From Caballeronia sp. SBC1 (GTDB lineage: Bacteria > Pseudomonadota > Gammaproteobacteria > Burkholderiales > Burkholderiaceae), in NCBI RefSeq assembly GCF_011493005.1, contig NZ_CP049158.1:1550001-1614000 (forward strand): DNA of 64,000 nucleotides. The letters run 5' to 3'. Made by a program: the position numbers and the translations under genes. This document shows positions 1 through 64,000 of this stretch, in pieces (within the stretch, counting starts at the first letter, position 1; each line of letters begins with the position of its first letter). The notes below the pieces were generated by a model, which had not been told where the DNA came from, made no database searches, and saw only the letters and a list, made by a program, of their open reading frames with translations.

Positions 1-1
1 C

Positions 2-1132
2 GAGATACCGAGCAACATCATGCTCGACAGAGTCGGCGCGCGCCGATGGTTCGCACGGATCATGCTGTCATGGGGCGCGGTGACGGTTGCGCTCGGCTTC
101 ACCCACAACACGGCCATGCTTTACATCCTGCGCTTTCTGCTCGGCGCCTGTGAGGCAGGGTTTTATCCTGGCGTGCTGTACTACTTGACGCTCTGGTTTC
201 CCGTGCGCCACCGCGCGCGGCTGATCGGCTATTTCATGATCGGCAGCGCGCTCGCCAATGCGGTGGCAGCACCGATTGGCGGCGTCCTGCTGGACTTCGA
301 CGGTCTGCTCGGCATGCGCGGCTGGCAATGGGTGTTTATTGTCACGGGCATGGCGGCGGTGCTGATGAGTCCAGTGGTATGGAAAGTGTTGCCCGAGTCG
401 CCGCAAACCGCACGCTTTCTCACCGAGCCCGAGAAGAGCTGGCTGCTCAAGACCTTGCAAGCCGAGGCTGCGCGCATTGCGCCGACCGGCCACACGAATC
501 CGTTTGCAGTGCTACTGGACCGGCGCGTGTTGCTGATGTCGTTTTATTTCCTGTTCTTCCCGCTGTCAGCCTATGGCATGAGCTACTGGTTGCCGACGGT
601 CGTCAAAGGGTTCGGCGTCAGCAACACCGTCAACGGTCTACTGAATGTCATCCCCTGGTTGATGGTCGGCTTTGTGCTGTGGTGGGTGCCGCGTCGCTCT
701 GTCGCCCGAAACGAGCAGACGTGGCACATTGTCGTGCCGGCGTTGCTGGGTTCGTTGTTCCTGCTACTGAGCGTCTTCGTTCCCGGCAATACGCTGCAGT
801 TTATTTGCCTGTGCTTCGCAGCGGCCGGCATATTCGCCGGGCAACCGGTGTTGTGGTCGTTGCCAGGCCGCTTTCTGACCGGCGCCAACGCGGCAGCGGG
901 CCTCGCAGCGATCAATTCAATCGGCAACCTGGGCGGATTCATTTCGCAAAACGTAGTGCCGATGATCAAGGATCGCACCGGTAGCGTCATCGCGCCGATG
1001 CTCTTCCTGTCTGCTTGTCTCGCGTTCGGCGCGATGATGACTTTTGTGATGCAAGCGGTTATCCGCAAGTCAGAGCGGCGCGCGGCAGACCTCGAAACCG
1101 TTTCTTCGAGCCGAGCAGACTTATCAGTTTGA
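2..1132 (+). CDS. MFS transporter, anion:cation symporter (ACS) family, 5' end cut by window
   Basis: Inner-membrane carrier of the major facilitator superfamily, most like the ACS group that imports organic anions such as sugar acids or aromatic acids. The open frame runs in from the window edge, so the first transmembrane segments are missing and about 376 residues are visible. The visible start carries the loop motif PSNIMLDRVGARRW after TM2, followed by GACEAGFYPG and about nine further hydrophobic segments, which is the ACS pattern. It ends in a polar tail. The porin gene follows on the same strand after 274 bases, so the two could serve uptake of one substrate, but no catabolic enzyme is adjacent to name it. 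Confidence 0.9.
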   Translation, partial: EIPSNIMLDRVGARRWFARIMLSWGAVTVALGFTHNTAMLYILRFLLGACEAGFYPGVLYYLTLWFPVRHRARLIGYFMIGSALANAVAAPIGGVLLDFDGLLGMRGWQWVFIVTGMAAVLMSPVVWKVLPESPQTARFLTEPEKSWLLKTLQAEAARIAPTGHTNPFAVLLDRRVLLMSFYFLFFPLSAYGMSYWLPTVVKGFGVSNTVNGLLNVIPWLMVGFVLWWVPRRSVARNEQTWHIVVPALLGSLFLLLSVFVPGNTLQFICLCFAAAGIFAGQPVLWSLPGRFLTGANAAAGLAAINSIGNLGGFISQNVVPMIKDRTGSVIAPMLFLSACLAFGAMMTFVMQAVIRKSERRAADLETVSSSRADLSV

Positions 1133-1327
1133 TTTCGGCCCCGAACCATTCCGGTCGTTTGCCGAGATGCTCAAGCCGTTGCGTTGATTCGCTCGAGATA
1201 GGGGGCGATTTTCGCCTCCGTTCCTGTTGACCGCCTACGCATTATCGTCGGAACTGCCGGCACCGAGCACTAACAGTTGAACAAGACCTACTAAAGCATG
1301 ATGCTACACAAAATTAATTCGTATACC

Positions 1328-1348
1328 TATGTATTTTATAGATACATA
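1328..1348. promoter_or_regulatory. Inverted repeat upstream of porin, possible operator
   Basis: TATGTAT and ATACATA form a perfect 7-base inverted repeat around a 7-base AT-rich spacer in the AT-rich stretch about 60 bases before the porin start. The position suits a regulator site or promoter element; no cognate regulator can be assigned. Confidence 0.3.
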
Positions 1349-1406
1349 AATTGATTCAAGCCGGTGAAGGTTCATAAATAACAGCGATCTGTTCGAGAAT
1401 ATTCGC

Positions 1407-2573
1407 ATGAAAAGACTTATAACCGCTGGTGTCTGTCTCGCTTCCTATACCTGCGTTAGCCATGCGCAGAGCACCGTTTCACTGTACGGCGTTATCGACG
1501 TCGGAGTTGTGTACAACAACAACGCGCATGGCGCGAAACAATATTCGATGGTCGCCGGTTCACTTAAAGGCAATCGCTGGGGGTTGCTCGGCAAAGAGGA
1601 TCTGGGTGGCGGCTACAAAGCGGTGTTCCTGCTTGAAAATGGTTTTTCGGCAACGAACGGCACTCTCGGACAAGGTGGCGCCGAGTTTGGCAGGCAGGCT
1701 TACGTCGGATTGGGTGGTCCAGCCGGTACGGTCACCCTAGGCCGGCAATATGATTCGATCGTCGATTACGTCGGCGTGATGAAGGCGGGCGGCGATACGG
1801 TAGGCGGCTACGCCAGCCACCCCGGGGACCTGGACAACACGGGAAACAGCTATCGCGTCAACAACGCGATCAAATACACGAGCCCTGACTATAGAGGCAT
1901 TACGTTCGGCGGTGTATTCAGTCCTGGTGGCATCGCAGGAGATTCTCAGCGGAACCGGATTTACTCCTTCGGAGTGGGCTATAAACAGGGGCCGCTCGCG
2001 CTTGGCGCCGCTTACCTCGTCGCACATAATCCGAATTTCTCGTACTACGGCAACAACCCGGCGTCGAGCGTCACGGGCTCGAACATGGTGTCGGTCCCGG
2101 TCTATTCAGGCTACGCGTCGGCACAAACGCTGCAGACCGCCGGCGCCGCGGCGGCGTACACGTTTGGTAATGCGACTGCCGGGCTCGTTTATACCAACGC
2201 TCAGTTCAGGAACCTGGGTTCGAATGCTGACCTGAACCCTCGAGCTTTGAGCGGCGAAGCCGTGTTCAATACGCTCGAAGCCAATTTCAGGATTTGGCCG
2301 ATACCGACCATAATGGTCGGCACTTCGTATGCTTACACGCGCGGTTCGCAGGTGACGAGTGGCGGCGCGGGCGGTGTCACTTACCAGCAGCTCAATGTAG
2401 GGGCCGAATACTTCCTCTCGAAACGGACGGATGTTTACGCCGTCGTGTTCGGCCAGCACGCATCGGGGCGGGATTCGACCGGCGGCAACGCAGTCGCTAC
2501 CGTCTACGGGCTCACCCCGTCGTCTTCGGATACCCAGATCGCGGCGACGGTTGGCTTGCGCCACAAGTTCTGA
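1407..2573 (+). CDS. Gram-negative general porin (OmpC/Omp38-like)
   Basis: Outer-membrane trimeric diffusion channel of the beta-proteobacterial porin family, 388 residues, a normal length for a 16-strand barrel. A signal peptide spans roughly residues 1-20 (cleavage after SHA), and the mature protein opens with QSTVSLYGVIDVGVVYNNN, the hallmark first strand of these porins. The chain closes with VGLRHKF, whose terminal Phe is the recognition signal for the BAM assembly machinery. The upstream gap is AT-rich and holds an inverted repeat. Substrate preference cannot be read from the sequence. Confidence 0.95.
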   Translation: MKRLITAGVCLASYTCVSHAQSTVSLYGVIDVGVVYNNNAHGAKQYSMVAGSLKGNRWGLLGKEDLGGGYKAVFLLENGFSATNGTLGQGGAEFGRQAYVGLGGPAGTVTLGRQYDSIVDYVGVMKAGGDTVGGYASHPGDLDNTGNSYRVNNAIKYTSPDYRGITFGGVFSPGGIAGDSQRNRIYSFGVGYKQGPLALGAAYLVAHNPNFSYYGNNPASSVTGSNMVSVPVYSGYASAQTLQTAGAAAAYTFGNATAGLVYTNAQFRNLGSNADLNPRALSGEAVFNTLEANFRIWPIPTIMVGTSYAYTRGSQVTSGGAGGVTYQQLNVGAEYFLSKRTDVYAVVFGQHASGRDSTGGNAVATVYGLTPSSSDTQIAATVGLRHKF

Positions 2574-2747
2574 GTCGAGCGGGCGCCAACTGTGCAGCGC
2601 GGAAGAGATTTTTCGGTGGTGTGACGCCCGTCCGCTTCGACGGGTCCTGTCTCGAAGCGGCCTACCGGCCGCAGGTTGCTCGCGTGTACAACGCCTTGCG
2701 ATAGTCCGCGCAAGTCACGACACCAGACCTGGTTACATGCGTGCCCT

Positions 2748-3656
2748 TCATGGTCTATCCCACGGCGCCACCCCTCCCAAAACCTCAACCAGGTAATCGA
2801 TCATCACCCTCACGCGTGAACTCAAATGCCTCCGGCTAGGATACATCGCGAGCACATCGATATCCGCCATATGGAACGCGGGCATCAACGCTACGAGCCG
2901 CCCCGCTCGCAGATCGTCGCCAATGATGAAGGTCGGCTGCCAGATCACTCCCAGCCCGGCAAGCGCCGCCGAGCGCGCCGTGTCGCCGTTGTTCGTATGC
3001 ATGTGGCAATTCACCCGAACGTTGTGCGGCGTCTCATCGACGTCAAGAAACTGCCACTCGTCACCGCTCGCGGCGTACGTATAACCAATACAGCGATGCT
3101 CGCCCAAATCCGAAGGCCGCTCCGGCAAGCGCTGCCCCGCTAAATACGCCGGCGACGCGCACAGCACATTGCGCGACGCGGCGAGCTTGCGCGCCGCATT
3201 GCCCATTGACCCCGAGCGCGAAATACGAATGGCAAGATCAACCCCTTCATCGACAATATCCACCACCCGGTCGACCAGCGAGACGTCCAGCTCCACATCG
3301 GGATACCGCCGCATGAACTCTGGCCATAACGGCGCAAGCTGCAACACGCCAAAGCTCAACGGCGCGTTGATACGCAACCGTCCGCGCGGCTCGGCCGTGG
3401 ACGACGACACCAACCCCTCCGTCTCGGCCACGTCGTCGAGTATTGCAACGCAGCGCTCGTACAGCGCCTCGCCGCCCGATGTCAGCGACAACCTCCGCGA
3501 CGTCCGGTTCAGCAGCCGCGTCCCCAAATGCGCCTCCAGTTCAACGATATAACGCGTCACGTTAGCCGGCGATGTATCGAGCGCATCGGCGGCGCGCGTA
3601 AAGCTGCCGCGCTTGACCACGGCCACGAAGACTTCATAAGCGCGCAAGCGGTCCAT
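2748..3656 (-). CDS. LysR family transcriptional regulator
   Basis: DNA-binding regulator with an N-terminal winged helix-turn-helix (about residues 1-60, with DTSPANVTRYIVELEAHLG as the recognition region) and a C-terminal periplasmic-binding-like effector domain. I chose MDRLRAYEVF as the start because the 18 residues upstream in the open frame are Arg-rich and atypical of the family; this gives 302 residues, the usual length. It belongs to the subgroup with a T-S-R-R-L-S-L-T motif after the HTH. It is divergent from the short-chain dehydrogenase at 3830, its most likely target. Confidence 0.93.
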   Translation of the reverse strand: MDRLRAYEVFVAVVKRGSFTRAADALDTSPANVTRYIVELEAHLGTRLLNRTSRRLSLTSGGEALYERCVAILDDVAETEGLVSSSTAEPRGRLRINAPLSFGVLQLAPLWPEFMRRYPDVELDVSLVDRVVDIVDEGVDLAIRISRSGSMGNAARKLAASRNVLCASPAYLAGQRLPERPSDLGEHRCIGYTYAASGDEWQFLDVDETPHNVRVNCHMHTNNGDTARSAALAGLGVIWQPTFIIGDDLRAGRLVALMPAFHMADIDVLAMYPSRRHLSSRVRVMIDYLVEVLGGVAPWDRP

Positions 3657-3829
3657 TGAACGTCTCCGGTGCGGTCGGGCGGTTGAGCGGAACTCCGATT
3701 CGAGATTCACAAAAGCTGAACGATAAGACCATTTTCCGTGCCTGTTCGCAAGTTTCCGTCGCGGCTAAAGTGCGTCACATGGACCGGGGCATCGGGCGCC
3801 GGACACGCTGAACGAAACGGAGAAACATC

Positions 3830-4594
3830 ATGAATCGTCTGACAGGAAAGGTTGCCATCGTAACGGGCGCGAGCGCCGGCATCGGCCGCGCCACGGCTAG
3901 ATTGTTCGCGGCGGAAGGCGCCAAGGTGGTCGTTGCCGCCCGCCGCGCGGCCGAACTGGAAACGCTGGTGACAGAGATCAAAGCGGACGGCGGCGAAGCT
4001 GTTTATCTCGCGGGCGACGTGCAATCGGAAGACTATGCAAAGGCCGTCGTGGCGCTGGCAATCGAAAAATTTGGCCGGCTCGACGTCGCTTATAACAACG
4101 CCGGAACGCTAGGCGAAATGGGACCGAGCACATCCGTCTCGGTGGAAGGATTCAACAACGCGCTCGCCATCAACCTGACCAGCGCATTCCTCGGCGCCAA
4201 GCACCAGATTCCCGCCATGCTCGAACACGGCGGCGGGTCGATCATCTTTACATCGACCTTCGTGGGTTACTCGTTTGCGTTCCCCGGCACGGCTTCGTAT
4301 GCGGCGAGCAAGGCCGGCCTGATCGGCCTCACGCAAGCGCTGGCGGCCGAGTACGGCGCGCAGGGTATCCGCGTGAACGCCGTGCTGCCCGGCGCCGTCG
4401 ATACCCCCATGTACCGGGACATGAACGACACCGCCGAATCGCAAACCTTCATCACGAACCTGCACGCGTTAAAGCGCGTCGCAACGCCAGAAGAACTCGC
4501 ACGCTCGGTGCTTTATCTGGCCTCCGATGACTCGTCGTTCGTCACCGGCACGGCGTCGCTCGTGGACGGCGGCGCGTCCATCACACGCACGTAA
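3830..4594 (+). CDS. SDR family NAD(P)-dependent oxidoreductase
   Basis: Classical short-chain dehydrogenase of 254 residues with a Rossmann fold. The cofactor motif TGASAGIG lies near residues 12-19, NNAG near residue 89, and the catalytic YAASK after a Ser in FTSTFVGYSF; the C-terminus ends in the typical VDGGASITRT. Residues AARR after the second strand suggest NADP(H). The substrate is unknown. It is transcribed away from the LysR gene across a 173-base intergenic region, a common LysR-target arrangement. Confidence 0.93.
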   Translation: MNRLTGKVAIVTGASAGIGRATARLFAAEGAKVVVAARRAAELETLVTEIKADGGEAVYLAGDVQSEDYAKAVVALAIEKFGRLDVAYNNAGTLGEMGPSTSVSVEGFNNALAINLTSAFLGAKHQIPAMLEHGGGSIIFTSTFVGYSFAFPGTASYAASKAGLIGLTQALAAEYGAQGIRVNAVLPGAVDTPMYRDMNDTAESQTFITNLHALKRVATPEELARSVLYLASDDSSFVTGTASLVDGGASITRT

Positions 4595-4602
4595 AAACAG
4601 TG

Positions 4603-4947
4603 TTATGCCGAAGGGGCCTGGCGGATTGCATTGCCTGCTGCATTGCCATAGGTCTCTTCGATCCGCCGATCCTGCTCCGCAGGCGAGAACTGCTCCCACT
4701 CAATGCCATTGACGTCTCGCGTTTTGGCAAAGCCAGGGGCCGTATCGTCTTCAAAGCCTATATGCCGAAGCAATCCGGCTTGGCGCGGGTCCGGATTTTC
4801 ATTGACCGAGAAGTTCAGCAGGTCCGTTCGCCACATGGCGTAGGCACCTGGCACGACCGCGGTGGGTTCCTGGCCAAGACGCTGCGTGTAATCGGCAATC
4901 GATGTTTCAAGGCTGGCTACGGCAAGTGCAATGTGGAAACGTTTCAT
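4603..4947 (-). CDS. VOC (glyoxalase/bleomycin-resistance) family protein
   Basis: Small 114-residue vicinal-oxygen-chelate fold protein. The start MKRFHIALAVASLETSIADY matches the first beta-alpha element of the family, and LRHIGFED is the second metal-ligand strand. It resembles the ArsI/CadI-like branch in its opening, but the Cys motif of arsenic lyases is not present, so no reaction is assigned. It converges on the SDR gene with only eight bases between the stop codons. Confidence 0.75.
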   Translation of the reverse strand: MKRFHIALAVASLETSIADYTQRLGQEPTAVVPGAYAMWRTDLLNFSVNENPDPRQAGLLRHIGFEDDTAPGFAKTRDVNGIEWEQFSPAEQDRRIEETYGNAAGNAIRQAPSA

Positions 4948-5111
4948 GGCGTGAGCCCGGTGGTTGAGTGTCGGACCACTCTATATAAGCCCGCTCACGG
5001 CAACCAGTTGGGCGTTTATCCCGGTATCGCGGATACCCGTGCATCGGGTAGCCATCGCAGATGGAACGTGTCTTGCGGCGCTTTGAATGTCACTCACTCC
5101 AGGAGCGCGAC

Positions 5112-5333
5112 ATGACGGACAAGCAGACAGACACCAACTATGCAGGTCGATCGCAAGAAGAACGCCGGGCGCAACGCAAGGGCGAAAAGCAGCGCGCGCA
5201 GGAACAACCCGGCGGCGATATGGCGCAGGAAGGCACGGAACCGGACAAACATCACAGCTCGGGCAAGCTGTCGGAGGAAGGAAAAAAGGTCTGGCAAACC
5301 GGCTCTGGAATTGATGGCGGCGGGAAAACTTGA
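5112..5333 (+). CDS. Small hydrophilic protein of unknown function
   Basis: A 73-residue protein very rich in Lys, Glu, Gln, Arg and Gly, with no membrane segment and no Cys, probably largely disordered. Start chosen at MTDKQTD because AGGAG sits six bases upstream. The composition resembles small stress-induced hydrophilic proteins, but no family was recognised. It lies 113 bases ahead of folE on the same strand. Confidence 0.65.
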   Translation: MTDKQTDTNYAGRSQEERRAQRKGEKQRAQEQPGGDMAQEGTEPDKHHSSGKLSEEGKKVWQTGSGIDGGGKT

Positions 5334-5446
5334 TTCCATCGGCTGTTTAACCGTGACATACCTGACATCCCACCGGGGTCTTCCATGCGGTAAAACGTGG
5401 AACAATGAGGACTTCATGACTTTGCACCATGCATCCGGAGCCCTCA

Positions 5447-6103
5447 ATGAGCGCCACGCGCAACTCCCCCAACGCGTCTTCGGACATCCACGATCAAACT
5501 GATCACACCGATCGTCCAAGCCGCGAAGAAGCTGAAGCCGCCGTTCGCGTTCTGATCCGCTGGGCCGGGGACGACCCTGCGCGCGAGGGACTTGTGGACA
5601 CCCCTTCGCGCGTCATCCGCTCTTACGAAGAGTTTTTCGCGGGTTATGAGCAGAATCCTCACGATATCCTGGCCCGCACCTTTTCCGAAGTGCAGGGTTA
5701 CGACGAGATGATCGTGCTCAAGGACATCCGCTTCGAAAGTTACTGCGAACATCACATGGTGCCGATCATTGGCCGCGCGCACGTGGCGTATCTGCCGCGT
5801 GAGCGAGTAGTGGGCATTTCGAAGCTGGCGCGTCTGGTAGATGCGTTCGCGAAGCGTCTGCAGATCCAGGAAAAGATGACGGCGCAGATCGCCGACACGC
5901 TGGAAGAAGTCCTGCAACCGCTAGGCGTTGGCGTAATCCTGGAAGCCACGCATCAATGCATGTCCACGCGCGGCGTGCATAAAGCAGGTGCGTCAATGGT
6001 GACATCGCGGATGCTGGGCACATTCCGCGACGACCCTTCCACGCGCCGCGAATTCCTTTCCATCGTCGGACATTCGAGCGCGTTCAGCGTGTCGAATAAC
6101 TAA
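5447..6103 (+). CDS. folE: GTP cyclohydrolase I
   Basis: Converts GTP to 7,8-dihydroneopterin triphosphate, the first step of tetrahydrofolate synthesis. The protein is 218 residues. Zinc and active-site motifs are present: [19 protein letters not shown] with Cys-His-His, [18 protein letters not shown], and the C-terminal [10 protein letters not shown] with the second zinc Cys. The start MSATRN was preferred to an ATG six codons upstream because GGAG lies six bases before it. The N-terminal 30 residues are a variable polar extension. It converges on the serine acetyltransferase gene. Confidence 0.95.
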
Positions 6104-6128
6104 AAAGCTCGCTGAGGCTCATGGACGT

Positions 6129-7088
6129 TCACGCGCCGCGGCTATCGTCCGGCGCGTCGCCCGCACCGCCTTCGCGGATCTTGCCTTGCGAGACGTTGCT
6201 GCCCGGCGGCACGCTATGCGTGAGCCACACGTTGCCGCCGATCACCGAGCCGCGTCCAATGGTCACGCGTCCGAGAATGGTCGCGCCGGCATAGATCACC
6301 ACCTCGTCTTCCACTACCGGATGGCGCGCGTTGCCCTTCACCAGCACGCCGTCGTTGCCCGCCGGAAAACTCTTCGCACCCAACGTCACGGCCTGATATA
6401 CCCGCACGTGCTGGCCGATCACCGCCGTCTCGCCGATCACCACACCCGTCCCGTGATCGATGAAAAAACTTGGCCCGATAGTCGCGCCGGGGTGAATGTC
6501 GATCCCCGTAGCCGAGTGCGCGATCTCGTTGATGAAGCGCGCGAGCAAGGGCACCCCGAGCTTATGCAGGGCATGTGCCAGACGATGATGCGTCATGGCC
6601 CAGATGCCCGGATAGCAGAGCAGGATCTCCGTGATGTGCTGCGCGGCGGGGTCGCCCGCGAACGCGGCCTGGATGTCGCTTACAAGGAGTGCCCGGATGG
6701 CCGGCAACTGCGTGCCGAATTCACGCGCGAGCCCGAACGCGTGCACGCCAAGTTCGGCGTCACTCAGGTCGTGGTTCTCCGGAAGGAAACGCAAGGCGCG
6801 GCGGATCTGTTCGGAGAGCAGGCGCAAGGTGCTCTCGAGCGTGTGGCCTACGTAATAATCCACGCTTTCGGCGGTCAGGTCGGCGGCGCCGTAATGGGTG
6901 GGAAACAGCGCCGAGCGCAGCCCATTGACGATCTTCACGATCGCTTCACGCGATGGCAATTCGCGGATTCCAAGCGGATGGCGCGTGCGATGCAACTGCT
7001 CGCGCGACGCCCGCAAGTCGGCCACGATCTTGTCGAGGCCCCATTCTTGAGAGGGAAATTGATCTTCTGTGGAGACAGTCTTGGGCAT
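6129..7088 (-). CDS. Serine O-acetyltransferase (EpsC/CysE type)
   Basis: Transfers acetyl from acetyl-CoA to serine, giving O-acetylserine for cysteine synthesis. The N-terminal half is helical (about residues 30-170). The C-terminal half is a left-handed beta-helix of hexapeptide repeats, with GIDIHPGATIG, FIDHGTGVVIGETAVIG and the His/Asp active-site region FIDHG. About 319 residues, longer than E. coli CysE (273) but usual for the EpsC-like proteins of Burkholderia. An in-frame GTG 13 codons upstream is an alternative start. No other cysteine genes are adjacent. Confidence 0.9.
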   Translation of the reverse strand: MPKTVSTEDQFPSQEWGLDKIVADLRASREQLHRTRHPLGIRELPSREAIVKIVNGLRSALFPTHYGAADLTAESVDYYVGHTLESTLRLLSEQIRRALRFLPENHDLSDAELGVHAFGLAREFGTQLPAIRALLVSDIQAAFAGDPAAQHITEILLCYPGIWAMTHHRLAHALHKLGVPLLARFINEIAHSATGIDIHPGATIGPSFFIDHGTGVVIGETAVIGQHVRVYQAVTLGAKSFPAGNDGVLVKGNARHPVVEDEVVIYAGATILGRVTIGRGSVIGGNVWLTHSVPPGSNVSQGKIREGGAGDAPDDSRGA

Positions 7089-7202
7089 GTCGGGAGCTTG
7101 GGCGGATGACGCCGCGTTGAACGGCACGATCTAAACGATGCCCCGAGATTAACCGTTTTTCTGCAAGACTGCCGCCTGTGCGCGAAACCCGTTCAGGCGC
7201 GC

Positions 7203-7448
7203 TCAGGACTTGGGGTCAACCTTCACGTGGCTGGCATCGATCCATCTGACTGCCCAGTCGCGGGCGTGCGCAATGGCTTCGTCGGCGTTGCCAAAGCGCA
7301 GGTCGGCGGGGAAAAAACGATTGGCCACCAGTTCACCGTCGCTCGATCGCGAGATCACAACGTAGGGTTGAAAATAACCATCGCCCTGCCGTGCCGGTGC
7401 ACAATTGAGTAAATAGCCGCGATGTGAAAATGCCGCGTCATATTGCAT
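7203..7448 (-). CDS. Conserved small hypothetical protein
   Basis: An 81-residue soluble protein with no signal peptide or membrane segment. It reads as an alpha/beta mini-domain: two strands (GYLLNCAP and YFQPYVVISR), then ANRFFPADLRFGNADEAIAHARDWAVRWID, a pattern seen in many short beta-proteobacterial proteins of unknown function. Codon use is normal for the window. It is divergent from the 204-residue protein at 7746. Confidence 0.65.
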   Translation of the reverse strand: MQYDAAFSHRGYLLNCAPARQGDGYFQPYVVISRSSDGELVANRFFPADLRFGNADEAIAHARDWAVRWIDASHVKVDPKS

Positions 7449-7745
7449 GAGTCACCCTGATTTTAAGTGCCCCGCTGGATTCGCGATGGTCGTCTCCCGC
7501 TCGCTTGAAGCGCGCGAATCCGGCAAGCGGCACTAGGCCGTCCGGTGGCGCACGCAGGCCTGGCGAACAACAAATCATACTCTGGAGAAAACCCTCGTTG
7601 GGTTGAAAAAAATCAATTTGGCTTAGAACATTTACTGATGTTTTATCCCGCGGTTTATTCAACACGGGAGTTGACCCCGGCCCCTTGCTCCGGAATGTTT
7701 CTTGCATCGTGTCTCTTAGTTAACCTGAACCAGGTGGAGCGAACC

Positions 7746-8360
7746 ATGAACAATGCACAGAACAATGAATCGCAGGACAAGCAAAAGCAGCGCGCGGCGG
7801 ACAGCCCGCTGAAGAAGCCTGAAACTGAAACCGCCCAAGCCAAACCCAGTGACGTGGCAGCAGCAGCGGAGGGACGGGAAGCCGGGCTTGGGCAGGCGGG
7901 CGGCAGCACACCTGATTCATCGTTGGAACATGCCGGGCCGCTCGGCATGACCAACGCCACGCACCAGGCGATGGATGTTCTCAACGACGACACGCTGGAC
8001 GATACCGTCGACGCCGATGGGAAAAATCGTGATGCCTCGCGTGATGAAGCCATGATCGAGCACAATCCCAACGCGTTCGTTGGCGTGAATGCGTCGCTGG
8101 TGAATTCGCGCTATGAACAAGGCGACGGTCTGGGCGGATTCGACAGCCGCCCGGCTCGCAACGGGCTGGCGCTCGCGTTAGAGGAAGGCTTCAGTGTCGT
8201 GGATAAAGGCATGATCGCGCCCGACGTGGAGGAGGTGGAGCGCCAGTACGAATTCGTTGAACGCGATCCCCACGGCTACAGCTTGCGGGGACGCAAGCAT
8301 TTCGCCATCAACCATGTCAGGCCATCGCGCCTGATCGAGATCCAGCGGCGCGAGAAATAA
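7746..8360 (+). CDS. Hydrophilic conserved protein, probably DUF3005-like
   Basis: A 204-residue protein whose first 70 residues are low-complexity and rich in Gln, Lys, Glu and Ala, followed by an acidic conserved part with SRDEAMIEHNPNAFVGVNAS, GLGGFDSRPARNGLAL and YEFVERDPHGYSLRGRKHF. From memory this C-terminal pattern matches DUF3005, a family of unknown function in Burkholderia; a profile search would settle it. Start chosen at MNNAQNN because GGTGGAG lies just upstream. A strong hairpin follows the stop codon. Confidence 0.7.
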   Translation: MNNAQNNESQDKQKQRAADSPLKKPETETAQAKPSDVAAAAEGREAGLGQAGGSTPDSSLEHAGPLGMTNATHQAMDVLNDDTLDDTVDADGKNRDASRDEAMIEHNPNAFVGVNASLVNSRYEQGDGLGGFDSRPARNGLALALEEGFSVVDKGMIAPDVEEVERQYEFVERDPHGYSLRGRKHFAINHVRPSRLIEIQRREK

Positions 8361-8377
8361 CTCAACACTAATCAAAT

Positions 8378-8419
8378 GAAGGACCGAAAACCGCTACTGC
8401 CAGCGGCTTTCGGTCCTTC
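8378..8419. terminator. Bidirectional hairpin terminator
   Basis: Two 18-base arms (starting GAAGGACCG and ending CGGTCCTTC) pair with one mismatch around a six-base loop. It lies between two convergent genes, so it can serve both; the A-rich left flank and T-rich right arm fit intrinsic termination, although the U-tract is short. Confidence 0.75.
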
Positions 8420-8440
8420 CTGTCTCTCTGCCCGCCCGAT

Positions 8441-8605
8441 TCATTTCTTTTCGGGCTTGACCTTCTCATCGTCGGATTCAATCCGCGTCACGCCGCCCGT
8501 CGAGGGTGGATCGCTGGCGGGAAAGCTATCTTCCACGGCGCGGTCGACGTCCTCTTCCTCTCGATGCGAATGTGGATTCTGTTCCTTCGGTTTCGTTGTG
8601 GTCAT
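8441..8605 (-). CDS. Small acidic protein with SFPASDPP motif
   Basis: A 54-residue protein that reads MTTTKPKEQNPHSHREEE, then DVDRAVEDSFPASDPPS and an acidic tail ending KPEKK. The motif (E)xSFPASDPPS is one I associate with very small conserved proteins of proteobacteria, function unknown. AGGAG sits six bases before the ATG, which supports translation. It is highly charged, with no Cys and no membrane segment. It converges on the DUF3005-like gene with a shared terminator between them. Confidence 0.7.
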   Translation of the reverse strand: MTTTKPKEQNPHSHREEEDVDRAVEDSFPASDPPSTGGVTRIESDDEKVKPEKK

Positions 8606-8886
8606 GCATGACTCCTGGTCGGTGGACTGTGTAAAGCGTGCATTGCGTGCAGCATCGTTGCAATGTTGTGGCGTCGTGCCGCTGCTTTCTACCTTTGAGT
8701 CCCGATAAAACCGCCGGAAGAGAAACGGCCTTTCGTCAGGTAAATGGCGGCTGCACGGGCGCTAAGTAATTGAAAGCAAGCGATGTTCCCAGCTTTCCTG
8801 TTACCTGGCACGACCCATGCATAAGACTCCCACGACTCAGACGAATGCAGCACGATGCATCGAAAAACCAAGCGGCGGGGGGCAGC

Positions 8887-9303
8887 ATGAACACAACCAA
8901 TACGTATTCGATCGAAGCGTTACAGCACACACAAGGCATACGCGCATCGTGGCGTGAGCATGCGCTCTCCGCTGCACTGGTGTGCCTAGGGCTAGGCTAC
9001 GCCCTCTCATGGGCCGAGATGGGGCTCACGCTGATGACCGGTCCTGGCGAGCCCATTGCCGCGCTGATTGCATCGCGTGCGTTGATTGCCGGCTTGTATA
9101 TATGCGTGGCGTTCCGCCTGCAATGGGCACGCTGGATTACCGTTGTGCTCGGCTTCGCGTCGGTCGTACTGGTGGGCCCCATGCTTGGCGCCGAATGGCG
9201 CGCCCTCCCCGTCGCCGCGCTCGTGACCGGCGCAGTGCTGGTATTCAAGCTGGCGGCATCGATCTTCCTGCTCTCGCCGGACGCGTCGCACGGATCCCGT
9301 TGA
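8887..9303 (+). CDS. Small integral membrane protein, unknown function
   Basis: A 138-residue protein with about four hydrophobic segments: near residues 27-45, 57-75, 82-100 and 108-128. The N-terminus is cytoplasmic and polar (MNTTNTYSIEALQHTQ). Start chosen at this Met because a G-rich ribosome-binding stretch precedes it and the upstream codons are poor. No family was recognised. The SDR and GNAT genes follow on the same strand after 115 bases. Confidence 0.65.
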   Translation: MNTTNTYSIEALQHTQGIRASWREHALSAALVCLGLGYALSWAEMGLTLMTGPGEPIAALIASRALIAGLYICVAFRLQWARWITVVLGFASVVLVGPMLGAEWRALPVAALVTGAVLVFKLAASIFLLSPDASHGSR

Positions 9304-9418
9304 AGTCAAGGTTTCGGATGAAGGGTGAAGTCCACCTGAGAGAAATGGGCCGGGGCGCTTGTTCAAGCGGCCTGTAAAACGCACAATAAGAGCCCGCTTC
9401 TTCTTCGATGAGCCTCTC

Positions 9419-10018
9419 ATGAAAATTGCCGTCATTGGTGCAACCGGCACAGTCGGCCGCGCCGTCTTCTCCGAATTCCAGCCGCGTCACGAAGTCATCG
9501 AGATCGGTGCCACGCGAGGTGCGCACCGCGTCGACCTGACGAAGATCGACAGCATCCATGCGCTGTTCAAGTCGATCGGCCAGGTCGATGCCATTGTTGC
9601 CACAGCCGGGCACGTTCACTTCGGCGAACTCTCGCAGATGACCCCCGAGCAATTCCGCATTGGCCTCGACGACAAACTCATGGGCCAGGTCAATCTCGTC
9701 CTGGTCGCGCAACAATATTTGAACGATGGCGGCTCGTTCACGCTGACCAGCGGAATCGTGGGCGACGAGCCCATCAAATACGGCGCAAGCGCGGCAGCGG
9801 TCAATGGCGCCATTGAAGGTTTCGTGCGAGGCGCTTCGATCGAACTGCCTCGCGGTCTGCGCATCAACGTCGTGAACGCGACCATGCTGGAAGAAGCGCG
9901 TGAAGCGTTCGGGCCGTATTTCCGCGGCTTCGAGGCAGCGTCCGGTGCGCGCGTTGCGCTGGCGTACAGCCGTAGCGTGGAAGGCCTTGAAACCGGCCGT
10001 ATCTACAAGGTGCGTTGA
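9419..10018 (+). CDS. Short-chain dehydrogenase (atypical SDR)
   Basis: A 199-residue Rossmann protein, starting MKIAVIGATGTVGRAVFSEF with the nucleotide motif GATGTVG. It carries a shortened SDR core: ATAGH replaces NNAG, LTSGI supplies the Ser, and the YGASAAAVNGAIEG region holds Tyr but no Lys at the usual +4 position, where Ala is found. It belongs to the short SDRs that often lack the complete catalytic triad. The stop codon is immediately followed by the ATG of the GNAT gene, so the two are probably co-translated. Confidence 0.85.
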   Translation: MKIAVIGATGTVGRAVFSEFQPRHEVIEIGATRGAHRVDLTKIDSIHALFKSIGQVDAIVATAGHVHFGELSQMTPEQFRIGLDDKLMGQVNLVLVAQQYLNDGGSFTLTSGIVGDEPIKYGASAAAVNGAIEGFVRGASIELPRGLRINVVNATMLEEAREAFGPYFRGFEAASGARVALAYSRSVEGLETGRIYKVR

Positions 10019-10450
10019 ATGGTTGCCGAGTGGTCGAGGGACGAGTATTGCGTCACCACGGACATCAGGACGTTCGACTTCGACATCGTGCATCGGTACT
10101 TGAGCGAGGTTGCGTACTGGTCACCCGGCATCTCGCGCGAGAAGGTCGAGCGGGCTGCCGCGCATTCGCTGGCATTCGGCCTGTTCCATCGCGACGAGCA
10201 GATTGGTTATGCCCGCGCGATCACGGACACCGTGAGCTTCGCGTATCTCGCCGATGTGTTTGTGCTACCCGGCCGTCAACGCGACGGCCTGGGCACATGG
10301 CTGGTGGAATGCCTGTTGGCGCATCCGGATTTGCAGGGCCTGCGCAAGATGATGCTGACAACCACGAGCGCTCACGCGTTGTATGCCCGGTTCGGTTTTG
10401 TCGTGCCTGCGCAGCCGGAAAAGCTGATGGAAAAACTCGCGCCGGAGTGA
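10019..10450 (+). CDS. GNAT family N-acetyltransferase
   Basis: A 143-residue acetyl-CoA-dependent acyltransferase. The acetyl-CoA-binding motif is visible as VFVLPGRQRDGLGTWLVE (the Q/RxxGxG/A element is RQRDGLG) near residues 81-98, and the C-terminal YARFGFVVP is the typical last strand. It starts on the base after the SDR stop codon, indicating translational coupling. The acceptor is unknown. The following gene is convergent, with 15 bases between. Confidence 0.9.
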   Translation: MVAEWSRDEYCVTTDIRTFDFDIVHRYLSEVAYWSPGISREKVERAAAHSLAFGLFHRDEQIGYARAITDTVSFAYLADVFVLPGRQRDGLGTWLVECLLAHPDLQGLRKMMLTTTSAHALYARFGFVVPAQPEKLMEKLAPE

Positions 10451-10465
10451 CGTCGAAGTGAAGCC

Positions 10466-11395
10466 TCAACCGCCAATCACGCCCTGCGTGTTCACATAAA
10501 GTGAATACAGGCCGTGACTCGCCGCCATGAACAAGCGGTTGCGATAACGGCCGCCAAAACACACGTTGGCACAGCGTTCGGGCAACGCAATATGCCCAAT
10601 CGCCTCACCTTGCGGCGTGAAGATCCTGACGCCGTCCAGGTCGTCGTTGCCCATGCCCCAGCCGCACCACAGGTTGCCGTGCACATCCACGCGAAAACCG
10701 TCGGGCGTGCCCTGCCCGGCATCAATCACCTCGCGCTGATTCGTCAGCTTAAGGCCGTCGCTTGCGACATCGAAGGCGAGGATCTTACGCGGCGACGCTC
10801 GCGAATCGACGATATAAATCACCGACTCGTCCGGCGAAAATGCGAGTCCGTTCGGGCCGATCAGCGTGTCGGTCATCATGGCGATCTCACCACTCTTGCC
10901 ATCCACGCGATACACCGCCGGCTTCAACTCCGGGTTCTTACGCTCGCCCTCATAAAAGCCGTCAATACCAAAGGTCGGGTCGCTGAACCAGATGGAGCCA
11001 TCGGATTTTACAATCACGTCGTTCGGTGAATTGAGCGGCTTGCCGTTGTATTGGTCGGCGAGCACGGTGATCGAACCGTCGTACTCTGTGCGTGTTACGC
11101 GGCGCGTGAGATGCTCACACGTGACCAGCCGTCCTTCACGGTCGCGGGTATTGCCGTTGGCGTTATTCGATGGTTTGCGGAACGTGCGGACCTCGCCCGT
11201 TTCTTCGTCCCAGCGCAGCATGCGGTTGTTCGGAATGTCGCTCCATACCAGCGTGCGACTGTCGCCGAACCAGACCGGGCCCTCCGACCAGCGAGCCCCC
11301 TGATACAAACATTCGACCGACGCCATGCCGACGCGTAGCGCGTTGAAGCGCGGATCGAGTACTCGGACGGCGGGATCGGGATAACGGCGCTCCAT
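10466..11395 (-). CDS. SMP-30/gluconolactonase family lactonase
   Basis: A 309-residue six-bladed beta-propeller that hydrolyses sugar lactones with a divalent metal. Metal-ligand motifs are GARWSEGPVWFGDS (Glu), NSPNDVIVKSDGSIWFSDPTFG (Asn) and GPNGLAFSPDES (Asn/Asp). No signal peptide, so cytoplasmic. It is the last gene of a same-strand set with an aldehyde dehydrogenase and a hydroxypyruvate isomerase, which suggests an oxidative pentose or sugar-acid route in which it opens the lactone made by a dehydrogenase not seen in this window. Confidence 0.9.
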   Translation of the reverse strand: MERRYPDPAVRVLDPRFNALRVGMASVECLYQGARWSEGPVWFGDSRTLVWSDIPNNRMLRWDEETGEVRTFRKPSNNANGNTRDREGRLVTCEHLTRRVTRTEYDGSITVLADQYNGKPLNSPNDVIVKSDGSIWFSDPTFGIDGFYEGERKNPELKPAVYRVDGKSGEIAMMTDTLIGPNGLAFSPDESVIYIVDSRASPRKILAFDVASDGLKLTNQREVIDAGQGTPDGFRVDVHGNLWCGWGMGNDDLDGVRIFTPQGEAIGHIALPERCANVCFGGRYRNRLFMAASHGLYSLYVNTQGVIGG

Positions 11396-11429
11396 CTGCT
11401 TTCATCTCCTTGTTGTTTGATTCGTTTGA

Positions 11430-13007
11430 TTAGTTGGGTCCGAGTTCGCCATCGCGCAGGCGCCACAGACTTAGCGGATTGTCATCCTGAAGTGCAAGCG
11501 GCAGCAAAGCCGAGGGCAGGTCCTGGTAACACACCGGCCGCAGGAAGCGTTCAATCGCCATCGCGCCAACCGAGGTCGCGCGGCTGTCGGATGTAGCCGG
11601 ATACGGCCCGCCATGCACCATGCCATACGATACTTCAACGCCGGTCGGAAAGCCGTTCGCCAGAATCCGACCGACCTTGCGTTCGAGGATGGGCAGGAGG
11701 CGCCGCGCGAGCGGCAAGTCGTCGCTTTCCATTTGCAGCGTGGCCGTTAGCTGGCCTTCAATACGCCGTGCCAAGTCCAGCATTTCGTCCTCGCTGCTGC
11801 AGGTCACAATCAGCGATGTGGGTCCGAATATCTCATCTTCGAGTTGCGGCGTGGCGAGGAATTTTGCGGCGCTCACGGTATAAAGCACGGGCAGTGCCGG
11901 ACACGACACATCGGATTCGGCGCCGGTCGCCACGCGCTCCGCGCCCGATTCATCACGCCGCGCAATGCCTTCCTGATACGCGGCCGCAATGCCCGTCGTC
12001 AGCATTGTCTGAGCGCCCTTCTTTTCGAAAGCACTCACGGCGTAATCGATAAACGCCTGCAAATGCGGCCCTTCCAGCGCCAGCACCAGACCCGGATTCG
12101 TGCAGAACTGACCGACCCCGAGCGTGACTGAATCGACGAAACCATTGGCGAGCGATTCAGCCCGCGCGGCGAGTGCACCCGGCAGCACAAAGAACGGATT
12201 GATGCTGCTCATCTCGGCAAAGACAGGAATCGGCTCGCGCCTCTTCGATGCGATCTCGATCAACGCCAGGCCACCTCGTCGCGAGCCCGTGAAGCCGACC
12301 GACTTGATAGCCGGATGTGCCACCAGCGCTTCGCCTATCGCGTTGCCCGCGCCCACTACGAGCGAGAACACACCTTCGGGCAATCCTGAATCAGCCACCG
12401 CTTTCTGGATCGAGCGCCCGACCAGCTCCGAGGTGCCCAGATGCGCTGGATGCGACTTCACGACCACGGGGCAACCCGCGGCGAGCGCGGCGGCGGTATC
12501 GCCGCCGGCTACTGAAAACGCCAGCGGAAAGTTACTGGCGCCGAACACGGCAACCGGGCCAACGGGAATCTTCTGCAAACGCAAGTCGGGCCGCGGCAAC
12601 GGCTTGCGTTCGGGTTGCGCCGAATCGATCGTGGCAGACAGCCAGCGGCCTTCGCGCACGAGCGACGCGAAAAGTTTCAATTGCCCGATCGTGCGGGCGC
12701 GCTCTCCCTCGAGTCGCGCTTTCGGCAACGCGGATTCGGCCTGTGCGCGTTCGATCAATGCATCGCCAAGCTCGGCGATATTGTCCGCAATCGCTTCCAG
12801 GAATTGCGCACGGATTTCAAAAGGCGCGAGCCGATAGGTATCGAATGCCTGCTCGGCAAGGTCGGCCGCGCGGGCGACTTCCTTCGCTCCGCCGCCTCCA
12901 AAAGCCGGCTGCAAGTCAACGCCGCGCGCTGGATCGAAGGCATGCAGCGTGACGTCTTTTCCGCGCACCGCCGTAGCACCGATCAGCATTTCTCCGGTGA
13001 TCTGCAT
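11430..13007 (-). CDS. Aldehyde dehydrogenase (NADP+), 2-oxoglutarate-semialdehyde type
   Basis: About 525 residues. It contains the catalytic Cys in GVGQFCTNPGLV, the general-base Glu in PVFAEMSSINPFF and the cofactor loop GSRRGGLALIEIAS. The opening MQITGEMLIGATAVRGKD and the overall length match the ALDH group that oxidises 2,5-dioxopentanoate to 2-oxoglutarate at the end of non-phosphorylative pentose or hexarate breakdown. Start chosen at this Met because GGAG lies just upstream. It sits 34 bases before the SMP-30 gene, supporting a shared pathway; the exact aldehyde is an inference. Confidence 0.9.
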   Translation of the reverse strand: MQITGEMLIGATAVRGKDVTLHAFDPARGVDLQPAFGGGGAKEVARAADLAEQAFDTYRLAPFEIRAQFLEAIADNIAELGDALIERAQAESALPKARLEGERARTIGQLKLFASLVREGRWLSATIDSAQPERKPLPRPDLRLQKIPVGPVAVFGASNFPLAFSVAGGDTAAALAAGCPVVVKSHPAHLGTSELVGRSIQKAVADSGLPEGVFSLVVGAGNAIGEALVAHPAIKSVGFTGSRRGGLALIEIASKRREPIPVFAEMSSINPFFVLPGALAARAESLANGFVDSVTLGVGQFCTNPGLVLALEGPHLQAFIDYAVSAFEKKGAQTMLTTGIAAAYQEGIARRDESGAERVATGAESDVSCPALPVLYTVSAAKFLATPQLEDEIFGPTSLIVTCSSEDEMLDLARRIEGQLTATLQMESDDLPLARRLLPILERKVGRILANGFPTGVEVSYGMVHGGPYPATSDSRATSVGAMAIERFLRPVCYQDLPSALLPLALQDDNPLSLWRLRDGELGPN

Positions 13008-13258
13008 GTGAACTCTCCTGAAAGCAGCGCCTATCGCGGACCGCAGATCGCGATGCACGCCGTGGGTGACAAAAAAACCAGGTGATACAAGACGCAAGCG
13101 AACTCGCTTTTTGCCGTGGACTCTCACGCCGCAAGGAAAGTTTCAGCGTCGTGCGAGTGAGTCCTGCGGAGTGAGTCTTGCGCTTGCTTCGCCGCTGTCA
13201 AAGCAAACCGCTGGCCGGACATCGCGCATCGGACCGGCATCGGACCTTTCCGCCATGA

Positions 13259-14101
13259 TCATGATGCGCGGCCCGCATGACGATACGGCGTGAGCCAGCC
13301 CAAGCCGTCGGAGGTGCCCGCGCGCGGCCTGTATTCACAGCCGATCCACCCGCCGTAGCCGAGTGAATCGATGAGATCGAACAGATACGGATAATTGACT
13401 TCGCCTGTATCCGGCTCATTGCGGTACGGCACGCCGGCAATCTGAATATGGCCGATGCCCGCGTTGCGCCGTTTCATGTCGCGGCGAAGCTTGACTGCCA
13501 GATCACCTTCGACGATCTGGCAGTGATAACAGTCGAACTGAACTTGCAGGTTTGGCACGCCAATCTCTTCGCAGATCGCTTGCGCTTCATCCTGCCGGTT
13601 CAGGAAATAGCCGGGCATGTCACGCGTATTGATCGGCTCGATCACGATGGTGACGCGCGCCGTTTGCGCCATGCTCGCGGCCAACGCCAGATTCTTGATG
13701 TAGACATCGCGATGTTGTTCACGCACGTGCGGCGTTTCGTGCTTCGCTTCACGCTTCGTTTCGTGCTTCGTTTCAATCAACCCCGCCATGACATGGAGCC
13801 GGTCGTTGCCGAGCGCCGCAGCATAGTCGAGAGCAATCTCAATGCTGCGCCTGAACTCATCCTCGCGTCCCGGCAGCGAAGCGAGACCGCGTTCGCCGCC
13901 GGTCCAGTCGCCCGGCGGCGCGTTGAACAGCACCTGTTTCAGGCCATTGTCCACGAGCTGGGCCTTGATCTCCGCTGGCGGAAATTCATAGGGAAACAGG
14001 AATTCCACCGCCTTGAAACCATCACGCGCCGCCGCGCCGAAACGGTCAAGGAATGTGTGTTCGTTGTACATCATGGTGAGGTTGGCGGCGAAGCGCGGCA
14101 T
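13259..14101 (-). CDS. Hydroxypyruvate isomerase family protein
   Basis: A 280-residue TIM-barrel enzyme of the Hyi/OtnI type (hydroxypyruvate to tartronate semialdehyde, or 2-oxo-tetronate isomerisation). Starts [20 protein letters not shown], with the active-site Glu in [14 protein letters not shown] and the metal-binding [14 protein letters not shown] and GCEYRP segments. Residues 110-123 are an unusual repeat [14 protein letters not shown] encoded by three 12-base DNA repeats, in the loop where homologues are shorter. It is upstream of the aldehyde dehydrogenase on the same strand, 251 bases away. Confidence 0.9.
13735..13774. repeat. In-frame 12-bp tandem repeat inside the isomerase gene
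   Basis: Three consecutive 12-base units (TTTCGTGCTTCG, CTTCACGCTTCG, TTTCGTGCTTCG) plus a partial TTTC. On the coding strand each unit gives four residues of the form E-(T/A)-K-(H/R). Being a multiple of three, changes in copy number keep the frame. Confidence 0.85.
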
Positions 14102-14308
14102 GATGAACCTCCTGCTGGTCGGGGTAACGCCGAGGCGGATGGCGTTGCGTGCAGGCATTGCCGACCCGGCACGCAAGACACGGTGCGCAACTCCCGCGCC
14201 CGCTTGTCCGCGCTGCCTGTGACTACCCTTCACTACCCTTCCTTCACTACCCTTCCAAGCGATGATATTCCCGGACCCCGCGCCCCGAATGATCGGTAAA
14301 AACCCTCG

Positions 14309-14647
14309 TCACGGCGAAGTTGGATGGTCGATCAGCGCGAAAGCATCGCGGATTTCGGATGTGCTTTGCGGGCGCACGACCCGCGCGACCTCGAGCCCGT
14401 TGTCGAGGAAGATCAGCGTTGGCCAGAGTTTGATCCTGAACGAGCGGCCGAGCGGACGGCCGCTGCCGTCCTCGATCTTCAAATGCCGGACGTTGGCGTG
14501 GTCCTGGAAGGCCTCTGCGATCAGGGGCTGGGCAGCGCGGCAATGGCCGCACCAGGAGGTGCCGAATTCGATCACCGCCGGCCCATCGAGCACGTCGATC
14601 TCAGCGCGCGATGGCGCAGTAAGTGCGAATTCAGTGGTCATCGCCAT
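14309..14647 (-). CDS. Thioredoxin family protein with CGHC active site
   Basis: A 112-residue thioredoxin-fold protein. The redox motif is SWCGHCRAAQ (Cys33 and Cys36), with His in place of the usual Pro, as in protein disulfide isomerases, which generally raises the redox potential. The cis-Pro region reads LWPTLIFLDNG. No signal peptide, so cytoplasmic. Start chosen at MAMTTEF because GAGGAG lies nine bases upstream. Nearby genes give no clear partner. Confidence 0.88.
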   Translation of the reverse strand: MAMTTEFALTAPSRAEIDVLDGPAVIEFGTSWCGHCRAAQPLIAEAFQDHANVRHLKIEDGSGRPLGRSFRIKLWPTLIFLDNGLEVARVVRPQSTSEIRDAFALIDHPTSP

Positions 14648-14813
14648 CAGTTTTTTCTCCTCAAAACAAAACGCGTGACAAGCAAACATGGCCGGACGAT
14701 CGATGTTCATGACATCGCCGAACTCGTCGATACCGCCTGAACAGCACGGCCCTTTCCGCAAAGCCGATGCCTGACACTAGCCCGGCCTTTCGCCTTCAAG
14801 GCCGACGCCGAGG

Positions 14814-15344
14814 CTAGAACTGCCCGAAGCCGGTCAGCCCGATCAGGCTACCCGCAGCCAGCAACCACAGCGGATGCAGCTTCGTCTTGAACGACAGAAA
14901 CGCAATGAGCGCCGTGATGGCCGTGAGTATCAAGCGGGTGTCCGACGCTTCGGCAATCAACGACGCGCTCGCTGCGACCAGGCCGGCTGTCATCGGGATG
15001 AGACCGAGTTGAACGTACCGCCGCCATGGATGGTTCTTGAAGCGTTCCCAGGCGTGCATCGCGGCGACTGTCACGATTGACGACGGACCGAACTTTGCAA
15101 TCGATGTCACCAGCACGCCCGGCCAGCCGGCCACATGCCAGCCGATCAGCGTCACGATCATCATGTTCGGTCCGGGCGCCGCCTGCGCGAGCGCGAACAG
15201 CGCGGAAAAATCCGCCTTCGACATCCACTGATGTATGTCCACTACCTGCCGCTGCATCTCGGGCAGGATGGTATTGCCGCCGCCAAAGGCGAGCAGTGAA
15301 AGCTGGCTGAAAATGGCCGCAAGCGAAACGAGATCGTGATTCAT
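14814..15344 (-). CDS. Chromate transporter, short half (second subunit)
   Basis: A 176-residue CHR-domain membrane protein, with the family motif FGGGNTILPEMQRQVVD near the N-terminus, FALAQAAPGPNMM and about six hydrophobic segments. Short CHR proteins work as pairs that together equal one full-length ChrA and export chromate by antiport. The ATG overlaps the stop codon of the upstream half as ATGA, so the two are translationally coupled. Specificity for chromate is inferred from the family. Confidence 0.9.
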   Translation of the reverse strand: MNHDLVSLAAIFSQLSLLAFGGGNTILPEMQRQVVDIHQWMSKADFSALFALAQAAPGPNMMIVTLIGWHVAGWPGVLVTSIAKFGPSSIVTVAAMHAWERFKNHPWRRYVQLGLIPMTAGLVAASASLIAEASDTRLILTAITALIAFLSFKTKLHPLWLLAAGSLIGLTGFGQF

Positions 15345-15949
15345 TGGCTCTCCTTGCGCTTTGCTTCCCGCTTCACTTCGCCGCTCATCTCGCGATTCAC
15401 CCTCGACGCGACGAAAATCGAAACCGGTGTGAGCACCAGCATCACTGGCAATAACGGCAAGCGCAGCAACGCGATCGCGACGAACGCTACGGCTGCGACC
15501 GCCGCCATGGAGAGTTTGCGCCGCAGCGGCCACGCTACCTTGATGGCCATCGATACCAGCAAGCCTGCAGCAGCCGCAGCGAGTCCCGCGAACAAATGGC
15601 GGATGTGCGGATCTTGATGCGTGCGTTGATACAGCACGCCGAGTCCGATCACGATCAGCGAAGGCCCGACGATCAACCCGAGCAGGCCCGCCAGCGCCCC
15701 GGCCACGCCGCGAAATTTCATGCCGACCGCAACTGAGAGGTTGATCACATTGCCACCCGGCAAAAACTGGCAAAGGCCCAGCAGATCGACGAATTCGTCG
15801 GGCGTAAGCCACTTGCGCCGCTCGACAATTTCGCGCCGTGCAAGCGGTAGTGCACCGCCGAACGCGGTCAGCCCGAGCGTCAGGAAGCCGATAAAAATTT
15901 CCGCGACAGTCGGCGGGGCGAACGGCTCTTGCAAGGCATGATCGTGCAT
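15341..15949 (-). CDS. Chromate transporter, short half (first subunit)
   Basis: A 202-residue CHR-domain membrane protein. Starts MHDHALQEPFAPPTVAEIF and carries LGLTAFGGALPLARREIVE and LGLCQFLPGGNVINLSV, equivalent to the FGG and PGP motifs in the partner. The C-terminal tail EVKREAKRKESQ is basic and encoded by GCGAAG-like low-complexity DNA similar to the repeat in the isomerase gene at 13735. The stop codon overlaps the start of the second half. Confidence 0.9.
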   Translation of the reverse strand: MHDHALQEPFAPPTVAEIFIGFLTLGLTAFGGALPLARREIVERRKWLTPDEFVDLLGLCQFLPGGNVINLSVAVGMKFRGVAGALAGLLGLIVGPSLIVIGLGVLYQRTHQDPHIRHLFAGLAAAAAGLLVSMAIKVAWPLRRKLSMAAVAAVAFVAIALLRLPLLPVMLVLTPVSIFVASRVNREMSGEVKREAKRKESQ

Positions 15950-16115
15950 GGTTCGGCGAGCGTTACTTTTTAGGAAGCGCAAAGCGTAACGCTTTACGGC
16001 CGTTGCTTCAAAGTATGGAATGGCTGTTTAAAGCACGATGCGGATTTTTCGGGCAGCGGGGTACAACGCCACTGCAACCGCCGGCACCCAACCCGCTCTC
16101 ATCGCCCGATTCGGA

Positions 16116-17072
16116 TTACGAAACCTTGACGTCACCAAGTTCGCGACGGGATTCGTAAGCTTTCAAATGCGTATAGGCCGTCGAGAAAAGCGGCGTGCTG
16201 ATTGCGCCCTCGGTCCCTTTAGCTCCTTTGGCACGCGCGATCAGATCTCCCACCACGTGGTCCGCCTCGATCCGCGCGCCGTTCTCAAGATCGCGCAGCA
16301 TGGACGCTGTGATGGTGGAACCGGCCTCCGTGAACATCGCCCGCGCACGCGCGACCACTGCTTCTCCGGGCGCAAAGCCATTCGCGGTTGCGATGGCGCG
16401 GGCTTCATCGAAGAGATCGAGCAGAAATTTCTGGCCGCCCGGCGCCGCGATGATGTCGCCGACCGGTGCGCGCATCAGGCATGTGCCGGCCGCGAGCGTC
16501 GCGAGGAACACCCACTTTTCCCACATCGACTGAATGATCTCGGGGCTGGCTGCCGCGTCGAATTGCGCGCCTGACAACTGTGCCGAGATGGCTTCAATTC
16601 GCGCCGATAAACCGCCCGTACGCTCGCCGTATTCCATGGAATGCAGCTTGTTCAGGTGAACGATGGTGCCGTCGGCGTCGAGCGTCACGGCCACGATGCA
16701 CTGGCCGCCGAGCACGCGGTCCGCGCCGAATTGCGCTTCGAGCACATCCAGGTGATGCATGCCGTTGAGCATGGGCAAGATGGCGGTGTTCGGCCCGACC
16801 GAGGTTTTTATCGATTCGATGGCGCCGTCGAGATCGTAAGCCTTGCAGCTGAGCAGGATCAGGTCGAACGGCTCGCGAACGTCTTTCGCCAGCACGATGG
16901 GCGGATTGGGTATCGACAGATCGCCATTCGGGCTGCGCACATTGAGACCCGTCTGCGCGAGTTGCGCGGCACGCCGCTCGCGCACGAGGAATGTCACTTC
17001 GCGGCCGGCGGCGAGCAGCCGCCCGCCGAAATAGCCGCCAATCGCGCCCGCACCCACCACCAGAATCCGCAT
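16116..17072 (-). CDS. 2-dehydropantoate 2-reductase family (ApbA/PanE)
   Basis: A 318-residue NADPH-dependent ketopantoate reductase-type enzyme. The Rossmann motif VVGAGAIGGYFGGRL is at the N-terminus, the catalytic Lys lies in LLSCKAYDLD, and NGMHHLDVL and the C-terminal ENGARIEADHVVGDL match the family. Start chosen at MRILVV because GGAG precedes it by six bases. It may supply pantoate for coenzyme A, but organisms often hold several paralogues, so the physiological role is uncertain. Confidence 0.88.
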   Translation of the reverse strand: MRILVVGAGAIGGYFGGRLLAAGREVTFLVRERRAAQLAQTGLNVRSPNGDLSIPNPPIVLAKDVREPFDLILLSCKAYDLDGAIESIKTSVGPNTAILPMLNGMHHLDVLEAQFGADRVLGGQCIVAVTLDADGTIVHLNKLHSMEYGERTGGLSARIEAISAQLSGAQFDAAASPEIIQSMWEKWVFLATLAAGTCLMRAPVGDIIAAPGGQKFLLDLFDEARAIATANGFAPGEAVVARARAMFTEAGSTITASMLRDLENGARIEADHVVGDLIARAKGAKGTEGAISTPLFSTAYTHLKAYESRRELGDVKVS

Positions 17073-17135
17073 GTCCTGCTCCTTCATTTAGTCTGATAAG
17101 AACGCCGGTCGCGAGTGCGCCGGCGCCGCCCGGTT

Positions 17136-17495
17136 CTATGCTTGCCAGACGCCGTACCCGGCTTCCCGCAAGCCGATTGCCAATTCCACTTCCATCTCCC
17201 GCGCGCCTTCATACGGCATCGGGTTATACAGTTCGTAGAGCTGCGGCAACAGTCGCAGCCCGAATTCCCGCGCATACCGGTTCGACTGGATGCCGGCCTT
17301 GTGTTTGTCGAAACGAACATCGGGGTCGATGCCCGTCATGCCTACGTAGACGAAGGGCTTGCCGAGCACGTAATCCGGATTCGCGCGCCGGAAACGCGCT
17401 TCGTTCCAGACCGTGTCCGCCAGTTCGATCACGTAGACGTGGTAATGGTGAGACCTGGGGTGCGTCTTTTGCTGCGTCTTTTTCCGAAGCGCCAT
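17136..17495 (-). CDS. Possible GIY-YIG-like protein, unknown function
   Basis: A 119-residue basic protein. HYHVYVIEL and, after a 26-residue insertion, FVYVGMTG resemble the paired strands of the GIY-YIG nuclease fold, followed by RFDKHKAG with Arg and His at plausible positions, and a Glu-rich end (EGAREMEVELAIGL). The insertion between the two strands is longer than usual, so nuclease activity is not assured. Start chosen at MALRKK with AGGG seven bases upstream; a TTG nine codons earlier is possible. 375 bases without a gene follow before gnd, in which I see only a TTGACA-like -35 element near 17807. Confidence 0.6.
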   Translation of the reverse strand: MALRKKTQQKTHPRSHHYHVYVIELADTVWNEARFRRANPDYVLGKPFVYVGMTGIDPDVRFDKHKAGIQSNRYAREFGLRLLPQLYELYNPMPYEGAREMEVELAIGLREAGYGVWQA

Positions 17496-17870
17496 GCGGT
17501 TACCCTGTTTCGCCTGGTTCAAGCGAGTCGCGCCGCGCCTGAAACCGGTCGCGGATGCTCATTCTAGACCGGTGTCAGGCATGTTGCCCGGACGCTCCCC
17601 GCTTGCTGTCCGACCGTGCTGGCGCGTGCGATGTCTGCCAGCCGCGTGTCAAAGTGGTAATCTCGCTCCGTCTGCGCGTTCCGCGCGGCGTTTGCGCGTT
17701 TCCACCGGCCAGGCTGACAGAAACGCGTAGTGTCCGTGCCGCTCTTGCGACTGTTTCCTGACGCGAGAGCCTGTCCGGAATGCCGTCGCGGACACCGCCC
17801 CAATTGACAAATCGCATCCGTCGCGCGTGTCGCCACGAGCCACCCGCGCTTCGGTCATTCGGAGAGAAAC

Positions 17871-19277
<1,407 letters not shown>

Positions 19278-19324
19278 GCTGCTGACGAGTTGCTTATAAA
19301 CGACTGCTCTTTCCAGTAGTTCAG

Positions 19325-19350
19325 CGCCGACGCATTCGCGTCGGCGTTTT
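19325..19350 (+). terminator. Rho-independent terminator after gnd
   Basis: CGCCGACGC and GCGTCGGCG form a perfect 9-base stem around the four-base loop ATTC, followed by a T-rich run (GTTTTCTTTT). It ends gnd transcription before the next gene pair. Confidence 0.9.
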
Positions 19351-19479
19351 CTTTTGTCCTGCGCAAATCGTCAGCTTTTGAATCGTCAAATTTTGTCGCG
19401 GCGAATTTTTCCACAAGTCGAATAATGGTGTTTGCGCCTAAGCTTCCCTATCGATGGATAACGGAACCGCGGGAAGATC

Positions 19480-20049
19480 ATGGCAACAGCAGTTACGTCA
19501 GTTAATCGGGAATCGGAGTTGAGCTACGCTTACCTCCACGCAATTGCATCCCACGCGGGCGTCAACTGCAAGACGAGCAACAGGCACGATGACAATGCCG
19601 GGATCGACGCCATGCTCACCGGTTGGGAGCCATTTCCGAACGGCGGAAGCCTGACCGAAGTCGACATCAAGGTCCAGCTGAAGGCAAGCATCAAGCCGCC
19701 ATTCGACGACGGCGACTCGCTTTCCTATTTCCTGTCCGGCACGCAGCAATATGACGACTTGCGCCGTGAAACGCACGCGTCGCCGCGGATACTTGCGGTG
19801 TTGTTCCTGCCGCCGAAAGCGGAAGACTGGCTGACACACTCTCACGAGCAACTCGTGCTGCGAAAATGCGCGTATTGGGTCAGTCTGCGCGGCGCTCCAC
19901 CAACAGACAACCATGCAGGTGTCACGGTAAAAATTCCGAAGCATCAGGTGTTCGACGGTACCGGTCTCATGCAACTCATGGCGAGCATCTCGCGTCGCGA
20001 AATTCCTGCTTATAAAGCTCCCGCACATCGAGTTTCTCATGGCGCTTAA
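19480..20049 (+). CDS. DUF4365-like protein, PD-(D/E)XK nuclease-type fold
   Basis: A 189-residue soluble protein. The N-terminal helix with Glu13 (NRESELSYAYLHAIA), Asp43 in NAGID and the Gln66-x-Lys68 of VDIKVQLKAS match the order of the PD-(D/E)XK catalytic residues as seen in DUF4365 proteins, which often occur in restriction or antiphage loci. I infer a nuclease-like core; no reaction is proven. Its stop overlaps the next gene by 11 bases, so the two form one unit. It lies just past the gnd terminator with its own likely promoter. Confidence 0.75.
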   Translation: MATAVTSVNRESELSYAYLHAIASHAGVNCKTSNRHDDNAGIDAMLTGWEPFPNGGSLTEVDIKVQLKASIKPPFDDGDSLSYFLSGTQQYDDLRRETHASPRILAVLFLPPKAEDWLTHSHEQLVLRKCAYWVSLRGAPPTDNHAGVTVKIPKHQVFDGTGLMQLMASISRREIPAYKAPAHRVSHGA

Positions 20050-21181
20050 AGATCTATCACCTTCCGGCCTGCGCGATTTCGTGAAATCGCTGGGATGGGA
20101 GTCGCTGCCCGATGGCATCGTGGACCGTCTCTACGTCCTGCATCACGCCGACATGCCGCGCCGCCAGATCGTCATTCCCATGGATCAGGATGCGCCGGAC
20201 TACGCCGAGGCATGTGAGCTCGCGTTGTCCAAACTCGCGGACCTGCAAGGTATGACGCTGGCGGATCTGATTCAGCTCGCTGCCATCTCGCGTGACGACT
20301 CCATCTATTACCGCGTGACAAGCAGCGGCGCGGTCGACGACGGCCTGCCATTGTCGTTCGCCGCTTCGTTGCTGTTGGGCGCGGAGCAGATCCTGCTCGC
20401 GTCGGCCTGTACCGTACTGCGTCCCCAGACTCATCATCCGCGTCTGCACAGGGCAGAAGCTACGCAACTTGCAGGTCATGCGCGGTTCGGACATACCGAG
20501 CGAGGCAGCTTCGTGGTCCGCGTGTCGTGTCCTGTCGACGCTATGGAAACGCCTTCCTTACCCGACCTCACGCATACGAAGGAGTCGTTCGTTCGCAGGA
20601 CCATGCTTACTGCCAGAAATGGCGTGCGCCAACTCGTCAAGGCTATCGAAGAAGACACGCTGAGCCGCTTCGTAGATTCGCAAAGGGCTGCGGCGTCACC
20701 TATCGTTTCGTCGAATCTTTGCGAGGCGCTGACCCGTCTTCACAATGACGACGTGCGCAACAACATCGATATGTCGTTTCGTTGGGCAACAACCGTAGCG
20801 CTACCGCAAGACGCCACGGCCGGTGAGACCATCACGATTCGAAGCGATTACTTCGGGCGTATTGACGACGTGCGCCAGGAATTGCGTGCGGTCGAACGTG
20901 ACCGCGACGACGTATTCATCGGAACAGTCGAGCATCTGAACGGTGAATTCAGTATTGAAGGAAATCGGGCCGGCGAGGTAGTCGTGGCGCTGCTCCTGCG
21001 TGAGGGCGAGATCATCAAGGCGCGCGTTCTACTCGATCAGGAACAGTATGCGAGGGCAGTCACTGCCCACCTTGACGACCGGGCCTTGGTTCGAATCGCG
21101 GGACGCCTGCGTCCTGGTCGCCAACCGCGGACGATGACCGACGTGACGAGCTTTGTCCTGATCGGCCCGGGTCTGGGCTAG
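20039..21181 (+). CDS. Unknown partner of the DUF4365-like protein
   Basis: A 380-residue soluble protein with no family I recognise. It opens MALKDLSPSGLRDFVKSLGW, a short helical segment that looks like a helix-turn-helix or docking domain. A helical middle follows (about residues 60-240), including a stretch built on RRTMLTARNGVRQLVKAIEE. The beta-rich C-terminus (about 265-380) with GRIDDVRQELRAV and RVLLDQEQYARAVTAH could be a small barrel. It overlaps the upstream gene by 11 bases and has only a weak ribosome-binding site, so translation is probably coupled. Confidence 0.7.
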   Translation: MALKDLSPSGLRDFVKSLGWESLPDGIVDRLYVLHHADMPRRQIVIPMDQDAPDYAEACELALSKLADLQGMTLADLIQLAAISRDDSIYYRVTSSGAVDDGLPLSFAASLLLGAEQILLASACTVLRPQTHHPRLHRAEATQLAGHARFGHTERGSFVVRVSCPVDAMETPSLPDLTHTKESFVRRTMLTARNGVRQLVKAIEEDTLSRFVDSQRAAASPIVSSNLCEALTRLHNDDVRNNIDMSFRWATTVALPQDATAGETITIRSDYFGRIDDVRQELRAVERDRDDVFIGTVEHLNGEFSIEGNRAGEVVVALLLREGEIIKARVLLDQEQYARAVTAHLDDRALVRIAGRLRPGRQPRTMTDVTSFVLIGPGLG

Positions 21182-21229
21182 TGCAAGTCAGGTTCGGCTG
21201 GGGGGTGGATTGGTGGCTGGTGTTCAGTG

Positions 21230-21285
21230 CTTTAAGGCCCGGGTCTTAAGGGCCAAGTCTTAAGGCGCGAATCCTAAGGCGCGAG
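21230..21285. repeat. Four degenerate 14-bp tandem repeats
   Basis: Four units of 13-15 bases built on CTTAAGG(C/G)(C/G)C follow one another: CTTTAAGGCCCGGGT, CTTAAGGGCCAAGT, CTTAAGGCGCGAAT, CCTAAGGCGCGAG. The last unit includes the stop codon of the convergent isomerase gene. Confidence 0.7.
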
Positions 21286-22329
21286 CCCCAGCACCTCCCG
21301 TATTTGCTCACCGTTCGCGCCGCTTCCGGCAAAGTCATCGAATGCCCGATCCGCTACGCGAATAATATGCGTGCGGATATATTCCGCCCCCTCGCGCGCG
21401 CCATCCTCCGGATGCTTCAACGCGCACTCCCACTCAAGCACGGCCCAGCCAGGAAAATCGTACTGCGCCATCTTCGAAAAGATCGCCCAGAAGTCGATCT
21501 GCCCATCGCCCAGCGACCGGAATCGCCCTGCCCGATCCACCCACCCCGAATAACCGCCGTACACGCCCTGCCGACCGTCAGGACGAAACTCTGCGTCCTT
21601 CACATGGAATGCCTTGATACGTTCGTGATAAATATCGATGAACTGAAGGTAGTCCAGTTGCTGCAGCAAGAAGTGACTTGGATCGAACAGGATGTTCGCG
21701 CGCGGATGATCGTCCACAGCGGCAAGAAAACGGTCGAACGTCACGCCATCGTGCAAATCCTCCCCCGGATGCAACTCATAGCAAACATCCACGCCGGCCT
21801 GATCGAAGGCGTCCAGTAACGGCCGCCAGCGCCGCGCTAATTCTTCGAACGCAGCCTCCACCAGACCCTGCGGGCGCTGCGGCCACGGATACAAATAAGG
21901 CCACGCCAACGCCCCCGAAAACGTCACGTGCGCGCTCAAGCCCAGACGCTTGGACGCCGCCGCCGCGAACCCAACCTGCTCGATCGCCCAAGCCGTACGA
22001 GCCTTCGGATCGCCACGAACATGCGCTGCGGCAAAGCCGTCGAAGAGCGTGTCATAGGCCGGATGAACCGCGACAAGCTGCCCCTGCAAATGCGTAGATA
22101 ACTCCGTGATGCTCACGCCCGCGTCTTCCACTACGCGAAGCAGGTCGTCGCAATATGCATCGCTCTTTGCAGCCTGCTCGAGATCAATCAGCCGCGGATC
22201 GCACGGCACCTGGATACCTTCGTAACCCAGGCCCTTCGCCCAGCCCGCAAGGTGCGCGAGGTTGTCAAAGGGCAATGTGTCGCCTAGAAACTGGGCCAGG
22301 AAAATGGCGGGGCCTTTGATGGTTTTCAT
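21274..22329 (-). CDS. Sugar phosphate isomerase/epimerase family (TIM barrel)
   Basis: A 351-residue xylose-isomerase-like TIM barrel. Visible metal-site elements include CYELHPGEDLHDG (Glu, His), NILFDPSHFLLQQLDY (Asp, His), KAFHVKDAEF (His, Asp) and the late Glu in WAVLEWECALKHP. It is the last gene of the sugar ABC transporter operon, so it probably acts on the imported sugar or its first product; related proteins act on inosose, allulose or similar substrates. The stop codon lies in a short tandem repeat. Confidence 0.88.
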   Translation of the reverse strand: MKTIKGPAIFLAQFLGDTLPFDNLAHLAGWAKGLGYEGIQVPCDPRLIDLEQAAKSDAYCDDLLRVVEDAGVSITELSTHLQGQLVAVHPAYDTLFDGFAAAHVRGDPKARTAWAIEQVGFAAAASKRLGLSAHVTFSGALAWPYLYPWPQRPQGLVEAAFEELARRWRPLLDAFDQAGVDVCYELHPGEDLHDGVTFDRFLAAVDDHPRANILFDPSHFLLQQLDYLQFIDIYHERIKAFHVKDAEFRPDGRQGVYGGYSGWVDRAGRFRSLGDGQIDFWAIFSKMAQYDFPGWAVLEWECALKHPEDGAREGAEYIRTHIIRVADRAFDDFAGSGANGEQIREVLGLAP

Positions 22330-22373
22330 GAGCGTCGATCCACTAACGTAGCTGTCCTCAAGCCGCCAGGAAC

Positions 22374-23348
22374 TCAGAACGGCGAGTTCGGATAATAGAA
22401 CTGCTTGGCGTTGTCCTTCGTGATCAGCACCGAAGGAATGATGGTCGTGGGCGGCAGCTTGTCACCCTTCAAACGCGCTTCGGCAGTGAGCTTGATCGCG
22501 TCGTAGATGAACTTGGGCGAGTACGACACATCCGCCTGCACCAGCTTGTCGCCGTCCATGATCCGCTTGACCGCTTCCTTCGATCCCGCGCCGCCGAACA
22601 CTTGCTTGATATCTGTACGCTTCGCTTGATCGATAGCCTTCAGCACGCCGATCATCATGTCGTCGTCAGCTGCCCAGACCGCGTCGATATGCTTGAAACG
22701 CGTGAGGTAATCCTGCATGACCTTGAAGGCGTCATCGCGATTCCAGTTCGCGTATTTGGCATCCAGGACCTTCATGTCGGGATGCTGCTTGATCACCGAT
22801 TCAAACGCAGCCCAGCGTTCGTTGTCCAGCGTAGTCGGAATGCCGCGCAACGCGACAATATCGCCTTTGCCATCCATTGTCTTCGCCAGATATTCAGCCG
22901 GCAGCTTGCCGAACGCGGTGTTGTCACCGGCTACGTAGGCATCCTGCGCGCTGGTATCGGTCAGCCCGCGATCCACCACGGTCACGTACACGCCCTTCTT
23001 CTTGACCTGCGCCACCGGCTGCGTCAGCGACGCCGATTCGAACGGGAAAATCACCAGTGCATTGATCTTGTTCACCGTCACCAGGTCCTGCAACTGGTTC
23101 GCCTGTTCCGGCGCGCCGCCCGCTGTCTTGATGATGATCTTCAGGTCGGGATGCGCCTGTTCCAGTTCCTTTTTAGCCTCGTTGGCCCACCAGACAATAC
23201 CGCCGGTGAAGCCGTGCGTCGCAGTGGGGATGGCAACGCCGAGCGTGACTTTATCGGCGGCCATGGCCGAGACGGCGCTCGCCGCCAGCGTTAGTGTGAG
23301 GAGTGAGGTACCCAATGAGGCGCCGAGTACGCGAAGGATGTTTTTCAT
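22374..23348 (-). CDS. Sugar ABC transporter substrate-binding protein (RbsB type)
   Basis: A 324-residue periplasmic binding protein of the ribose/galactose type. A signal peptide covers about residues 1-30 ([13 protein letters not shown] to AMAADKV). The two-lobe fold shows [40 protein letters not shown] and [18 protein letters not shown], which are typical sugar-contact and hinge regions. It lies 62 bases after the permease gene and 44 bases before the isomerase on the same strand. The ligand is unknown. Confidence 0.93.
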
Positions 23349-23410
23349 GCTGTGTCTCCATTGTTTTGACAGGCGCCTGAGAGGATTTCAGGGCACGGTT
23401 CGAACACACT

Positions 23411-24427
23411 TCAACGACGTCCACGCTGTAAAAACGCTACGAAAATAATCACGGCGCCCTGCACTGCCGCGTTGAGATACACGCTAATGATGCTGGTGAG
23501 ATTCAGGATGTTCGCAATCACTGACAACAGGATCGCGCCGATTACCGTCCCGATCACACGCCCTTCGCCACCCCTCAGTGCGGTCCCGCCAACGACCACC
23601 GCTGCAATTGCCTCAAGCTCCCAGAGCAGGCCCGTAGTAGGCGTTGCAGAGCCGAGGCGCGGCACATACAGCACCGTCGCCACGCCCACACACAACCCGA
23701 GCAGCACGTACGTGACAATCTTCACGGTATCCACGCGAATGGCCGCATAACGGGCGACCTGCTCGTTCGACCCTATAGCCTGCACATGCCGCCCGAACAC
23801 GGTTCGGTTCAGCACGATCACACCGCCCGCCGCGACGATCAGGAACACCCAGATCGGCACGGGAATGCCGAAGAGGCTGGCGTAATACACGGGTCCATAG
23901 AGATCGGACAAATTGTTGTCGAGCGTGAGCGCCCCGCCGTCCGCGAGCCACGTCAGCACCGCCCGGAAGATCCCGAGCGTCCCCAGTGTCACGATGAACG
24001 GTTCTATGCGTCCCTTGGTGACGAGCAAACCATGCGCCAAACCAAAAAGACCCCCTAAAACAAGGGCTAAAACGATACCGACAGCAATGATGGCGAGCGG
24101 TGGGAGGGGCCGTCCGCCAACGCCGTGCGCAAGCGCGTTCATGACCCAGATCATGCTGCCGGCGATCAATGCGGCCATCGATCCGACCGACAGATCAATG
24201 CCACCCGAAATGATCACGAAAGTCATTCCCACGGCGATGATGCCGATGAACGAGGTTCGCGTGAGGACGTTCATCGCGTTGTCGAAGGTGGCGAAATCCG
24301 GGTTCAGCAGCGTGCCGCCAATGCATAGCGCGACCAGTCCGAGCAGTGGCCCGACGCCGTGCAGCCGTCGCGCGAAGCCGCCCAGGCGGCTCGATCCTTC
24401 AACGCCTTCAGTGTGTGCCGGTCGCAT
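23411..24427 (-). CDS. Sugar ABC transporter permease (RbsC type)
   Basis: A 338-residue inner-membrane permease with about 8-10 hydrophobic segments. The family signature [15 protein letters not shown] is present near residue 70, with [28 protein letters not shown] further on as the cytoplasmic coupling loop. The start overlaps the ATPase gene by 20 bases, a sign of tight co-translation. It functions with the ATPase at 24408 and the binding protein at 22374. Confidence 0.93.
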
Positions 24428-25895
24428 GCGCGATCAACCTCTCTTCAGTCAGATGTCCGTCCCGAAGCGTGGCGACCAGTTGGCCGCCGCGCATCACCGC
24501 CACGCGATGACATAAACCAATCAACTCGATCAGTTCGGATGAGATGACGATCACCGCACGGCCTTCGGCAGCGAGTGCGTGGATCAGGAAATAGATATCG
24601 CGTTTCGCGCCGACATCGACACCGCGAGTGGGTTCGTCGAGGACAACTACGCGTGGATCGGGGTGCAGGAACTTCGCGAGCGCGAGCTTTTGCTGATTAC
24701 CACCCGACAACATGCGGGCGCGGCTCGCGAGATTGCCTGTGCGAATGCCGAAGTCGCTAACCGCTTTTTTAAGCGCATCACGTTCCGCTTGCGCGTCGAG
24801 CAGCGGATGTGCGTAGCGCTCCAGCGTCATCATGGTGAGGTTATCTTTCAAGGCCATGTCGACATGAAGACCGCGCCCCTTTCGGTCTTCGCTCAGATAG
24901 GTGATGCCGTGTTTCATCGCAGTGCGGGGATTGCGCGGATTGATGTTTTCGCCGTCGAGCGTAATGCGTCCCGCCGTGCGCGCCCGCAGGCCAATGAGTC
25001 CTTCGAAGAGTTCCGTGCGTCCCGCGCCCACGAGTCCCGCGAAGCCGAACACTTCGCCTGCTCGCACCGAGAAGCTCACGTTCTCCGCCCAGCCCGGCAC
25101 ATACGCGTTATCGACCTTGAAAGCCACGCGGGCGTCGGCGGCGATGACGGGCTTATCGGGGAACATGTCGGACACTTCGCGCCCGACCATCAGGTTCGCC
25201 ATCTGCTGGCGCGTGATCTCAGCGGTCAACCCGCGCGTGACGAAGCGGCCATCACGCATCACGATGACTTCGTCGGTAACGCGTTCCACTTCGTCGAGTT
25301 TGTGCGAGATATAAACGATGGTCACGCCATCATCTTTCAAGCGCGCCATCAGCGCGAACAGGCGTTGCGTTTCGGCGGGCGTGAGCGTGGCGGTCGGCTC
25401 GTCCATGATCAGCAGGCGGGCATCGCGCAGCATGGCCTTGGCGATTTCCACGAGCTGTTTTTCCGCGACGATCAGGTCGCGCACGCGTGTATCCGGGTGC
25501 TTGTGCAGGCCGACATCGGCGAGACGCACGCGTGCATCTTCGCGCATGGCGGGTTCATCGAGGAAGAGGCCGCGCCGTTTCTCATGACCGAGAAACATGT
25601 TCTGCACAATGCTCAAATGATCCGCGAGGTTCAGTTCCTGATGGATCAGTACGATGCCCGTGGCTTCGGCATCGCGGGAACTATCGAAGGCCTGGACCAC
25701 CCCATCAATGGAAACCGTGCCCGCAGTCGGGCGTTCATAGCCGGCGAGAATCTTCATCAGCGTCGACTTGCCCGCGCCGTTCTCGCCAATCAGGCCGTAG
25801 ATGCGACCGGGGGCAAGATCGAAGCTCACGCCATGCAGCACGCGAACAGGTCCGAACTGTTTTTCGATGTTGTCGAAGCTGACGGCCAGGCTCAT
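24408..25895 (-). CDS. Sugar ABC transporter ATP-binding protein (RbsA type)
   Basis: A 495-residue ATPase with two tandem nucleotide-binding domains. The first has Walker [10 protein letters not shown] and Walker [10 protein letters not shown]; the second has the degenerate Walker [10 protein letters not shown] usual in this family and the signature [15 protein letters not shown] with [15 protein letters not shown]. Start chosen at [15 protein letters not shown]; the longer open frame upstream runs through the regulator gene. It begins two bases after the LacI stop codon. Confidence 0.94.
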
Positions 25896-25897
25896 GG

Positions 25898-26917
25898 TCA
25901 CGCGCTCCTTCGTATCATCAGCTTGTGCGGCAGCAGCACGCCGGGCACATGTGCGTTCGGTTCGCGCAGGCGTTTGAGCAGCAGGCGCGCGGCGGTTTCT
26001 CCAAGTTCGCGCATGGGTTGAGCGACCGTCGTGAGCGGTGGATCGATTTGCGCGGCGACGGCGATATCGTCGAAACCGATCACCGCCATGTCGTCCGGGA
26101 CGCGCAAGCCAACGCCCCGCAAGCCGTTGATCACGCCTATGGCGAGTGTGTCGGAGACGGCAAATACAGCTGTTGGCCGGTTGCGTCGAAGGCATGTCAG
26201 CTTGCGCGCGGCACTTTCGCCGACTGCATAATCGAGGGTATCGAGATCGATTTGCCAGGCCGGATCGGCGTCGATGCCTGCAGTGCTTAATGCATCGCGG
26301 TAGCCCTCTGCGCGCTGACGGCTATATAAGTAGCCATGGCCCGAGTTGATCAGCGCGATTTTCCGGTGACCTTGACTAAGCAAGTGGCGGACTGCGTCGC
26401 CGGCGGCTTGATAGTTGTCGATACCTACGTACGGTACGCCTGCGGCAGGATCGAATTCGCAACACGCTACCCAGGGCAGCGTGGCGGCTTCTTCGGCTAG
26501 CGCCTGCTGAATGGCGGCGGGATCGAGGCAGATGGCGCCATCGGCGCGGCGGCCGCGCAGCAAGTCGAAGTAACTGCGTTCGCGGCCGGGGTCCGCGCCG
26601 GTATCGCAAAGCAGCATGAAATAACCGTTTTGACGAGCCACGCTGTCGATGCCGCGAACGATGGCGGCGTAGAACGGGTTGCCGAAATCGGGGACCATGG
26701 TGAGCAGCATGCGGCTTTCCGCAGTGCGTAAATTACGGGCGAGCTCGTTGATCCGGTACCCGCTGGCGGCCACCGCCGCGAGCACTTTGTCGCGGGTGGT
26801 TTCACGTACGTTGGTGTGGCCGTTGAGAACCCGGGATACGGTCGCGACCGATACGCCCGCCGTCTGGGCAACGTCCGAGATCGAGATTTCGTCGGCGGTG
26901 CGGAACGTTTCCGTCAT
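25898..26917 (-). CDS. LacI family transcriptional regulator
   Basis: A 339-residue repressor. The N-terminal helix-turn-helix reads SDVAQTAGVSVATVSRVLNGH and is followed by the hinge helix region; the C-terminal part is a ribose-binding-like effector domain with LLCDTGADPGRE, VIGFDDIAVAAQIDPPLTTV and QPMRELGETAARLL. It is the first gene of the sugar transport operon. A palindrome 24 bases before its start fits an autoregulatory operator, so the sugar ligand should induce the whole operon. Confidence 0.94.
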   Translation of the reverse strand: MTETFRTADEISISDVAQTAGVSVATVSRVLNGHTNVRETTRDKVLAAVAASGYRINELARNLRTAESRMLLTMVPDFGNPFYAAIVRGIDSVARQNGYFMLLCDTGADPGRERSYFDLLRGRRADGAICLDPAAIQQALAEEAATLPWVACCEFDPAAGVPYVGIDNYQAAGDAVRHLLSQGHRKIALINSGHGYLYSRQRAEGYRDALSTAGIDADPAWQIDLDTLDYAVGESAARKLTCLRRNRPTAVFAVSDTLAIGVINGLRGVGLRVPDDMAVIGFDDIAVAAQIDPPLTTVAQPMRELGETAARLLLKRLREPNAHVPGVLLPHKLMIRRSA

Positions 26918-26940
26918 TTGTTTCCACTCACGCCCCGCGG

Positions 26941-26956
26941 ATGTAATGGATTACAT
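26941..26956. promoter_or_regulatory. Putative LacI-type operator
   Basis: ATGTAATGGATTACAT has perfect 7-base arms (ATGTAAT/ATTACAT) around GG. It starts 24 bases upstream of the LacI gene start, where a repressor would block its own operon. The arm spacing is compatible with LacI-family dimers. Confidence 0.65.
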
Positions 26957-27117
26957 TATTGGAGTGGGACGGGGCGGGACGCGATAGGGACAAACACGAA
27001 GGAAGGTCGTTCAGACCACCTTACGGAGAGGAATCCGGCATAACCCGGAGTCAAATTCCCAAACTAGCGCATACTGACGGCCCATCCTCCCGCGCGGCTC
27101 CGCTCCGCGCCTCCCTG

Positions 27118-27822
27118 ATGCCCGGTTACCTGACCAAGCAAGAAAACATCGCCGTTGCTGGCGTTGAAGACCTGATCATTCGCTCGCTGCTGGACCTTCA
27201 GCAATTCTCCGACCCCACCGGCGACGCCGAAAGAATCGGCATCTCGTCCGCCATGTGGCCGCTATTCGGCATGCTGTGGCCGTCCGGCGCGCACCTCGCC
27301 GCACGCCTCGCCTTACGGCCAGTCCTGGTCGGTGAACGAATTCTCGAAATCGGTTGTGGACTGGCGTTGGCAAGTCTCGTCGGACACAGGCGCGGCGCCG
27401 ACGTAACCGCCAGCGATTGTCATCCGCTGACCGGAGACTTCCTGAAAGAAAACCTGCGCCTGAATCACTTGCCGCCCATGAAATACCGGCACGGCAACTG
27501 GTCCATCCCCGAGTTGGAAGACACCCTTAAAGACGATGCAGGGCGGCGCATTGTCGATGGTCGCTTCGACTTGATCATGGGCAGCGACCTGCTTTATGAA
27601 CGCGATGCCAACGCTACGTTAGCCGCGTTTATCGGGCTGCATGCATCGCCGGCGGCCGAGGTCTGGATCGTGGACCCAGACCGGGGCAATCGCGCCGCGT
27701 TCAACCGGCAAATGGGCGAACGCGGCTTCCAGATGCGCGAGGAACGGCTGGACCGCATCGCCTTCGACGATACTGCCGCCTATAAAGGCCGCCTGCTGAT
27801 CTACCGCTTTAACGACGCTTAG
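27118..27822 (+). CDS. Class I SAM-dependent methyltransferase
   Basis: A 234-residue protein with the Rossmann-like methyltransferase fold. The S-adenosylmethionine motif I is ILEIGCGLALASLVGHRRGA, motif II TASDCHPLTGDFL, and FDLIMGSDLLYERD carries the post-II motif. This layout is that of METTL21-like lysine or small-molecule methyltransferases. Start chosen at MPGYLTKQEN, which begins an N-terminal helix; no good ribosome-binding site is visible, and the open frame extends 53 codons further. It is divergent from the LacI operon. Confidence 0.8.
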   Translation: MPGYLTKQENIAVAGVEDLIIRSLLDLQQFSDPTGDAERIGISSAMWPLFGMLWPSGAHLAARLALRPVLVGERILEIGCGLALASLVGHRRGADVTASDCHPLTGDFLKENLRLNHLPPMKYRHGNWSIPELEDTLKDDAGRRIVDGRFDLIMGSDLLYERDANATLAAFIGLHASPAAEVWIVDPDRGNRAAFNRQMGERGFQMREERLDRIAFDDTAAYKGRLLIYRFNDA

Positions 27823-27850
27823 AACCACGCGCGGTGCATCCGCCGTTCGC

Positions 27851-27871
27851 TGCTCGTTGCTCGTTGCTCGT
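27851..27871. repeat. Heptamer repeat TGCTCGT x3
   Basis: Three exact copies of TGCTCGT in the 52-base gap between two convergent stop codons, ending four bases before the DipZ stop. Confidence 0.8.
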
Positions 27872-27874
27872 TGA

Positions 27875-29704
27875 TCAACCAAACGTGAACGCGTATGCCT
27901 CGACACCGGGGTCCAGGAATTCAATCGTGAAGGTGTGATCCGTCACATCGCCCGATTGGCGCACGAGTTGATACAAGCGCTGCTCCGTGACCGTGCCGGT
28001 ACCATCGGCCATCACATCCGACCCGTGCGCGTTGCCAGGCGCTGCGCCATCGATGCTGACGCGAAACCTCACCGGCTTGTTGTCCTTTCCCGGTCCCAGC
28101 ACGAGATGCAAGTCACGTGCATGGAATCGATAAACGATGGTTCCCGTCGAAGCCGCCAGCGTTGCTCGTTCTGCACCCACGTTCCATGCGCCCGCCAGAC
28201 CCCATTCATTAGACGCGAGTTGAGAAGGCGCAGCGTACGTGTGAACGCGGTCATGCGACTCGCCGCCCTTTCCGCCAAAGTTCTCCGCGCGCTCGTAGCC
28301 TACATAGGTTTCCGGTGATTGCATGTCCGCGTTATCGGCGGCCATTTGCACGCCCTTCGCTGCCATGTCGCTGACCATTGCGCCCGCGTTCCCATTCGCA
28401 TTCGCGTGACCGGCTTCCGCGAGCAACTGCTGGATTACCTGTTCCGAATGCGCATAGTCGCCTTCGCCAAAATGATGGAAGCGAATCTGCCCCTTGGCAT
28501 CGATGAAATAATGCGCCGGCCAGTACTGGTTGCCAAATGCACGCCAGATTGCGTAGTTGTTATCGATGGCGACCGGATAGTCCACGCCAAGATCGTGCGT
28601 TGCGCGCTTGACGTTGTCCACATTACGCTCGAATGCAAACTCGGGCGCATGCACGCCGATCACCACCAGCCCCTGATCGCGATACTTCTGCGCCCACGCT
28701 TTCACGTAAGGCAGCGAGCGCAAACAGTTGACGCACGAGTATGTCCAGAAGTCCACCAGCACCACCTTGCCACGCAGATCCTGCGCCGTCAGCGGCGGCG
28801 AATTGAGCCATTGAACAGCGCCGGACAGCGACGGCAATTCGCCCTCCACCGGCAGTGACAGCGGCGCCTCGGTATTCGCGGCTGCACGCATCATTGCGGG
28901 CCCAGCGGCGGCATCGGTTGCGGCGGTGGTCTGGGCGGGCGCGTTGTTGTTGTTGTCGACAGATTTACCCGGCGCAGTACCGCCGGAAAACCGGTCCACC
29001 AGTTTCTGTTCGATGCCGCCCGTTGCAATAGTAGACACGCGCGCGAGCACGCCAGTATCGAGTCCTAACGATATGGCGACAACACCGAGCAACATCGCGG
29101 CGCCAATACCGCGACGAATCCATTCGCCCGCTCCAAGCGAGCGTTTCATTGCAGCAAACACCCGGCCGCCGATAAGCAATGCCACCGCAAGCGACGTCGC
29201 GGCCCCTGCCGCGTAAGCGACCAGCAGCAGCGTTGTGCCGACACTTGCGCCACGCAGTGCTGCTCCGGTCAATACAAGGCCCAAAATCGGGCCGGCGCAC
29301 GGCGCCCATAGCAAACCGGTCGCAATGCCCAGCAGGAACGATGAACTTGCGCGCACCTGTTGTCCGTCGGCCTGGGCGAATTCAGACAGCCAGTTGCCGG
29401 CGCTGACGAATGGGCGCATCAGGCGTTCGGCGAAGCGTGGCAATAACAACGTCAGCCCGAAGATGCCCAGCAGTGCAACCGCAAGCCATCGACCGTACTG
29501 GTTCGCCTGCGTGACCCAGCCGCCGCCCACTGCGGCGAGCGTTGCGACGGCGGCGAAGGTGATGGCCATGCCGGCGAGCAAAGGCAGGCCGCTGCGCACG
29601 AACGGTTGATCCGCCCGCGAGAACACGAAGGGAAGCACGGGCAGGATGCAGGGGCTCAGGATAGTGAGCGCACCGCCAAGATAGGCCAGGACAATGAGTA
29701 ACAT
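27875..29704 (-). CDS. DipZ-type cytochrome c biogenesis/thiol reductase membrane protein
   Basis: A 609-residue three-part protein. The N-terminal CcdA/DsbD-like membrane domain (about residues 1-235) has the two paired Cys elements SPCILPVLPFVF and APCAGPILG. A linker rich in Asn and Ala follows, then a periplasmic TlpA-like thioredoxin domain with TYSCVNCLRSLPYV (Cys324, Cys327) and a C-terminal beta-sandwich (about 465-609), as in DipZ. It should carry electrons from cytoplasmic thioredoxin to periplasmic substrates. It lies 73 bases downstream of msrB on the same strand, suggesting MsrB as a client. Confidence 0.9.
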   Translation of the reverse strand: MLLIVLAYLGGALTILSPCILPVLPFVFSRADQPFVRSGLPLLAGMAITFAAVATLAAVGGGWVTQANQYGRWLAVALLGIFGLTLLLPRFAERLMRPFVSAGNWLSEFAQADGQQVRASSSFLLGIATGLLWAPCAGPILGLVLTGAALRGASVGTTLLLVAYAAGAATSLAVALLIGGRVFAAMKRSLGAGEWIRRGIGAAMLLGVVAISLGLDTGVLARVSTIATGGIEQKLVDRFSGGTAPGKSVDNNNNAPAQTTAATDAAAGPAMMRAAANTEAPLSLPVEGELPSLSGAVQWLNSPPLTAQDLRGKVVLVDFWTYSCVNCLRSLPYVKAWAQKYRDQGLVVIGVHAPEFAFERNVDNVKRATHDLGVDYPVAIDNNYAIWRAFGNQYWPAHYFIDAKGQIRFHHFGEGDYAHSEQVIQQLLAEAGHANANGNAGAMVSDMAAKGVQMAADNADMQSPETYVGYERAENFGGKGGESHDRVHTYAAPSQLASNEWGLAGAWNVGAERATLAASTGTIVYRFHARDLHLVLGPGKDNKPVRFRVSIDGAAPGNAHGSDVMADGTGTVTEQRLYQLVRQSGDVTDHTFTIEFLDPGVEAYAFTFG

Positions 29705-29777
29705 GAGCGTGAAGGTTCTTGGGTCTTTAGGTGGTCGGGGTTCGATGCAAAGCAGTTTCGGTTGCTTGTGCGGCGGA

Positions 29778-30290
29778 TCATGCAGCGGCGGGTTTGAATG
29801 TCATCGCCAGACCGTTCATGCAATAGCGCAACCCGGTGGGTTTGGGGCCGTCATCGAAGACATGGCCCAGATGGCCGCCGCAACGCCGGCAGTGCACCTC
29901 CGTGCGTGATACGCCGAAAGACAGGTCTTCGCGTGTAGCCACTGCGTGGTCGAGCGGTGCCCAGAAGCTAGGCCAGCCGGTGTGGCTGTCGAACTTCGTA
30001 CGCGATGAAAAGACGTCGAGCTGGCATCCGGCGCAAGCGAACGTGCCGCTGCGATGTTCGTCGTTCAACGGGCTGCTGTAAGGACGTTCCGTGCCTTCGT
30101 GCCGAAGCACGTTGTATTGAGCGGGAGTCAGCAGGCGGCGCCATTGATCGTCAGGATGAACGACCTCGAATGATTCATCGGCGGTGCTGCCTTTTCCGGT
30201 CGCACCTAACACGCGATGCTGATTGAACGCGGCGAATGCCGCTGCCGCAAAAACGCTGCTTGCAAAAATAAACCGGCGCCGGGTTTGCAT
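29778..30290 (-). CDS. msrB: Peptide-methionine (R)-S-oxide reductase, exported
   Basis: Reduces methionine-R-sulfoxide in proteins. The 170-residue chain has a Tat-like signal (TRRRFIFA near the start, then an Ala-rich hydrophobic stretch), so it should act in the periplasm. Both zinc pairs are present (CAGC and CRRC), as are TGWPSFWAPLD, GGHLGHVFDDGP and the catalytic Cys in LRYCMNGLAMTF. Here MNG replaces the more usual VNS after the catalytic Cys. It probably shares an operon with the DipZ gene, which could recycle it. Confidence 0.93.
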   Translation of the reverse strand: MQTRRRFIFASSVFAAAAFAAFNQHRVLGATGKGSTADESFEVVHPDDQWRRLLTPAQYNVLRHEGTERPYSSPLNDEHRSGTFACAGCQLDVFSSRTKFDSHTGWPSFWAPLDHAVATREDLSFGVSRTEVHCRRCGGHLGHVFDDGPKPTGLRYCMNGLAMTFKPAAA

Positions 30291-30611
30291 GATGTGCTCC
30301 TGAACAAAACTTACGCTTTGAGGAATGCTGAACTGTGTGTATGGCTTTCCGGGTCGCTACGGTGAACCGCGGTGATGGTTCTAACAGGGCAAACACTTCA
30401 ATCACGGCGTTAATCCCTTGGAGCGGAAAAATCGTGATGAATTTAGGAAGCCTGTGGCCTAATTCAACCGGGTTTGAAAATGGTGCGGTTTCATCAACCC
30501 CAACATTCACCGTGCTTCTGTTAGCTAGTTCGTCCGGCGGACACGGTCGGTTACACGTGATCAAGCAAAATCGTTGGTGGTTTGTGGATATCCCTACATG
30601 TATGTCGTATT

Positions 30612-30651
30612 TCGCGTTACGTTATATTGAGATAAATATAGCGTAACGCGA
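30612..30651. repeat. 17-bp inverted repeat (orphan operator or hairpin)
   Basis: Arms TCGCGTTACGTTATATT and AATATAGCGTAACGCGA pair with a single G:T-type mismatch around a six-base loop. No T-run follows on the + strand. The AT-rich core in a GC-rich flank looks like an operator or promoter of a lost gene rather than a terminator. Confidence 0.7.
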
Positions 30652-30891
30652 TCGACATTGAGTCGCTATGCCGGAGGGGCAGGTTTGATCTCGGCGGTGG
30701 ATTTCACGGTTGTGATCGTGCTTGCCCGAGAGCGTTGGGGGCGAAGCGTGTTCGTGTCAGGATTCGCGAGAAGGAGGGGTTCACACATCCGTGGCTCTCG
30801 CGAGCACCGTGCTTTTGGGGTACCCATGTATGGGAACTGCACGCGGTGGACACTTACGAGCCCTCGTTTTGAAAGCGTTTTCTTTGCTTCG

Positions 30892-30917
30892 TTTCTTTGT
30901 CGCTTTGGACAAAGAAA
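30892..30917. repeat. Extragenic hairpin TTTCTTTGTC/GACAAAGAAA
   Basis: A perfect 10-base stem with loop GCTTTG. From memory this sequence resembles extragenic elements found many times in Burkholderiales genomes; only one copy is seen here. Confidence 0.55.
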
Positions 30918-30998
30918 TGACGCGCCGCCACGCGCAGTGGCTAATAGTGATAAAGAGAATAGCCAACATATAACGTGCGAAGGCCCTGAAAGAAGCAA

Positions 30999-31117
30999 CC
31001 CGGCATTGACTCCGACCACTACCCCCAGAACCTAGCACCCCGGCACTAACTCCGACCACTAACCCAAAACCGCCAAAACCCCAAACCCGTCCACCCGCGC
31101 GAGCGAAAAAAATCACC
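30999..31117. repeat. Extragenic repeat, copy A (with internal tandem)
   Basis: Two 27-base units starting CCCGGCA at 30999 and 31039 match at 24 of 27 positions, period 40. The block continues to GCGCGAGCGAAAAAAATCACC at the stop codon of the exported protein gene. A related copy lies at 50048-50120 and a short one at 44327-44346. Confidence 0.65.
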
Positions 31118-31583
31118 GCACCATATACCCCCGATCTGCCATGCATTCGCCATACGAGCGCCAGTACTGGACCATCGGCGGCTCGGGCGGGGGTAACGCG
31201 GGCATGGGCGCATCGGCGGAAGTCGAACTAGCGTGCGCGGCAGCGCGAGCATCCGCGGCCACACCGGGAGTGGGCGTCGCAGAAGCTTCCATCGCCGATG
31301 CGGCAACCGGTGCGGACCCGGGCGCAATCGCCGATGGCAACGGCGCTGCCACCGCAACCGGATGCACCGCACCTGGCTTCACCGTTTTCGGCTTTTCGGG
31401 CGCCTGGGACACGCGCGCCATCACCACGCCGGTATGTTGATTGGCGTAGCTGAAGCACATGGCGGTATCGATACTGGTTTGCGTTGGGCTCTGGCTGCGC
31501 ATTGGAAAGGCGAGCGGTTGTTGCGCAAGCGCGCTCACGCTCACGAACAGTACGGCAATGCCGGCGGACAGGGGGATTCTCAT
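31113..31583 (-). CDS. Exported Ala/Pro-rich protein of unknown function
   Basis: A 156-residue protein with a signal peptide (MRIPLSAGIAVLFVSVSALA, cut before QQPL). The mature part has a conserved-looking start with one Cys (TAMCFSYANQHTG), a long Ala/Pro/Ser linker (about residues 75-130) and a compact end YWRSYGECMADRGYMVR with a second Cys. The two Cys may pair in the periplasm. Similar C-terminal ECMxxRGY ends occur in small outer-membrane-associated proteins, but I do not recognise the family. The 372 bases upstream hold no gene. Confidence 0.7.
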   Translation of the reverse strand: MRIPLSAGIAVLFVSVSALAQQPLAFPMRSQSPTQTSIDTAMCFSYANQHTGVVMARVSQAPEKPKTVKPGAVHPVAVAAPLPSAIAPGSAPVAASAMEASATPTPGVAADARAAAHASSTSADAPMPALPPPEPPMVQYWRSYGECMADRGYMVR

Positions 31584-31955
31584 AGCTCGTGCACTCCGGG
31601 AAACGGGAATGGCGACACCCGGATCAAGCTGATTCCGAAGCGTCGCCAAACGAGCTTTCACCTTACTGTCCGCGTCCCGTCCTCATGCGAAAGACTATCG
31701 CTGTAATCCGCCAACTTTTCGCGTTATTCGTCCGCTTAGCGCGCTGGACCGCGTTTCTCCGACGATCCTGAGCGATCCGGGCGCCACAAAAGCCGGGGCG
31801 GCATGGCTCGGAAGATCCGCCTTGTGCAACGCACCACAAGCCGCGCGGTTCGCAACGACCCATATATAACGGAAAGATCCTCAACCGCGAACCCAAACGC
31901 GCGTGCCGATACGCCTGCTTAGCCCAAATAAAGCCGCGAACTTAACGCACCAGAA

Positions 31956-33143
31956 TCAAACGCTTTCCAACGCCAGCGCAATACCCTGCCCACCGCCTAT
32001 GCACAGTGTCACCATCGCTCGCTTCAGGCCGTTGCGTTTCATCGCGTGGGCGAGACGCGTGACCAGTACCGCGCCGGTTGCGCCAATAGCGTGGCCATGA
32101 GCGATCGCGCCGCCCTCGGGGTTCACCACGTCATCGGGCAGACCCAGCTTCCGCGCAACCGCAATCGGCACGGCGGCGAACGCTTCGTTGATCTCAATGC
32201 GTTCAAGATCGCCCAGCTTCCAGCCCGCGCGATCCAACGCCTGCTGCACGGCGGGCACCGGTCCCAGACCGAACATGCCCGGGTCCACCGCCGCGATACC
32301 ATACGCGACCAGCCGCACCGAGGGCTCAATCCCCTTGCGCTCGGCGAACGCGCGATCGGCCACGAGCATCGCAGCCGCACCGCTGTTCAGGCCCGGCGCG
32401 TTGCCGGCGGTGATCGTTCCGTCTGGACGGAACGCGGGACGCAATTTGGCGAGCGTCTCGAACGTGGTGTCCGGGCGTGGCTGTTCATCGACGTTGAAAA
32501 GAACGCTTTGCTTGCCCGCCTTCACCTCCACGCCGACAATCTCCGCCGCGAACCAACCCTTCGCCTGCGCTGCGGCAAAACGTTGCTGCGAGCGCTCGGC
32601 GAAACGGTCCTGCGCTTCGCGCGTGATGTCCATTTGCGTCACGAGGTCTTCGGTATGCCAGCCGGAGTGTTTGCCGGAGAACGCGTCGTCGAGACCATCG
32701 CGCAACATGCTGTCGTGGATTTCCGCGTTGCCCATCCGATACCCAAAGCGGCCGTTATCGAGCAGATACGGCGCCCGGTCCATATTCTCCATGCCGCCCG
32801 CCACCGCGAGCTGCACGAACCCGGCGGTTATCTCGTTAGCCGCCGATACAATCGCCTGCGCTCCCGAGCCGCACACGCGGTTCACGGTCAGCGCGGGTAC
32901 CGAGACAGGCAAGCCGCCGTTCATGGCTGCCTGACGCGCCGGATTCATGCGGTTGCCCGCCTGGATCACGTTACCTAAGGTCACCGAATCCACGTCCTGC
33001 CCGGCGACCCCGGCCCGCCACAAGGTTTCACGGACAACAGCCGCGCCAAGGTCCGTCGCGGGCGTGCCTTTCAGGCTTCCGTTGAACGCACCAATCGCGG
33101 TCCTGACTGGCTCACACAGCACAATTTCACGTTGTTGGCTCAT
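31956..33143 (-). CDS. Acetyl-CoA C-acetyltransferase (thiolase)
   Basis: A 395-residue type II thiolase that condenses two acetyl-CoA or cleaves acetoacetyl-CoA. The acyl-accepting Cys lies in NRVCGSGAQAI, the His in NPEGGAIAHGHAIGATGA, and the second active-site Cys in LCIGGGQGIAL. Length and motifs are complete. The SDR gene lies 29 bases upstream on the same strand, so they may share a transcript. A degradative or a polyhydroxybutyrate role is not decided by this context. Confidence 0.93.
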   Translation of the reverse strand: MSQQREIVLCEPVRTAIGAFNGSLKGTPATDLGAAVVRETLWRAGVAGQDVDSVTLGNVIQAGNRMNPARQAAMNGGLPVSVPALTVNRVCGSGAQAIVSAANEITAGFVQLAVAGGMENMDRAPYLLDNGRFGYRMGNAEIHDSMLRDGLDDAFSGKHSGWHTEDLVTQMDITREAQDRFAERSQQRFAAAQAKGWFAAEIVGVEVKAGKQSVLFNVDEQPRPDTTFETLAKLRPAFRPDGTITAGNAPGLNSGAAAMLVADRAFAERKGIEPSVRLVAYGIAAVDPGMFGLGPVPAVQQALDRAGWKLGDLERIEINEAFAAVPIAVARKLGLPDDVVNPEGGAIAHGHAIGATGAVLVTRLAHAMKRNGLKRAMVTLCIGGGQGIALALESV

Positions 33144-33172
33144 GATTCTGTACTCCTGACTAACCCGAAAAT

Positions 33173-33877
33173 TTAATGGGCGGGCGTGAGATAAGCAGGC
33201 GTTGTCGAGGACAACGACGCCTTCACGTTGCGGCCGACCTCATCGACGAGAATCTCTTCCTTGCCTTGCTCAATGCCGTCGAGCACCTGACGCACGACCT
33301 CTTCCGGCGACGTCTTCGGCGCGTCGATCCCAGCGGTCATGTCGGTATCGATAAACGCCGGATGCACGCCCACCACCAGCGTGTTCTGCCCGCGCAGCTC
33401 GGTGCGCAAGCCGTTCGTGATCGCCCATGCGGCGGACTTCGACGCACTGTACGAACCCGTGTTGTCGATAGTCAGCCAGCTCAGCACCGACAGGATGTTC
33501 ACCACCGCGCCGCCGCCGTTGCGCTTCAGGATCGGCGCGAAGGCCTGGGTAACGGCAAGCGGGCCGATCACGTTGGTCTCGACCTGCGAGCGCACGGCAT
33601 CGATCGACGCGCCATCGAGCAGCGAACCGCCAATGATTGCGCCGGCATTGTTGATGACGATCTGCACGTCCGTCAGACTATCCGCCGCGGCGGCAATGCT
33701 CTGTGCATTCGTGACGTCGAGCTGCACCGCTTCAACGCCCGGCACTTTGACCTGGCTTTTGTCTCGCGCCGATGCATACACCTTCGATGCCCCCGCCGCG
33801 AGCAACGCTTTCGCAAACTGCTGGCCAAGGCCGCGATTCGCGCCGGTCACCAATACGACTTTTCCTTTGATTTCCAC
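33173..33877 (-). CDS. SDR family oxidoreductase, MarR-regulated
   Basis: A 234-residue short-chain dehydrogenase with VTGANRGLGQQFAKAL as cofactor motif, NNAGAI, a Ser in LSVLSWL and YSASKSAAW as the catalytic Tyr/Lys. Its upstream region has a perfect GTGCATATGCAC palindrome 14 bases before the start codon. The same box occurs in the promoter of the divergently unrelated MarR gene upstream on the same strand, so repression by that MarR protein is likely. Substrate unknown. Confidence 0.92.
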   Translation of the reverse strand: MEIKGKVVLVTGANRGLGQQFAKALLAAGASKVYASARDKSQVKVPGVEAVQLDVTNAQSIAAAADSLTDVQIVINNAGAIIGGSLLDGASIDAVRSQVETNVIGPLAVTQAFAPILKRNGGGAVVNILSVLSWLTIDNTGSYSASKSAAWAITNGLRTELRGQNTLVVGVHPAFIDTDMTAGIDAPKTSPEEVVRQVLDGIEQGKEEILVDEVGRNVKASLSSTTPAYLTPAH

Positions 33878-33890
33878 GTCGCTCTCCGTA

Positions 33891-33902
33891 GTGCATATGC
33901 AC
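33891..33902. promoter_or_regulatory. MarR-type operator upstream of SDR
   Basis: Perfect 12-base palindrome GTGCATATGCAC. On the minus strand it reads AAAGTGCATATGCAC, matching the box in the marR promoter at 34395. Confidence 0.65.
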
Positions 33903-33946
33903 TTTATAAGACAAAAAACCGCCCGACTGGAGGCCGAGCGACTATT

Positions 33947-34378
33947 TCATTCCATCGATGTCAATTCAAGCAGCGACTTTCTTAGTTCTCCGGCGCGTTC
34001 CCGGCCGAACTTGTCCTCGAATTCCTGCTGTGCCTCGCGCCAGCGCAGCGATGCTTCGCCGAGCGTCTTTCTCCCGGCGTCGGACAACGACAACGCTACC
34101 GCCCGTGTGCTGGTGTCTTGCTGGGCGGCCGTGACAAGGCGGTCGCGCTGCAACGGTTTCAGTGCCCGGACCAGCGTAGTGCGCTCCATGACCATGGCAT
34201 CCGCGAGTTCGGCCATGGTGACGCCCGGACGCCGGTGGATTGCCGCGAGCAGCGTGAATTGCGCCGCCGTCACGCCTGCCTGGCTAACGTGACGCTCATA
34301 AAGCTGCGACACAAACCGCGCCGCCTGCCGGATGGCGAAGCAATTGCAGTCGAGGTAGGACAAATCTTGAGTAGTCAT
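33947..34378 (-). CDS. MarR family transcriptional regulator
   Basis: A 143-residue winged-helix repressor. The DNA-binding part includes TLLAAIHRRPGVTMAELADAMVMERTTLVRALKPLQRDRLV and the wing with Asp/Arg typical of the family. I chose the start MTTQDLSYLD because a good promoter (TTGACA and TAGCAT, 17-base spacing) predicts a transcript that begins at or next to this ATG; the in-frame ATG three codons upstream would lie inside the -10 box. N-terminal Cys residues (DCNC) may sense thiol reactivity. It probably controls itself and the SDR. Confidence 0.88.
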   Translation of the reverse strand: MTTQDLSYLDCNCFAIRQAARFVSQLYERHVSQAGVTAAQFTLLAAIHRRPGVTMAELADAMVMERTTLVRALKPLQRDRLVTAAQQDTSTRAVALSLSDAGRKTLGEASLRWREAQQEFEDKFGRERAGELRKSLLELTSME

Positions 34379-34385
34379 AGGCCAC

Positions 34386-34414
34386 ATGCTATTCGTGTAT
34401 ATGCACTTTGTCAA
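34386..34414 (-). promoter_or_regulatory. marR promoter with embedded operator
   Basis: On the minus strand TTGACA (34409-34414) and TAGCAT (34386-34391) are separated by 17 bases. The operator GTGTATATGCAC (34395-34406), one base away from the perfect palindrome at 33891, fills the spacer, an ideal place for repression. Confidence 0.65.
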
Positions 34415-34450
34415 GATGGAGAAGTGGCCAGCACTTCCGCCGAACCTCAA

Positions 34451-35506
34451 CTACCCCTTGGGATAAGCCACGACATCGCCTTCAACCGACAGCGCAATGC
34501 GCTCGCCGACACGCGGATGCGAATGCCCCGCCACGCGAATCTGCACACCACGCCCGCCTGTGAGGGACCGCAGCATGACGCTGGCATCGTGACCATAGAA
34601 CACGACTTTCTCGACCACTGCCTGGACACCATCGCCATTCACACGATGATCAGAAACAATCCGGATCTGCTCCGGCCGGATCATCACGTCGACATCGCTC
34701 GCGACCACGGCGCGCGCGATCGGCAAAGTGCCGAACTCGCAAATCACCTGCTTCGAATTTGCGCGATCAATCAATCCCGGCACGATCACCGCGTCGCCGA
34801 CAAAACTCGCCAGCTCCCGCGACACCGGCCGCCGATACACCGCCTCCGGCGAATCCGTCTGCACAAGACGGCCACGCCACAACACCGCGACCTCGTGCCC
34901 GAGCGACAACGCCTCGGCTTGATCGTGCGTAACAAGCACCGCGGTGGCACCCGTGGCAGCAAGCGCGTTTGCCACGGCTTCACGCGTTTCGATCCGCAAG
35001 GCGGCATCGAGGGAAGAAAACGGTTCGTCGAGCATCACGAGCGAGGGCGAAGGCGCAAGCGCGCGCGCCAGCGCCACCCGCTGCTGCTGTCCACCGGACA
35101 ATGCCTGCGGCGCGCGGTCGCCGTACGCAGCGGGCAGACCAACCAGCGCCAGCAATTCATCCACGCGATACCGCGCCCGCCGCTGCTGCCGCGGCAAGCC
35201 GAAGACGATGTTATCGGCCACAGAAAGATGCGGAAACAGCGCGCCTTCCTGCGGCACATAGCCTATCCGCCGTGCTTCGGACGGCACATGAATGCCCGGG
35301 CCGGCCACACGTACGCCATCGATTTCAACGGTGCCGCCGTCAGCACGCTCGAAGCCGCACAGCACGCGCAGCAGCGTGGTCTTGCCGCTGCCGGATGGCC
35401 CGAGCAGAGCAAGCAAGGTGCCGCGCTCCACCGATAAATCGACACCATGAAGCACGGGTTGACCATCGAAGGATTTGGTCAGGCTGGTAACGCGAAGTTC
35501 GCTCAT
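34451..35506 (-). CDS. Ferric iron ABC transporter ATP-binding protein (FbpC type)
   Basis: A 351-residue ATPase with Walker A GPSGSGKTTLLRVLCG, Q-loop YVPQEGALFPHL, signature LSGGQQQRVALARAL, Walker B VMLDEPFSSLD and the switch His in VLVTHDQAEAL. The C-terminal third (about 240-351) is a TOBE-like regulatory domain. It is the last gene of the six-gene operon that starts at 42339, six bases after the permease stop. Energises import by the FbpAB partners. Confidence 0.92.
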   Translation of the reverse strand: MSELRVTSLTKSFDGQPVLHGVDLSVERGTLLALLGPSGSGKTTLLRVLCGFERADGGTVEIDGVRVAGPGIHVPSEARRIGYVPQEGALFPHLSVADNIVFGLPRQQRRARYRVDELLALVGLPAAYGDRAPQALSGGQQQRVALARALAPSPSLVMLDEPFSSLDAALRIETREAVANALAATGATAVLVTHDQAEALSLGHEVAVLWRGRLVQTDSPEAVYRRPVSRELASFVGDAVIVPGLIDRANSKQVICEFGTLPIARAVVASDVDVMIRPEQIRIVSDHRVNGDGVQAVVEKVVFYGHDASVMLRSLTGGRGVQIRVAGHSHPRVGERIALSVEGDVVAYPKG

Positions 35507-35512
35507 ATCGAT

Positions 35513-37168
35513 TTACTTGTCAGGCGGCGAACCGGCCTGTAATCCTGCTTGTAGTTCTACTTTCAGGTCAACCGCACGCCCCGCTACTGCCGACCGCCCG
35601 AGCAACGTGAACAACGCGATTGACGCCGCCAGCGAAATGCCCACGAGCAACGCGGCATACGGCGCAGCGGCGGCAAACGCGAGCGTGGACGTATCGATCC
35701 ACACTTGCGTGGCGAGCGTGCGTGTACCGCTTGGCGACAGCAACAACGTGGAATTGAGTTCGGTGACGACCGAGATGAAGACCATCGTCGCACCTGCGCC
35801 CAGGCCAGGACCAGCCAGCGGCAAGAGCACCCGCCGCACGGTTTCGCGCCAGCTCAGCCCAAGCGACCGAGCGGTCTCTTCAAGACGCGGTTGCGCTTGC
35901 GTGAACGCCGCGCGCACGCTGACGAGCGCGAGCGGCAGGAACAAAATGGCGTAGGCCACGACCAGCAGCTCGGCGCTTTGATACAGCGGCCTCAACGCGT
36001 GCACAGCCAGCGACACGATCGCCAGCGCAACCACGAGGCTCGGCAAACCTTGCGCGAGGAACACAATACGTTCGAATGTAGTCGCAATCCTGCTGGGGAA
36101 ACGGACCAGCAAGAACGCAAGCGGCACGCACGCGAGCGTAGTGACAACCGCGGCGGCGCAACCATAACCAATCGATGACAACGTCGATTCAAGCAGCAGT
36201 TCCGGCGACACTTCCGCCGGCGTGATAGCGGCGGCGCCGCTTTGCGTCAGCCAGAAACCAATCATGCCGATAGGCACGCCCAACGTCACGATCGCCAGCG
36301 CGACAAACGCGGCGACGACCGCCCATCGCCACGCGCCGAGTTCATAACGCAGTGCGGCACGCCTCACGCCGCGATCGATGCGTTCATAGCGCGCGCCGCC
36401 GCGAACGCGCATTTCCAGCGCGAGGCAGAACAGGCACATTGCGATGAGAATGCACGCGAATACCGACGCTCCGCTGCTGTCGAAGCTCGTCCTGTATTCG
36501 GCGTAGATCTGCGTGGTGAAGGTCCGAAAGCGCAGCAGCGTGAACGCGCCAAATTCCGACAGCACGCCCAGCGCCACCAGCAACATTCCGCCGAGCAGCG
36601 CGGGCCGCAACTGCGGCAACACCACACGCACGAACACGCCAACACGACCACAACCGAGCGATCGGGCGCTTTCTTCAAGCGCCGGGTCCATGCCGCGCAA
36701 AGCGGCGGCGACCGGCAAATAGACAAGGGGAAAATACGCTGTGGAAATCACGAGCAACGCGCCCGCGAAGTCCTGCAAATCCAGGCTCAGCGAGACCCAC
36801 GCGTAACTTGTGATGAACGCAGGCATGGCGAGCGGCGCGACCGTGAGAGCCGCCCAAAGACGCCGCCCGGGCAAGCGCGTCCGTTCAATAAACCATGCTG
36901 CCGCCGTCCCCACCACTCCCGCCACGAGCGTGGCGCTCACGGTAATGGACAGCGTGTTGATGAGCAGTTCGCCCACCAGCGGCCGAAAAATCAGCTCGAT
37001 GGCGTCATCCCAGCCGAACGTCACCGCGCGATACACCGTGAAGGCGAGCGGCATCAGCACCAGCAGCGCGCACAATCCCGCCGCCACGAGCAAACCCCGC
37101 GGCGCGCGTTTGCGGCTGCGGGGTTCAGGCAGCGCGGATACGCCAACCGCCTTCACGACATCGCTCAT
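35513..37168 (-). CDS. Ferric iron ABC transporter permease (FbpB type, fused)
   Basis: A 551-residue inner-membrane protein made of two homologous permease halves, about 12 transmembrane segments. Each half ends with an EAA-type coupling loop: EESARSLGCGRVGVFVRVVLP near residue 165 and EETARSLGLSWRETVRRVLLP near residue 435. This fused layout is typical of FbpB-like Fe3+ transporters. It lies 12 bases after the binding-protein gene and 6 before the ATPase. Confidence 0.92.
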   Translation of the reverse strand: MSDVVKAVGVSALPEPRSRKRAPRGLLVAAGLCALLVLMPLAFTVYRAVTFGWDDAIELIFRPLVGELLINTLSITVSATLVAGVVGTAAAWFIERTRLPGRRLWAALTVAPLAMPAFITSYAWVSLSLDLQDFAGALLVISTAYFPLVYLPVAAALRGMDPALEESARSLGCGRVGVFVRVVLPQLRPALLGGMLLVALGVLSEFGAFTLLRFRTFTTQIYAEYRTSFDSSGASVFACILIAMCLFCLALEMRVRGGARYERIDRGVRRAALRYELGAWRWAVVAAFVALAIVTLGVPIGMIGFWLTQSGAAAITPAEVSPELLLESTLSSIGYGCAAAVVTTLACVPLAFLLVRFPSRIATTFERIVFLAQGLPSLVVALAIVSLAVHALRPLYQSAELLVVAYAILFLPLALVSVRAAFTQAQPRLEETARSLGLSWRETVRRVLLPLAGPGLGAGATMVFISVVTELNSTLLLSPSGTRTLATQVWIDTSTLAFAAAAPYAALLVGISLAASIALFTLLGRSAVAGRAVDLKVELQAGLQAGSPPDK

Positions 37169-37180
37169 ACTTTTATACGC

Positions 37181-38206
37181 TTACAGTAGTCCGGCCTGGC
37201 GCATCAGCTTGGCTGCCTTGCTGTCGTCGCCGAGTTGTTCAACCGTCAACGACGGCGGGCTCAACTGGTCGAAAGGCTTGAGCAGCGGATCGGGAGAAAC
37301 GCCTGCATGCAGCGGATATTCGAACGCAATCTTGCCCTTGGCCATCAGATCCTGCGCCCGTTCGCTGACGAGATACGCCAGGAATTGCTGCGCCGCCTGC
37401 TGGTTCTTGCTCGACTTCAATACTGCCGCGCCCGATACGTTCACGAGCGCACCCACGTCGCCGTTGCCGAAGTGATAGATCGCGCTGCGGGTGGCGCTAT
37501 CGCCCAGTTGCACGTGCAAGCGCGCCCAATAGTAGTTGTTCACTACGCCCGTTGCCACGCCGCCGCGATTCACTGCTGCCACCACACCTTCGTCGTCATC
37601 GAAGATCTGCGAATTTTTCTTCAGGCCCTTGAGCCAATCCAGCGCTTGCGCTTCGCCCTTCATCGCGATCACCGCGCTTACCACCGGCAGGAAATCGCCG
37701 TCGCTCGGTGCAATGCCGACCTTGCCTTTCCATTCCGGCTTGGCAAGATCCATCAGCGACGCCGGCAGTTGCGCCGCATCGATCTTCTTCGTGTTGTAGA
37801 CCAGCACGTTTTCACGTGCGAGCACGCCGACCCAGTCGCCCTGCGGCGAGTTGTAGCGCGACGGGATGGTCGAGAGCGTGGACGCATCGGTTTTAGCGAG
37901 CAAGCCTTTCTCGTCCAGCAACATCAGTTCGGGCGAGTTCTCGGTGAAGTAGACATCGGCGGGAGAAGCCGATCCTTCCGCGACCAGCTGAGCCGCCATG
38001 GCCGGACCTTCGCCGTTGCGGACCTTCACCGAAACACCGGTCTGCTTCTCGAAGTCCTTCGCCAGCGCGGCCACGACCTGCTCGTGTTGCGCGTTGTACA
38101 AGGTCAGCGTTGCCGCTTCCGAGTTCAGCGGCAACGCCGCTGCGGCAGCCAGCACCGCGATGCCGCAAAGCGTGCGCAGCACGGGCAGGGAGCGTGTGGT
38201 GTTCAT
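37181..38206 (-). CDS. Ferric iron ABC transporter substrate-binding protein (FbpA type)
   Basis: A 341-residue periplasmic protein with a signal peptide (about residues 1-31, ending NSEA). TLTLYNAQHEQVVAALAKDF opens the first lobe, and the paired Tyr of VVNNYYWARLHVQLG is the iron-ligating pair of the FbpA family, with a further Tyr in IPSRYNSPQGDW. Start chosen at MNTTRS, nine bases after AAGGA; an ATG three codons earlier lies directly on that site. Iron as ligand is supported by the Fur box ahead of the operon. Confidence 0.92.
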   Translation of the reverse strand: MNTTRSLPVLRTLCGIAVLAAAAALPLNSEAATLTLYNAQHEQVVAALAKDFEKQTGVSVKVRNGEGPAMAAQLVAEGSASPADVYFTENSPELMLLDEKGLLAKTDASTLSTIPSRYNSPQGDWVGVLARENVLVYNTKKIDAAQLPASLMDLAKPEWKGKVGIAPSDGDFLPVVSAVIAMKGEAQALDWLKGLKKNSQIFDDDEGVVAAVNRGGVATGVVNNYYWARLHVQLGDSATRSAIYHFGNGDVGALVNVSGAAVLKSSKNQQAAQQFLAYLVSERAQDLMAKGKIAFEYPLHAGVSPDPLLKPFDQLSPPSLTVEQLGDDSKAAKLMRQAGLL

Positions 38207-38282
38207 TGCAGTCATTCCTTTTGTTGTGGTGCGCCGGCTTGTCGCCGGCGTGTGCTTTAACTTGGCTTACGCATTCTTCAAA

Positions 38283-39554
38283 TCAGACTTCAAACAGCCC
38301 CGCCCCGATAAACGAACCCGGCCGCACGCCCGGCGGGCACGCGAACACAGCGCTGCCCACGTGCGTGGTGAACTGATTCATCATGTCGAACTTCGCCAGC
38401 CGGTCATTGATAGGAATGAAACCGGTGCGCGGGTCGCTTTGATGCGCGACGAAGATCAACCCCGCGTCGTACTCGGTTTCCTGGCGCCATGGCGGCCACC
38501 GTTCGATATAAAAATCGGTGCCGTCGTTGTAGGAATACGAACGGCGCAGGATCTGCGCGCCGTTGTTCGTTGCCTGGTTCGACAAACGCACGTGCGAGTT
38601 TTCCGGGATCACCTGGTTGCCGTCTTTATCGACAGCATCGAGATCCAGCGCATCCATTTCGTGCTGCTTGCCGATCGGCGCGCCGCTGTATTTCTCGCGG
38701 CCAAACACCTGTTCCTGGAAACCGCGCTCCATGGTGTCCCAGTGTTCCAGCGTGATACGGATACGACGCACGACCGTGTACGTGCCGCCGTTCATCCACG
38801 GCGCGTCGGACGCGTTGGCCCACACGAACTGATTCATCAGCGCCGGTTGCGCGGTCGACGGATTGTTGGTGCCGTCCTTGAAACCCATCAGGTTGCGCGG
38901 CGTCTGCCCACGCGGGCCGGAGAGGAAACCCGCCTGTGCCCAGCGCATGGCCACAATGCCGTAGCCCATGCGCGCGAGTTGGCGCACGGCATGGAACGCG
39001 ACTTGAGCGTCGTTGGCGCAGGCTTGGATCAGGATGTCGCCACCGGTTTTCTGCGGTAGCAACTGGTCGCCGTTGAAGCGCGGCAAGTCGACCAGCGCGG
39101 CAGGCCGGCGCTTCTCCAGACCGTAGCGGTCCTTACCTTCGTGCGTGAACAGTCCCGGACCAAAACCGAACGTAATCGTGAGGCCCGCTGCACCCAGGCC
39201 GAGGATATCGCCGGAATCGGGTGCGACCTTGTCGTCGGCGGGCAAAGGCTTGGCCGTGTCACCGCGCGACATGCGCGCAGCCGCGTCCGTCCACGTTTTC
39301 AGAAGACCGATCACTTCTTCGCGTTTGTCCGTCGTGAGATCGAGCGACGCCACGTACGTATGGCTCTGCTGCGGCGTCACGATACCGGCCTGATGCTCGC
39401 CGAAGAACGGCTCGACCACGAGCATCGGGTCGATGGGTTGCTTGAACTGCGCTTTCGTCGCGGCGTGCGCGACTGAACCCGCGCCTAACGCCGCGCCCGC
39501 GGCAACGCCCGCTTTAAGAAAGCGGCGGCGCGGTGGATCTTGATCGTTTGCCAT
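38283..39554 (-). CDS. efeB: Dyp-type peroxidase/deferrochelatase (EfeB type)
   Basis: A 423-residue haem peroxidase exported by the Tat system: RRRFLKAGVAAGAALGAG forms the twin-arginine signal. The family motif GxxDG appears as GFKDGTNNPS, and the C-terminal part includes RRSYSYNDG and GLIFVAHQSDPRTGFIPI typical of EfeB. The enzyme oxidises substrates with peroxide and is proposed to release iron from haem or oxidise Fe2+. Here it is linked to an Fbp transporter and not to the usual EfeU/EfeO. Confidence 0.93.
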   Translation of the reverse strand: MANDQDPPRRRFLKAGVAAGAALGAGSVAHAATKAQFKQPIDPMLVVEPFFGEHQAGIVTPQQSHTYVASLDLTTDKREEVIGLLKTWTDAAARMSRGDTAKPLPADDKVAPDSGDILGLGAAGLTITFGFGPGLFTHEGKDRYGLEKRRPAALVDLPRFNGDQLLPQKTGGDILIQACANDAQVAFHAVRQLARMGYGIVAMRWAQAGFLSGPRGQTPRNLMGFKDGTNNPSTAQPALMNQFVWANASDAPWMNGGTYTVVRRIRITLEHWDTMERGFQEQVFGREKYSGAPIGKQHEMDALDLDAVDKDGNQVIPENSHVRLSNQATNNGAQILRRSYSYNDGTDFYIERWPPWRQETEYDAGLIFVAHQSDPRTGFIPINDRLAKFDMMNQFTTHVGSAVFACPPGVRPGSFIGAGLFEV

Positions 39555-39607
39555 AATGTCGCCTTGCTGTGCTAATTACTTCGCTTTGCTTAACTACTCG
39601 CTTCGCT

Positions 39608-40747
39608 TTACTTCGCCAGGACCAGCGTGTTCACATCGTCCTGCACATAGTAAAAACCGTCACCTTCCGGCGTCATTGCGATGCCGAACAAGTCACCATT
39701 GCCCGGCGGCGATTGCGCTTTGTCGGTATCGATCCAGCGTGCATACAGTTGCTTGCCCGTCGCCGGATCGATTTCCACGACCTGGCCGTTCAACGCATTC
39801 GTGACCAGCAAGTGACCGTTGGGCGCCGTCACCATCGCAAGCGGGCGATGCAGGAAACCATCGGCGGTCAATTCGCGGCCAACACCCGCGCTGGTATCGC
39901 GCGTCATGGGATCATCGATTTCCGTCACGCGGTTACCAATTGCATCGGACGCATACAGCAGCTTCTGATCCGTCGATAACGCCAGACCCGTAGGTCCGAT
40001 CAGGAACACACCCTTGTCGGCCTGCGCGCCGAAACCGCTGGCGATCACCGTTTCCTGCTTGACCACCGGCGCCTTGCCTTGCGGGATATCGAGGTCAAGA
40101 CGCAGGATGGTGGACTGCTTGAAGACCGGCGGATTGCCATCCGCGCCGCCTACACCGAAGCCCGCATTGCTCAAGAACAGCGTAGCGTGGTCGCCGTTGT
40201 CGACGACCGCCATGTTGCCCCACGGGTCGTTGATGTTCGGACTCACAATGGTGGACGCCACCTTGCCCTGGTTGTCGAGCACGATCAGGCAGCCCGCGCC
40301 CTTGGTGCCGGTCGTTCCATCGTTACTCGGTGTGCTGCCGACGATCACCCAGCCCGACTTCAGCATGGTCATCGCGGTGGAAAGGCCTATCCCGCCCGGA
40401 CAATCTTTCAGATCGCGCGGCACGGTTGCGAACACCGTCATCTGCTTGGTTTCGGGATGATAGTTGATGATCGTGCTGCCGGTACCCTGCAGGTTCGCGG
40501 CGTTGTTGAAGTTGCCCACCAGCACGTCGCCCTGCTTGACCGTGCCCGACGATACCGGCGCGACCACGATTGCATACGGGTTCTGGTCGCCGTTGGACGG
40601 CACGGTATTGATAAGCGTGGTGTGCTTGTGGATCGTCTCGAGAAAGCCAATTGGCGCTGCGTGCGCCACGCTGCCTGCAAGACCGCCAACCAGCAAAGCA
40701 GCTGACGCAACTGCCGAAAGCGCTCTGGATTTGATAAGTTGTTTCAT
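39608..40747 (-). CDS. Periplasmic beta-propeller protein (NHL/YncE-like)
   Basis: A 379-residue exported protein with a signal peptide (about residues 1-30, cut after AHA). The rest shows repeated four-strand blades such as GLSTAMTMLKSGWVIVGS, GPTGLALSTDQKLLYASD and PLAMVTAPNGHLLVTNALNG, as in NHL and YncE propellers. No catalytic residues were recognised. It is the second gene of the Fur-box operon, so a role in iron or haem handling beside the Dyp peroxidase is inferred. Its 3' end lies in a TTCGCTT-rich low-complexity stretch. Confidence 0.82.
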   Translation of the reverse strand: MKQLIKSRALSAVASAALLVGGLAGSVAHAAPIGFLETIHKHTTLINTVPSNGDQNPYAIVVAPVSSGTVKQGDVLVGNFNNAANLQGTGSTIINYHPETKQMTVFATVPRDLKDCPGGIGLSTAMTMLKSGWVIVGSTPSNDGTTGTKGAGCLIVLDNQGKVASTIVSPNINDPWGNMAVVDNGDHATLFLSNAGFGVGGADGNPPVFKQSTILRLDLDIPQGKAPVVKQETVIASGFGAQADKGVFLIGPTGLALSTDQKLLYASDAIGNRVTEIDDPMTRDTSAGVGRELTADGFLHRPLAMVTAPNGHLLVTNALNGQVVEIDPATGKQLYARWIDTDKAQSPPGNGDLFGIAMTPEGDGFYYVQDDVNTLVLAK

Positions 40748-40785
40748 ACAAAAGCCTCGGGTGCGTGCGTTCAAGATCACGCCGA

Positions 40786-42339
40786 TCAGAAAGTGATGGT
40801 GGTGCGCACGCCGACGACGAACGTGTTGCGCAACGGCTGCGTGGGATCGTTCGGATTCTGGCCGGCGCCCGCGTTGAAGGTGTATTGCAGATCACCCTGC
40901 ATCACCCACCACGGGTTGACCTGATACTGATAGGTCGCCTCGACCGCTGTTTCCTGGGTGCGCACGCCGTACGGTCCGCCGCTTTGCGCAGCAGTCGCGA
41001 GATCGAGGTCATGCGCGGCATTGCCGATCTTGATGTAGGTGACGCCGAGCCCGACGCTGTCGTTATCGCGGCCGGCGAACGGGGCTTTCATCACAATGCC
41101 CGCGTTGGCGCTGAAACTCACCAGGTTGCGGTCGCCCGGCGCGCCCATCACGCGCGCAAACACGCCAATGCTGCGCGGCTCGTCGGGGTTCGGACGCCAG
41201 ATCATTTGGTCCGCAACGGCGTAAAAGCTGTAGTCGCCGTTATGAATTTGCGGCGTGCCGCTGCTCAGCGGATTGGCGAGCGACAGGCCGGTGTTGTCAG
41301 TGCCGAGGTCGTTGAAGTGTTCGTTGTTGTACCAGAAGCCGATCTTGTACGTGCCTGGCAAGCCGCTTTGCGGCACACCAACCATCTCGCCGTCGGACGG
41401 CTGGTTGATCGAGTACTGCAATTCGCCGATATACAGCGCGCCGTTATGCAGATTGAAGTTCGTGCCGCTGAGATTGTTCGGGTTGTTGCCGAGCGGATTG
41501 CCGTCGAACACGCCCACGAGCCCAGTCAATGAAGGTGTGATCTGGCCGCGCACGCGCACGCCGAGTGCGGACAGCGGATAGGCCGGACCGCCCGATGGCA
41601 TGTCGTACGACGGCAGGCCGGGCCAGCCGAACATAGTATTCACGAACGTGGCCGCGTAGCTGCTGACAATGAATTCCTGGTCAATACTCTGCTGACCGAC
41701 CTTCACGTCCACGCGTTTGTTCAGGAACGACTGCTGATACCAGAGCTCCCACAGGCGCGTGGTGTCCTGAGCTTCAATCCCGCTCGCGGTGTTCAGCGTT
41801 CCCAGGTTGTACTGGCTCAGGTTACGGCCGTGAATTTGCAGCGCGCTCGCGTTGAACGTACCACCTTCCAGACCGAAGGCTTTTTGTGTATCGAGGCCGA
41901 AAGTGACGGTGGTCAGGCCGTCGTAGGTGCCGCCGGTCTTCAGGCCGCCACGCACGTTGTCCAGATATTCCGATACTTCCGTTGCTTGCAGCGTAATGCC
42001 GTACTGGCCGAGCCACGAGCGCACGCCGCCCATATCGCCGAGCAGGTTCGAACGGCCCCATACGCCGGTCCATTGACCCGCCGGTTGCGCCTGGATGTTC
42101 AGGTCGGCTTCGGGGGCGTCGGAAGGGGTTGCGTCCGGGTTGGCCGGCTCGCCCGCAGCAAATGCCGCCGAGAATGTCGCCGATGAAGCCAGCGCGAACA
42201 ACGCCAGGCTGGTACCGAGCATCGCCCGGCGGAAAGGCGCGCCACGGCGCTTGATGGCAGCGCGCAGTGTCGCGTCGGGGCGTGAATCGTGTCGCGATTC
42301 AGCGCGCGATTCGCGCGGAGCGAGCTGGACGGGTTGCAT
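40786..42339 (-). CDS. OprB-family (carbohydrate-type) outer membrane porin
   Basis: A 517-residue outer-membrane barrel. The N-region is unusually long: about 40 basic residues precede the hydrophobic core MLGTSLALFALASSATFSAAFA of the signal peptide. AGAGGATTT lies five bases before the chosen ATG, which supports this long form; a start at Met40 is the alternative. GQWTGVWGRSNLLGDMGGVR and DVKVGQQSIDQEF are OprB-like, and the chain ends VGVRTTITF. First gene of the iron operon, 176 bases downstream of the Fur box; substrate likely not sugar here. Confidence 0.88.
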   Translation of the reverse strand: MQPVQLAPRESRAESRHDSRPDATLRAAIKRRGAPFRRAMLGTSLALFALASSATFSAAFAAGEPANPDATPSDAPEADLNIQAQPAGQWTGVWGRSNLLGDMGGVRSWLGQYGITLQATEVSEYLDNVRGGLKTGGTYDGLTTVTFGLDTQKAFGLEGGTFNASALQIHGRNLSQYNLGTLNTASGIEAQDTTRLWELWYQQSFLNKRVDVKVGQQSIDQEFIVSSYAATFVNTMFGWPGLPSYDMPSGGPAYPLSALGVRVRGQITPSLTGLVGVFDGNPLGNNPNNLSGTNFNLHNGALYIGELQYSINQPSDGEMVGVPQSGLPGTYKIGFWYNNEHFNDLGTDNTGLSLANPLSSGTPQIHNGDYSFYAVADQMIWRPNPDEPRSIGVFARVMGAPGDRNLVSFSANAGIVMKAPFAGRDNDSVGLGVTYIKIGNAAHDLDLATAAQSGGPYGVRTQETAVEATYQYQVNPWWVMQGDLQYTFNAGAGQNPNDPTQPLRNTFVVGVRTTITF

Positions 42340-42515
42340 CGAAATCCTCTGTCTTGTTGCGACGGCTGCAAAAGCGTCGTGTTGATTGTTCTAAAGACGT
42401 TGCGATCCAACGCGCAAAAGCCCCGCGCATCGGCGCTGAAAACGTCCTCCGGGCCACCATCCAGAAGGCACCGGCGAAGCGAATCGTACCCACGGCATGT
42501 GTGAACGTCAATATA

Positions 42516-42534
42516 AATGAGAACGATTCTCATT
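42516..42534. promoter_or_regulatory. Fur box
   Basis: AATGAGAACGATTCTCATT is an uninterrupted 8-3-8 palindrome and very close to the Fur consensus. It lies 176 bases upstream of the OprB-like gene, with TATAAT- and TATATT-like -10 elements overlapping or next to it on the minus strand. The nearest + strand gene is over 560 bases away. Confidence 0.88.
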
Positions 42535-43101
42535 ATAATTACAGGTAGTTGAAAGACCCCTTACGAAAGACAATTTCTTACGGCTTGATAACTTCCTTAT
42601 TTGAAATTATTTAGTAATGTTTTTGATATTTACGAATGCCGAGGAGTATCACGAGCAGGTGCCGTTTAACCCAGTCCGGTTTGTGCCGCAATCTTCAGGG
42701 ACTAACCGGATAGACGATCGCCCGTATCAGGGTATTGACGGAGCGTGTCAACAACGGCGGTAGCCTCAGCTAAGCGGGGTTCGGCAATCCGCTTAAACCC
42801 GCTATGCCGAAATCCGCATTGCCAATGCGACGAACTGCCAAGACGCCGCTAATTTGGCTTCCTAAATTGCATCTGCTGCTGGTCGCCAGCGAGTTCGTTA
42901 AAAACAAGCTCAACCGGTTTTTCGTCCACACGATAATGGCGGCGCGCGCGGGCAAATCCCGTCTTGCCCAAAGTGGTGCAGTCGCGTATCGGAAATGGAG
43001 TTGAAACCCCGGAGTTGAAACGTGTAGATAAAACCAAGACGCGAAAGCGAAATCTGATCGCCCTGCTCGCCGGACCTGTCCAACCCCGAAGGAGAATAAA
43101 A
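42535..43101. other. Long intergenic region, no gene seen
   Basis: The first 120 bases are AT-rich. Further on are an inverted repeat TCCGGTT (42675) / AACCGGA (42704) and a short AAGCGG/CCGCTT stem near 42775. A direct repeat GGAGTTGAAAC occurs twice near 43000-43020. No convincing frame; a small RNA or long leader for the following gene cannot be excluded. Confidence 0.5.
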
Positions 43102-44262
43102 GTGCATCCTCAAACAAATCTCAAACCGCTTGCCTGGATTCTTGCGTGCGCTGCCGCCAGCTTGGGCGCGTTGCCGCTGTCTGCCGCTGCCGACACGCTC
43201 GAGGTCAAGGTCGGCTTTGCCGCCCCGCTGACGGGCGCGAACGCAGGCTACGGGAAGGACCTGCAAAACGGCGTGCAGTTGGCGCTGGATGAAGCGAACG
43301 CGAAGAAGATCCAGATTGGCGGCAAGACGGCCAACTTTGTCATTCAGGCCGAAGATGACCAGGCCGACCCCCGGATCGGGGTGCAGGCGGCGCAAAAACT
43401 GGTCGATGGCGGTGTGGCCGTGGTCGTCGGCCACTTCAATTCAGGCACGACAATTCCTGCGTCGCAGGTCTACCAGACCGCCGGAATTCCTGTGATCGAC
43501 CCTGCGGCGACCAATCCGACCATCACGCAGCGAGGGTTCGACAACGTCTTCACCGTCATTTCCAGCGATGCCCAGAACGCCGGAACCGCCGGGACGTACG
43601 CGGTAACGGTGACGAAAGCGAAGAAGATTTCGATCATCGATGACCGGACGGCCTTCGGCCAGGGCGAAGCCGATGAGTTCGAGAAAGCGGTGAAGGCGGC
43701 GGGCGGCACGATCATCGCGCGTCAGTACAGTGACAACCAGACCGTCGATTTCAGCGCGCAGCTCACGGCGCTGAAGGGTGCGGGTACCGACCTGATCTTC
43801 TTTGGCGGCCTCGACCGGCAAGCGGCGGCGGTGGCGAAGCGGATGAAGCAGCTTGGTATCAGTGCGCAGTTCGTGGGCGGCGGCGGTGTAATGGACGCGG
43901 ATTTCCTGAAGCTGGCCGGCGATGCATCCGACGGCGCAATGGCATGGGAATACGGCAGTCCGCTTGAGAAGCTGCCGCAGGGCAAGGCATTCGCCGATAA
44001 ATTCCAGAAGCATTTCGGCGTGGCGATTCTCTCGTATGCGCCGTTCGGTTATGACGCTGCGTGGGCCGCGATCGATGCCATGCAGAAGGCTAATTCCATT
44101 GATCCGAAGGTGTATCGCCCGGTGCTGAAGACCATTTCGTTCCCGGGCATTACGGGCACGATTGCCTTCGACAATAACGGCGCGCTGAAGAATGCTTCGT
44201 CGACGATGTATCAGGTCAAGAGTGGTGCCTGGGTGCCTGTCGTGACGAAGAACGGGACGTAG
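43102..44262 (+). CDS. Branched-chain amino acid ABC transporter substrate-binding protein
   Basis: A 386-residue periplasmic binding protein of the LivJ/LivK type. Start is a GTG seven bases after AAGGAG; residues 1-28 form the signal peptide (VHPQTNLKPLAW to SAAA). VKVGFAAPLTGANAGYGKDLQNG, VVGHFNSGTTIPASQVY, DPAATNPTITQRGF and DDRTAFGQGEADEF are the ligand-site segments of the family. No permease or ATPase gene is nearby, so it must use a transporter encoded elsewhere. Confidence 0.92.
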   Translation: MHPQTNLKPLAWILACAAASLGALPLSAAADTLEVKVGFAAPLTGANAGYGKDLQNGVQLALDEANAKKIQIGGKTANFVIQAEDDQADPRIGVQAAQKLVDGGVAVVVGHFNSGTTIPASQVYQTAGIPVIDPAATNPTITQRGFDNVFTVISSDAQNAGTAGTYAVTVTKAKKISIIDDRTAFGQGEADEFEKAVKAAGGTIIARQYSDNQTVDFSAQLTALKGAGTDLIFFGGLDRQAAAVAKRMKQLGISAQFVGGGGVMDADFLKLAGDASDGAMAWEYGSPLEKLPQGKAFADKFQKHFGVAILSYAPFGYDAAWAAIDAMQKANSIDPKVYRPVLKTISFPGITGTIAFDNNGALKNASSTMYQVKSGAWVPVVTKNGT

Positions 44263-44326
44263 ATTTAACGGACGTGGCGGCGGGGCACTGGTTGGGTCTG
44301 ACGATTCTGAGGCCTACGCCCCCGCC

Positions 44327-44346
44327 GCGCGCGAACGAAAAATCAC
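44327..44346. repeat. Short copy of extragenic repeat at LysR stop codon
   Basis: GCGCGCGAACGAAAAATCAC resembles the gene-proximal ends of the repeats at 31096-31117 and 50105-50122, and again includes or abuts a minus-strand stop codon. Confidence 0.5.
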
Positions 44347-45266
44347 GCGCTCATGCTCATGTAAGCCGAAAGATTCGCCCGCGTCACCGCGGCCTCCCCC
44401 TCGAGCCATTGCGCAAACTCCCGCAAAACCGGCGAAGGCGCCGGCCGCTCCGGATAGATCAGATAATACGAAGCCCCGCTGGGCACACAAAGCGAAAACG
44501 GCGTAATGATGCGCTGCGCCCGCAAGTCCTCTTCGATCAGCGACAAATCCCCAATCGTCACGCCCAAGCCCTGCATGGCAGACGAAATGGCGAGATCAAG
44601 CGTGTCGAAGTGCTGCGCTTTCGCCGATGGCAATCCCTTATATCCATACGCTTCCAGCCACCTCAACCAGTCCCGCCGGTCACGCGTGGGATGCAGCAAA
44701 GTCTGATCGGCAAGATCATCGGGCGTTGCAGCAGCGCCAGCCGGACGCGCCTTCCACAAACCCGGCGCACACACCGGCGTCAGCACTTCATCGAACAGAT
44801 GATGCGAACTCACGCCCTTTAACGTCGGCTGCCCGAACACAATGGCGGCATCGAACTGCTCGGCGTTGAACTCCACCCCGTGCGACACCGCAGCCGTCAC
44901 CTCGATCGCGAGCTCCGGCCGCTCATTCTGCAACCGGATCACGCGCGGCAAAATCCAGCGCATCGCGCACGTGGGGCATTTCACCCGCAACGTGCCCGAC
45001 TGCGCCCCGCTACGTTCCAGCGCCTCGGTGATCTGCGTGAGTGCCTGTTGCAAAGGCGCGAGCAGCATGGCGCCATTCGGCGTCAGCGCCAGACCGCGCG
45101 GCTGGCGCACGAACAGCGCGTAACCCAGATGCGCTTCCAGCCCGGAAATCTGCCGGCTGACGGCGCCTTGCGTGATGTTCAGAGCATCGGCGGCACGGGT
45201 AAAGTTCAGTCGCTGCGCCACGACCGCGAAGGTTTTAAGCACATCCAAAGACGGCAGCGGTTTCAT
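44343..45266 (-). CDS. LysR family regulator (GcvA-like)
   Basis: A 307-residue regulator with the N-terminal helix-turn-helix FTRAADALNITQGAVSRQISGLE and a C-terminal effector domain. The GcvA-like branch is suggested by ALFVRQPRGLALTPNG and the LRVKCPTCAMRWILPRVIRLQ segment, which contains two Cys. Start chosen at MKPLPSLDVLKTF. It is divergent from the aminotransferase gene at 45392 across 125 bases, its likely target. Confidence 0.92.
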   Translation of the reverse strand: MKPLPSLDVLKTFAVVAQRLNFTRAADALNITQGAVSRQISGLEAHLGYALFVRQPRGLALTPNGAMLLAPLQQALTQITEALERSGAQSGTLRVKCPTCAMRWILPRVIRLQNERPELAIEVTAAVSHGVEFNAEQFDAAIVFGQPTLKGVSSHHLFDEVLTPVCAPGLWKARPAGAAATPDDLADQTLLHPTRDRRDWLRWLEAYGYKGLPSAKAQHFDTLDLAISSAMQGLGVTIGDLSLIEEDLRAQRIITPFSLCVPSGASYYLIYPERPAPSPVLREFAQWLEGEAAVTRANLSAYMSMSA

Positions 45267-45391
45267 TGTCGGATCTCGTAAGCCATGAGCTGGGTTCATG
45301 GCTAGTATGACAAACTTTCGATTGTCCGCACTTTATTGCTGCGGTCGAATGACAATCGATACTCGAATTCAGTCCTCCGGAGACAACCGCC

Positions 45392-46546
45392 GTGAAAAGT
45401 GCCTGGACCCCCGCGTCGAAGCTGCCGAATGTTGGCACGACCATCTTTACCGTGATCGGCCAGCTCGCCGAGGAACATCAAGCGCTGAATCTCTCGCAAG
45501 GCGCACCGAATTTCGCCTGCGATCCGAAACTGGTGGACAACGCCGCGCGAGCCATGCGCGCCGGGCATAACCAGTACGCACCCATGTCCGGCGTGCCCGC
45601 ACTGCGCGAAGCCCTCGCGCTGAAAACGCAGCAGCTCTATGGCGCCACCTACGACCCGGGCAGCGAAATCACCGTGGTGGCAAGCGCCAGCGAAGGCTTG
45701 TACGCGTCGATCAGCGCGCTCGTGCATCCCGGCGACGAAGTGATCTACTTCGAACCTTCATTCGACAGCTACGGCCCCATCGTGCAATTGCAGGGCGCAA
45801 CGCCTATCCCTATCAAGCTCTCGCCGGTGGATTTTCATATCGACTGGGATGAGGTGGCCGCAGCCATCACGCCGCGCACGCGCATGATCATTATCAACTC
45901 GCCGCACAATCCGTCCGGCAGCGCATTCACCATTGAAGACATCAACCGCCTCACGGCGTTGACGCGCGATTCGAAGATCATTGTGTTGTCGGATGAAGTC
46001 TATGAACACGTTGTGTTCGACGGCGCCCTGCATCACAGCGTGGCGCGTTATCCGGCGCTGGCCGAGCGCAGCGTGATCGTGTCGTCGTTCGGCAAGTCGT
46101 ATCACGTAACCGGTTGGCGCGTTGGCTTCACGCTTGCCCCCGCCGAGCTGACCGACGAAATCCGCAAGGTCCATCAGTTCATGACCTTCGCCGCCGATAC
46201 CCCCATGCAGATCGCATTCGCAGAAGCACTCAGCGACGCGTCGAGCTATCTCGGACTCGGCGCGTTCTATCAGAAGAAACGCGATCTGCTCGCCGAAGCG
46301 CTTAGCGGTTCACGCTTCGAACTCTTGCCGAGCGCAGGCAGCTTCTTCATGCTGGCGCGCTTTGGCGCGTTCTCCGATGAATCGGACAGCGACTTCGTGC
46401 TGCGCCTGATTCGCGAAACCCGCGTCGCGACCATTCCGTTGTCGGCGTTCTACACAGACGGCACGGACAACCGCATCATTCGTCTCAGCTTCGCCAAGGA
46501 CGACGACACGCTGCGCGAAGGCGCACGCCGCTTGTGCGCGGTTTGA
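45392..46546 (+). CDS. Methionine-type aminotransferase (YbdL-like)
   Basis: A 384-residue PLP-dependent class I/II aminotransferase. The PLP Lys lies in VSSFGKSYHVTGWRVGF, and NSPHNPSGSAF and SDEVYEHVVFDG are the cofactor-contact segments. The order and LSQGAPNFACDP suggest the YbdL group acting on methionine, phenylalanine and related 2-oxo acids. GTG start with CCGGAGA upstream. It is followed after 68 bases by an amino-acid binding protein on the same strand. Confidence 0.9.
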   Translation: MKSAWTPASKLPNVGTTIFTVIGQLAEEHQALNLSQGAPNFACDPKLVDNAARAMRAGHNQYAPMSGVPALREALALKTQQLYGATYDPGSEITVVASASEGLYASISALVHPGDEVIYFEPSFDSYGPIVQLQGATPIPIKLSPVDFHIDWDEVAAAITPRTRMIIINSPHNPSGSAFTIEDINRLTALTRDSKIIVLSDEVYEHVVFDGALHHSVARYPALAERSVIVSSFGKSYHVTGWRVGFTLAPAELTDEIRKVHQFMTFAADTPMQIAFAEALSDASSYLGLGAFYQKKRDLLAEALSGSRFELLPSAGSFFMLARFGAFSDESDSDFVLRLIRETRVATIPLSAFYTDGTDNRIIRLSFAKDDDTLREGARRLCAV

Positions 46547-46614
46547 TGCTGCACTTATGCCGCCCTGATCTTTCCCTGACGCCAGTTCAACTTCTATCAA
46601 AAGAGAGACGCTCC

Positions 46615-47409
46615 ATGAAAAACACCGCTCGCGTATTGTCGGCCGCCCTGTTGCTGGCCTCGTCGTTGTGCAGCGCCGCCGTGTACGCGGCCGAGTCCGA
46701 TACGCTGCGCTACGGCGTGGAAGCGCAATATCCGCCGTTCGAGTCGAAGGCGGCATCCGGTGAGTTGCAGGGGCTGGATATCGATGTCGGCAATGCGGTG
46801 TGCGCCACGGCAAAGATGAAATGCGTGTGGGTCGAGACCTCGTTCGACGGTTTGATCCCGGCCCTCCAGGGCCGTAAATTCGACGCGATCAATTCCGCGA
46901 TGAACGCAACCGATCAGCGCCGCCAGGCCATCGACTTCACGACGGTCGTGTATCGCGTGCCCACGCAACTGATTGCGAAGACGGGCAGCGGACTTGAGCC
47001 AACGCCGGCATCGCTGAAGGGCAAGAACATTGGCGTATTGCAGGGTTCGATCCAGGAAAATTTCGCCAAGGCGCATTGGGCGAACGCGGGCGTGAATGTC
47101 GTGCCGTACCAGGATCAGAACCAGGCTTATACCGACTTGAAGGCCGGCCGTCTCGACGGCACGCTCGTCCTCTCGGCTGCCGGACAAACGGGCTTCCTGT
47201 CCAAGCCGGACGGTCAGGGATACAGCTTTGCCGGCGGCCCGGTCAGCGACGACAAGATCCTCGGCAGCGGCATTGCCTACGGCATTCGCAAGGGCGACGA
47301 TGCGTTGAAGCAGCGTCTGAACACGGCTATCGCGAAGCTCAAGGCTGACGGAACGATTGCGAAGTTCGCGAAAAAGTATCTCGGCGATATCGACGTGTCA
47401 GCTAAATAA
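46615..47409 (+). CDS. Amino acid ABC transporter substrate-binding protein (family 3)
   Basis: A 264-residue periplasmic protein with a signal peptide (about 1-23, cut after YAA). LRYGVEAQYPPFESKAASGELQGLDIDVG is the family-3 opening, with the aromatic residues and Asp used to hold the amino group; AMNATDQRRQAIDFT and the Arg, and VLQGSIQENFAKAHW follow. Ligand is probably a basic or polar amino acid. No membrane component follows; the next gene is an exporter. Confidence 0.92.
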   Translation: MKNTARVLSAALLLASSLCSAAVYAAESDTLRYGVEAQYPPFESKAASGELQGLDIDVGNAVCATAKMKCVWVETSFDGLIPALQGRKFDAINSAMNATDQRRQAIDFTTVVYRVPTQLIAKTGSGLEPTPASLKGKNIGVLQGSIQENFAKAHWANAGVNVVPYQDQNQAYTDLKAGRLDGTLVLSAAGQTGFLSKPDGQGYSFAGGPVSDDKILGSGIAYGIRKGDDALKQRLNTAIAKLKADGTIAKFAKKYLGDIDVSAK

Positions 47410-47587
47410 AGCTGGTCTGAAACAGGCGATATCCGAAGTTGATGGAAGTGCCGCTCAAGGTTTGATAGCTGGATGAAAGCCGCAGCGTGATCAGCGAAGT
47501 TTTTTGAACGCTGGCACACTGCGGCCTTCGTTGTTGGCACAATCGGCCGCTGTGTTGCATTGGGCGGCCGCTCTACCCGGATATCCC

Positions 47588-49159
47588 ATGAGCACCGCGC
47601 CCGCCGCGTCGCCTGCGTCCTCCCCGCCGCCGCCGTTGAAAGGCGGCCAACTGGTTCTCGCGACCATTGCTGTGGCGCTCGCCACGTTCATGAACGTGCT
47701 CGACTCATCGATCGCGAACGTCGCCATCCCGACTATTTCCGGCAATCTCGGCGTTTCCGTCGATGAAGGCACGTGGGTCGTGACGGTATTCGCGGCCGCT
47801 AATGCCGTGTCGATTCCACTGACCGGCTGGCTGACGCAGCGCATTGGGCAGATCAAGCTGTTTGTTGGCGCGATTCTGTTGTTTGTCATTTCTTCCTGGC
47901 TTTGCGGGCTTGCACCAACACTGCCGATCCTGCTCGCCGCGCGGGTTTTGCAAGGCGCGGTCGCGGGGCCGTTGATTCCGCTGTCGCAGGCGATCTTGCT
48001 GGGTTCGTATCCGAAGGAGAAAGCGTCCATGGCGCTTTCCCTTTGGGCGATGACCGCCGTTGTCGGGCCGATCGCCGGACCGGCTTTAGGCGGCTGGATT
48101 ACCGACAGCTATAGCTGGTCGTGGATCTTCTATATCAACATTCCCGTCGGGTTATTCGCCGCCAGTGTCACATGGTTTATTTACCGCAAACGTGAATCGG
48201 CCACGCGTAAAGCACCCATCGATACGATCGGGCTCATATTGCTGATTGCCTGGGTGGCGTCGCTGCAGATCATGCTCGACAAGGGTCGGGATCTTGACTG
48301 GTTTTCATCGCCGCTGATCGTATGGCTCGGGATCATTGCGTTGATTGCCTTTGCGCTTTTTGTAGTCTGGGAATTGACCGATGCCAATCCCGTCGTCGAT
48401 CTCCGGCTGTTCGCCGGGCGGAATTTCTTTGGTGGCACGGTCGCCATTTCCGTGGCTTACGGGGTGTTCTTCGGCAACCTTGTTTTGTTGCCGCAATGGC
48501 TGCAGGAGTATCTGAATTACCGTTCCGTTGATGCCGGGCTGGTGACCGCTCCGTTGGGAATCTTTGCGGTGATTCTCGCGCCGGTCATGGGGCGGGTTTT
48601 ACCCCGGACCGACGCGCGTGTTGTCGCAACCATGGCGTTTATCGGCTTCGCCATTGTGTTTTACATGCGCTCTAAATATGTGATTGAGGTCGATACCTGG
48701 CACCTGGTCTTGCCGACGCTTTTACAGGGCATTCCAATGGCGCTGTTTTTCGTGCCGTTGACGTCGATTATCTTGTCGGGGCTGCCGCCGTCGAAGATTC
48801 CGGCTGCGGCGGGGTTATCGAATTTTGCGCGGGTATTTTGCGGGGCGGTGGGGACATCGCTTGCAGGCAATGAGTGGACGAATCGGATAGCCCTGCATCA
48901 TGAGCGGCTGACCGAGCAAGCTAATGTAAATAATCCGATGTTCTTGCAGTCACTGCAGGCGACGCAAGGGACGTTGAATGTTAGCGAAGCTCAGGCGCGC
49001 GGGCTGTTCGATTTCACGGTGAATACCCAAGCCGCGATGATGGGCCTGAACGATGTCTTTTTTGCTTCCGCCATTATTTTCATTCTGATTATTCCGCTTA
49101 TCTGGATTACGAAGCGGGCGAAAGGCGGCGGGGGCGGAGCAGCGGCGGGGGCGCATTGA
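47588..49159 (+). CDS. MFS drug exporter, DHA2 (EmrB/QacA) family
   Basis: A 523-residue inner-membrane protein with about 14 transmembrane segments. Motif D1 LDSSIANVAIPTISGNLG, motif A region LTQRIGQIKLFVGA and motif C GPIAGPALGGWITDSYSWSWIFYINIPVG are present. Start at MSTAPAASP, with a Pro-rich tail before the first segment; the ribosome-binding site is poor, and a TTG 28 codons upstream is possible. No HlyD-type partner gene is adjacent. Substrate unknown. Confidence 0.92.
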   Translation: MSTAPAASPASSPPPPLKGGQLVLATIAVALATFMNVLDSSIANVAIPTISGNLGVSVDEGTWVVTVFAAANAVSIPLTGWLTQRIGQIKLFVGAILLFVISSWLCGLAPTLPILLAARVLQGAVAGPLIPLSQAILLGSYPKEKASMALSLWAMTAVVGPIAGPALGGWITDSYSWSWIFYINIPVGLFAASVTWFIYRKRESATRKAPIDTIGLILLIAWVASLQIMLDKGRDLDWFSSPLIVWLGIIALIAFALFVVWELTDANPVVDLRLFAGRNFFGGTVAISVAYGVFFGNLVLLPQWLQEYLNYRSVDAGLVTAPLGIFAVILAPVMGRVLPRTDARVVATMAFIGFAIVFYMRSKYVIEVDTWHLVLPTLLQGIPMALFFVPLTSIILSGLPPSKIPAAAGLSNFARVFCGAVGTSLAGNEWTNRIALHHERLTEQANVNNPMFLQSLQATQGTLNVSEAQARGLFDFTVNTQAAMMGLNDVFFASAIIFILIIPLIWITKRAKGGGGGAAAGAH

Positions 49160-49321
49160 GTTTGGATTGCGAGGAGTATTCGCCAGCGCTCGGGGGTTGG
49201 GGTGGACGTTTGGCGGTCCACCTCCGCGAGATCCGCGTTCGGAAAGCGAGTAACGATCAATTCAAACGCTGTTTGCAGCGTGTCAGCCGCAACTTGGCCG
49301 ACGTCGCTACGCTTGATTTGC

Positions 49322-49684
49322 CTAGTCGCAAATGGCGATGATCTGGTTCAACTGCTCACACGCTGCTGCAAACACGTCATCGGGTGCATGCTTCCACGGA
49401 TGGGCCTTCGCTCCCCGCGCTCGCCAATCAAAAGATTTGGGCTGGTGCCCAAGCACGTAGCTCGTAACGTTTCTCGGCCCCTGGAACTTGATCGCAAACG
49501 GATTTGTTTTGTTGAACGCCGCTGTCGTCATGGGTAGTCCGATAACGATCCCGGTGCGCTCGTTGAATGGCTTCGGTGACAAGACCAGCATAGGGTGCAT
49601 ATCCTTCATCTCGCGACCGACCTGAGGGTTGCAGTCAATCCATATAATGTCGCGTCGATCCGGCACCCACGAAGCTACTGCCAT
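49322..49684 (-). CDS. Type II toxin, PemK/MazF family
   Basis: A 120-residue endoribonuclease-type toxin. VPDRRDIIWIDCNPQVGREMKD carries the RGDI-like first loop and the conserved Gly-Arg-Glu, and MLVLSPKPFNERTGIVIGLPMTT is the core strand pair with the catalytic Thr region. The ATG overlaps the antitoxin stop codon by one base (TGATG). Expected to cleave mRNA when free of the antitoxin. Confidence 0.9.
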   Translation of the reverse strand: MAVASWVPDRRDIIWIDCNPQVGREMKDMHPMLVLSPKPFNERTGIVIGLPMTTAAFNKTNPFAIKFQGPRNVTSYVLGHQPKSFDWRARGAKAHPWKHAPDDVFAAACEQLNQIIAICD

Positions 49685-49938
49685 CAAAATTCCTCCGCGC
49701 CGATACGGCCCGTGGCCATCGCCTCACCGCCGTGCATTGCAGGATCGAACTTCGCCAGTTTCTCCGCGAGCGTGAGCTTGCGAGGACCCACCGGCTTCAC
49801 CGTCACGCCGATCTCGTCAGTCGTCACCTCGACCTCCTGACCGACCTCGAAATGCGCAGAGCGTGCGATCGCGGCAGGGATGCGAACAGCCAGGCTGTTT
49901 CCCCACTGCTGGATGGTGAGCGTTGCTGTTTTTGCCAT
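49684..49938 (-). CDS. Type II antitoxin, PemI/MazE (AbrB fold)
   Basis: An 84-residue antitoxin. TLTIQQWGNSLAVRIPAAIA is the swapped-hairpin AbrB/MazE DNA-binding domain, and the acidic, flexible C-terminus (about 60-84) should occupy the toxin's active site. GGGAGG precedes the start by about ten bases. It should bind the direct repeats found just upstream and repress the operon together with the toxin. Confidence 0.9.
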   Translation of the reverse strand: MAKTATLTIQQWGNSLAVRIPAAIARSAHFEVGQEVEVTTDEIGVTVKPVGPRKLTLAEKLAKFDPAMHGGEAMATGRIGAEEF

Positions 49939-49965
49939 GATCCCAACCTCCCTTTCGACGTTGAG

Positions 49966-50009
49966 ACAAGTCTATACGCTTTACGGGCAGGTTTCAACAC
50001 GTCTATACG
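49966..50009. promoter_or_regulatory. Paired direct repeats, likely MazE/PemI operator
   Basis: ACAAGTCTATACG (49966-49978) and ACACGTCTATACG (49997-50009) match at 12 of 13 positions and are 31 bases apart, about three helical turns. The copy nearer the gene overlaps a TATAGA-like -10 box on the minus strand, with TTGAAA upstream of it. Confidence 0.6.
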
Positions 50010-50047
50010 ACTTAAGCACCCTTGTGATCAATGATGCGTCTGTGTCA

Positions 50048-50120
50048 GCAACCCGGCATTAACCCACAATCGCTAACTCGGAGCCCAGTACCCCAGAAAC
50101 CCGAGCGCAAGCGAAAATCA
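50048..50120. repeat. Extragenic repeat, copy B
   Basis: Begins GCAACCCGGCATTAAC and ends GAGCGCAAGCGAAAATCA, like copy A at 30995-31115, three bases past the stop codon of the neighbouring exporter gene. Confidence 0.6.
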
Positions 50121-50122
50121 CC

Positions 50123-51775
50123 CTACCCCTTCCGAAACGTAATGTGCGAAACCCTCCGCACCATCAGCACGGCCGACAACGCCGCGACCGCGGTCAGCGC
50201 CACGCCAATGTGAATCGACTGCACGAGCACCTCGCGGGCGCTCTCGATCATCGCTGGGCCGTCCAGCCCGGCCGGCACCAGATCGGCCAGCAACTTCCCC
50301 CGCAACACGGAATCAATCAGGATTCGCGGATCGTCAAATCTTGGCAGCCACACGGTACTAGCCGGCTCGCCGAGCACTCGCAGCGTGCGTGTAATCACAT
50401 CGCGATAATGATGCTGCACGATCACCGCGACCACGCTCGTCCCGAGCATCCCGCCGACCATGCGCGTGGATTGCAGCAACGCCGTGGTAATACCGAAGCG
50501 CTCGCGACCGGCAATCTCCTGCCCGAATACATTCAGGTTGTTCAGCACGAAACCCAGCCCAATACCAATGCCCGCCATCGGAATCTCGATCCAGATATGC
50601 GGCGTGGAAGCATCGGCGAACGCCAGCGCAATACACGCGAATAACAGCAACGTGAATCCAATCGACAAGATGAACGTAGGCTTGCGCAAATGAATCACAA
50701 TGCGCGTGTTGATGAAACTGCCAATGGCAATAAACATTGCAATCGGCGTAGCAAGTAATCCAGCCTCCTGCGGCGATAAACCAAAACCACCCTGCAACAA
50801 AAGCGGCGCAAAAAAGATCAGCGAAAACATCACGAAACCCGACAGCGTCGACAACGTGAATAACGTAACAAGCTGCGGGTCTTTGAAGAGGTCGAGCGGA
50901 ATGATCGGATGCGTTGCGCGACGCTCACATATCAACAACGCTACCGCGCCGCCAGCCACACACGCGGCCAACACCACGTTCCCCGTGGTCAGGCCGCTCT
51001 TCGGCACCGCTTCAATGAACGCCTGCAAGCCGCCCAGCACAAGGGCAACCAGCACCGCGCCCAGCCAGTCGATCTTCACCTCACCCTCGCGCGGCCGATG
51101 GAAATTCGGCAAATGCGCCCAGATGAAATAAAACGCGGCAATTCCCACCGGCAGGTTGATCAGGAAGGTCGAGCGCCATCCCCAATGCTCGCTCATCCAC
51201 CCACCCAGCGACGGCCCCGCCGCCGTCCCAATCCCATACGACGCCGCCATGACCACTTGCCAGCGCACCCGCAAACGCGGATCGGGAAAGAGATCGGGAA
51301 TGGATGCGAACGCCGTGCCGACCATCATCCCGCCACCCACGCCCTGCAACCCCCGGGCGATGACCAGGAACAGCATGTCGTTGGCCACGCCGCACAGCAC
51401 CGAAGCTGCCGTGAACGTGATCACCGCGGCAATCACGAACCGCTTTCGGCCGAAATAATCGCCAAGCCGGCCGAATACCGGCACCGTCACCACCGACGCC
51501 AGCAAATACGCGCTCGCAATCCACGCGTAATACTCGAAACCATGCAATTCCGCGACGATCGACGGCAGCGCGGTACTGACCACGGTCTGGTCAAGCGCGA
51601 CCAGCATATTGACGAGACCAATGCCGAGCATCGCGAGAAGCGCGTGGCGAAAAGGCAGTGGAGAGGTGGATTCGGGATGCGGCGGGGAGGCGGACTGAGG
51701 CACGGGCTGGAAACTAGGAGAGTAAAAATAGAGGGAATCGATACAAACATCACGCCCCGGATTGTATGACGTCAT
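50123..51775 (-). CDS. MFS drug exporter, DHA2 (EmrB/QacA) family, second copy
   Basis: About 550 residues and 14 transmembrane segments. LDQTVVSTALPSIVAELHG (motif D1), VFGRLGDYFGRKRF (motif A) and GPSLGGWMSEHWGWRSTFLINLPVG (motif C) are clear. The start is uncertain: an ATG at 51775 has only a GGA upstream, an earlier ATG is at 51850, and the low-GC, non-coding-like codons before 51703 suggest that a GTG there may be real. It is divergent from the universal stress protein gene. Confidence 0.88.
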   Translation of the reverse strand: MTSYNPGRDVCIDSLYFYSPSFQPVPQSASPPHPESTSPLPFRHALLAMLGIGLVNMLVALDQTVVSTALPSIVAELHGFEYYAWIASAYLLASVVTVPVFGRLGDYFGRKRFVIAAVITFTAASVLCGVANDMLFLVIARGLQGVGGGMMVGTAFASIPDLFPDPRLRVRWQVVMAASYGIGTAAGPSLGGWMSEHWGWRSTFLINLPVGIAAFYFIWAHLPNFHRPREGEVKIDWLGAVLVALVLGGLQAFIEAVPKSGLTTGNVVLAACVAGGAVALLICERRATHPIIPLDLFKDPQLVTLFTLSTLSGFVMFSLIFFAPLLLQGGFGLSPQEAGLLATPIAMFIAIGSFINTRIVIHLRKPTFILSIGFTLLLFACIALAFADASTPHIWIEIPMAGIGIGLGFVLNNLNVFGQEIAGRERFGITTALLQSTRMVGGMLGTSVVAVIVQHHYRDVITRTLRVLGEPASTVWLPRFDDPRILIDSVLRGKLLADLVPAGLDGPAMIESAREVLVQSIHIGVALTAVAALSAVLMVRRVSHITFRKG

Positions 51776-51932
51776 TATTTCATCCGGTTGGTCAGGATCG
51801 AAGGGTTGTCGATCAAGGGGAACATTAGTCGGATTATTACTGTCGTACATTTGTAAGCCAGGCAATCAGACGTGACCCGTTTCATCGACTTAAACACCGT
51901 CGTTTGCATTTCAACCGCCGAAGGAGAACCGT

Positions 51933-52409
51933 ATGTTCAAAAGAATCGTCGTGGCTATTGACGGCAGCCGCACTTCGCGCCGCGCATTCGAATCCGCGCT
52001 CGAACTCGCCGCCACCCACGGTGCGGTGCTGCAGCCCTATTACGTGGTCGAAAACGCGCCGGTCTATTACGACGTGCCGGGCTACGACCCCTCCATCCTG
52101 CGCGATGAGCTCGCCGACCAGGGCGCCAAACTCGCCGACGAAGCGAACGCTGAGATGAAACAGCGCGGCGTGCAGGGCGCAGTGGCAATTGCCGAAGGTT
52201 CGTCGGTGGACGATGTCGCGGAAATGGTGCTCGCCGCCGCCACGGCGTTCAACGCGGACCTGCTCGTGATGGGCACGCACGGCCGCAAGGGCTTCCAGCG
52301 GCTGCTACTCGGCAGTGTCGCGGAAAGGTGCCTGCGCCAGGCGACGCTGCCGGTGCTGCTGATTCCCGCGAGCTCCGGGACCGGCGCAACGACTGGCGCA
52401 AAGTTATAA
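51933..52409 (+). CDS. Universal stress protein, UspA family
   Basis: A 158-residue alpha/beta protein. FKRIVVAIDGSRTSRRAFESAL is the first strand and loop, and the ATP-binding motif GxxGxxGxxxxxxGS appears as GTHGRKGFQRLLLGSVAER, so it belongs to the nucleotide-binding branch. AAGGAG sits six bases before the ATG. It lies directly upstream of an FNR regulator, a common pairing for genes used when oxygen is low. Confidence 0.93.
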   Translation: MFKRIVVAIDGSRTSRRAFESALELAATHGAVLQPYYVVENAPVYYDVPGYDPSILRDELADQGAKLADEANAEMKQRGVQGAVAIAEGSSVDDVAEMVLAAATAFNADLLVMGTHGRKGFQRLLLGSVAERCLRQATLPVLLIPASSGTGATTGAKL

Positions 52410-52492
52410 AAAACGCCGAGGTGGACGAGCGACAGCGCTTTCACGCGACGTTTTGCCACCCGGGGGCGGATCGCATCGATGGGACAATTTCC

Positions 52493-52506
52493 TTGTTCCA
52501 GATCAA
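52493..52506. promoter_or_regulatory. FNR box before the FNR-family gene
   Basis: TTGTTCCAGATCAA fits TTGAT-N4-ATCAA at 9 of 10 positions. It is 24 bases upstream of the fnr-like start codon, so it overlaps a position where FNR would repress its own gene. Confidence 0.6.
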
Positions 52507-52529
52507 AACGAACTAAAAGCGAGCGAACC

Positions 52530-53270
52530 ATGCAAACCGTCCACGAGGCCCCAGTTCCTCTGCCCAGCGCCCCCTCGCGCCACGCCGCTCATTGCTCGAC
52601 CTGCGCGTTGAAGCACTACTGCCTGCCTCAAGGCCTGTCCCCCGACGACGTCAACAGGCTCCAGAGGGTTATCGTCACCGCCCGCACGATCAAGCGGGGC
52701 GAAACTTTGTTTCGCGTTGGCGATACGTTCGATACCCTCTACGCCATCCGCTCCGGCTCGATCAAAACGGTTGTATCAACGCCGAACGGCAACGGCCGCG
52801 AACAGGTCATGGGCCTTCATCTCGGTGGTGACGCACTCGGCCTCGAAGGATTCGATAATGGCCGGCACGCGTGCCACGCCATCGCCCTCGAAGACAGTTC
52901 GGTCTGCCTGATCCCCTATGTGCACTTTGAGCGCGCCTGCCGCGAAACCAGCGCGCTCCAGCGCCGCCTGCTGCAGTTGCTGAGCCGCGAAGTCGTCCGA
53001 AAGGCGACCCAAACCCTGATCCTCGGCACGTTGCGCGCCGACGAGCGGGTTGCCGCCCTGCTGCTCGATCTCTCCGCCCGGCTGACCCGCCGCGGTTATG
53101 CGGGCAACGAGTTCAACCTGCGCCTCACGCGCGATGACATGGGGAGTTTTCTCGGCATCACGCTGGAAACGGTCAGCCGGACGCTGTCGCGTTTTCAGGC
53201 GAAGGGCCTGATTGAAGCAAACGGCAAGCTCATCCACATCCTCGACTTCGACGGCCTCCGCGCGATCTAG
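52530..53270 (+). CDS. Crp/Fnr family regulator, [4Fe-4S] oxygen sensor (FNR type)
   Basis: A 246-residue FNR-like regulator. Cys22, Cys25 and Cys31 (HCSTCALKHYC) plus Cys126 (SVCLIPY) match the four cluster ligands of E. coli FNR, so it should bind an oxygen-labile [4Fe-4S] cluster. The cyclic-nucleotide-binding-like barrel is central, and the recognition helix GITLETVSRTLSRFQAKG carries the Glu/Ser/Arg set that reads TTGAT-N4-ATCAA. Its own promoter holds such a box. Confidence 0.93.
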   Translation: MQTVHEAPVPLPSAPSRHAAHCSTCALKHYCLPQGLSPDDVNRLQRVIVTARTIKRGETLFRVGDTFDTLYAIRSGSIKTVVSTPNGNGREQVMGLHLGGDALGLEGFDNGRHACHAIALEDSSVCLIPYVHFERACRETSALQRRLLQLLSREVVRKATQTLILGTLRADERVAALLLDLSARLTRRGYAGNEFNLRLTRDDMGSFLGITLETVSRTLSRFQAKGLIEANGKLIHILDFDGLRAI

Positions 53271-53402
53271 CTTCCTGGCCCGATTCTTCGGCCGCTTCTC
53301 CGGCCCCGCTTCTTTGGCTCGCGTGTCATCCAAGCAGGCTTGGCATGCCCTCTGCTACGATTTATCGTTCTGCATCGGCCCATGCCCGGAGACAAGAGCG
53401 AA

Positions 53403-54746
53403 ATGAATCGCGAACCTACCCCGCTGCATCCGCTGCTCGTCCGTCTGCGCGAAGCGCGCCAGACCACTGACGCGTTGTTCGCCATCGTCAAACCCGAATT
53501 CCTGTATGAACGCCCGATTTCCGAGCGGCATCGGATTGTGTTCTACATCGGGCATTTGGAGGCCTTCGACCGCAATCTGCTCGATCAGCGGCTCTTCAAC
53601 CTGCCCAGCCCGAATCCCGAGTTCGACCAGTTATTCGCGTTCGGCATTGATCCCGTCGATGGCGGCCTGCCGAGCGATCAGCCTCAAGACTGGCCGTCGC
53701 TCGCCACAATTCGCGCGTATGTGCAGCGGATTCGCGATGACATCGACGCGCGTTTCGATCCTGTGCAAATTACAAAACGTGCAGATAAGCAAGACAATCC
53801 CATCGCTCTCGAAGCCACGCCCGAGACGCTGCTGGAGGTCGCGATCGAGCACAGGCTGATGCACGCGGAAACGCTCGCCTACATGTTGCATCAGTTGCCG
53901 CTGCATCAGAAAACCGGACCCGCGGTCACCGAAGACACCGCGGAGCACCCGCTCGACGAGACCCTGCCAAGGGAAATGGTCCACGTGCCTGCGGGCAGGA
54001 CCACGCTTGGTCTTCCGCGTGACGGCGGCACGTTCGGCTGGGACAACGAATTCGGTGAACATCGCGTGGATGTGCCGGCGTTCGAGATGGATCGCTACAT
54101 GGTGACGAATTCGGACTGGCTGGATTTCATCGATGCCGGCGGTTACGCGCATCGCGATTACTGGCGAGACAGCGACTGGGTGTGGAAAGAACGTGAAGGC
54201 ATCGATAAGCCGGCGTTCTGGGTGCGTGAAGATTCGTCAGCGGAATCAAGGGGATCATTGAAAGGCTCACGCTGGAAGCTGCGGACCATGTTCGCCGAGA
54301 TCCCCTTGCCGGCCGACTGGCCGGTGTATGTGAGTCACGCTGAAGCCAGCGCGTATGCAAAATGGGCGGGTAAGTCGCTGCCAACAGAAGCGCAATGGCA
54401 ACGTGCCGCCGAGGCCGCCCCGCTCGCCCAGCAGGGCAATTTCGATTTCCGCCGATGGGAGCCATCACCGGTTCAGGCTCACCCGGAGAATCGCAGCGCG
54501 GCGGGCGTAGTGGGGCAGTTTGGCAACGGCTGGGAATGGACATCGACGACCTTTGGGCCGTTGCCCGGTTTCGAGCCGTTTCCGTTCTACCTGGGTTACT
54601 CCGCGAACTTCTACGACGACCAGCATTTCGTGCTCAAAGGCGGCTCACCGCGTACGGCAGCTTGCATGCTGAGACCAAGTTTTCGTAACTGGTTTCAAGC
54701 GCATTATCAGTACGTGTACGCAGGATTTCGCTGCGTGCGAGGGTGA
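53403..54746 (+). CDS. EgtB-like nonheme iron enzyme (DinB + formylglycine-type domain)
   Basis: A 447-residue two-domain enzyme. The N-terminal DinB-like helical domain has the iron motif HX3HXE at His150, His154 and Glu156 (HRLMHAE), with an earlier His in FYIGHLEAF. The C-terminal sulfatase-modifying-factor-type domain runs from about residue 190 (MVHVPAGRTTLGLP) to FRNWFQAHYQYVYAGFRCVRG. EgtB enzymes join sulfur to hercynine to make ergothioneine, and relatives make selenoneine. No egtD, senB or senC gene is adjacent, so the product is open. Confidence 0.82.
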   Translation: MNREPTPLHPLLVRLREARQTTDALFAIVKPEFLYERPISERHRIVFYIGHLEAFDRNLLDQRLFNLPSPNPEFDQLFAFGIDPVDGGLPSDQPQDWPSLATIRAYVQRIRDDIDARFDPVQITKRADKQDNPIALEATPETLLEVAIEHRLMHAETLAYMLHQLPLHQKTGPAVTEDTAEHPLDETLPREMVHVPAGRTTLGLPRDGGTFGWDNEFGEHRVDVPAFEMDRYMVTNSDWLDFIDAGGYAHRDYWRDSDWVWKEREGIDKPAFWVREDSSAESRGSLKGSRWKLRTMFAEIPLPADWPVYVSHAEASAYAKWAGKSLPTEAQWQRAAEAAPLAQQGNFDFRRWEPSPVQAHPENRSAAGVVGQFGNGWEWTSTTFGPLPGFEPFPFYLGYSANFYDDQHFVLKGGSPRTAACMLRPSFRNWFQAHYQYVYAGFRCVRG

Positions 54747-54806
54747 TGGCAACACCGGGTTCATCGGCGTCCTGAACCCGGACCATTTCTGTATTTTGCG
54801 TGGGGC

Positions 54807-55949
54807 TCATGGCTCGGGGCCAATGTCCGTCGCAGCCTCTGCGGACTCGGTCAGCCACACGAGCTTCTCCATGTTCGACTGGTGCATGCTCTTCGACGTA
54901 AGCCGGATATCGACCCGGTTGACCACGACCAGATCAAGCGACGGCACAATGACTGCGTATTGCCCGTGGTTACCGTCAGCCCAATAGGTCGCCCGCAGAA
55001 GAGCCACCTTCGGACCGCGCGGACCGCTTGCGGGCGTGCTCGTCCACCACATGTATCCGTAGCCGCCCGTAGGCGTATTGGAATAGGAATGAGTCGATTC
55101 GGCGACCCAGCTTGCGGGAACAATCTGCCGGTCACGCCAGCGGCCGTCGTGCAGGTACAGCAGTGCAAAGCGCGCTAAATCGCGGGTACTCATGTCAATT
55201 GGATACGCCGGATATAGGGTAGCAAGTCCGCCCGAAACATAGCGCCCGTCCGTTGGACGATAGTCCTGCATGCCGATCGGATCCGCAATATCAGTTCGCA
55301 GTGCTTCGAAGATGTGCTGACCGGTCGCCTTTTCGTAGATCGCGCCGAGCGTGTTGAAATCCCAGTTGTTGTAGTACCAGAACGTACCCGGTGCGTGACT
55401 GCCGCGTGGCGGCTTGGACGCCTCCATCCCTGCCGTCTCATATACCGTGGGATGATAGACACCCGAGCGCGCTTCGAGCAGCATGCGCACGCTTGCCTGC
55501 TTCTCGGCGGGTGTCAGCGACGGCTGGTTATCGTCTATACCGAGCTGCTCCAGCGTCTCGTCCGGATGGATCTGGCCTCGGGCCACCGCAATTCCAATCA
55601 GGGCGCTCATGAAGCTCTTTCTCCCCGAATAGAGATTCGACCTCCTTGAAACATCGCCCCACTCAGCGACGACCAGACCATGCTGAATGATCATGCCGGA
55701 TGTCGACCCGTCCCGTTTTGCGTAGGCCACGGCCTGGTCGATTCCTTGCGGCGAGAAGCCTAGCGCTGCAGGGTCCGCCCGAGTCCATTCAGCGCCGGGG
55801 AACGGCGACTGCGCGCTGTAGTCGCCAGGAGCAAGAGCCGACGCAGCGGCCGATTCTGGCGGCGGACCCGACGCGCACGCGCCAAGCATCAATGCGAGCG
55901 CGATTGAACCGTACACGCCGGATAAAGACCTGATGAAGTTGCTTGCCAT
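54807..55949 (-). CDS. Serine hydrolase lipoprotein, beta-lactamase class C fold
   Basis: A 380-residue protein. It begins with a lipoprotein signal ending LGAC. SxxK appears as SGRK (LYSGRKSFMSALIG), and YYNNWDFNTLG holds the Tyr-x-Asn motif, so the active-site Ser and Lys are in place. Family members are esterases, peptidases or transpeptidase-like enzymes; real beta-lactam hydrolysis is not implied. No partner gene is obvious, and the next gene is on the same strand 56 bases upstream. Confidence 0.85.
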   Translation of the reverse strand: MASNFIRSLSGVYGSIALALMLGACASGPPPESAAASALAPGDYSAQSPFPGAEWTRADPAALGFSPQGIDQAVAYAKRDGSTSGMIIQHGLVVAEWGDVSRRSNLYSGRKSFMSALIGIAVARGQIHPDETLEQLGIDDNQPSLTPAEKQASVRMLLEARSGVYHPTVYETAGMEASKPPRGSHAPGTFWYYNNWDFNTLGAIYEKATGQHIFEALRTDIADPIGMQDYRPTDGRYVSGGLATLYPAYPIDMSTRDLARFALLYLHDGRWRDRQIVPASWVAESTHSYSNTPTGGYGYMWWTSTPASGPRGPKVALLRATYWADGNHGQYAVIVPSLDLVVVNRVDIRLTSKSMHQSNMEKLVWLTESAEAATDIGPEP

Positions 55950-56005
55950 TCGCTCTCCGTGATAGCTACGAACTTCTGGTTGATCATATGACGCTACCAG
56001 CGGAT

Positions 56006-56716
56006 CTATTGCGCCGGCACGTCATGCGCAAAATACTTCACGGCGTTGGGCCAAGCGCCGGGATGCCATTTGAAAGCGGCTCGTTCCGACACCCGAAAAT
56101 AATTGCGCTCCCCGGACTGAGTCATCAGCACACCACTTTCCCTGATCTGCGCCTCAGTACGATCCGAGGCGCGCACGATGCCGATATGGCCGGAGTGATG
56201 CGGATCAGGCGACTGGTAAGACACCACGACCAGCTTGCCCATGTTGGCGAGCGCCTGGGCCTGCTCTGGCGTGTCGACGCTGTACCAGCCTGCCTTGCGT
56301 CCCCGCGTGCTGTCAAACCATGCGGTCTGCGCATTGGCAAGCAATTCCTGCGCGTGACCCGGCGGACGCAGCATGTAGACGCCGACACGTTCGCCCATCG
56401 CCGCGGCAAGCGCACTGCAGTGCGTGTCGGCCTCGCGCCCTTTGTAGTCAGCCGGCTCGTCAGGGACACCCGTCTCCCAGTTCACATGCCGGTGCTTTGA
56501 CCAAAGATTCTCTACGTCGGACTCGTCAAGAACCTTGAGAATGTTGCGTGCGGCTGGGGTGATCGGGCCGCAGCACGGACCGGTTTGCGACACCGTGACC
56601 GCCGGTGGAGTCTGGACCTGTGACTGTGACTCGTCCAATGCACAAGCGCCAAGCGACAACGCGAGCACGCTCAGTGCCACCGCGTTCGCCAACGGCTTCG
56701 TGATGTCGTTCGTCAT
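56006..56716 (-). CDS. Lipoprotein with Cys/His amidase-like features
   Basis: A 236-residue lipoprotein (signal ending LGACALD). After a linker, THCSALAAAMGERVGVYMLRPPG has a Cys at the start of a helix, and HHSGHIGIVRASD has the His on a strand, the layout of NlpC/P60 and CHAP cysteine peptidases that cut cell-wall peptides. A pair of Cys (PCCG) lies near residue 48. I infer a cell-wall hydrolase or a decayed relative; no closer family was recognised. Confidence 0.65.
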   Translation of the reverse strand: MTNDITKPLANAVALSVLALSLGACALDESQSQVQTPPAVTVSQTGPCCGPITPAARNILKVLDESDVENLWSKHRHVNWETGVPDEPADYKGREADTHCSALAAAMGERVGVYMLRPPGHAQELLANAQTAWFDSTRGRKAGWYSVDTPEQAQALANMGKLVVVSYQSPDPHHSGHIGIVRASDRTEAQIRESGVLMTQSGERNYFRVSERAAFKWHPGAWPNAVKYFAHDVPAQ

Positions 56717-56745
56717 CCCCGTTCCTTAATTTTTTTATGAGCAGC

Positions 56746-56976
56746 CTACTGTTCGCGATGTCCGTGTAGATGTTGACGATATGACAGATGGGTGACCCTG
56801 CCTTTTGCAACCTGTTCGTAACGGTCCTCGGAGCCAATATTCACGTCGGTATCATACGCGTCGACGCTGACGAACAGCCAAACGCCTCCCATCGGGCGGA
56901 CCCGCGGCAGTCGGTTAATCGCGTCCCGCACGTCAGGAGTGAAGTGCCCCGTATAGTCGCTCGGGCCGCCCGCCAT
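56746..56976 (-). pseudogene. Short coding-like fragment upstream of the lipoprotein
   Basis: About 76 residues beginning MAGGPSDYTGHFTPDVRDA with GC-biased third positions for most of its length, unlike its flanks. A TTG seven codons earlier is preceded by an in-frame stop, and the coding signal seems to continue upstream in another frame (MSSRTKDILSGSD), suggesting a frameshifted remnant or a tiny gene. It ends 29 bases before the lipoprotein gene. The rest of 56977-57318 shows no gene. Confidence 0.35.
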
Positions 56977-57318
56977 GAACGTGCTGGGGCAGGACAATCA
57001 CTCCCGGATAAGATATCTTTGGTTCTGCTACTCATTCCACCAACCGCGTGTAAACGCTTGAGGTCGGTGCGTGCACTTCGCTTACCCTGGCGTAAGGATT
57101 TCCTGATAGTCAAAAAGCGGCTATTCCGAGAGAAGTTTCAGCGCGTCCCGACTTAGCAACCCAGGCTCGCAAGGCTAGGATTGATACCTGGACCGTGAAG
57201 CAGGGAAGGACGTCTGCTGCATAGCGTGCCGATATTTCCGATGTCAGCTGAGCCTTGGCGATATCGAAGAACCGAGGACACCAGATATTAATCCGTGTGC
57301 CTGCCAAGGAATCCAACC

Positions 57319-57744
57319 ATGAAAACGTTGCGCTTTCTCACTCATCAGGAAATCTTTGATAGAGCCACACGTCACCTCTTTAGCCAAGGTCATACCGGGC
57401 TGCCGCCGCGTGGAGAAGGCGCCTGCCGCGGGTATTGTGGCGGATGCCCGGTTGGAAATTTCATCGCCCCGCGCGACCATATACCCGCCATGGATGGCAT
57501 TCCGGTTCTCTTCGTCAGTGCATCCGCGCCCGCGGCGCCCTCTTACATGGTCGTGGGCATCATGGCGCTCAAGCGGGCGCTGCTACGCTCGCAAATTAAC
57601 GTGTACGACCCATCGACTATCGAGTTGCTCGGTTATCTTCAGAACGTCCACGATGTCCTCGACAAACGCGAATGGCGCGACAGTCTGGCATCGGTTGCGC
57701 GGCAGTTTGGCCTTTGCGCCGACCTTCTCGAACATGCGGCATGA
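57319..57744 (+). CDS. Unknown protein, first of a tandem paralogue pair
   Basis: A 141-residue soluble protein. It has the pattern LTHQEIFDRATRHLFSQ, a Cys cluster (CRGYCGGCPVGNFI), a central loop, and a helical C-terminus (LLGYLQNVHDVLDKREWRD). The next gene shares this plan, so the two arose by duplication. AAGGA lies eight bases before the ATG. Proteins of this plan occur in phages and accessory regions as far as I recall, function unknown. Three Cys in the cluster could bind a metal. Confidence 0.75.
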   Translation: MKTLRFLTHQEIFDRATRHLFSQGHTGLPPRGEGACRGYCGGCPVGNFIAPRDHIPAMDGIPVLFVSASAPAAPSYMVVGIMALKRALLRSQINVYDPSTIELLGYLQNVHDVLDKREWRDSLASVARQFGLCADLLEHAA

Positions 57745-57753
57745 ATCGCGCCC

Positions 57754-58113
57754 ATGCTAAGCGCTAAAGAAATTTTTGAACGAGTGAGCGCCCATCTGCT
57801 AACCCAGCGCGCCGTCTCCGAAGACGAGAACGGATCGTGCCGGCTGCGCGGCAACGACGGCCGCAAGTGTGCGATCGGGTCGCTCATTCGCGATGACCTG
57901 TACTGCTTCGAGATTGAAGGCGCCGGCATTGCGTACTATCGGCATGCACGCGACGGCGCGCTTCTTCGGGCGCTGTATGCATCCAACGTCGACGTCTCCG
58001 ATAACCAAATTGTCGACCTGCTGACAGAACTCGAAGAACTACACGACAACGCCCACGTTGACGAGTGGCCGCAACTGCTCATAGCGCTCGGTCAGCGGCA
58101 TGCGGTGATCTGA
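57754..58113 (+). CDS. Unknown protein, second of a tandem paralogue pair
   Basis: A 119-residue protein that aligns with its upstream neighbour: LSAKEIFERVSAHLLTQ, a shorter Cys element (CRLRGNDGRKCAIGSLI), LLRALYASNVDVSDNQIVDLLTELEELHDNAHVDEW. It has Cys residues at only two of the three cluster positions and a shorter central loop. Nine bases separate it from the first gene, so they form one transcript. Function unknown. Confidence 0.75.
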   Translation: MLSAKEIFERVSAHLLTQRAVSEDENGSCRLRGNDGRKCAIGSLIRDDLYCFEIEGAGIAYYRHARDGALLRALYASNVDVSDNQIVDLLTELEELHDNAHVDEWPQLLIALGQRHAVI

Positions 58114-58189
58114 CGGCCTCAACTCGTCAGAGCGGTGGATCCGAGGTTGGGTAAAGCCGTGACCCACATGACAACAATACCGGCTGTTG

Positions 58190-59059
58190 TCAGTGCATCC
58201 AATATTCGTCTGGAATCCTGCGGTCCGCTTCGGAAAGATACGGGTTGTCGAGGCGGATAAGCTTCCTGCCTGCCAGGTTCGCTCGTTTCAACGGATTCTG
58301 GATATACGGATGAGAGTTGAACAACTTCATATACGAGCCGTCGCGATACGCCGCGGCGAATCCTTTCTCTATTGTCGCGGCGAGTTCCTTCTGGCCCCGC
58401 GCAACATAGAACAGAAAATCCGATCGATATAACAGCAACAACCTGTTCTCGACCACAAGGTCCGGCACTACCTGCTCGCGCGCATCAAGTTCGGCAAACG
58501 CTTCGATAACGCCGCGAGGGAAGTAGTCAACCCGTCCGCCCTGCGTCATCGTGAAAAGCGTTTCGTAGGTCGAGGTTTGCACGTTCAAGCCGGCGCGTCT
58601 CATGATTTCGGTATCGATCCACCCGAGTCCCTGCCCGGCGGTCAGCGCTTTCAGGTCATCCAGGCTGTTGATCCTGTCGAAATCCGGTTGCCGGTCCTTT
58701 CTTATGATGAACACCCGATAGCCGATCAAGCCCCGATGAATCGGAATGTGGACAACATTCAACCCGCGCTCGGCCTGCGCGTCCATGCTTGTCCAGTGCA
58801 GGTTGATCGTGTCATCGTTTGCAAGCTCGGCAAGCGCCCGGCCTCGCTCCATGACGACTTTCGCTTGTCGGATCGTGTAGTCGGCATTGGCCGCCTTCAT
58901 CGCGAGATCAAGGACCGCCAGCGCAAAGGGGGCATGCACGTCCCCACCGGGTCGAATTTGCGGGTAAACGATATCGAAATGCTTCACCTGCGCGGCACGC
59001 GCGTTGAGCGCCATACCCGCAGCACTGAAAGCCGCCAATAGGAAGCGCCTGCGATGCAT
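58190..59059 (-). CDS. Orphan periplasmic solute-binding protein (family 3-like)
   Basis: A 289-residue exported protein. The signal HRRRFLLAAFSAAG is twin-arginine-like. The fold is that of a periplasmic binding protein: FDIVYPQIRPGGDVH opens lobe one, GLIGYRVFIIRKDRQPDFDRI and LTAGQGLGWIDTEIMRRAG mark the crossing region, and GRVDYFPRGVIEAFAEL the end of lobe two. No ABC partners are nearby, so it may act as a sensor or enzyme-like protein rather than in transport. Confidence 0.78.
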   Translation of the reverse strand: MHRRRFLLAAFSAAGMALNARAAQVKHFDIVYPQIRPGGDVHAPFALAVLDLAMKAANADYTIRQAKVVMERGRALAELANDDTINLHWTSMDAQAERGLNVVHIPIHRGLIGYRVFIIRKDRQPDFDRINSLDDLKALTAGQGLGWIDTEIMRRAGLNVQTSTYETLFTMTQGGRVDYFPRGVIEAFAELDAREQVVPDLVVENRLLLLYRSDFLFYVARGQKELAATIEKGFAAAYRDGSYMKLFNSHPYIQNPLKRANLAGRKLIRLDNPYLSEADRRIPDEYWMH

Positions 59060-59427
59060 AGATGGATTGCCGGTTGACACTGGGATCACGCAGAGTTTTC
59101 GCTAGCCTGAACTCGAGCGGACGTTCATTGTGTCATACCATGTTTTTTGATCACCGGACAGGCACCTATAGCAGTTTCGACATACTTATCAAATGACCAA
59201 AGCGAACCGGGATAGTCGATGAGCGTATCTGTCGCGCCTTTATTTGAGTCAGGGTTAAGACATTTCAGTCCGAAGAGCTCCTGATGATATCGTCGAGCGA
59301 TACCAATTATTTTGTTTTACTAACTAAATCAGAAATAAATCGTGTGATCTCCGTGCGCTCAAGGTGCGATCGCGAGCTTTACCAATTCGACTTTCTCATT
59401 CGAACGCGATCGCTATAGAAGCACCGA
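59060..59427. other. Intergenic stretch without a gene, AT-rich
   Basis: Lower GC than the neighbours and no usable frame. It holds two GCGATCGC octamers in inverted flanks near 59366 and 59406; nothing else was seen. Confidence 0.5.
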
Positions 59428-59463
59428 AAAGGCGTCCGTGTTATTTCACGCACTGACGCCTTT
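59428..59463 (-). terminator. Rho-independent terminator after cysteine desulfurase
   Basis: Read on the minus strand, AAAGGCGTC and GACGCCTTT form a perfect 9-base stem, with a small inner CGTG/CACG pairing, followed by TTTTC. It lies 20 bases past the stop codon. Confidence 0.8.
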
Positions 59464-59482
59464 CACTTAGACAATACAGACC

Positions 59483-60634
59483 TTACTGCACCACGAGGCA
59501 TTGGTCGACTACCTGCCGAATGCAGGTAATGGCTCGATCCACGTCCTGCTCCGCGGTAAAGCGCCCAAGGCTTATGCGTATTGTCCGGGCCGCTGCTTGC
59601 TCATCAAGTCCAATCGCACTCAATACGTGCGAGACCGAGCTAGAGGCCGAACTGCAAGCAGACGTGGAAGAGATGGCAAGATCCGCGGCGAGCATGAACG
59701 GAAAAAACCCCGCGCGGTCAACTCTCAAGCTAAGCGTATGGGGAAGGTGTACGCCGTCGCGCACATTTTTCTTAACACCATCGATCGAGAGGATCCCGTC
59801 CAGCAGCCGTTCGCTGAGCGCGGCGATTCTCGCTGTATCGGCGTCCATTTCCGCCCTGGCGATTGCGCAGGCCGTGCCCATGCCCACGATCTGATGGGTA
59901 GCCAGAGTCCCTGAGCGCAGGCCTCTTTCATGCCCTCCCCCGTGCATCTGCGGTGCAAGCCGAGTGGCCGCTTCGCGAGCGACGTACAGTGCCCCGATGC
60001 CCTTCGGTCCATAGACCTTGTGGGCGGACATCGACATGAAATCAATCCCCAGAGCCTTGACGTCGATTGGTGTCTTGCCAAGCGCTTGAGCCGCGTCCAC
60101 GTGCAACAATGCACCCGCGGCATGAACGATGGGCGCGATCGCCGCGATGTCGGTGACTGTTCCGATTTCGTTGTTGACCAGCATGAGCGAGACTATGCCC
60201 GTGTCTGGCCTTAGTGCTGCGCGAACCGCAGCGGCCGTGATGGCGCAGCTTTCATCGGGCGCGACATAAGTAACTGAAAATCCACGCTGTTCCAGGCTGG
60301 CGGTCGTATCCAGGATGGCCTTGTGTTCAATCCGGCTAGTAACAATATGCGGCAACGTTCCGCTTACTTCAACAAATCCCTTCAGCGCGAGGTTGTTCGA
60401 CTCCGTCGCTCCGGAAGTCCATATGATCTCGTCGGCGTGCGCGCCAATGAGCGAGGCAACTTGCTCACGCGCTTTCTCTACCATGCCTCGTGCCCGCGTA
60501 CCGGCGGCGTGCGAGTTCGACGCCGGATTGCCAAACACCCCGTCTATTCCCAGGCAATTGACCATTGCAGTGATGACACGTGGATCCGCAGGAGTGGTCG
60601 CCGCGTAGTCGAAGTAATGGAGGTCAGCGCTCAT
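59483..60634 (-). CDS. Cysteine desulfurase (IscS/NifS family)
   Basis: A 383-residue PLP enzyme that takes sulfur from cysteine for cofactor synthesis. The PLP-binding Lys lies in MSMSAHKVYGPKG, the His in SRIEHKAILDT, and the active-site Cys in SSTSACSSASSSVSH. This Cys loop is close to the SSGSAC of IscS. No Fe-S scaffold or tRNA-thiolation gene is adjacent, so the role is open. No good ribosome-binding site is seen before MSADLHYFDYAATTP. Confidence 0.9.
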   Translation of the reverse strand: MSADLHYFDYAATTPADPRVITAMVNCLGIDGVFGNPASNSHAAGTRARGMVEKAREQVASLIGAHADEIIWTSGATESNNLALKGFVEVSGTLPHIVTSRIEHKAILDTTASLEQRGFSVTYVAPDESCAITAAAVRAALRPDTGIVSLMLVNNEIGTVTDIAAIAPIVHAAGALLHVDAAQALGKTPIDVKALGIDFMSMSAHKVYGPKGIGALYVAREAATRLAPQMHGGGHERGLRSGTLATHQIVGMGTACAIARAEMDADTARIAALSERLLDGILSIDGVKKNVRDGVHLPHTLSLRVDRAGFFPFMLAADLAISSTSACSSASSSVSHVLSAIGLDEQAAARTIRISLGRFTAEQDVDRAITCIRQVVDQCLVVQ

Positions 60635-60976
60635 CGTTATTCAAGTTTTGGAGGAGCGCCAATTTTAAAGTTAAGACCTGAAAATAATTTCCCAAAGATT
60701 TCCCTGATTTTCCCGACACGTAGAACGAGATCGGAGAAATAGTCGATATGTTAGATTTTTATTCTACGTCCTGTTCGAGCCGCACGCGTCCGCCGGCTGC
60801 TAAGCCGCGGCCCATCCCCTTGCTCACGCACCAGGCAGTGGCGGGGCAATGTCTCGCGAAACGACCAGCCTGAATCACCTAGTACATGAAGTTCGGGCGC
60901 CTTGATGGCAAGCATTTGAAGCCGCTTGAACAGGCCCTTCGCGTGCAACCATGGCCGCAGCATTGCTGCCTCCGAA
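60635..60976. other. Intergenic stretch, no convincing gene
   Basis: The first 130 bases are AT-rich, probably the promoter of the desulfurase gene. Further on a minus-strand frame (60751-61020) has mixed codon use and no recognisable protein; it may be a remnant. Confidence 0.4.
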
Positions 60977-61966
60977 CTAAAGATCCAGCACCAGCTCCCG
61001 GCTTGACGCCCGCGATACACAACAAGTCAGATACTCTCGCTTCTCGTCGTCGCCGAGAATGCAGTCGTTGTGTTCCACCTCGCCCGATAAATACCGCACC
61101 TTGCAAGTGCCGCACAATCCGGCCCTGCACGAGGTTTCAATCGCCACGCCCGCCTCTTCCAACGCATCGGCAATGCTCTGGTCGCCTGACACCGGTATTT
61201 GCTGCCCGGTGCTGGAAATCTTCACGATGAACTCGCCCACAGCCGCCGCAACGGTTTCGCTCACGGCCCGCTCTGGCGCCTTGAAATGTTCAAAATGAAC
61301 CGTTCCGGGCTGCCAGTGCCCAGTCGCAGCAGCGCACGCTTTCATGAACCCGCCGGGGCCGCAATAATAGACGTGCACGCCGGGGGCGGTCTCGCTCAAC
61401 AAGCGCTTTAGATCCAGCCCCTTCGACGGATCACCATTATCGAAGTGAAATTTCAGCTTGCCGCTTGCATGCAGCGGCGCAAGCTCGGCCGCGAATGCCG
61501 TGCAGCTTTCATCCTTCGCGCAGTAGTGCATCTCATAGTCGATGCCCAGGTCTTCAAGCCGATGCGCCATCGATTTCAACGGCGTCACGCCAATACCGCC
61601 AGCTAACAAAATGACCTTGCTGGCATCGGCGGCAAGTTCGAAGTTATTGCGCGGATAACTGATGCGCACCTTGTCCTGCACGCGCAATCCGTCGTGCAAT
61701 GCTTTCGAGCCGCCCCTGCCCGTTTCGTCGCGCAATACCCCGATCACATAGCGATGCCGTTCATTTGGCGAATTGCTTAGCGAGTATTGACGGACCAAGC
61801 CATCGTTCAAATAGACGTCGATATGCGCGCCCGCAGTGAACGCGGGCAACACTTTGCCCGATGGATCAACGAACTCGTAGGAGTTAATGCCCCTGCCTTC
61901 AAAGCGGATCTGACGCACCATCAGCTCAAGGGTGCGGGCGTCCGCCGGACTGTCTGAACTTGCCAT
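60977..61966 (-). CDS. Oxidoreductase of Rieske oxygenase system (FNR + [2Fe-2S] type)
   Basis: A 329-residue reductase. The N-terminal FAD/FMN domain shows RQYSLSNSP, the NAD domain ILLAGGIGVTPLKSM, and the C-terminal plant-type ferredoxin domain has Cys in ETSCRAGLCGTCKVRY and LTCCVSRA. The order matches phthalate and vanillate O-demethylase reductases. Start at MASSDSP, six bases after AAGGA. It follows the oxygenase gene on the same strand by 83 bases and should supply its electrons. Confidence 0.92.
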   Translation of the reverse strand: MASSDSPADARTLELMVRQIRFEGRGINSYEFVDPSGKVLPAFTAGAHIDVYLNDGLVRQYSLSNSPNERHRYVIGVLRDETGRGGSKALHDGLRVQDKVRISYPRNNFELAADASKVILLAGGIGVTPLKSMAHRLEDLGIDYEMHYCAKDESCTAFAAELAPLHASGKLKFHFDNGDPSKGLDLKRLLSETAPGVHVYYCGPGGFMKACAAATGHWQPGTVHFEHFKAPERAVSETVAAAVGEFIVKISSTGQQIPVSGDQSIADALEEAGVAIETSCRAGLCGTCKVRYLSGEVEHNDCILGDDEKREYLTCCVSRASSRELVLDL

Positions 61967-62049
61967 AGCATTTCCTTGCACGACCTGGTTGCAGGCCTCT
62001 ATAGGGGCCGGGCAACATGTGTGTTGCCCTTACCCTTGTGATGATCCGC

Positions 62050-63591
62050 TCAGCTCTTGACCGACGCCTCGAGCGCATCGAACTTTTCTCGCACAAACAC
62101 GGCCCGCTCCTCGCCCTTCAGCGTCTCGCTTTCCGTCAGAATCGCGACGATGCGCTTCGTCACATTGCGGCGGTTCGCCACCTCCTGTTCGACAGTCTCG
62201 CCTTCCGGGATATCGAACACATTGCCAGAGCAATAACTATTCGGCGCGCCCGCGTTGGCACGGAACCATTGAGCAAAGTTATCCGCCGACGCCGCCGGGT
62301 TCGTACCGCGTACCGCATCACGCAGCATCTTGCGGAACAGGAACAAGCCGGCGTCGAACTTCGTCGGATTCTCTAGCGCATGCACAGCGATCGGCCGCTG
62401 ACTGATGATGGCTTCGTAATCGCCCGGCGCGTATTGAGCGTCCTTGTAGTTCTCCCGCTCGCGATGGTTCGGCGGGATGGGCGGCAAGTCCTCCAGCTTG
62501 TATTTTCCGAAGCGCTCGGGACGACGCATGGCCACTTGTCCTTCAAGGAAGTCGATCGACTCGTACCCCACCAGCGATTTATCGCAGATGCCGCGCGTAT
62601 CAATGCCCGGCCCCATCACGCGCCAGCCGATCATCTTGCTGTTTTCATCGTCAACAGGAACGGTCCAGCGAATGATGTGGAAGCGGCTGAACAGCTTCTT
62701 CTTCGAACCGTCTTCCGAGGTATAAGCGTGCAGGCTCAGATTAGGCAGGACCTGATGCTGGACGCGCACGAACAGCCTGTCTTTATCGACCCGACGCGCC
62801 CCCGCGCAGGCGAGACTGCGCCCTTGCTGCACGGGCACGAAATGCATGTCGGGTGCGACCTCCATGGACTTCGCGCCGACTTCGTCGAACGTCGTGCCCT
62901 GGTACTTGCCGTTCACCACGTTCTTGCCTGCGTGAAGCGCGGTCGGATGGTAATTATCCGCGGCGTTGTCCTGGACTTGCAGCCAGTTGCAATGCTGGAA
63001 GTTGCTGTACGCCACGAGTTCATCACCGGGCGCGACGGTAAAGTCTCCCTCCCATTCCGGGAACGGCGGCTCCTTGTCGGGTGGCCCCATGTAAGCAAAC
63101 ACCAGGCCGTTACGCTCGACGGCCTTGTACGCGCCCTGCTGGATCGAACACGCGTATTTCTCGGCTTCCTTTTCTTCGCCATTTGGAAACGGCACGTGAA
63201 GGCAGGTACCGTCCACATCAAAAACCATACCGTGATAGCAGCACTTGATGCCGTGCTCCTGGATCGCACCATATTCCAGCGATGCCCCGCGATGAACGCA
63301 ATGCGCATGCAGCACGCCCACACGACCGCTGCCGTCGCGAAACGCGACCAGCTCTTCACACAGGATCTTCAGGTAACGCGGGGTATCGGTGAGTTCGATC
63401 GACATGCATACGGGATGCCAGAACGCCCGCATGTATTCACCCATCGGCGTGCCAGGACCTGTCTCGGTCAATTCCGGATCGTGACCCGGAACCTTGTTGG
63501 TGTAATAACCGCCAAACGGCACAAGTTTCTTCTGTACCACGCCGCCACCGCCGCTTTTCTGACCTTCTGCTTTGTCTGACTTGATGTTCAT
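62050..63591 (-). CDS. Rieske nonheme iron oxygenase, alpha subunit
   Basis: A 513-residue ring-hydroxylating or demethylating oxygenase. The Rieske cluster ligands are Cys98-x-His100 and Cys117-x2-His120 (HAHCVHRGAS, KCCYHG). The mononuclear iron ligands lie in DNAADNYHPTALHAG. It is longer than phthalate dioxygenase (about 440), with a polar N-terminal stretch of about 20 residues. The substrate is unknown; aromatic acids or ethers are plausible. It is divergent from a GntR regulator. Confidence 0.93.
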   Translation of the reverse strand: MNIKSDKAEGQKSGGGGVVQKKLVPFGGYYTNKVPGHDPELTETGPGTPMGEYMRAFWHPVCMSIELTDTPRYLKILCEELVAFRDGSGRVGVLHAHCVHRGASLEYGAIQEHGIKCCYHGMVFDVDGTCLHVPFPNGEEKEAEKYACSIQQGAYKAVERNGLVFAYMGPPDKEPPFPEWEGDFTVAPGDELVAYSNFQHCNWLQVQDNAADNYHPTALHAGKNVVNGKYQGTTFDEVGAKSMEVAPDMHFVPVQQGRSLACAGARRVDKDRLFVRVQHQVLPNLSLHAYTSEDGSKKKLFSRFHIIRWTVPVDDENSKMIGWRVMGPGIDTRGICDKSLVGYESIDFLEGQVAMRRPERFGKYKLEDLPPIPPNHRERENYKDAQYAPGDYEAIISQRPIAVHALENPTKFDAGLFLFRKMLRDAVRGTNPAASADNFAQWFRANAGAPNSYCSGNVFDIPEGETVEQEVANRRNVTKRIVAILTESETLKGEERAVFVREKFDALEASVKS

Positions 63592-63681
63592 GGGGATCCT
63601 CTGCTGGGTTTATCCATCGTGCGGAGCCGGGTTGTCGTCCGCCTCTCTTATCTTCATGCTTTAGATTCTGAACTCCGAACT

Positions 63682-63691
63682 CTGTATACAA
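63682..63691. promoter_or_regulatory. Possible GntR (FCD) operator
   Basis: CTGTATACAA contains the 8-base palindrome TGTATACA, which resembles the TnGTATACnA-type sites of FCD regulators. It lies 91 bases before the oxygenase start and 145 before the GntR start. Confidence 0.45.
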
Positions 63692-63835
63692 AGATACGAT
63701 TCGAAGTACCGCGCTGTCTCTACAGGTAAACGCTTGGTGCCCTCCGTTTCACGCTATCCGGTCAATCCGTTTGACGCTGTCCAGCGCCAGCCTGTAACCT
63801 GTTGAACTCAGTATCCAAACTTACCGAGAGCCATC

Positions 63836-64000
63836 ATGGTCGCCAAACTTCTGAAGCTTCAGGCCCGTACAGACTATGTTGATGAAGTCTATAAAGTGCT
63901 GCTCGACGCCATCAGCGAAGGATCGCTCGCACCGGGAACCCGTATCACGCAGGAAGAAATTGCCGACCAGCTTGCTGTGTCCCGGTCGCCCGTTTTGCAG
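63836..64000 (+). CDS. GntR family regulator, 3' end cut by window
   Basis: The first 55 residues are visible. They read as the start of a winged helix-turn-helix: YKVLLDAISEGSLAPGTRI, then TQEEIADQLAVSRSPVLQ, the typical GntR/FadR recognition sequence. The C-terminal effector domain is outside the window. It is divergent from the Rieske oxygenase gene, which it probably controls. Confidence 0.88.
   Translation, partial: MVAKLLKLQARTDYVDEVYKVLLDAISEGSLAPGTRITQEEIADQLAVSRSPVLQ

Follow-up and report, generated by a model that had tools for sequence, protein, structure and literature searches.

The closest described relative of the locus reported here is a catalogue entry: PADLOC-DB 2.0.0, which collects established and candidate anti-phage proteins, lists a candidate defence system, PDC-M02, which is made up of PDC-M02A and PDC-M02B. 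In the open-licence literature (bioRxiv was outside its scope) we found no paper naming PDC-M02, its mechanism, a test of it or this pairing. The nearest well-studied system is SPARDA, which combines a DUF4365/DREN-APAZ protein with a short prokaryotic Argonaute. According to the excerpts available of the report on NbaSPARDA, the collateral activity of its DREN domain is switched on by tetramerisation. A similarly partial source calls the site between hsdS and hsdR that DarTG2 occupies in E. coli a potential hotspot for defence systems. The literature comparisons below draw on excerpts of PMC10810196, PMC12205087, PMC11411939, PMC12707154, PMC12255303, PMC9519451 and PMC13192584, and further on excerpts of PMC12988326, PMC12429752, PMC12584637, PMC12409345, PMC12548924 and PMC10855318.

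A PDC-M02 pair on a Caballeronia megaplasmid

The pair studied here is a two-gene unit on a megaplasmid of the soil bacterium Caballeronia sp. SBC1. It lies in a window, by which we mean the whole stretch of DNA analyzed, of 64,000 nucleotides. An earlier note on this DNA had described two frames of 189 and 380 residues that overlap by 11 bases and form a unit between gnd and a sugar operon. Both the frames and the setting were confirmed, and the main features are as follows.

19323 to 19348, plus strand: terminator-like stem 3' of gnd, 11 pairs and a T-rich tail; the regional count of such sites is not above that of shuffles
19480 to 20049, plus strand: M02A, 189 codons, ATG start; DUF4365 protein, predicted DREN-type PD-(D/E)XK nuclease
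20039 to 21181, plus strand: M02B, 380 codons, ATG start; match to PADLOC PDC-M02B at 7.8e-149
20039 to 20049, plus strand: overlap of M02A and M02B, 11 bases, from the sequence

M02A matches the PDC-M02A model PDLC04287 (6.5e-85, residues 4-180) and M02B matches the PDC-M02B model PDLC04329 over residues 4-375, so that both matches are nearly full length. The genes are adjacent on one strand, as PDC-M02 is defined. The note had also held that the partner and the pairing were undescribed. This does not stand: because PADLOC-DB models both proteins, the pairing is already catalogued. The two genes do form a unit, and it belongs to a candidate defence family that is catalogued but uncharacterized.

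Upstream of M02A, gnd ends at 19277. Between 19200 and 21350 there are three terminator-like sites against 2.0 (sd 1.5) in shuffles, and a scan of the same interval returned no sigma-70-like promoter. The sugar operon 3' of M02B runs in the opposite orientation and comprises a TIM barrel, a periplasmic binding protein, a permease, an ABC ATPase and a LacI-type regulator. Upstream of gnd, a 128-codon frame on the minus strand (17136-17522 of the window) looks GIY-YIG-like by eye and matches no Pfam family at 1e-3.

The translated plasmid pSBC2-2 of Caballeronia sp. SBC2 (NZ_CP049318.1, 1.83 Mb) contains both proteins at 100% identity. Against nine relatives of the Caballeronia group, dN/dS was 0.04-0.17 for M02A, 0.12-0.25 for M02B and 0.01-0.07 for gnd, the M02B value being 1.2 to 3.2 times that of M02A across the nine comparisons. 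Both M02A and M02B thus behave as genes under purifying selection.

M02B was found in 11 of the 61 relatives searched, all of them among the 37 that belong to the genus. In every one of the 12 Caballeronia carriers examined, namely these 11 and G480 (the copies in G480 and G008 are broken), the pair follows gnd. Among 30 loci of the genus behind gnd, 12 have the pair, nine have a relative of the sugar TIM barrel and no pair, eight have neither and one is a contig end; in the nine, the TIM-barrel gene sits 1.2-1.3 kb behind gnd. The window copy stands alone between gnd and the sugar operon with no hsd neighbor, and the only type I locus of its genome is on another contig. HSDR_N had no match in 6 of the 11 Caballeronia carriers (a count from draft genomes), and five of the six have an intact pair. 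To judge from these genome sequences, therefore, the pair can apparently do without a type I restriction enzyme, and carriers with no detectable type I HsdR offer a clean place for testing PDC-M02.

The two genes occur together

With one genome scanned per species, 77 M02B loci were found, of which 75 were testable (L066 and L090 lie at contig ends). In 73 of the 75, M02A or a remnant of it lies directly upstream of M02B on the same strand, an outcome that agrees with the co-occurrence across genomes on which the earlier note had made its proposal depend. These comprise 69 loci in which the M02B start is intact, three with a truncated or broken M02B (L022, L061 and L079, which have no in-frame M02B start and were counted as paired) and one with an M02A remnant (L024). 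M02A was not found at the M02B loci L054 and L080, nor at the viral contigs L093 and L094. When the start nearest the 4-base register is chosen, a start codon is available at a 4-base overlap in 48 of the 69 loci and at 11 bases in eight. The divergence of M02A and M02B is correlated over 56 non-Caballeronia pairs (r 0.92, uncorrected for the species tree).

Mobile elements gave a similar picture. M02A was present in 25 plasmid records: the window's own, 11 others, and 13 that were examined for a partner. All 13 have one, which is full-length in seven, short in five and consists of the N-domain only in one. M02B was present in 13 plasmid records; with those from Streptomyces and Pigmentibacter set aside, the one from Paenarthrobacter holds only a weak M02A piece at the record end (E 0.01). 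Viral contigs contained four M02B loci, two of them with M02A, and three M02A loci, all with M02B. A phage collection searched at 1e-5 contained M02B in two records and M02A in none; the prophage M02A was found by profile. Taken together, the pairing is near-obligate. Among 250 genomes of the order, seven had a DUF4365 match and two had M02B (the genome of the window and one of the same genus); the DUF4365 matches of the other five were frames of 318-1379 codons with no M02B match.

Several copies are decayed. M02B is broken in Caballeronia mineralivorans (L022) and in Trinickia (L080, where M02A was not found), a Caballeronia symbiont (L079) has both genes broken, and a Verrucomicrobia MAG (L024) holds an M02A remnant and a broken M02B.

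M02A is a predicted DREN-type nuclease

The terms DREN, PD-(D/E)XK and OB-fold topology are used here partly as general knowledge. Pfam places M02A in DUF4365 (PF14280, residues 13-168, 1.7e-16) with 61 bits against a curated cut-off of 24.3, which upholds the family assignment of the earlier note; it is the only DUF4365 match in the genome of the window. NCBIfam has no family for either protein, sequence searches of the PDB with M02A and M02B, as single sequences and as profiles, gave nothing useful, and the PHROGs matches were families of unknown function. The note had further named Glu13, Asp43 and Gln66-x-Lys68 as residues in PD-(D/E)XK order, and these are present.

19516 to 19518, plus strand: Glu13 codon of M02A; E in 62 of 74 relatives
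19606 to 19608, plus strand: Asp43 codon of M02A, putative metal ligand; D in 73 of 74
19675 to 19683, plus strand: Gln66-Leu-Lys68 codons of M02A, putative active site; Q66 and K68 each in 74 of 74

Across 54 aligned sequences there is no variation at D43, Q66 or K68, while E13 is conserved in at least 90%. The wider set of 74, to which the counts above refer and in which D38 is kept in 72, takes in the divergent plasmid, prophage and short-partner forms. The Q-x-K pattern is the same as that of Q62/K64 in TmuRE. A predicted structure was the check to which the note had tied its nuclease assignment, and the assignment survived it: the model of M02A has a PD-(D/E)XK nuclease fold that is closest to the SPARDA DREN domain.

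M02B has a shared N-domain, a middle undetected in short partners and a predicted OB-fold

M02B belongs to no Pfam or NCBIfam family, and its AlphaFold2 model (pLDDT 89.3, pTM 0.77) has a beta-rich end. The note's description of an unrecognized partner with such an end was correct on both counts. Three parts can be distinguished.

20039 to 20290, plus strand: N-domain of M02B (residues 1-84); present in every partner examined, with profile matches in six short partners
20291 to 20896, plus strand: middle region (residues 85-286); conserved D87, R92, T153, G156, S157, R186, N226 and C228; undetected in the short partners
20897 to 21169, plus strand: predicted OB-fold (residues 287-377); from secondary structure and the Foldseek and VIA lists

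The OB-fold was taken to be a barrel of five strands, the third and fourth of which are separated by a helix. The M02B model shows this predicted topology, with strands at 289-304, 310-319 and 325-332, a helix at 334-345 and strands at 350-357 and 364-375. The VIA rows for the OB-fold fall at residues 286-380; they are headed by the silver-binding SilF and also include a toxin B subunit. None of the three parts is net basic, as the net charge is -6 for the N-domain, -3 for the middle region and -1 for the OB part.

Natural short forms of the partner help to divide these parts. Five plasmids of Nostocales (cyanobacteria) encode, behind the DUF4365 gene, a partner of 175-181 residues; the profiles of the N-domain and the OB part find it, but that of the middle ~200 residues does not (in one of these plasmids, L116, the DUF4365 frame is broken). 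An Azospirillum partner of 185 residues is matched by the N-domain profile only, its OB part being undetected. The N-domain profile thus finds all six short partners (E 3.5e-8 to 1.3e-11) and the OB part is kept in five of the six. As the N-domain is common to every partner examined, it is the best candidate for holding the nuclease.

M02B was also compared with other families. HicA, a dsRBD-like fold for which 18 of 25 loci were used, aligned to the N-domain with an hhalign probability of 45.7% over 36 columns only, and to the middle region and the OB part with 0.1% and 0.5%. A weak DruH match (6.7e-6) covers residues 45-148 of the short partner from Nostoc sp. UHCC 0926 (L117, 5498-6031). 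Kinship with Druantia was dropped, as the N-domain, middle and OB profiles matched no frame (E 0.05) of the DruH loci fetched from 3 of 200 genomes. Among the BFVD phage entries matching M02B (Q6NE06 and A0A8S5QA00), a protein of Leptospira phage LE1 matches it structurally over the full length (E 2.4e-19, TM 0.64). A siphophage DUF6575 protein matches only weakly: its structural E was 1.6e-7, but its TM was 0.3 and it had no sequence backing. DUF6575 matches occurred in 2 of 299 genomes, and the domain is among those of a functional phage-defence selection in the excerpt available of that study. About 1.5 kb downstream of one pair, a frame of 103 codons (L027, 12538-12849) has a weak N-domain match (E 0.00094) and is perhaps a second partner gene.

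Defence and non-defence neighborhoods

The earlier note had proposed a defence system, and a part of the relatives do have a defence setting. Of 66 non-Caballeronia loci, 14 have type I restriction genes next to the pair (L026, L028, L029, L033, L037, L042, L063, L064, L073, L082, L083, L084, L086 and L089), whereas 52 of the 66 have no adjoining hsd gene. The count becomes 13 if L063, where one small opposite frame separates hsdS from the pair, is left out; L058 and L088, whose hsd genes are further off, were not included. In eight of the 66 (L028, L029, L033, L037, L064, L073, L082 and L083) the pair lies between hsdS and hsdR. The tightest arrangement is that of L082, which reads hsdM-hsdS-M02A-M02B-hsdR with gaps of about a dozen bases at most. 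Elsewhere one frame separates the pair from hsdR (L028), hsdR is in pieces (L029), three genes stand between hsdS and a pair that hsdR directly adjoins (L037), or the pair is oriented opposite to hsd (L064).

BLAST served to group these hsd genes, and Pfam to check six of them. Type I methyltransferase models matched 11 of 148 near genes and 1 of 148 far genes (Fisher 0.005), and specificity models 9 of 148 and 1 of 148 (Fisher 0.019), values that are rough since the genes of one locus are not independent. Neighbor genes were the longest frames of at least 100 codons, those above 900 residues being dropped, and 148 of 205 near and 148 of 163 far genes were scanned. Phage_integrase matched 2 of the 148 near genes.

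Two mobile copies have distinctive surroundings. In the Mycobacterium phage prophi102-2 (L096, 398-2160), a divergent M02A-M02B pair precedes all other genes at the left end of a Mycobacterium abscessus prophage and lies some 2 kb before WXG-motif genes. On the 28-kb plasmid p28 of the spirochaete Entomospira culicis (L100, 472-14127), the pair forms a small island with three DUF262 genes, one Abi-family gene, one HicA-family gene and two recombinase genes. In five loci, mostly of Methylococcales (L050, L055, L059, L060 and L068), the gene before the pair belongs to one family, which in L050, the sole one checked, is a class-V aminotransferase. Like the site behind gnd, this one recurs and is not a defence setting. 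The position beside type I restriction genes, the short cyanobacterial M02B, the gnd site in Caballeronia and the Caballeronia carriers with no detectable HsdR are new here.

Proposed mechanism and its alternatives

A defence role of the pair is likely. We propose that the PDC-M02 module is an anti-phage system in which M02B senses abnormal DNA and switches on the predicted nuclease M02A, and we consider the chances of this fuller reading to be evenly balanced. Upon phage infection, which we infer to be the trigger, the predicted OB-fold of M02B would recognize phage DNA that is abnormal and probably single-stranded, while the N-domain would hold M02A. DNA-bound M02B would bring together or unlock M02A, by clustering as in SPARDA if the analogy applies, and the activated M02A, modeled as a DREN-type PD-(D/E)XK nuclease, would cut DNA. 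The pair sometimes rides inside type I operons, where it may act as a second line.

The full-length PADLOC matches, the pairing, the correlated divergence, the predicted DREN-like fold and OB-fold, the short partners, the hsd settings and the prophage and plasmid copies all speak for this proposal. Against it we count that OB-folds have many functions, that the parts of M02B are not net basic, the Azospirillum partner with no detectable OB part, the loci with no adjoining hsd gene, the site between gnd and the sugar operon, and the M02A-less L054, L080, L093 and L094. Two other PADLOC candidates, PDC-M63AB and PDC-S04, gave no defence in the model used by others, as far as the excerpts of that work go. 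A more specific version is rather doubtful. It makes PDC-M02 a guide-free SPARDA counterpart, in which the OB-fold protein stands in for the guided Argonaute, forms assemblies on single-stranded phage DNA and clusters DREN nucleases via its N-domain to give general DNA destruction, the middle region being a swappable second sensor that was dropped in the cyanobacterial short form.

The main rival is a modification-dependent, type IV-like restriction, in which the middle region of M02B reads modified phage bases, M02A cuts, and the pair complements type I as TgvAB does. The pair contains no methyltransferase, the middle region carries invariant polar residues, and the two-gene, modification-dependent TgvAB lies within a type I operon of Vibrio but does not require the restriction activity of HsdR for protection, according to the excerpts of that report. 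However, Pfam at E 1 finds neither DUF262 nor DUF1524 in either protein, and the short cyanobacterial partners do without a detectable middle region; we hold this explanation to be unlikely. The remaining alternatives are less likely. The overlapping genes, the predicted nuclease and the copies on plasmids and in a prophage would suit a toxin-antitoxin module, with M02A as the toxic nuclease that phage infection or plasmid loss frees from its antitoxin M02B. Such a role is improbable for a large, multi-domain partner with a conserved middle region, and a site behind gnd in all 12 carriers of the genus is unlike that of a plasmid-addiction module.

A DNA repair or recombination pair with no part in defence has a similarly small chance, in view of the patchy spread (11 of 61 genomes, all within the genus, and 2 of 250 of the order), the decayed copies and the homes in restriction operons, plasmids and prophages. 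The poorest chance is that of a guard similar to PrrC, kept silent by the Hsd complex and firing when a phage inhibits it. The eight loci with the pair between hsdS and hsdR are in line with it, as is PrrC itself, which is described in the available excerpt as a guard embedded in the ecoprrI locus. Yet the seeming independence from type I restriction speaks against a guard, given the carriers with no HSDR_N match (drafts, five with an intact pair), as do the 52 of 66 loci with no adjoining hsd gene. Our preferred reading remains the activation of M02A by a DNA-sensing M02B.

Comparison with known systems

With PDC-M02 the window pair shares the matches over about the full length of both proteins, the gene order and the spacing, and we found nothing that separates the two. 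A catalogue entry with no mechanism found in print gains an anatomy that is open to testing: a predicted nuclease related to one whose collateral activity is well studied, a partner with a predicted OB-fold, a natural short form and a recurrent home between hsdS and hsdR.

Like the pair in some loci, PrrC is an accessory nuclease inside a type I operon. The excerpts on PrrC state that it cuts tRNA and senses the inhibition of its restriction enzyme, whereas the predicted fold of M02A is DNase-like and the pair occurs with no detectable HsdR. TgvAB, in the partial source, is a two-gene system inside an hsd cluster, as the pair is in part of its loci; the type IV restriction domains of GmrSD and TgvAB, DUF262 and DUF1524, are the ones that the Pfam search found in neither protein. 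DarTG2 is likened to the pair by position and not by sequence, as the excerpt places it in the slot between hsdS and hsdR that the pair occupies in eight loci. Both TgvAB and DarTG2 are embedded in hsd clusters, whereas the window copy stands alone.

SPARDA has the same nuclease domain as M02A, by Pfam and by predicted fold, including the Q-x-K pattern. It differs in that M02A is only 189 residues long, with DUF4365 at residues 13-168, and leaves no room for APAZ. The SPARDA partner is a short Argonaute (MID-PIWI); M02B has no Piwi match (Pfam, E 1) and ends in a predicted OB-fold, the fold of its residues 1-285 having been barely probed. If this OB-fold senses DNA, PDC-M02 would control the same kind of nuclease as SPARDA, but by a small trigger that needs no guide in place of an RNA-guided one.
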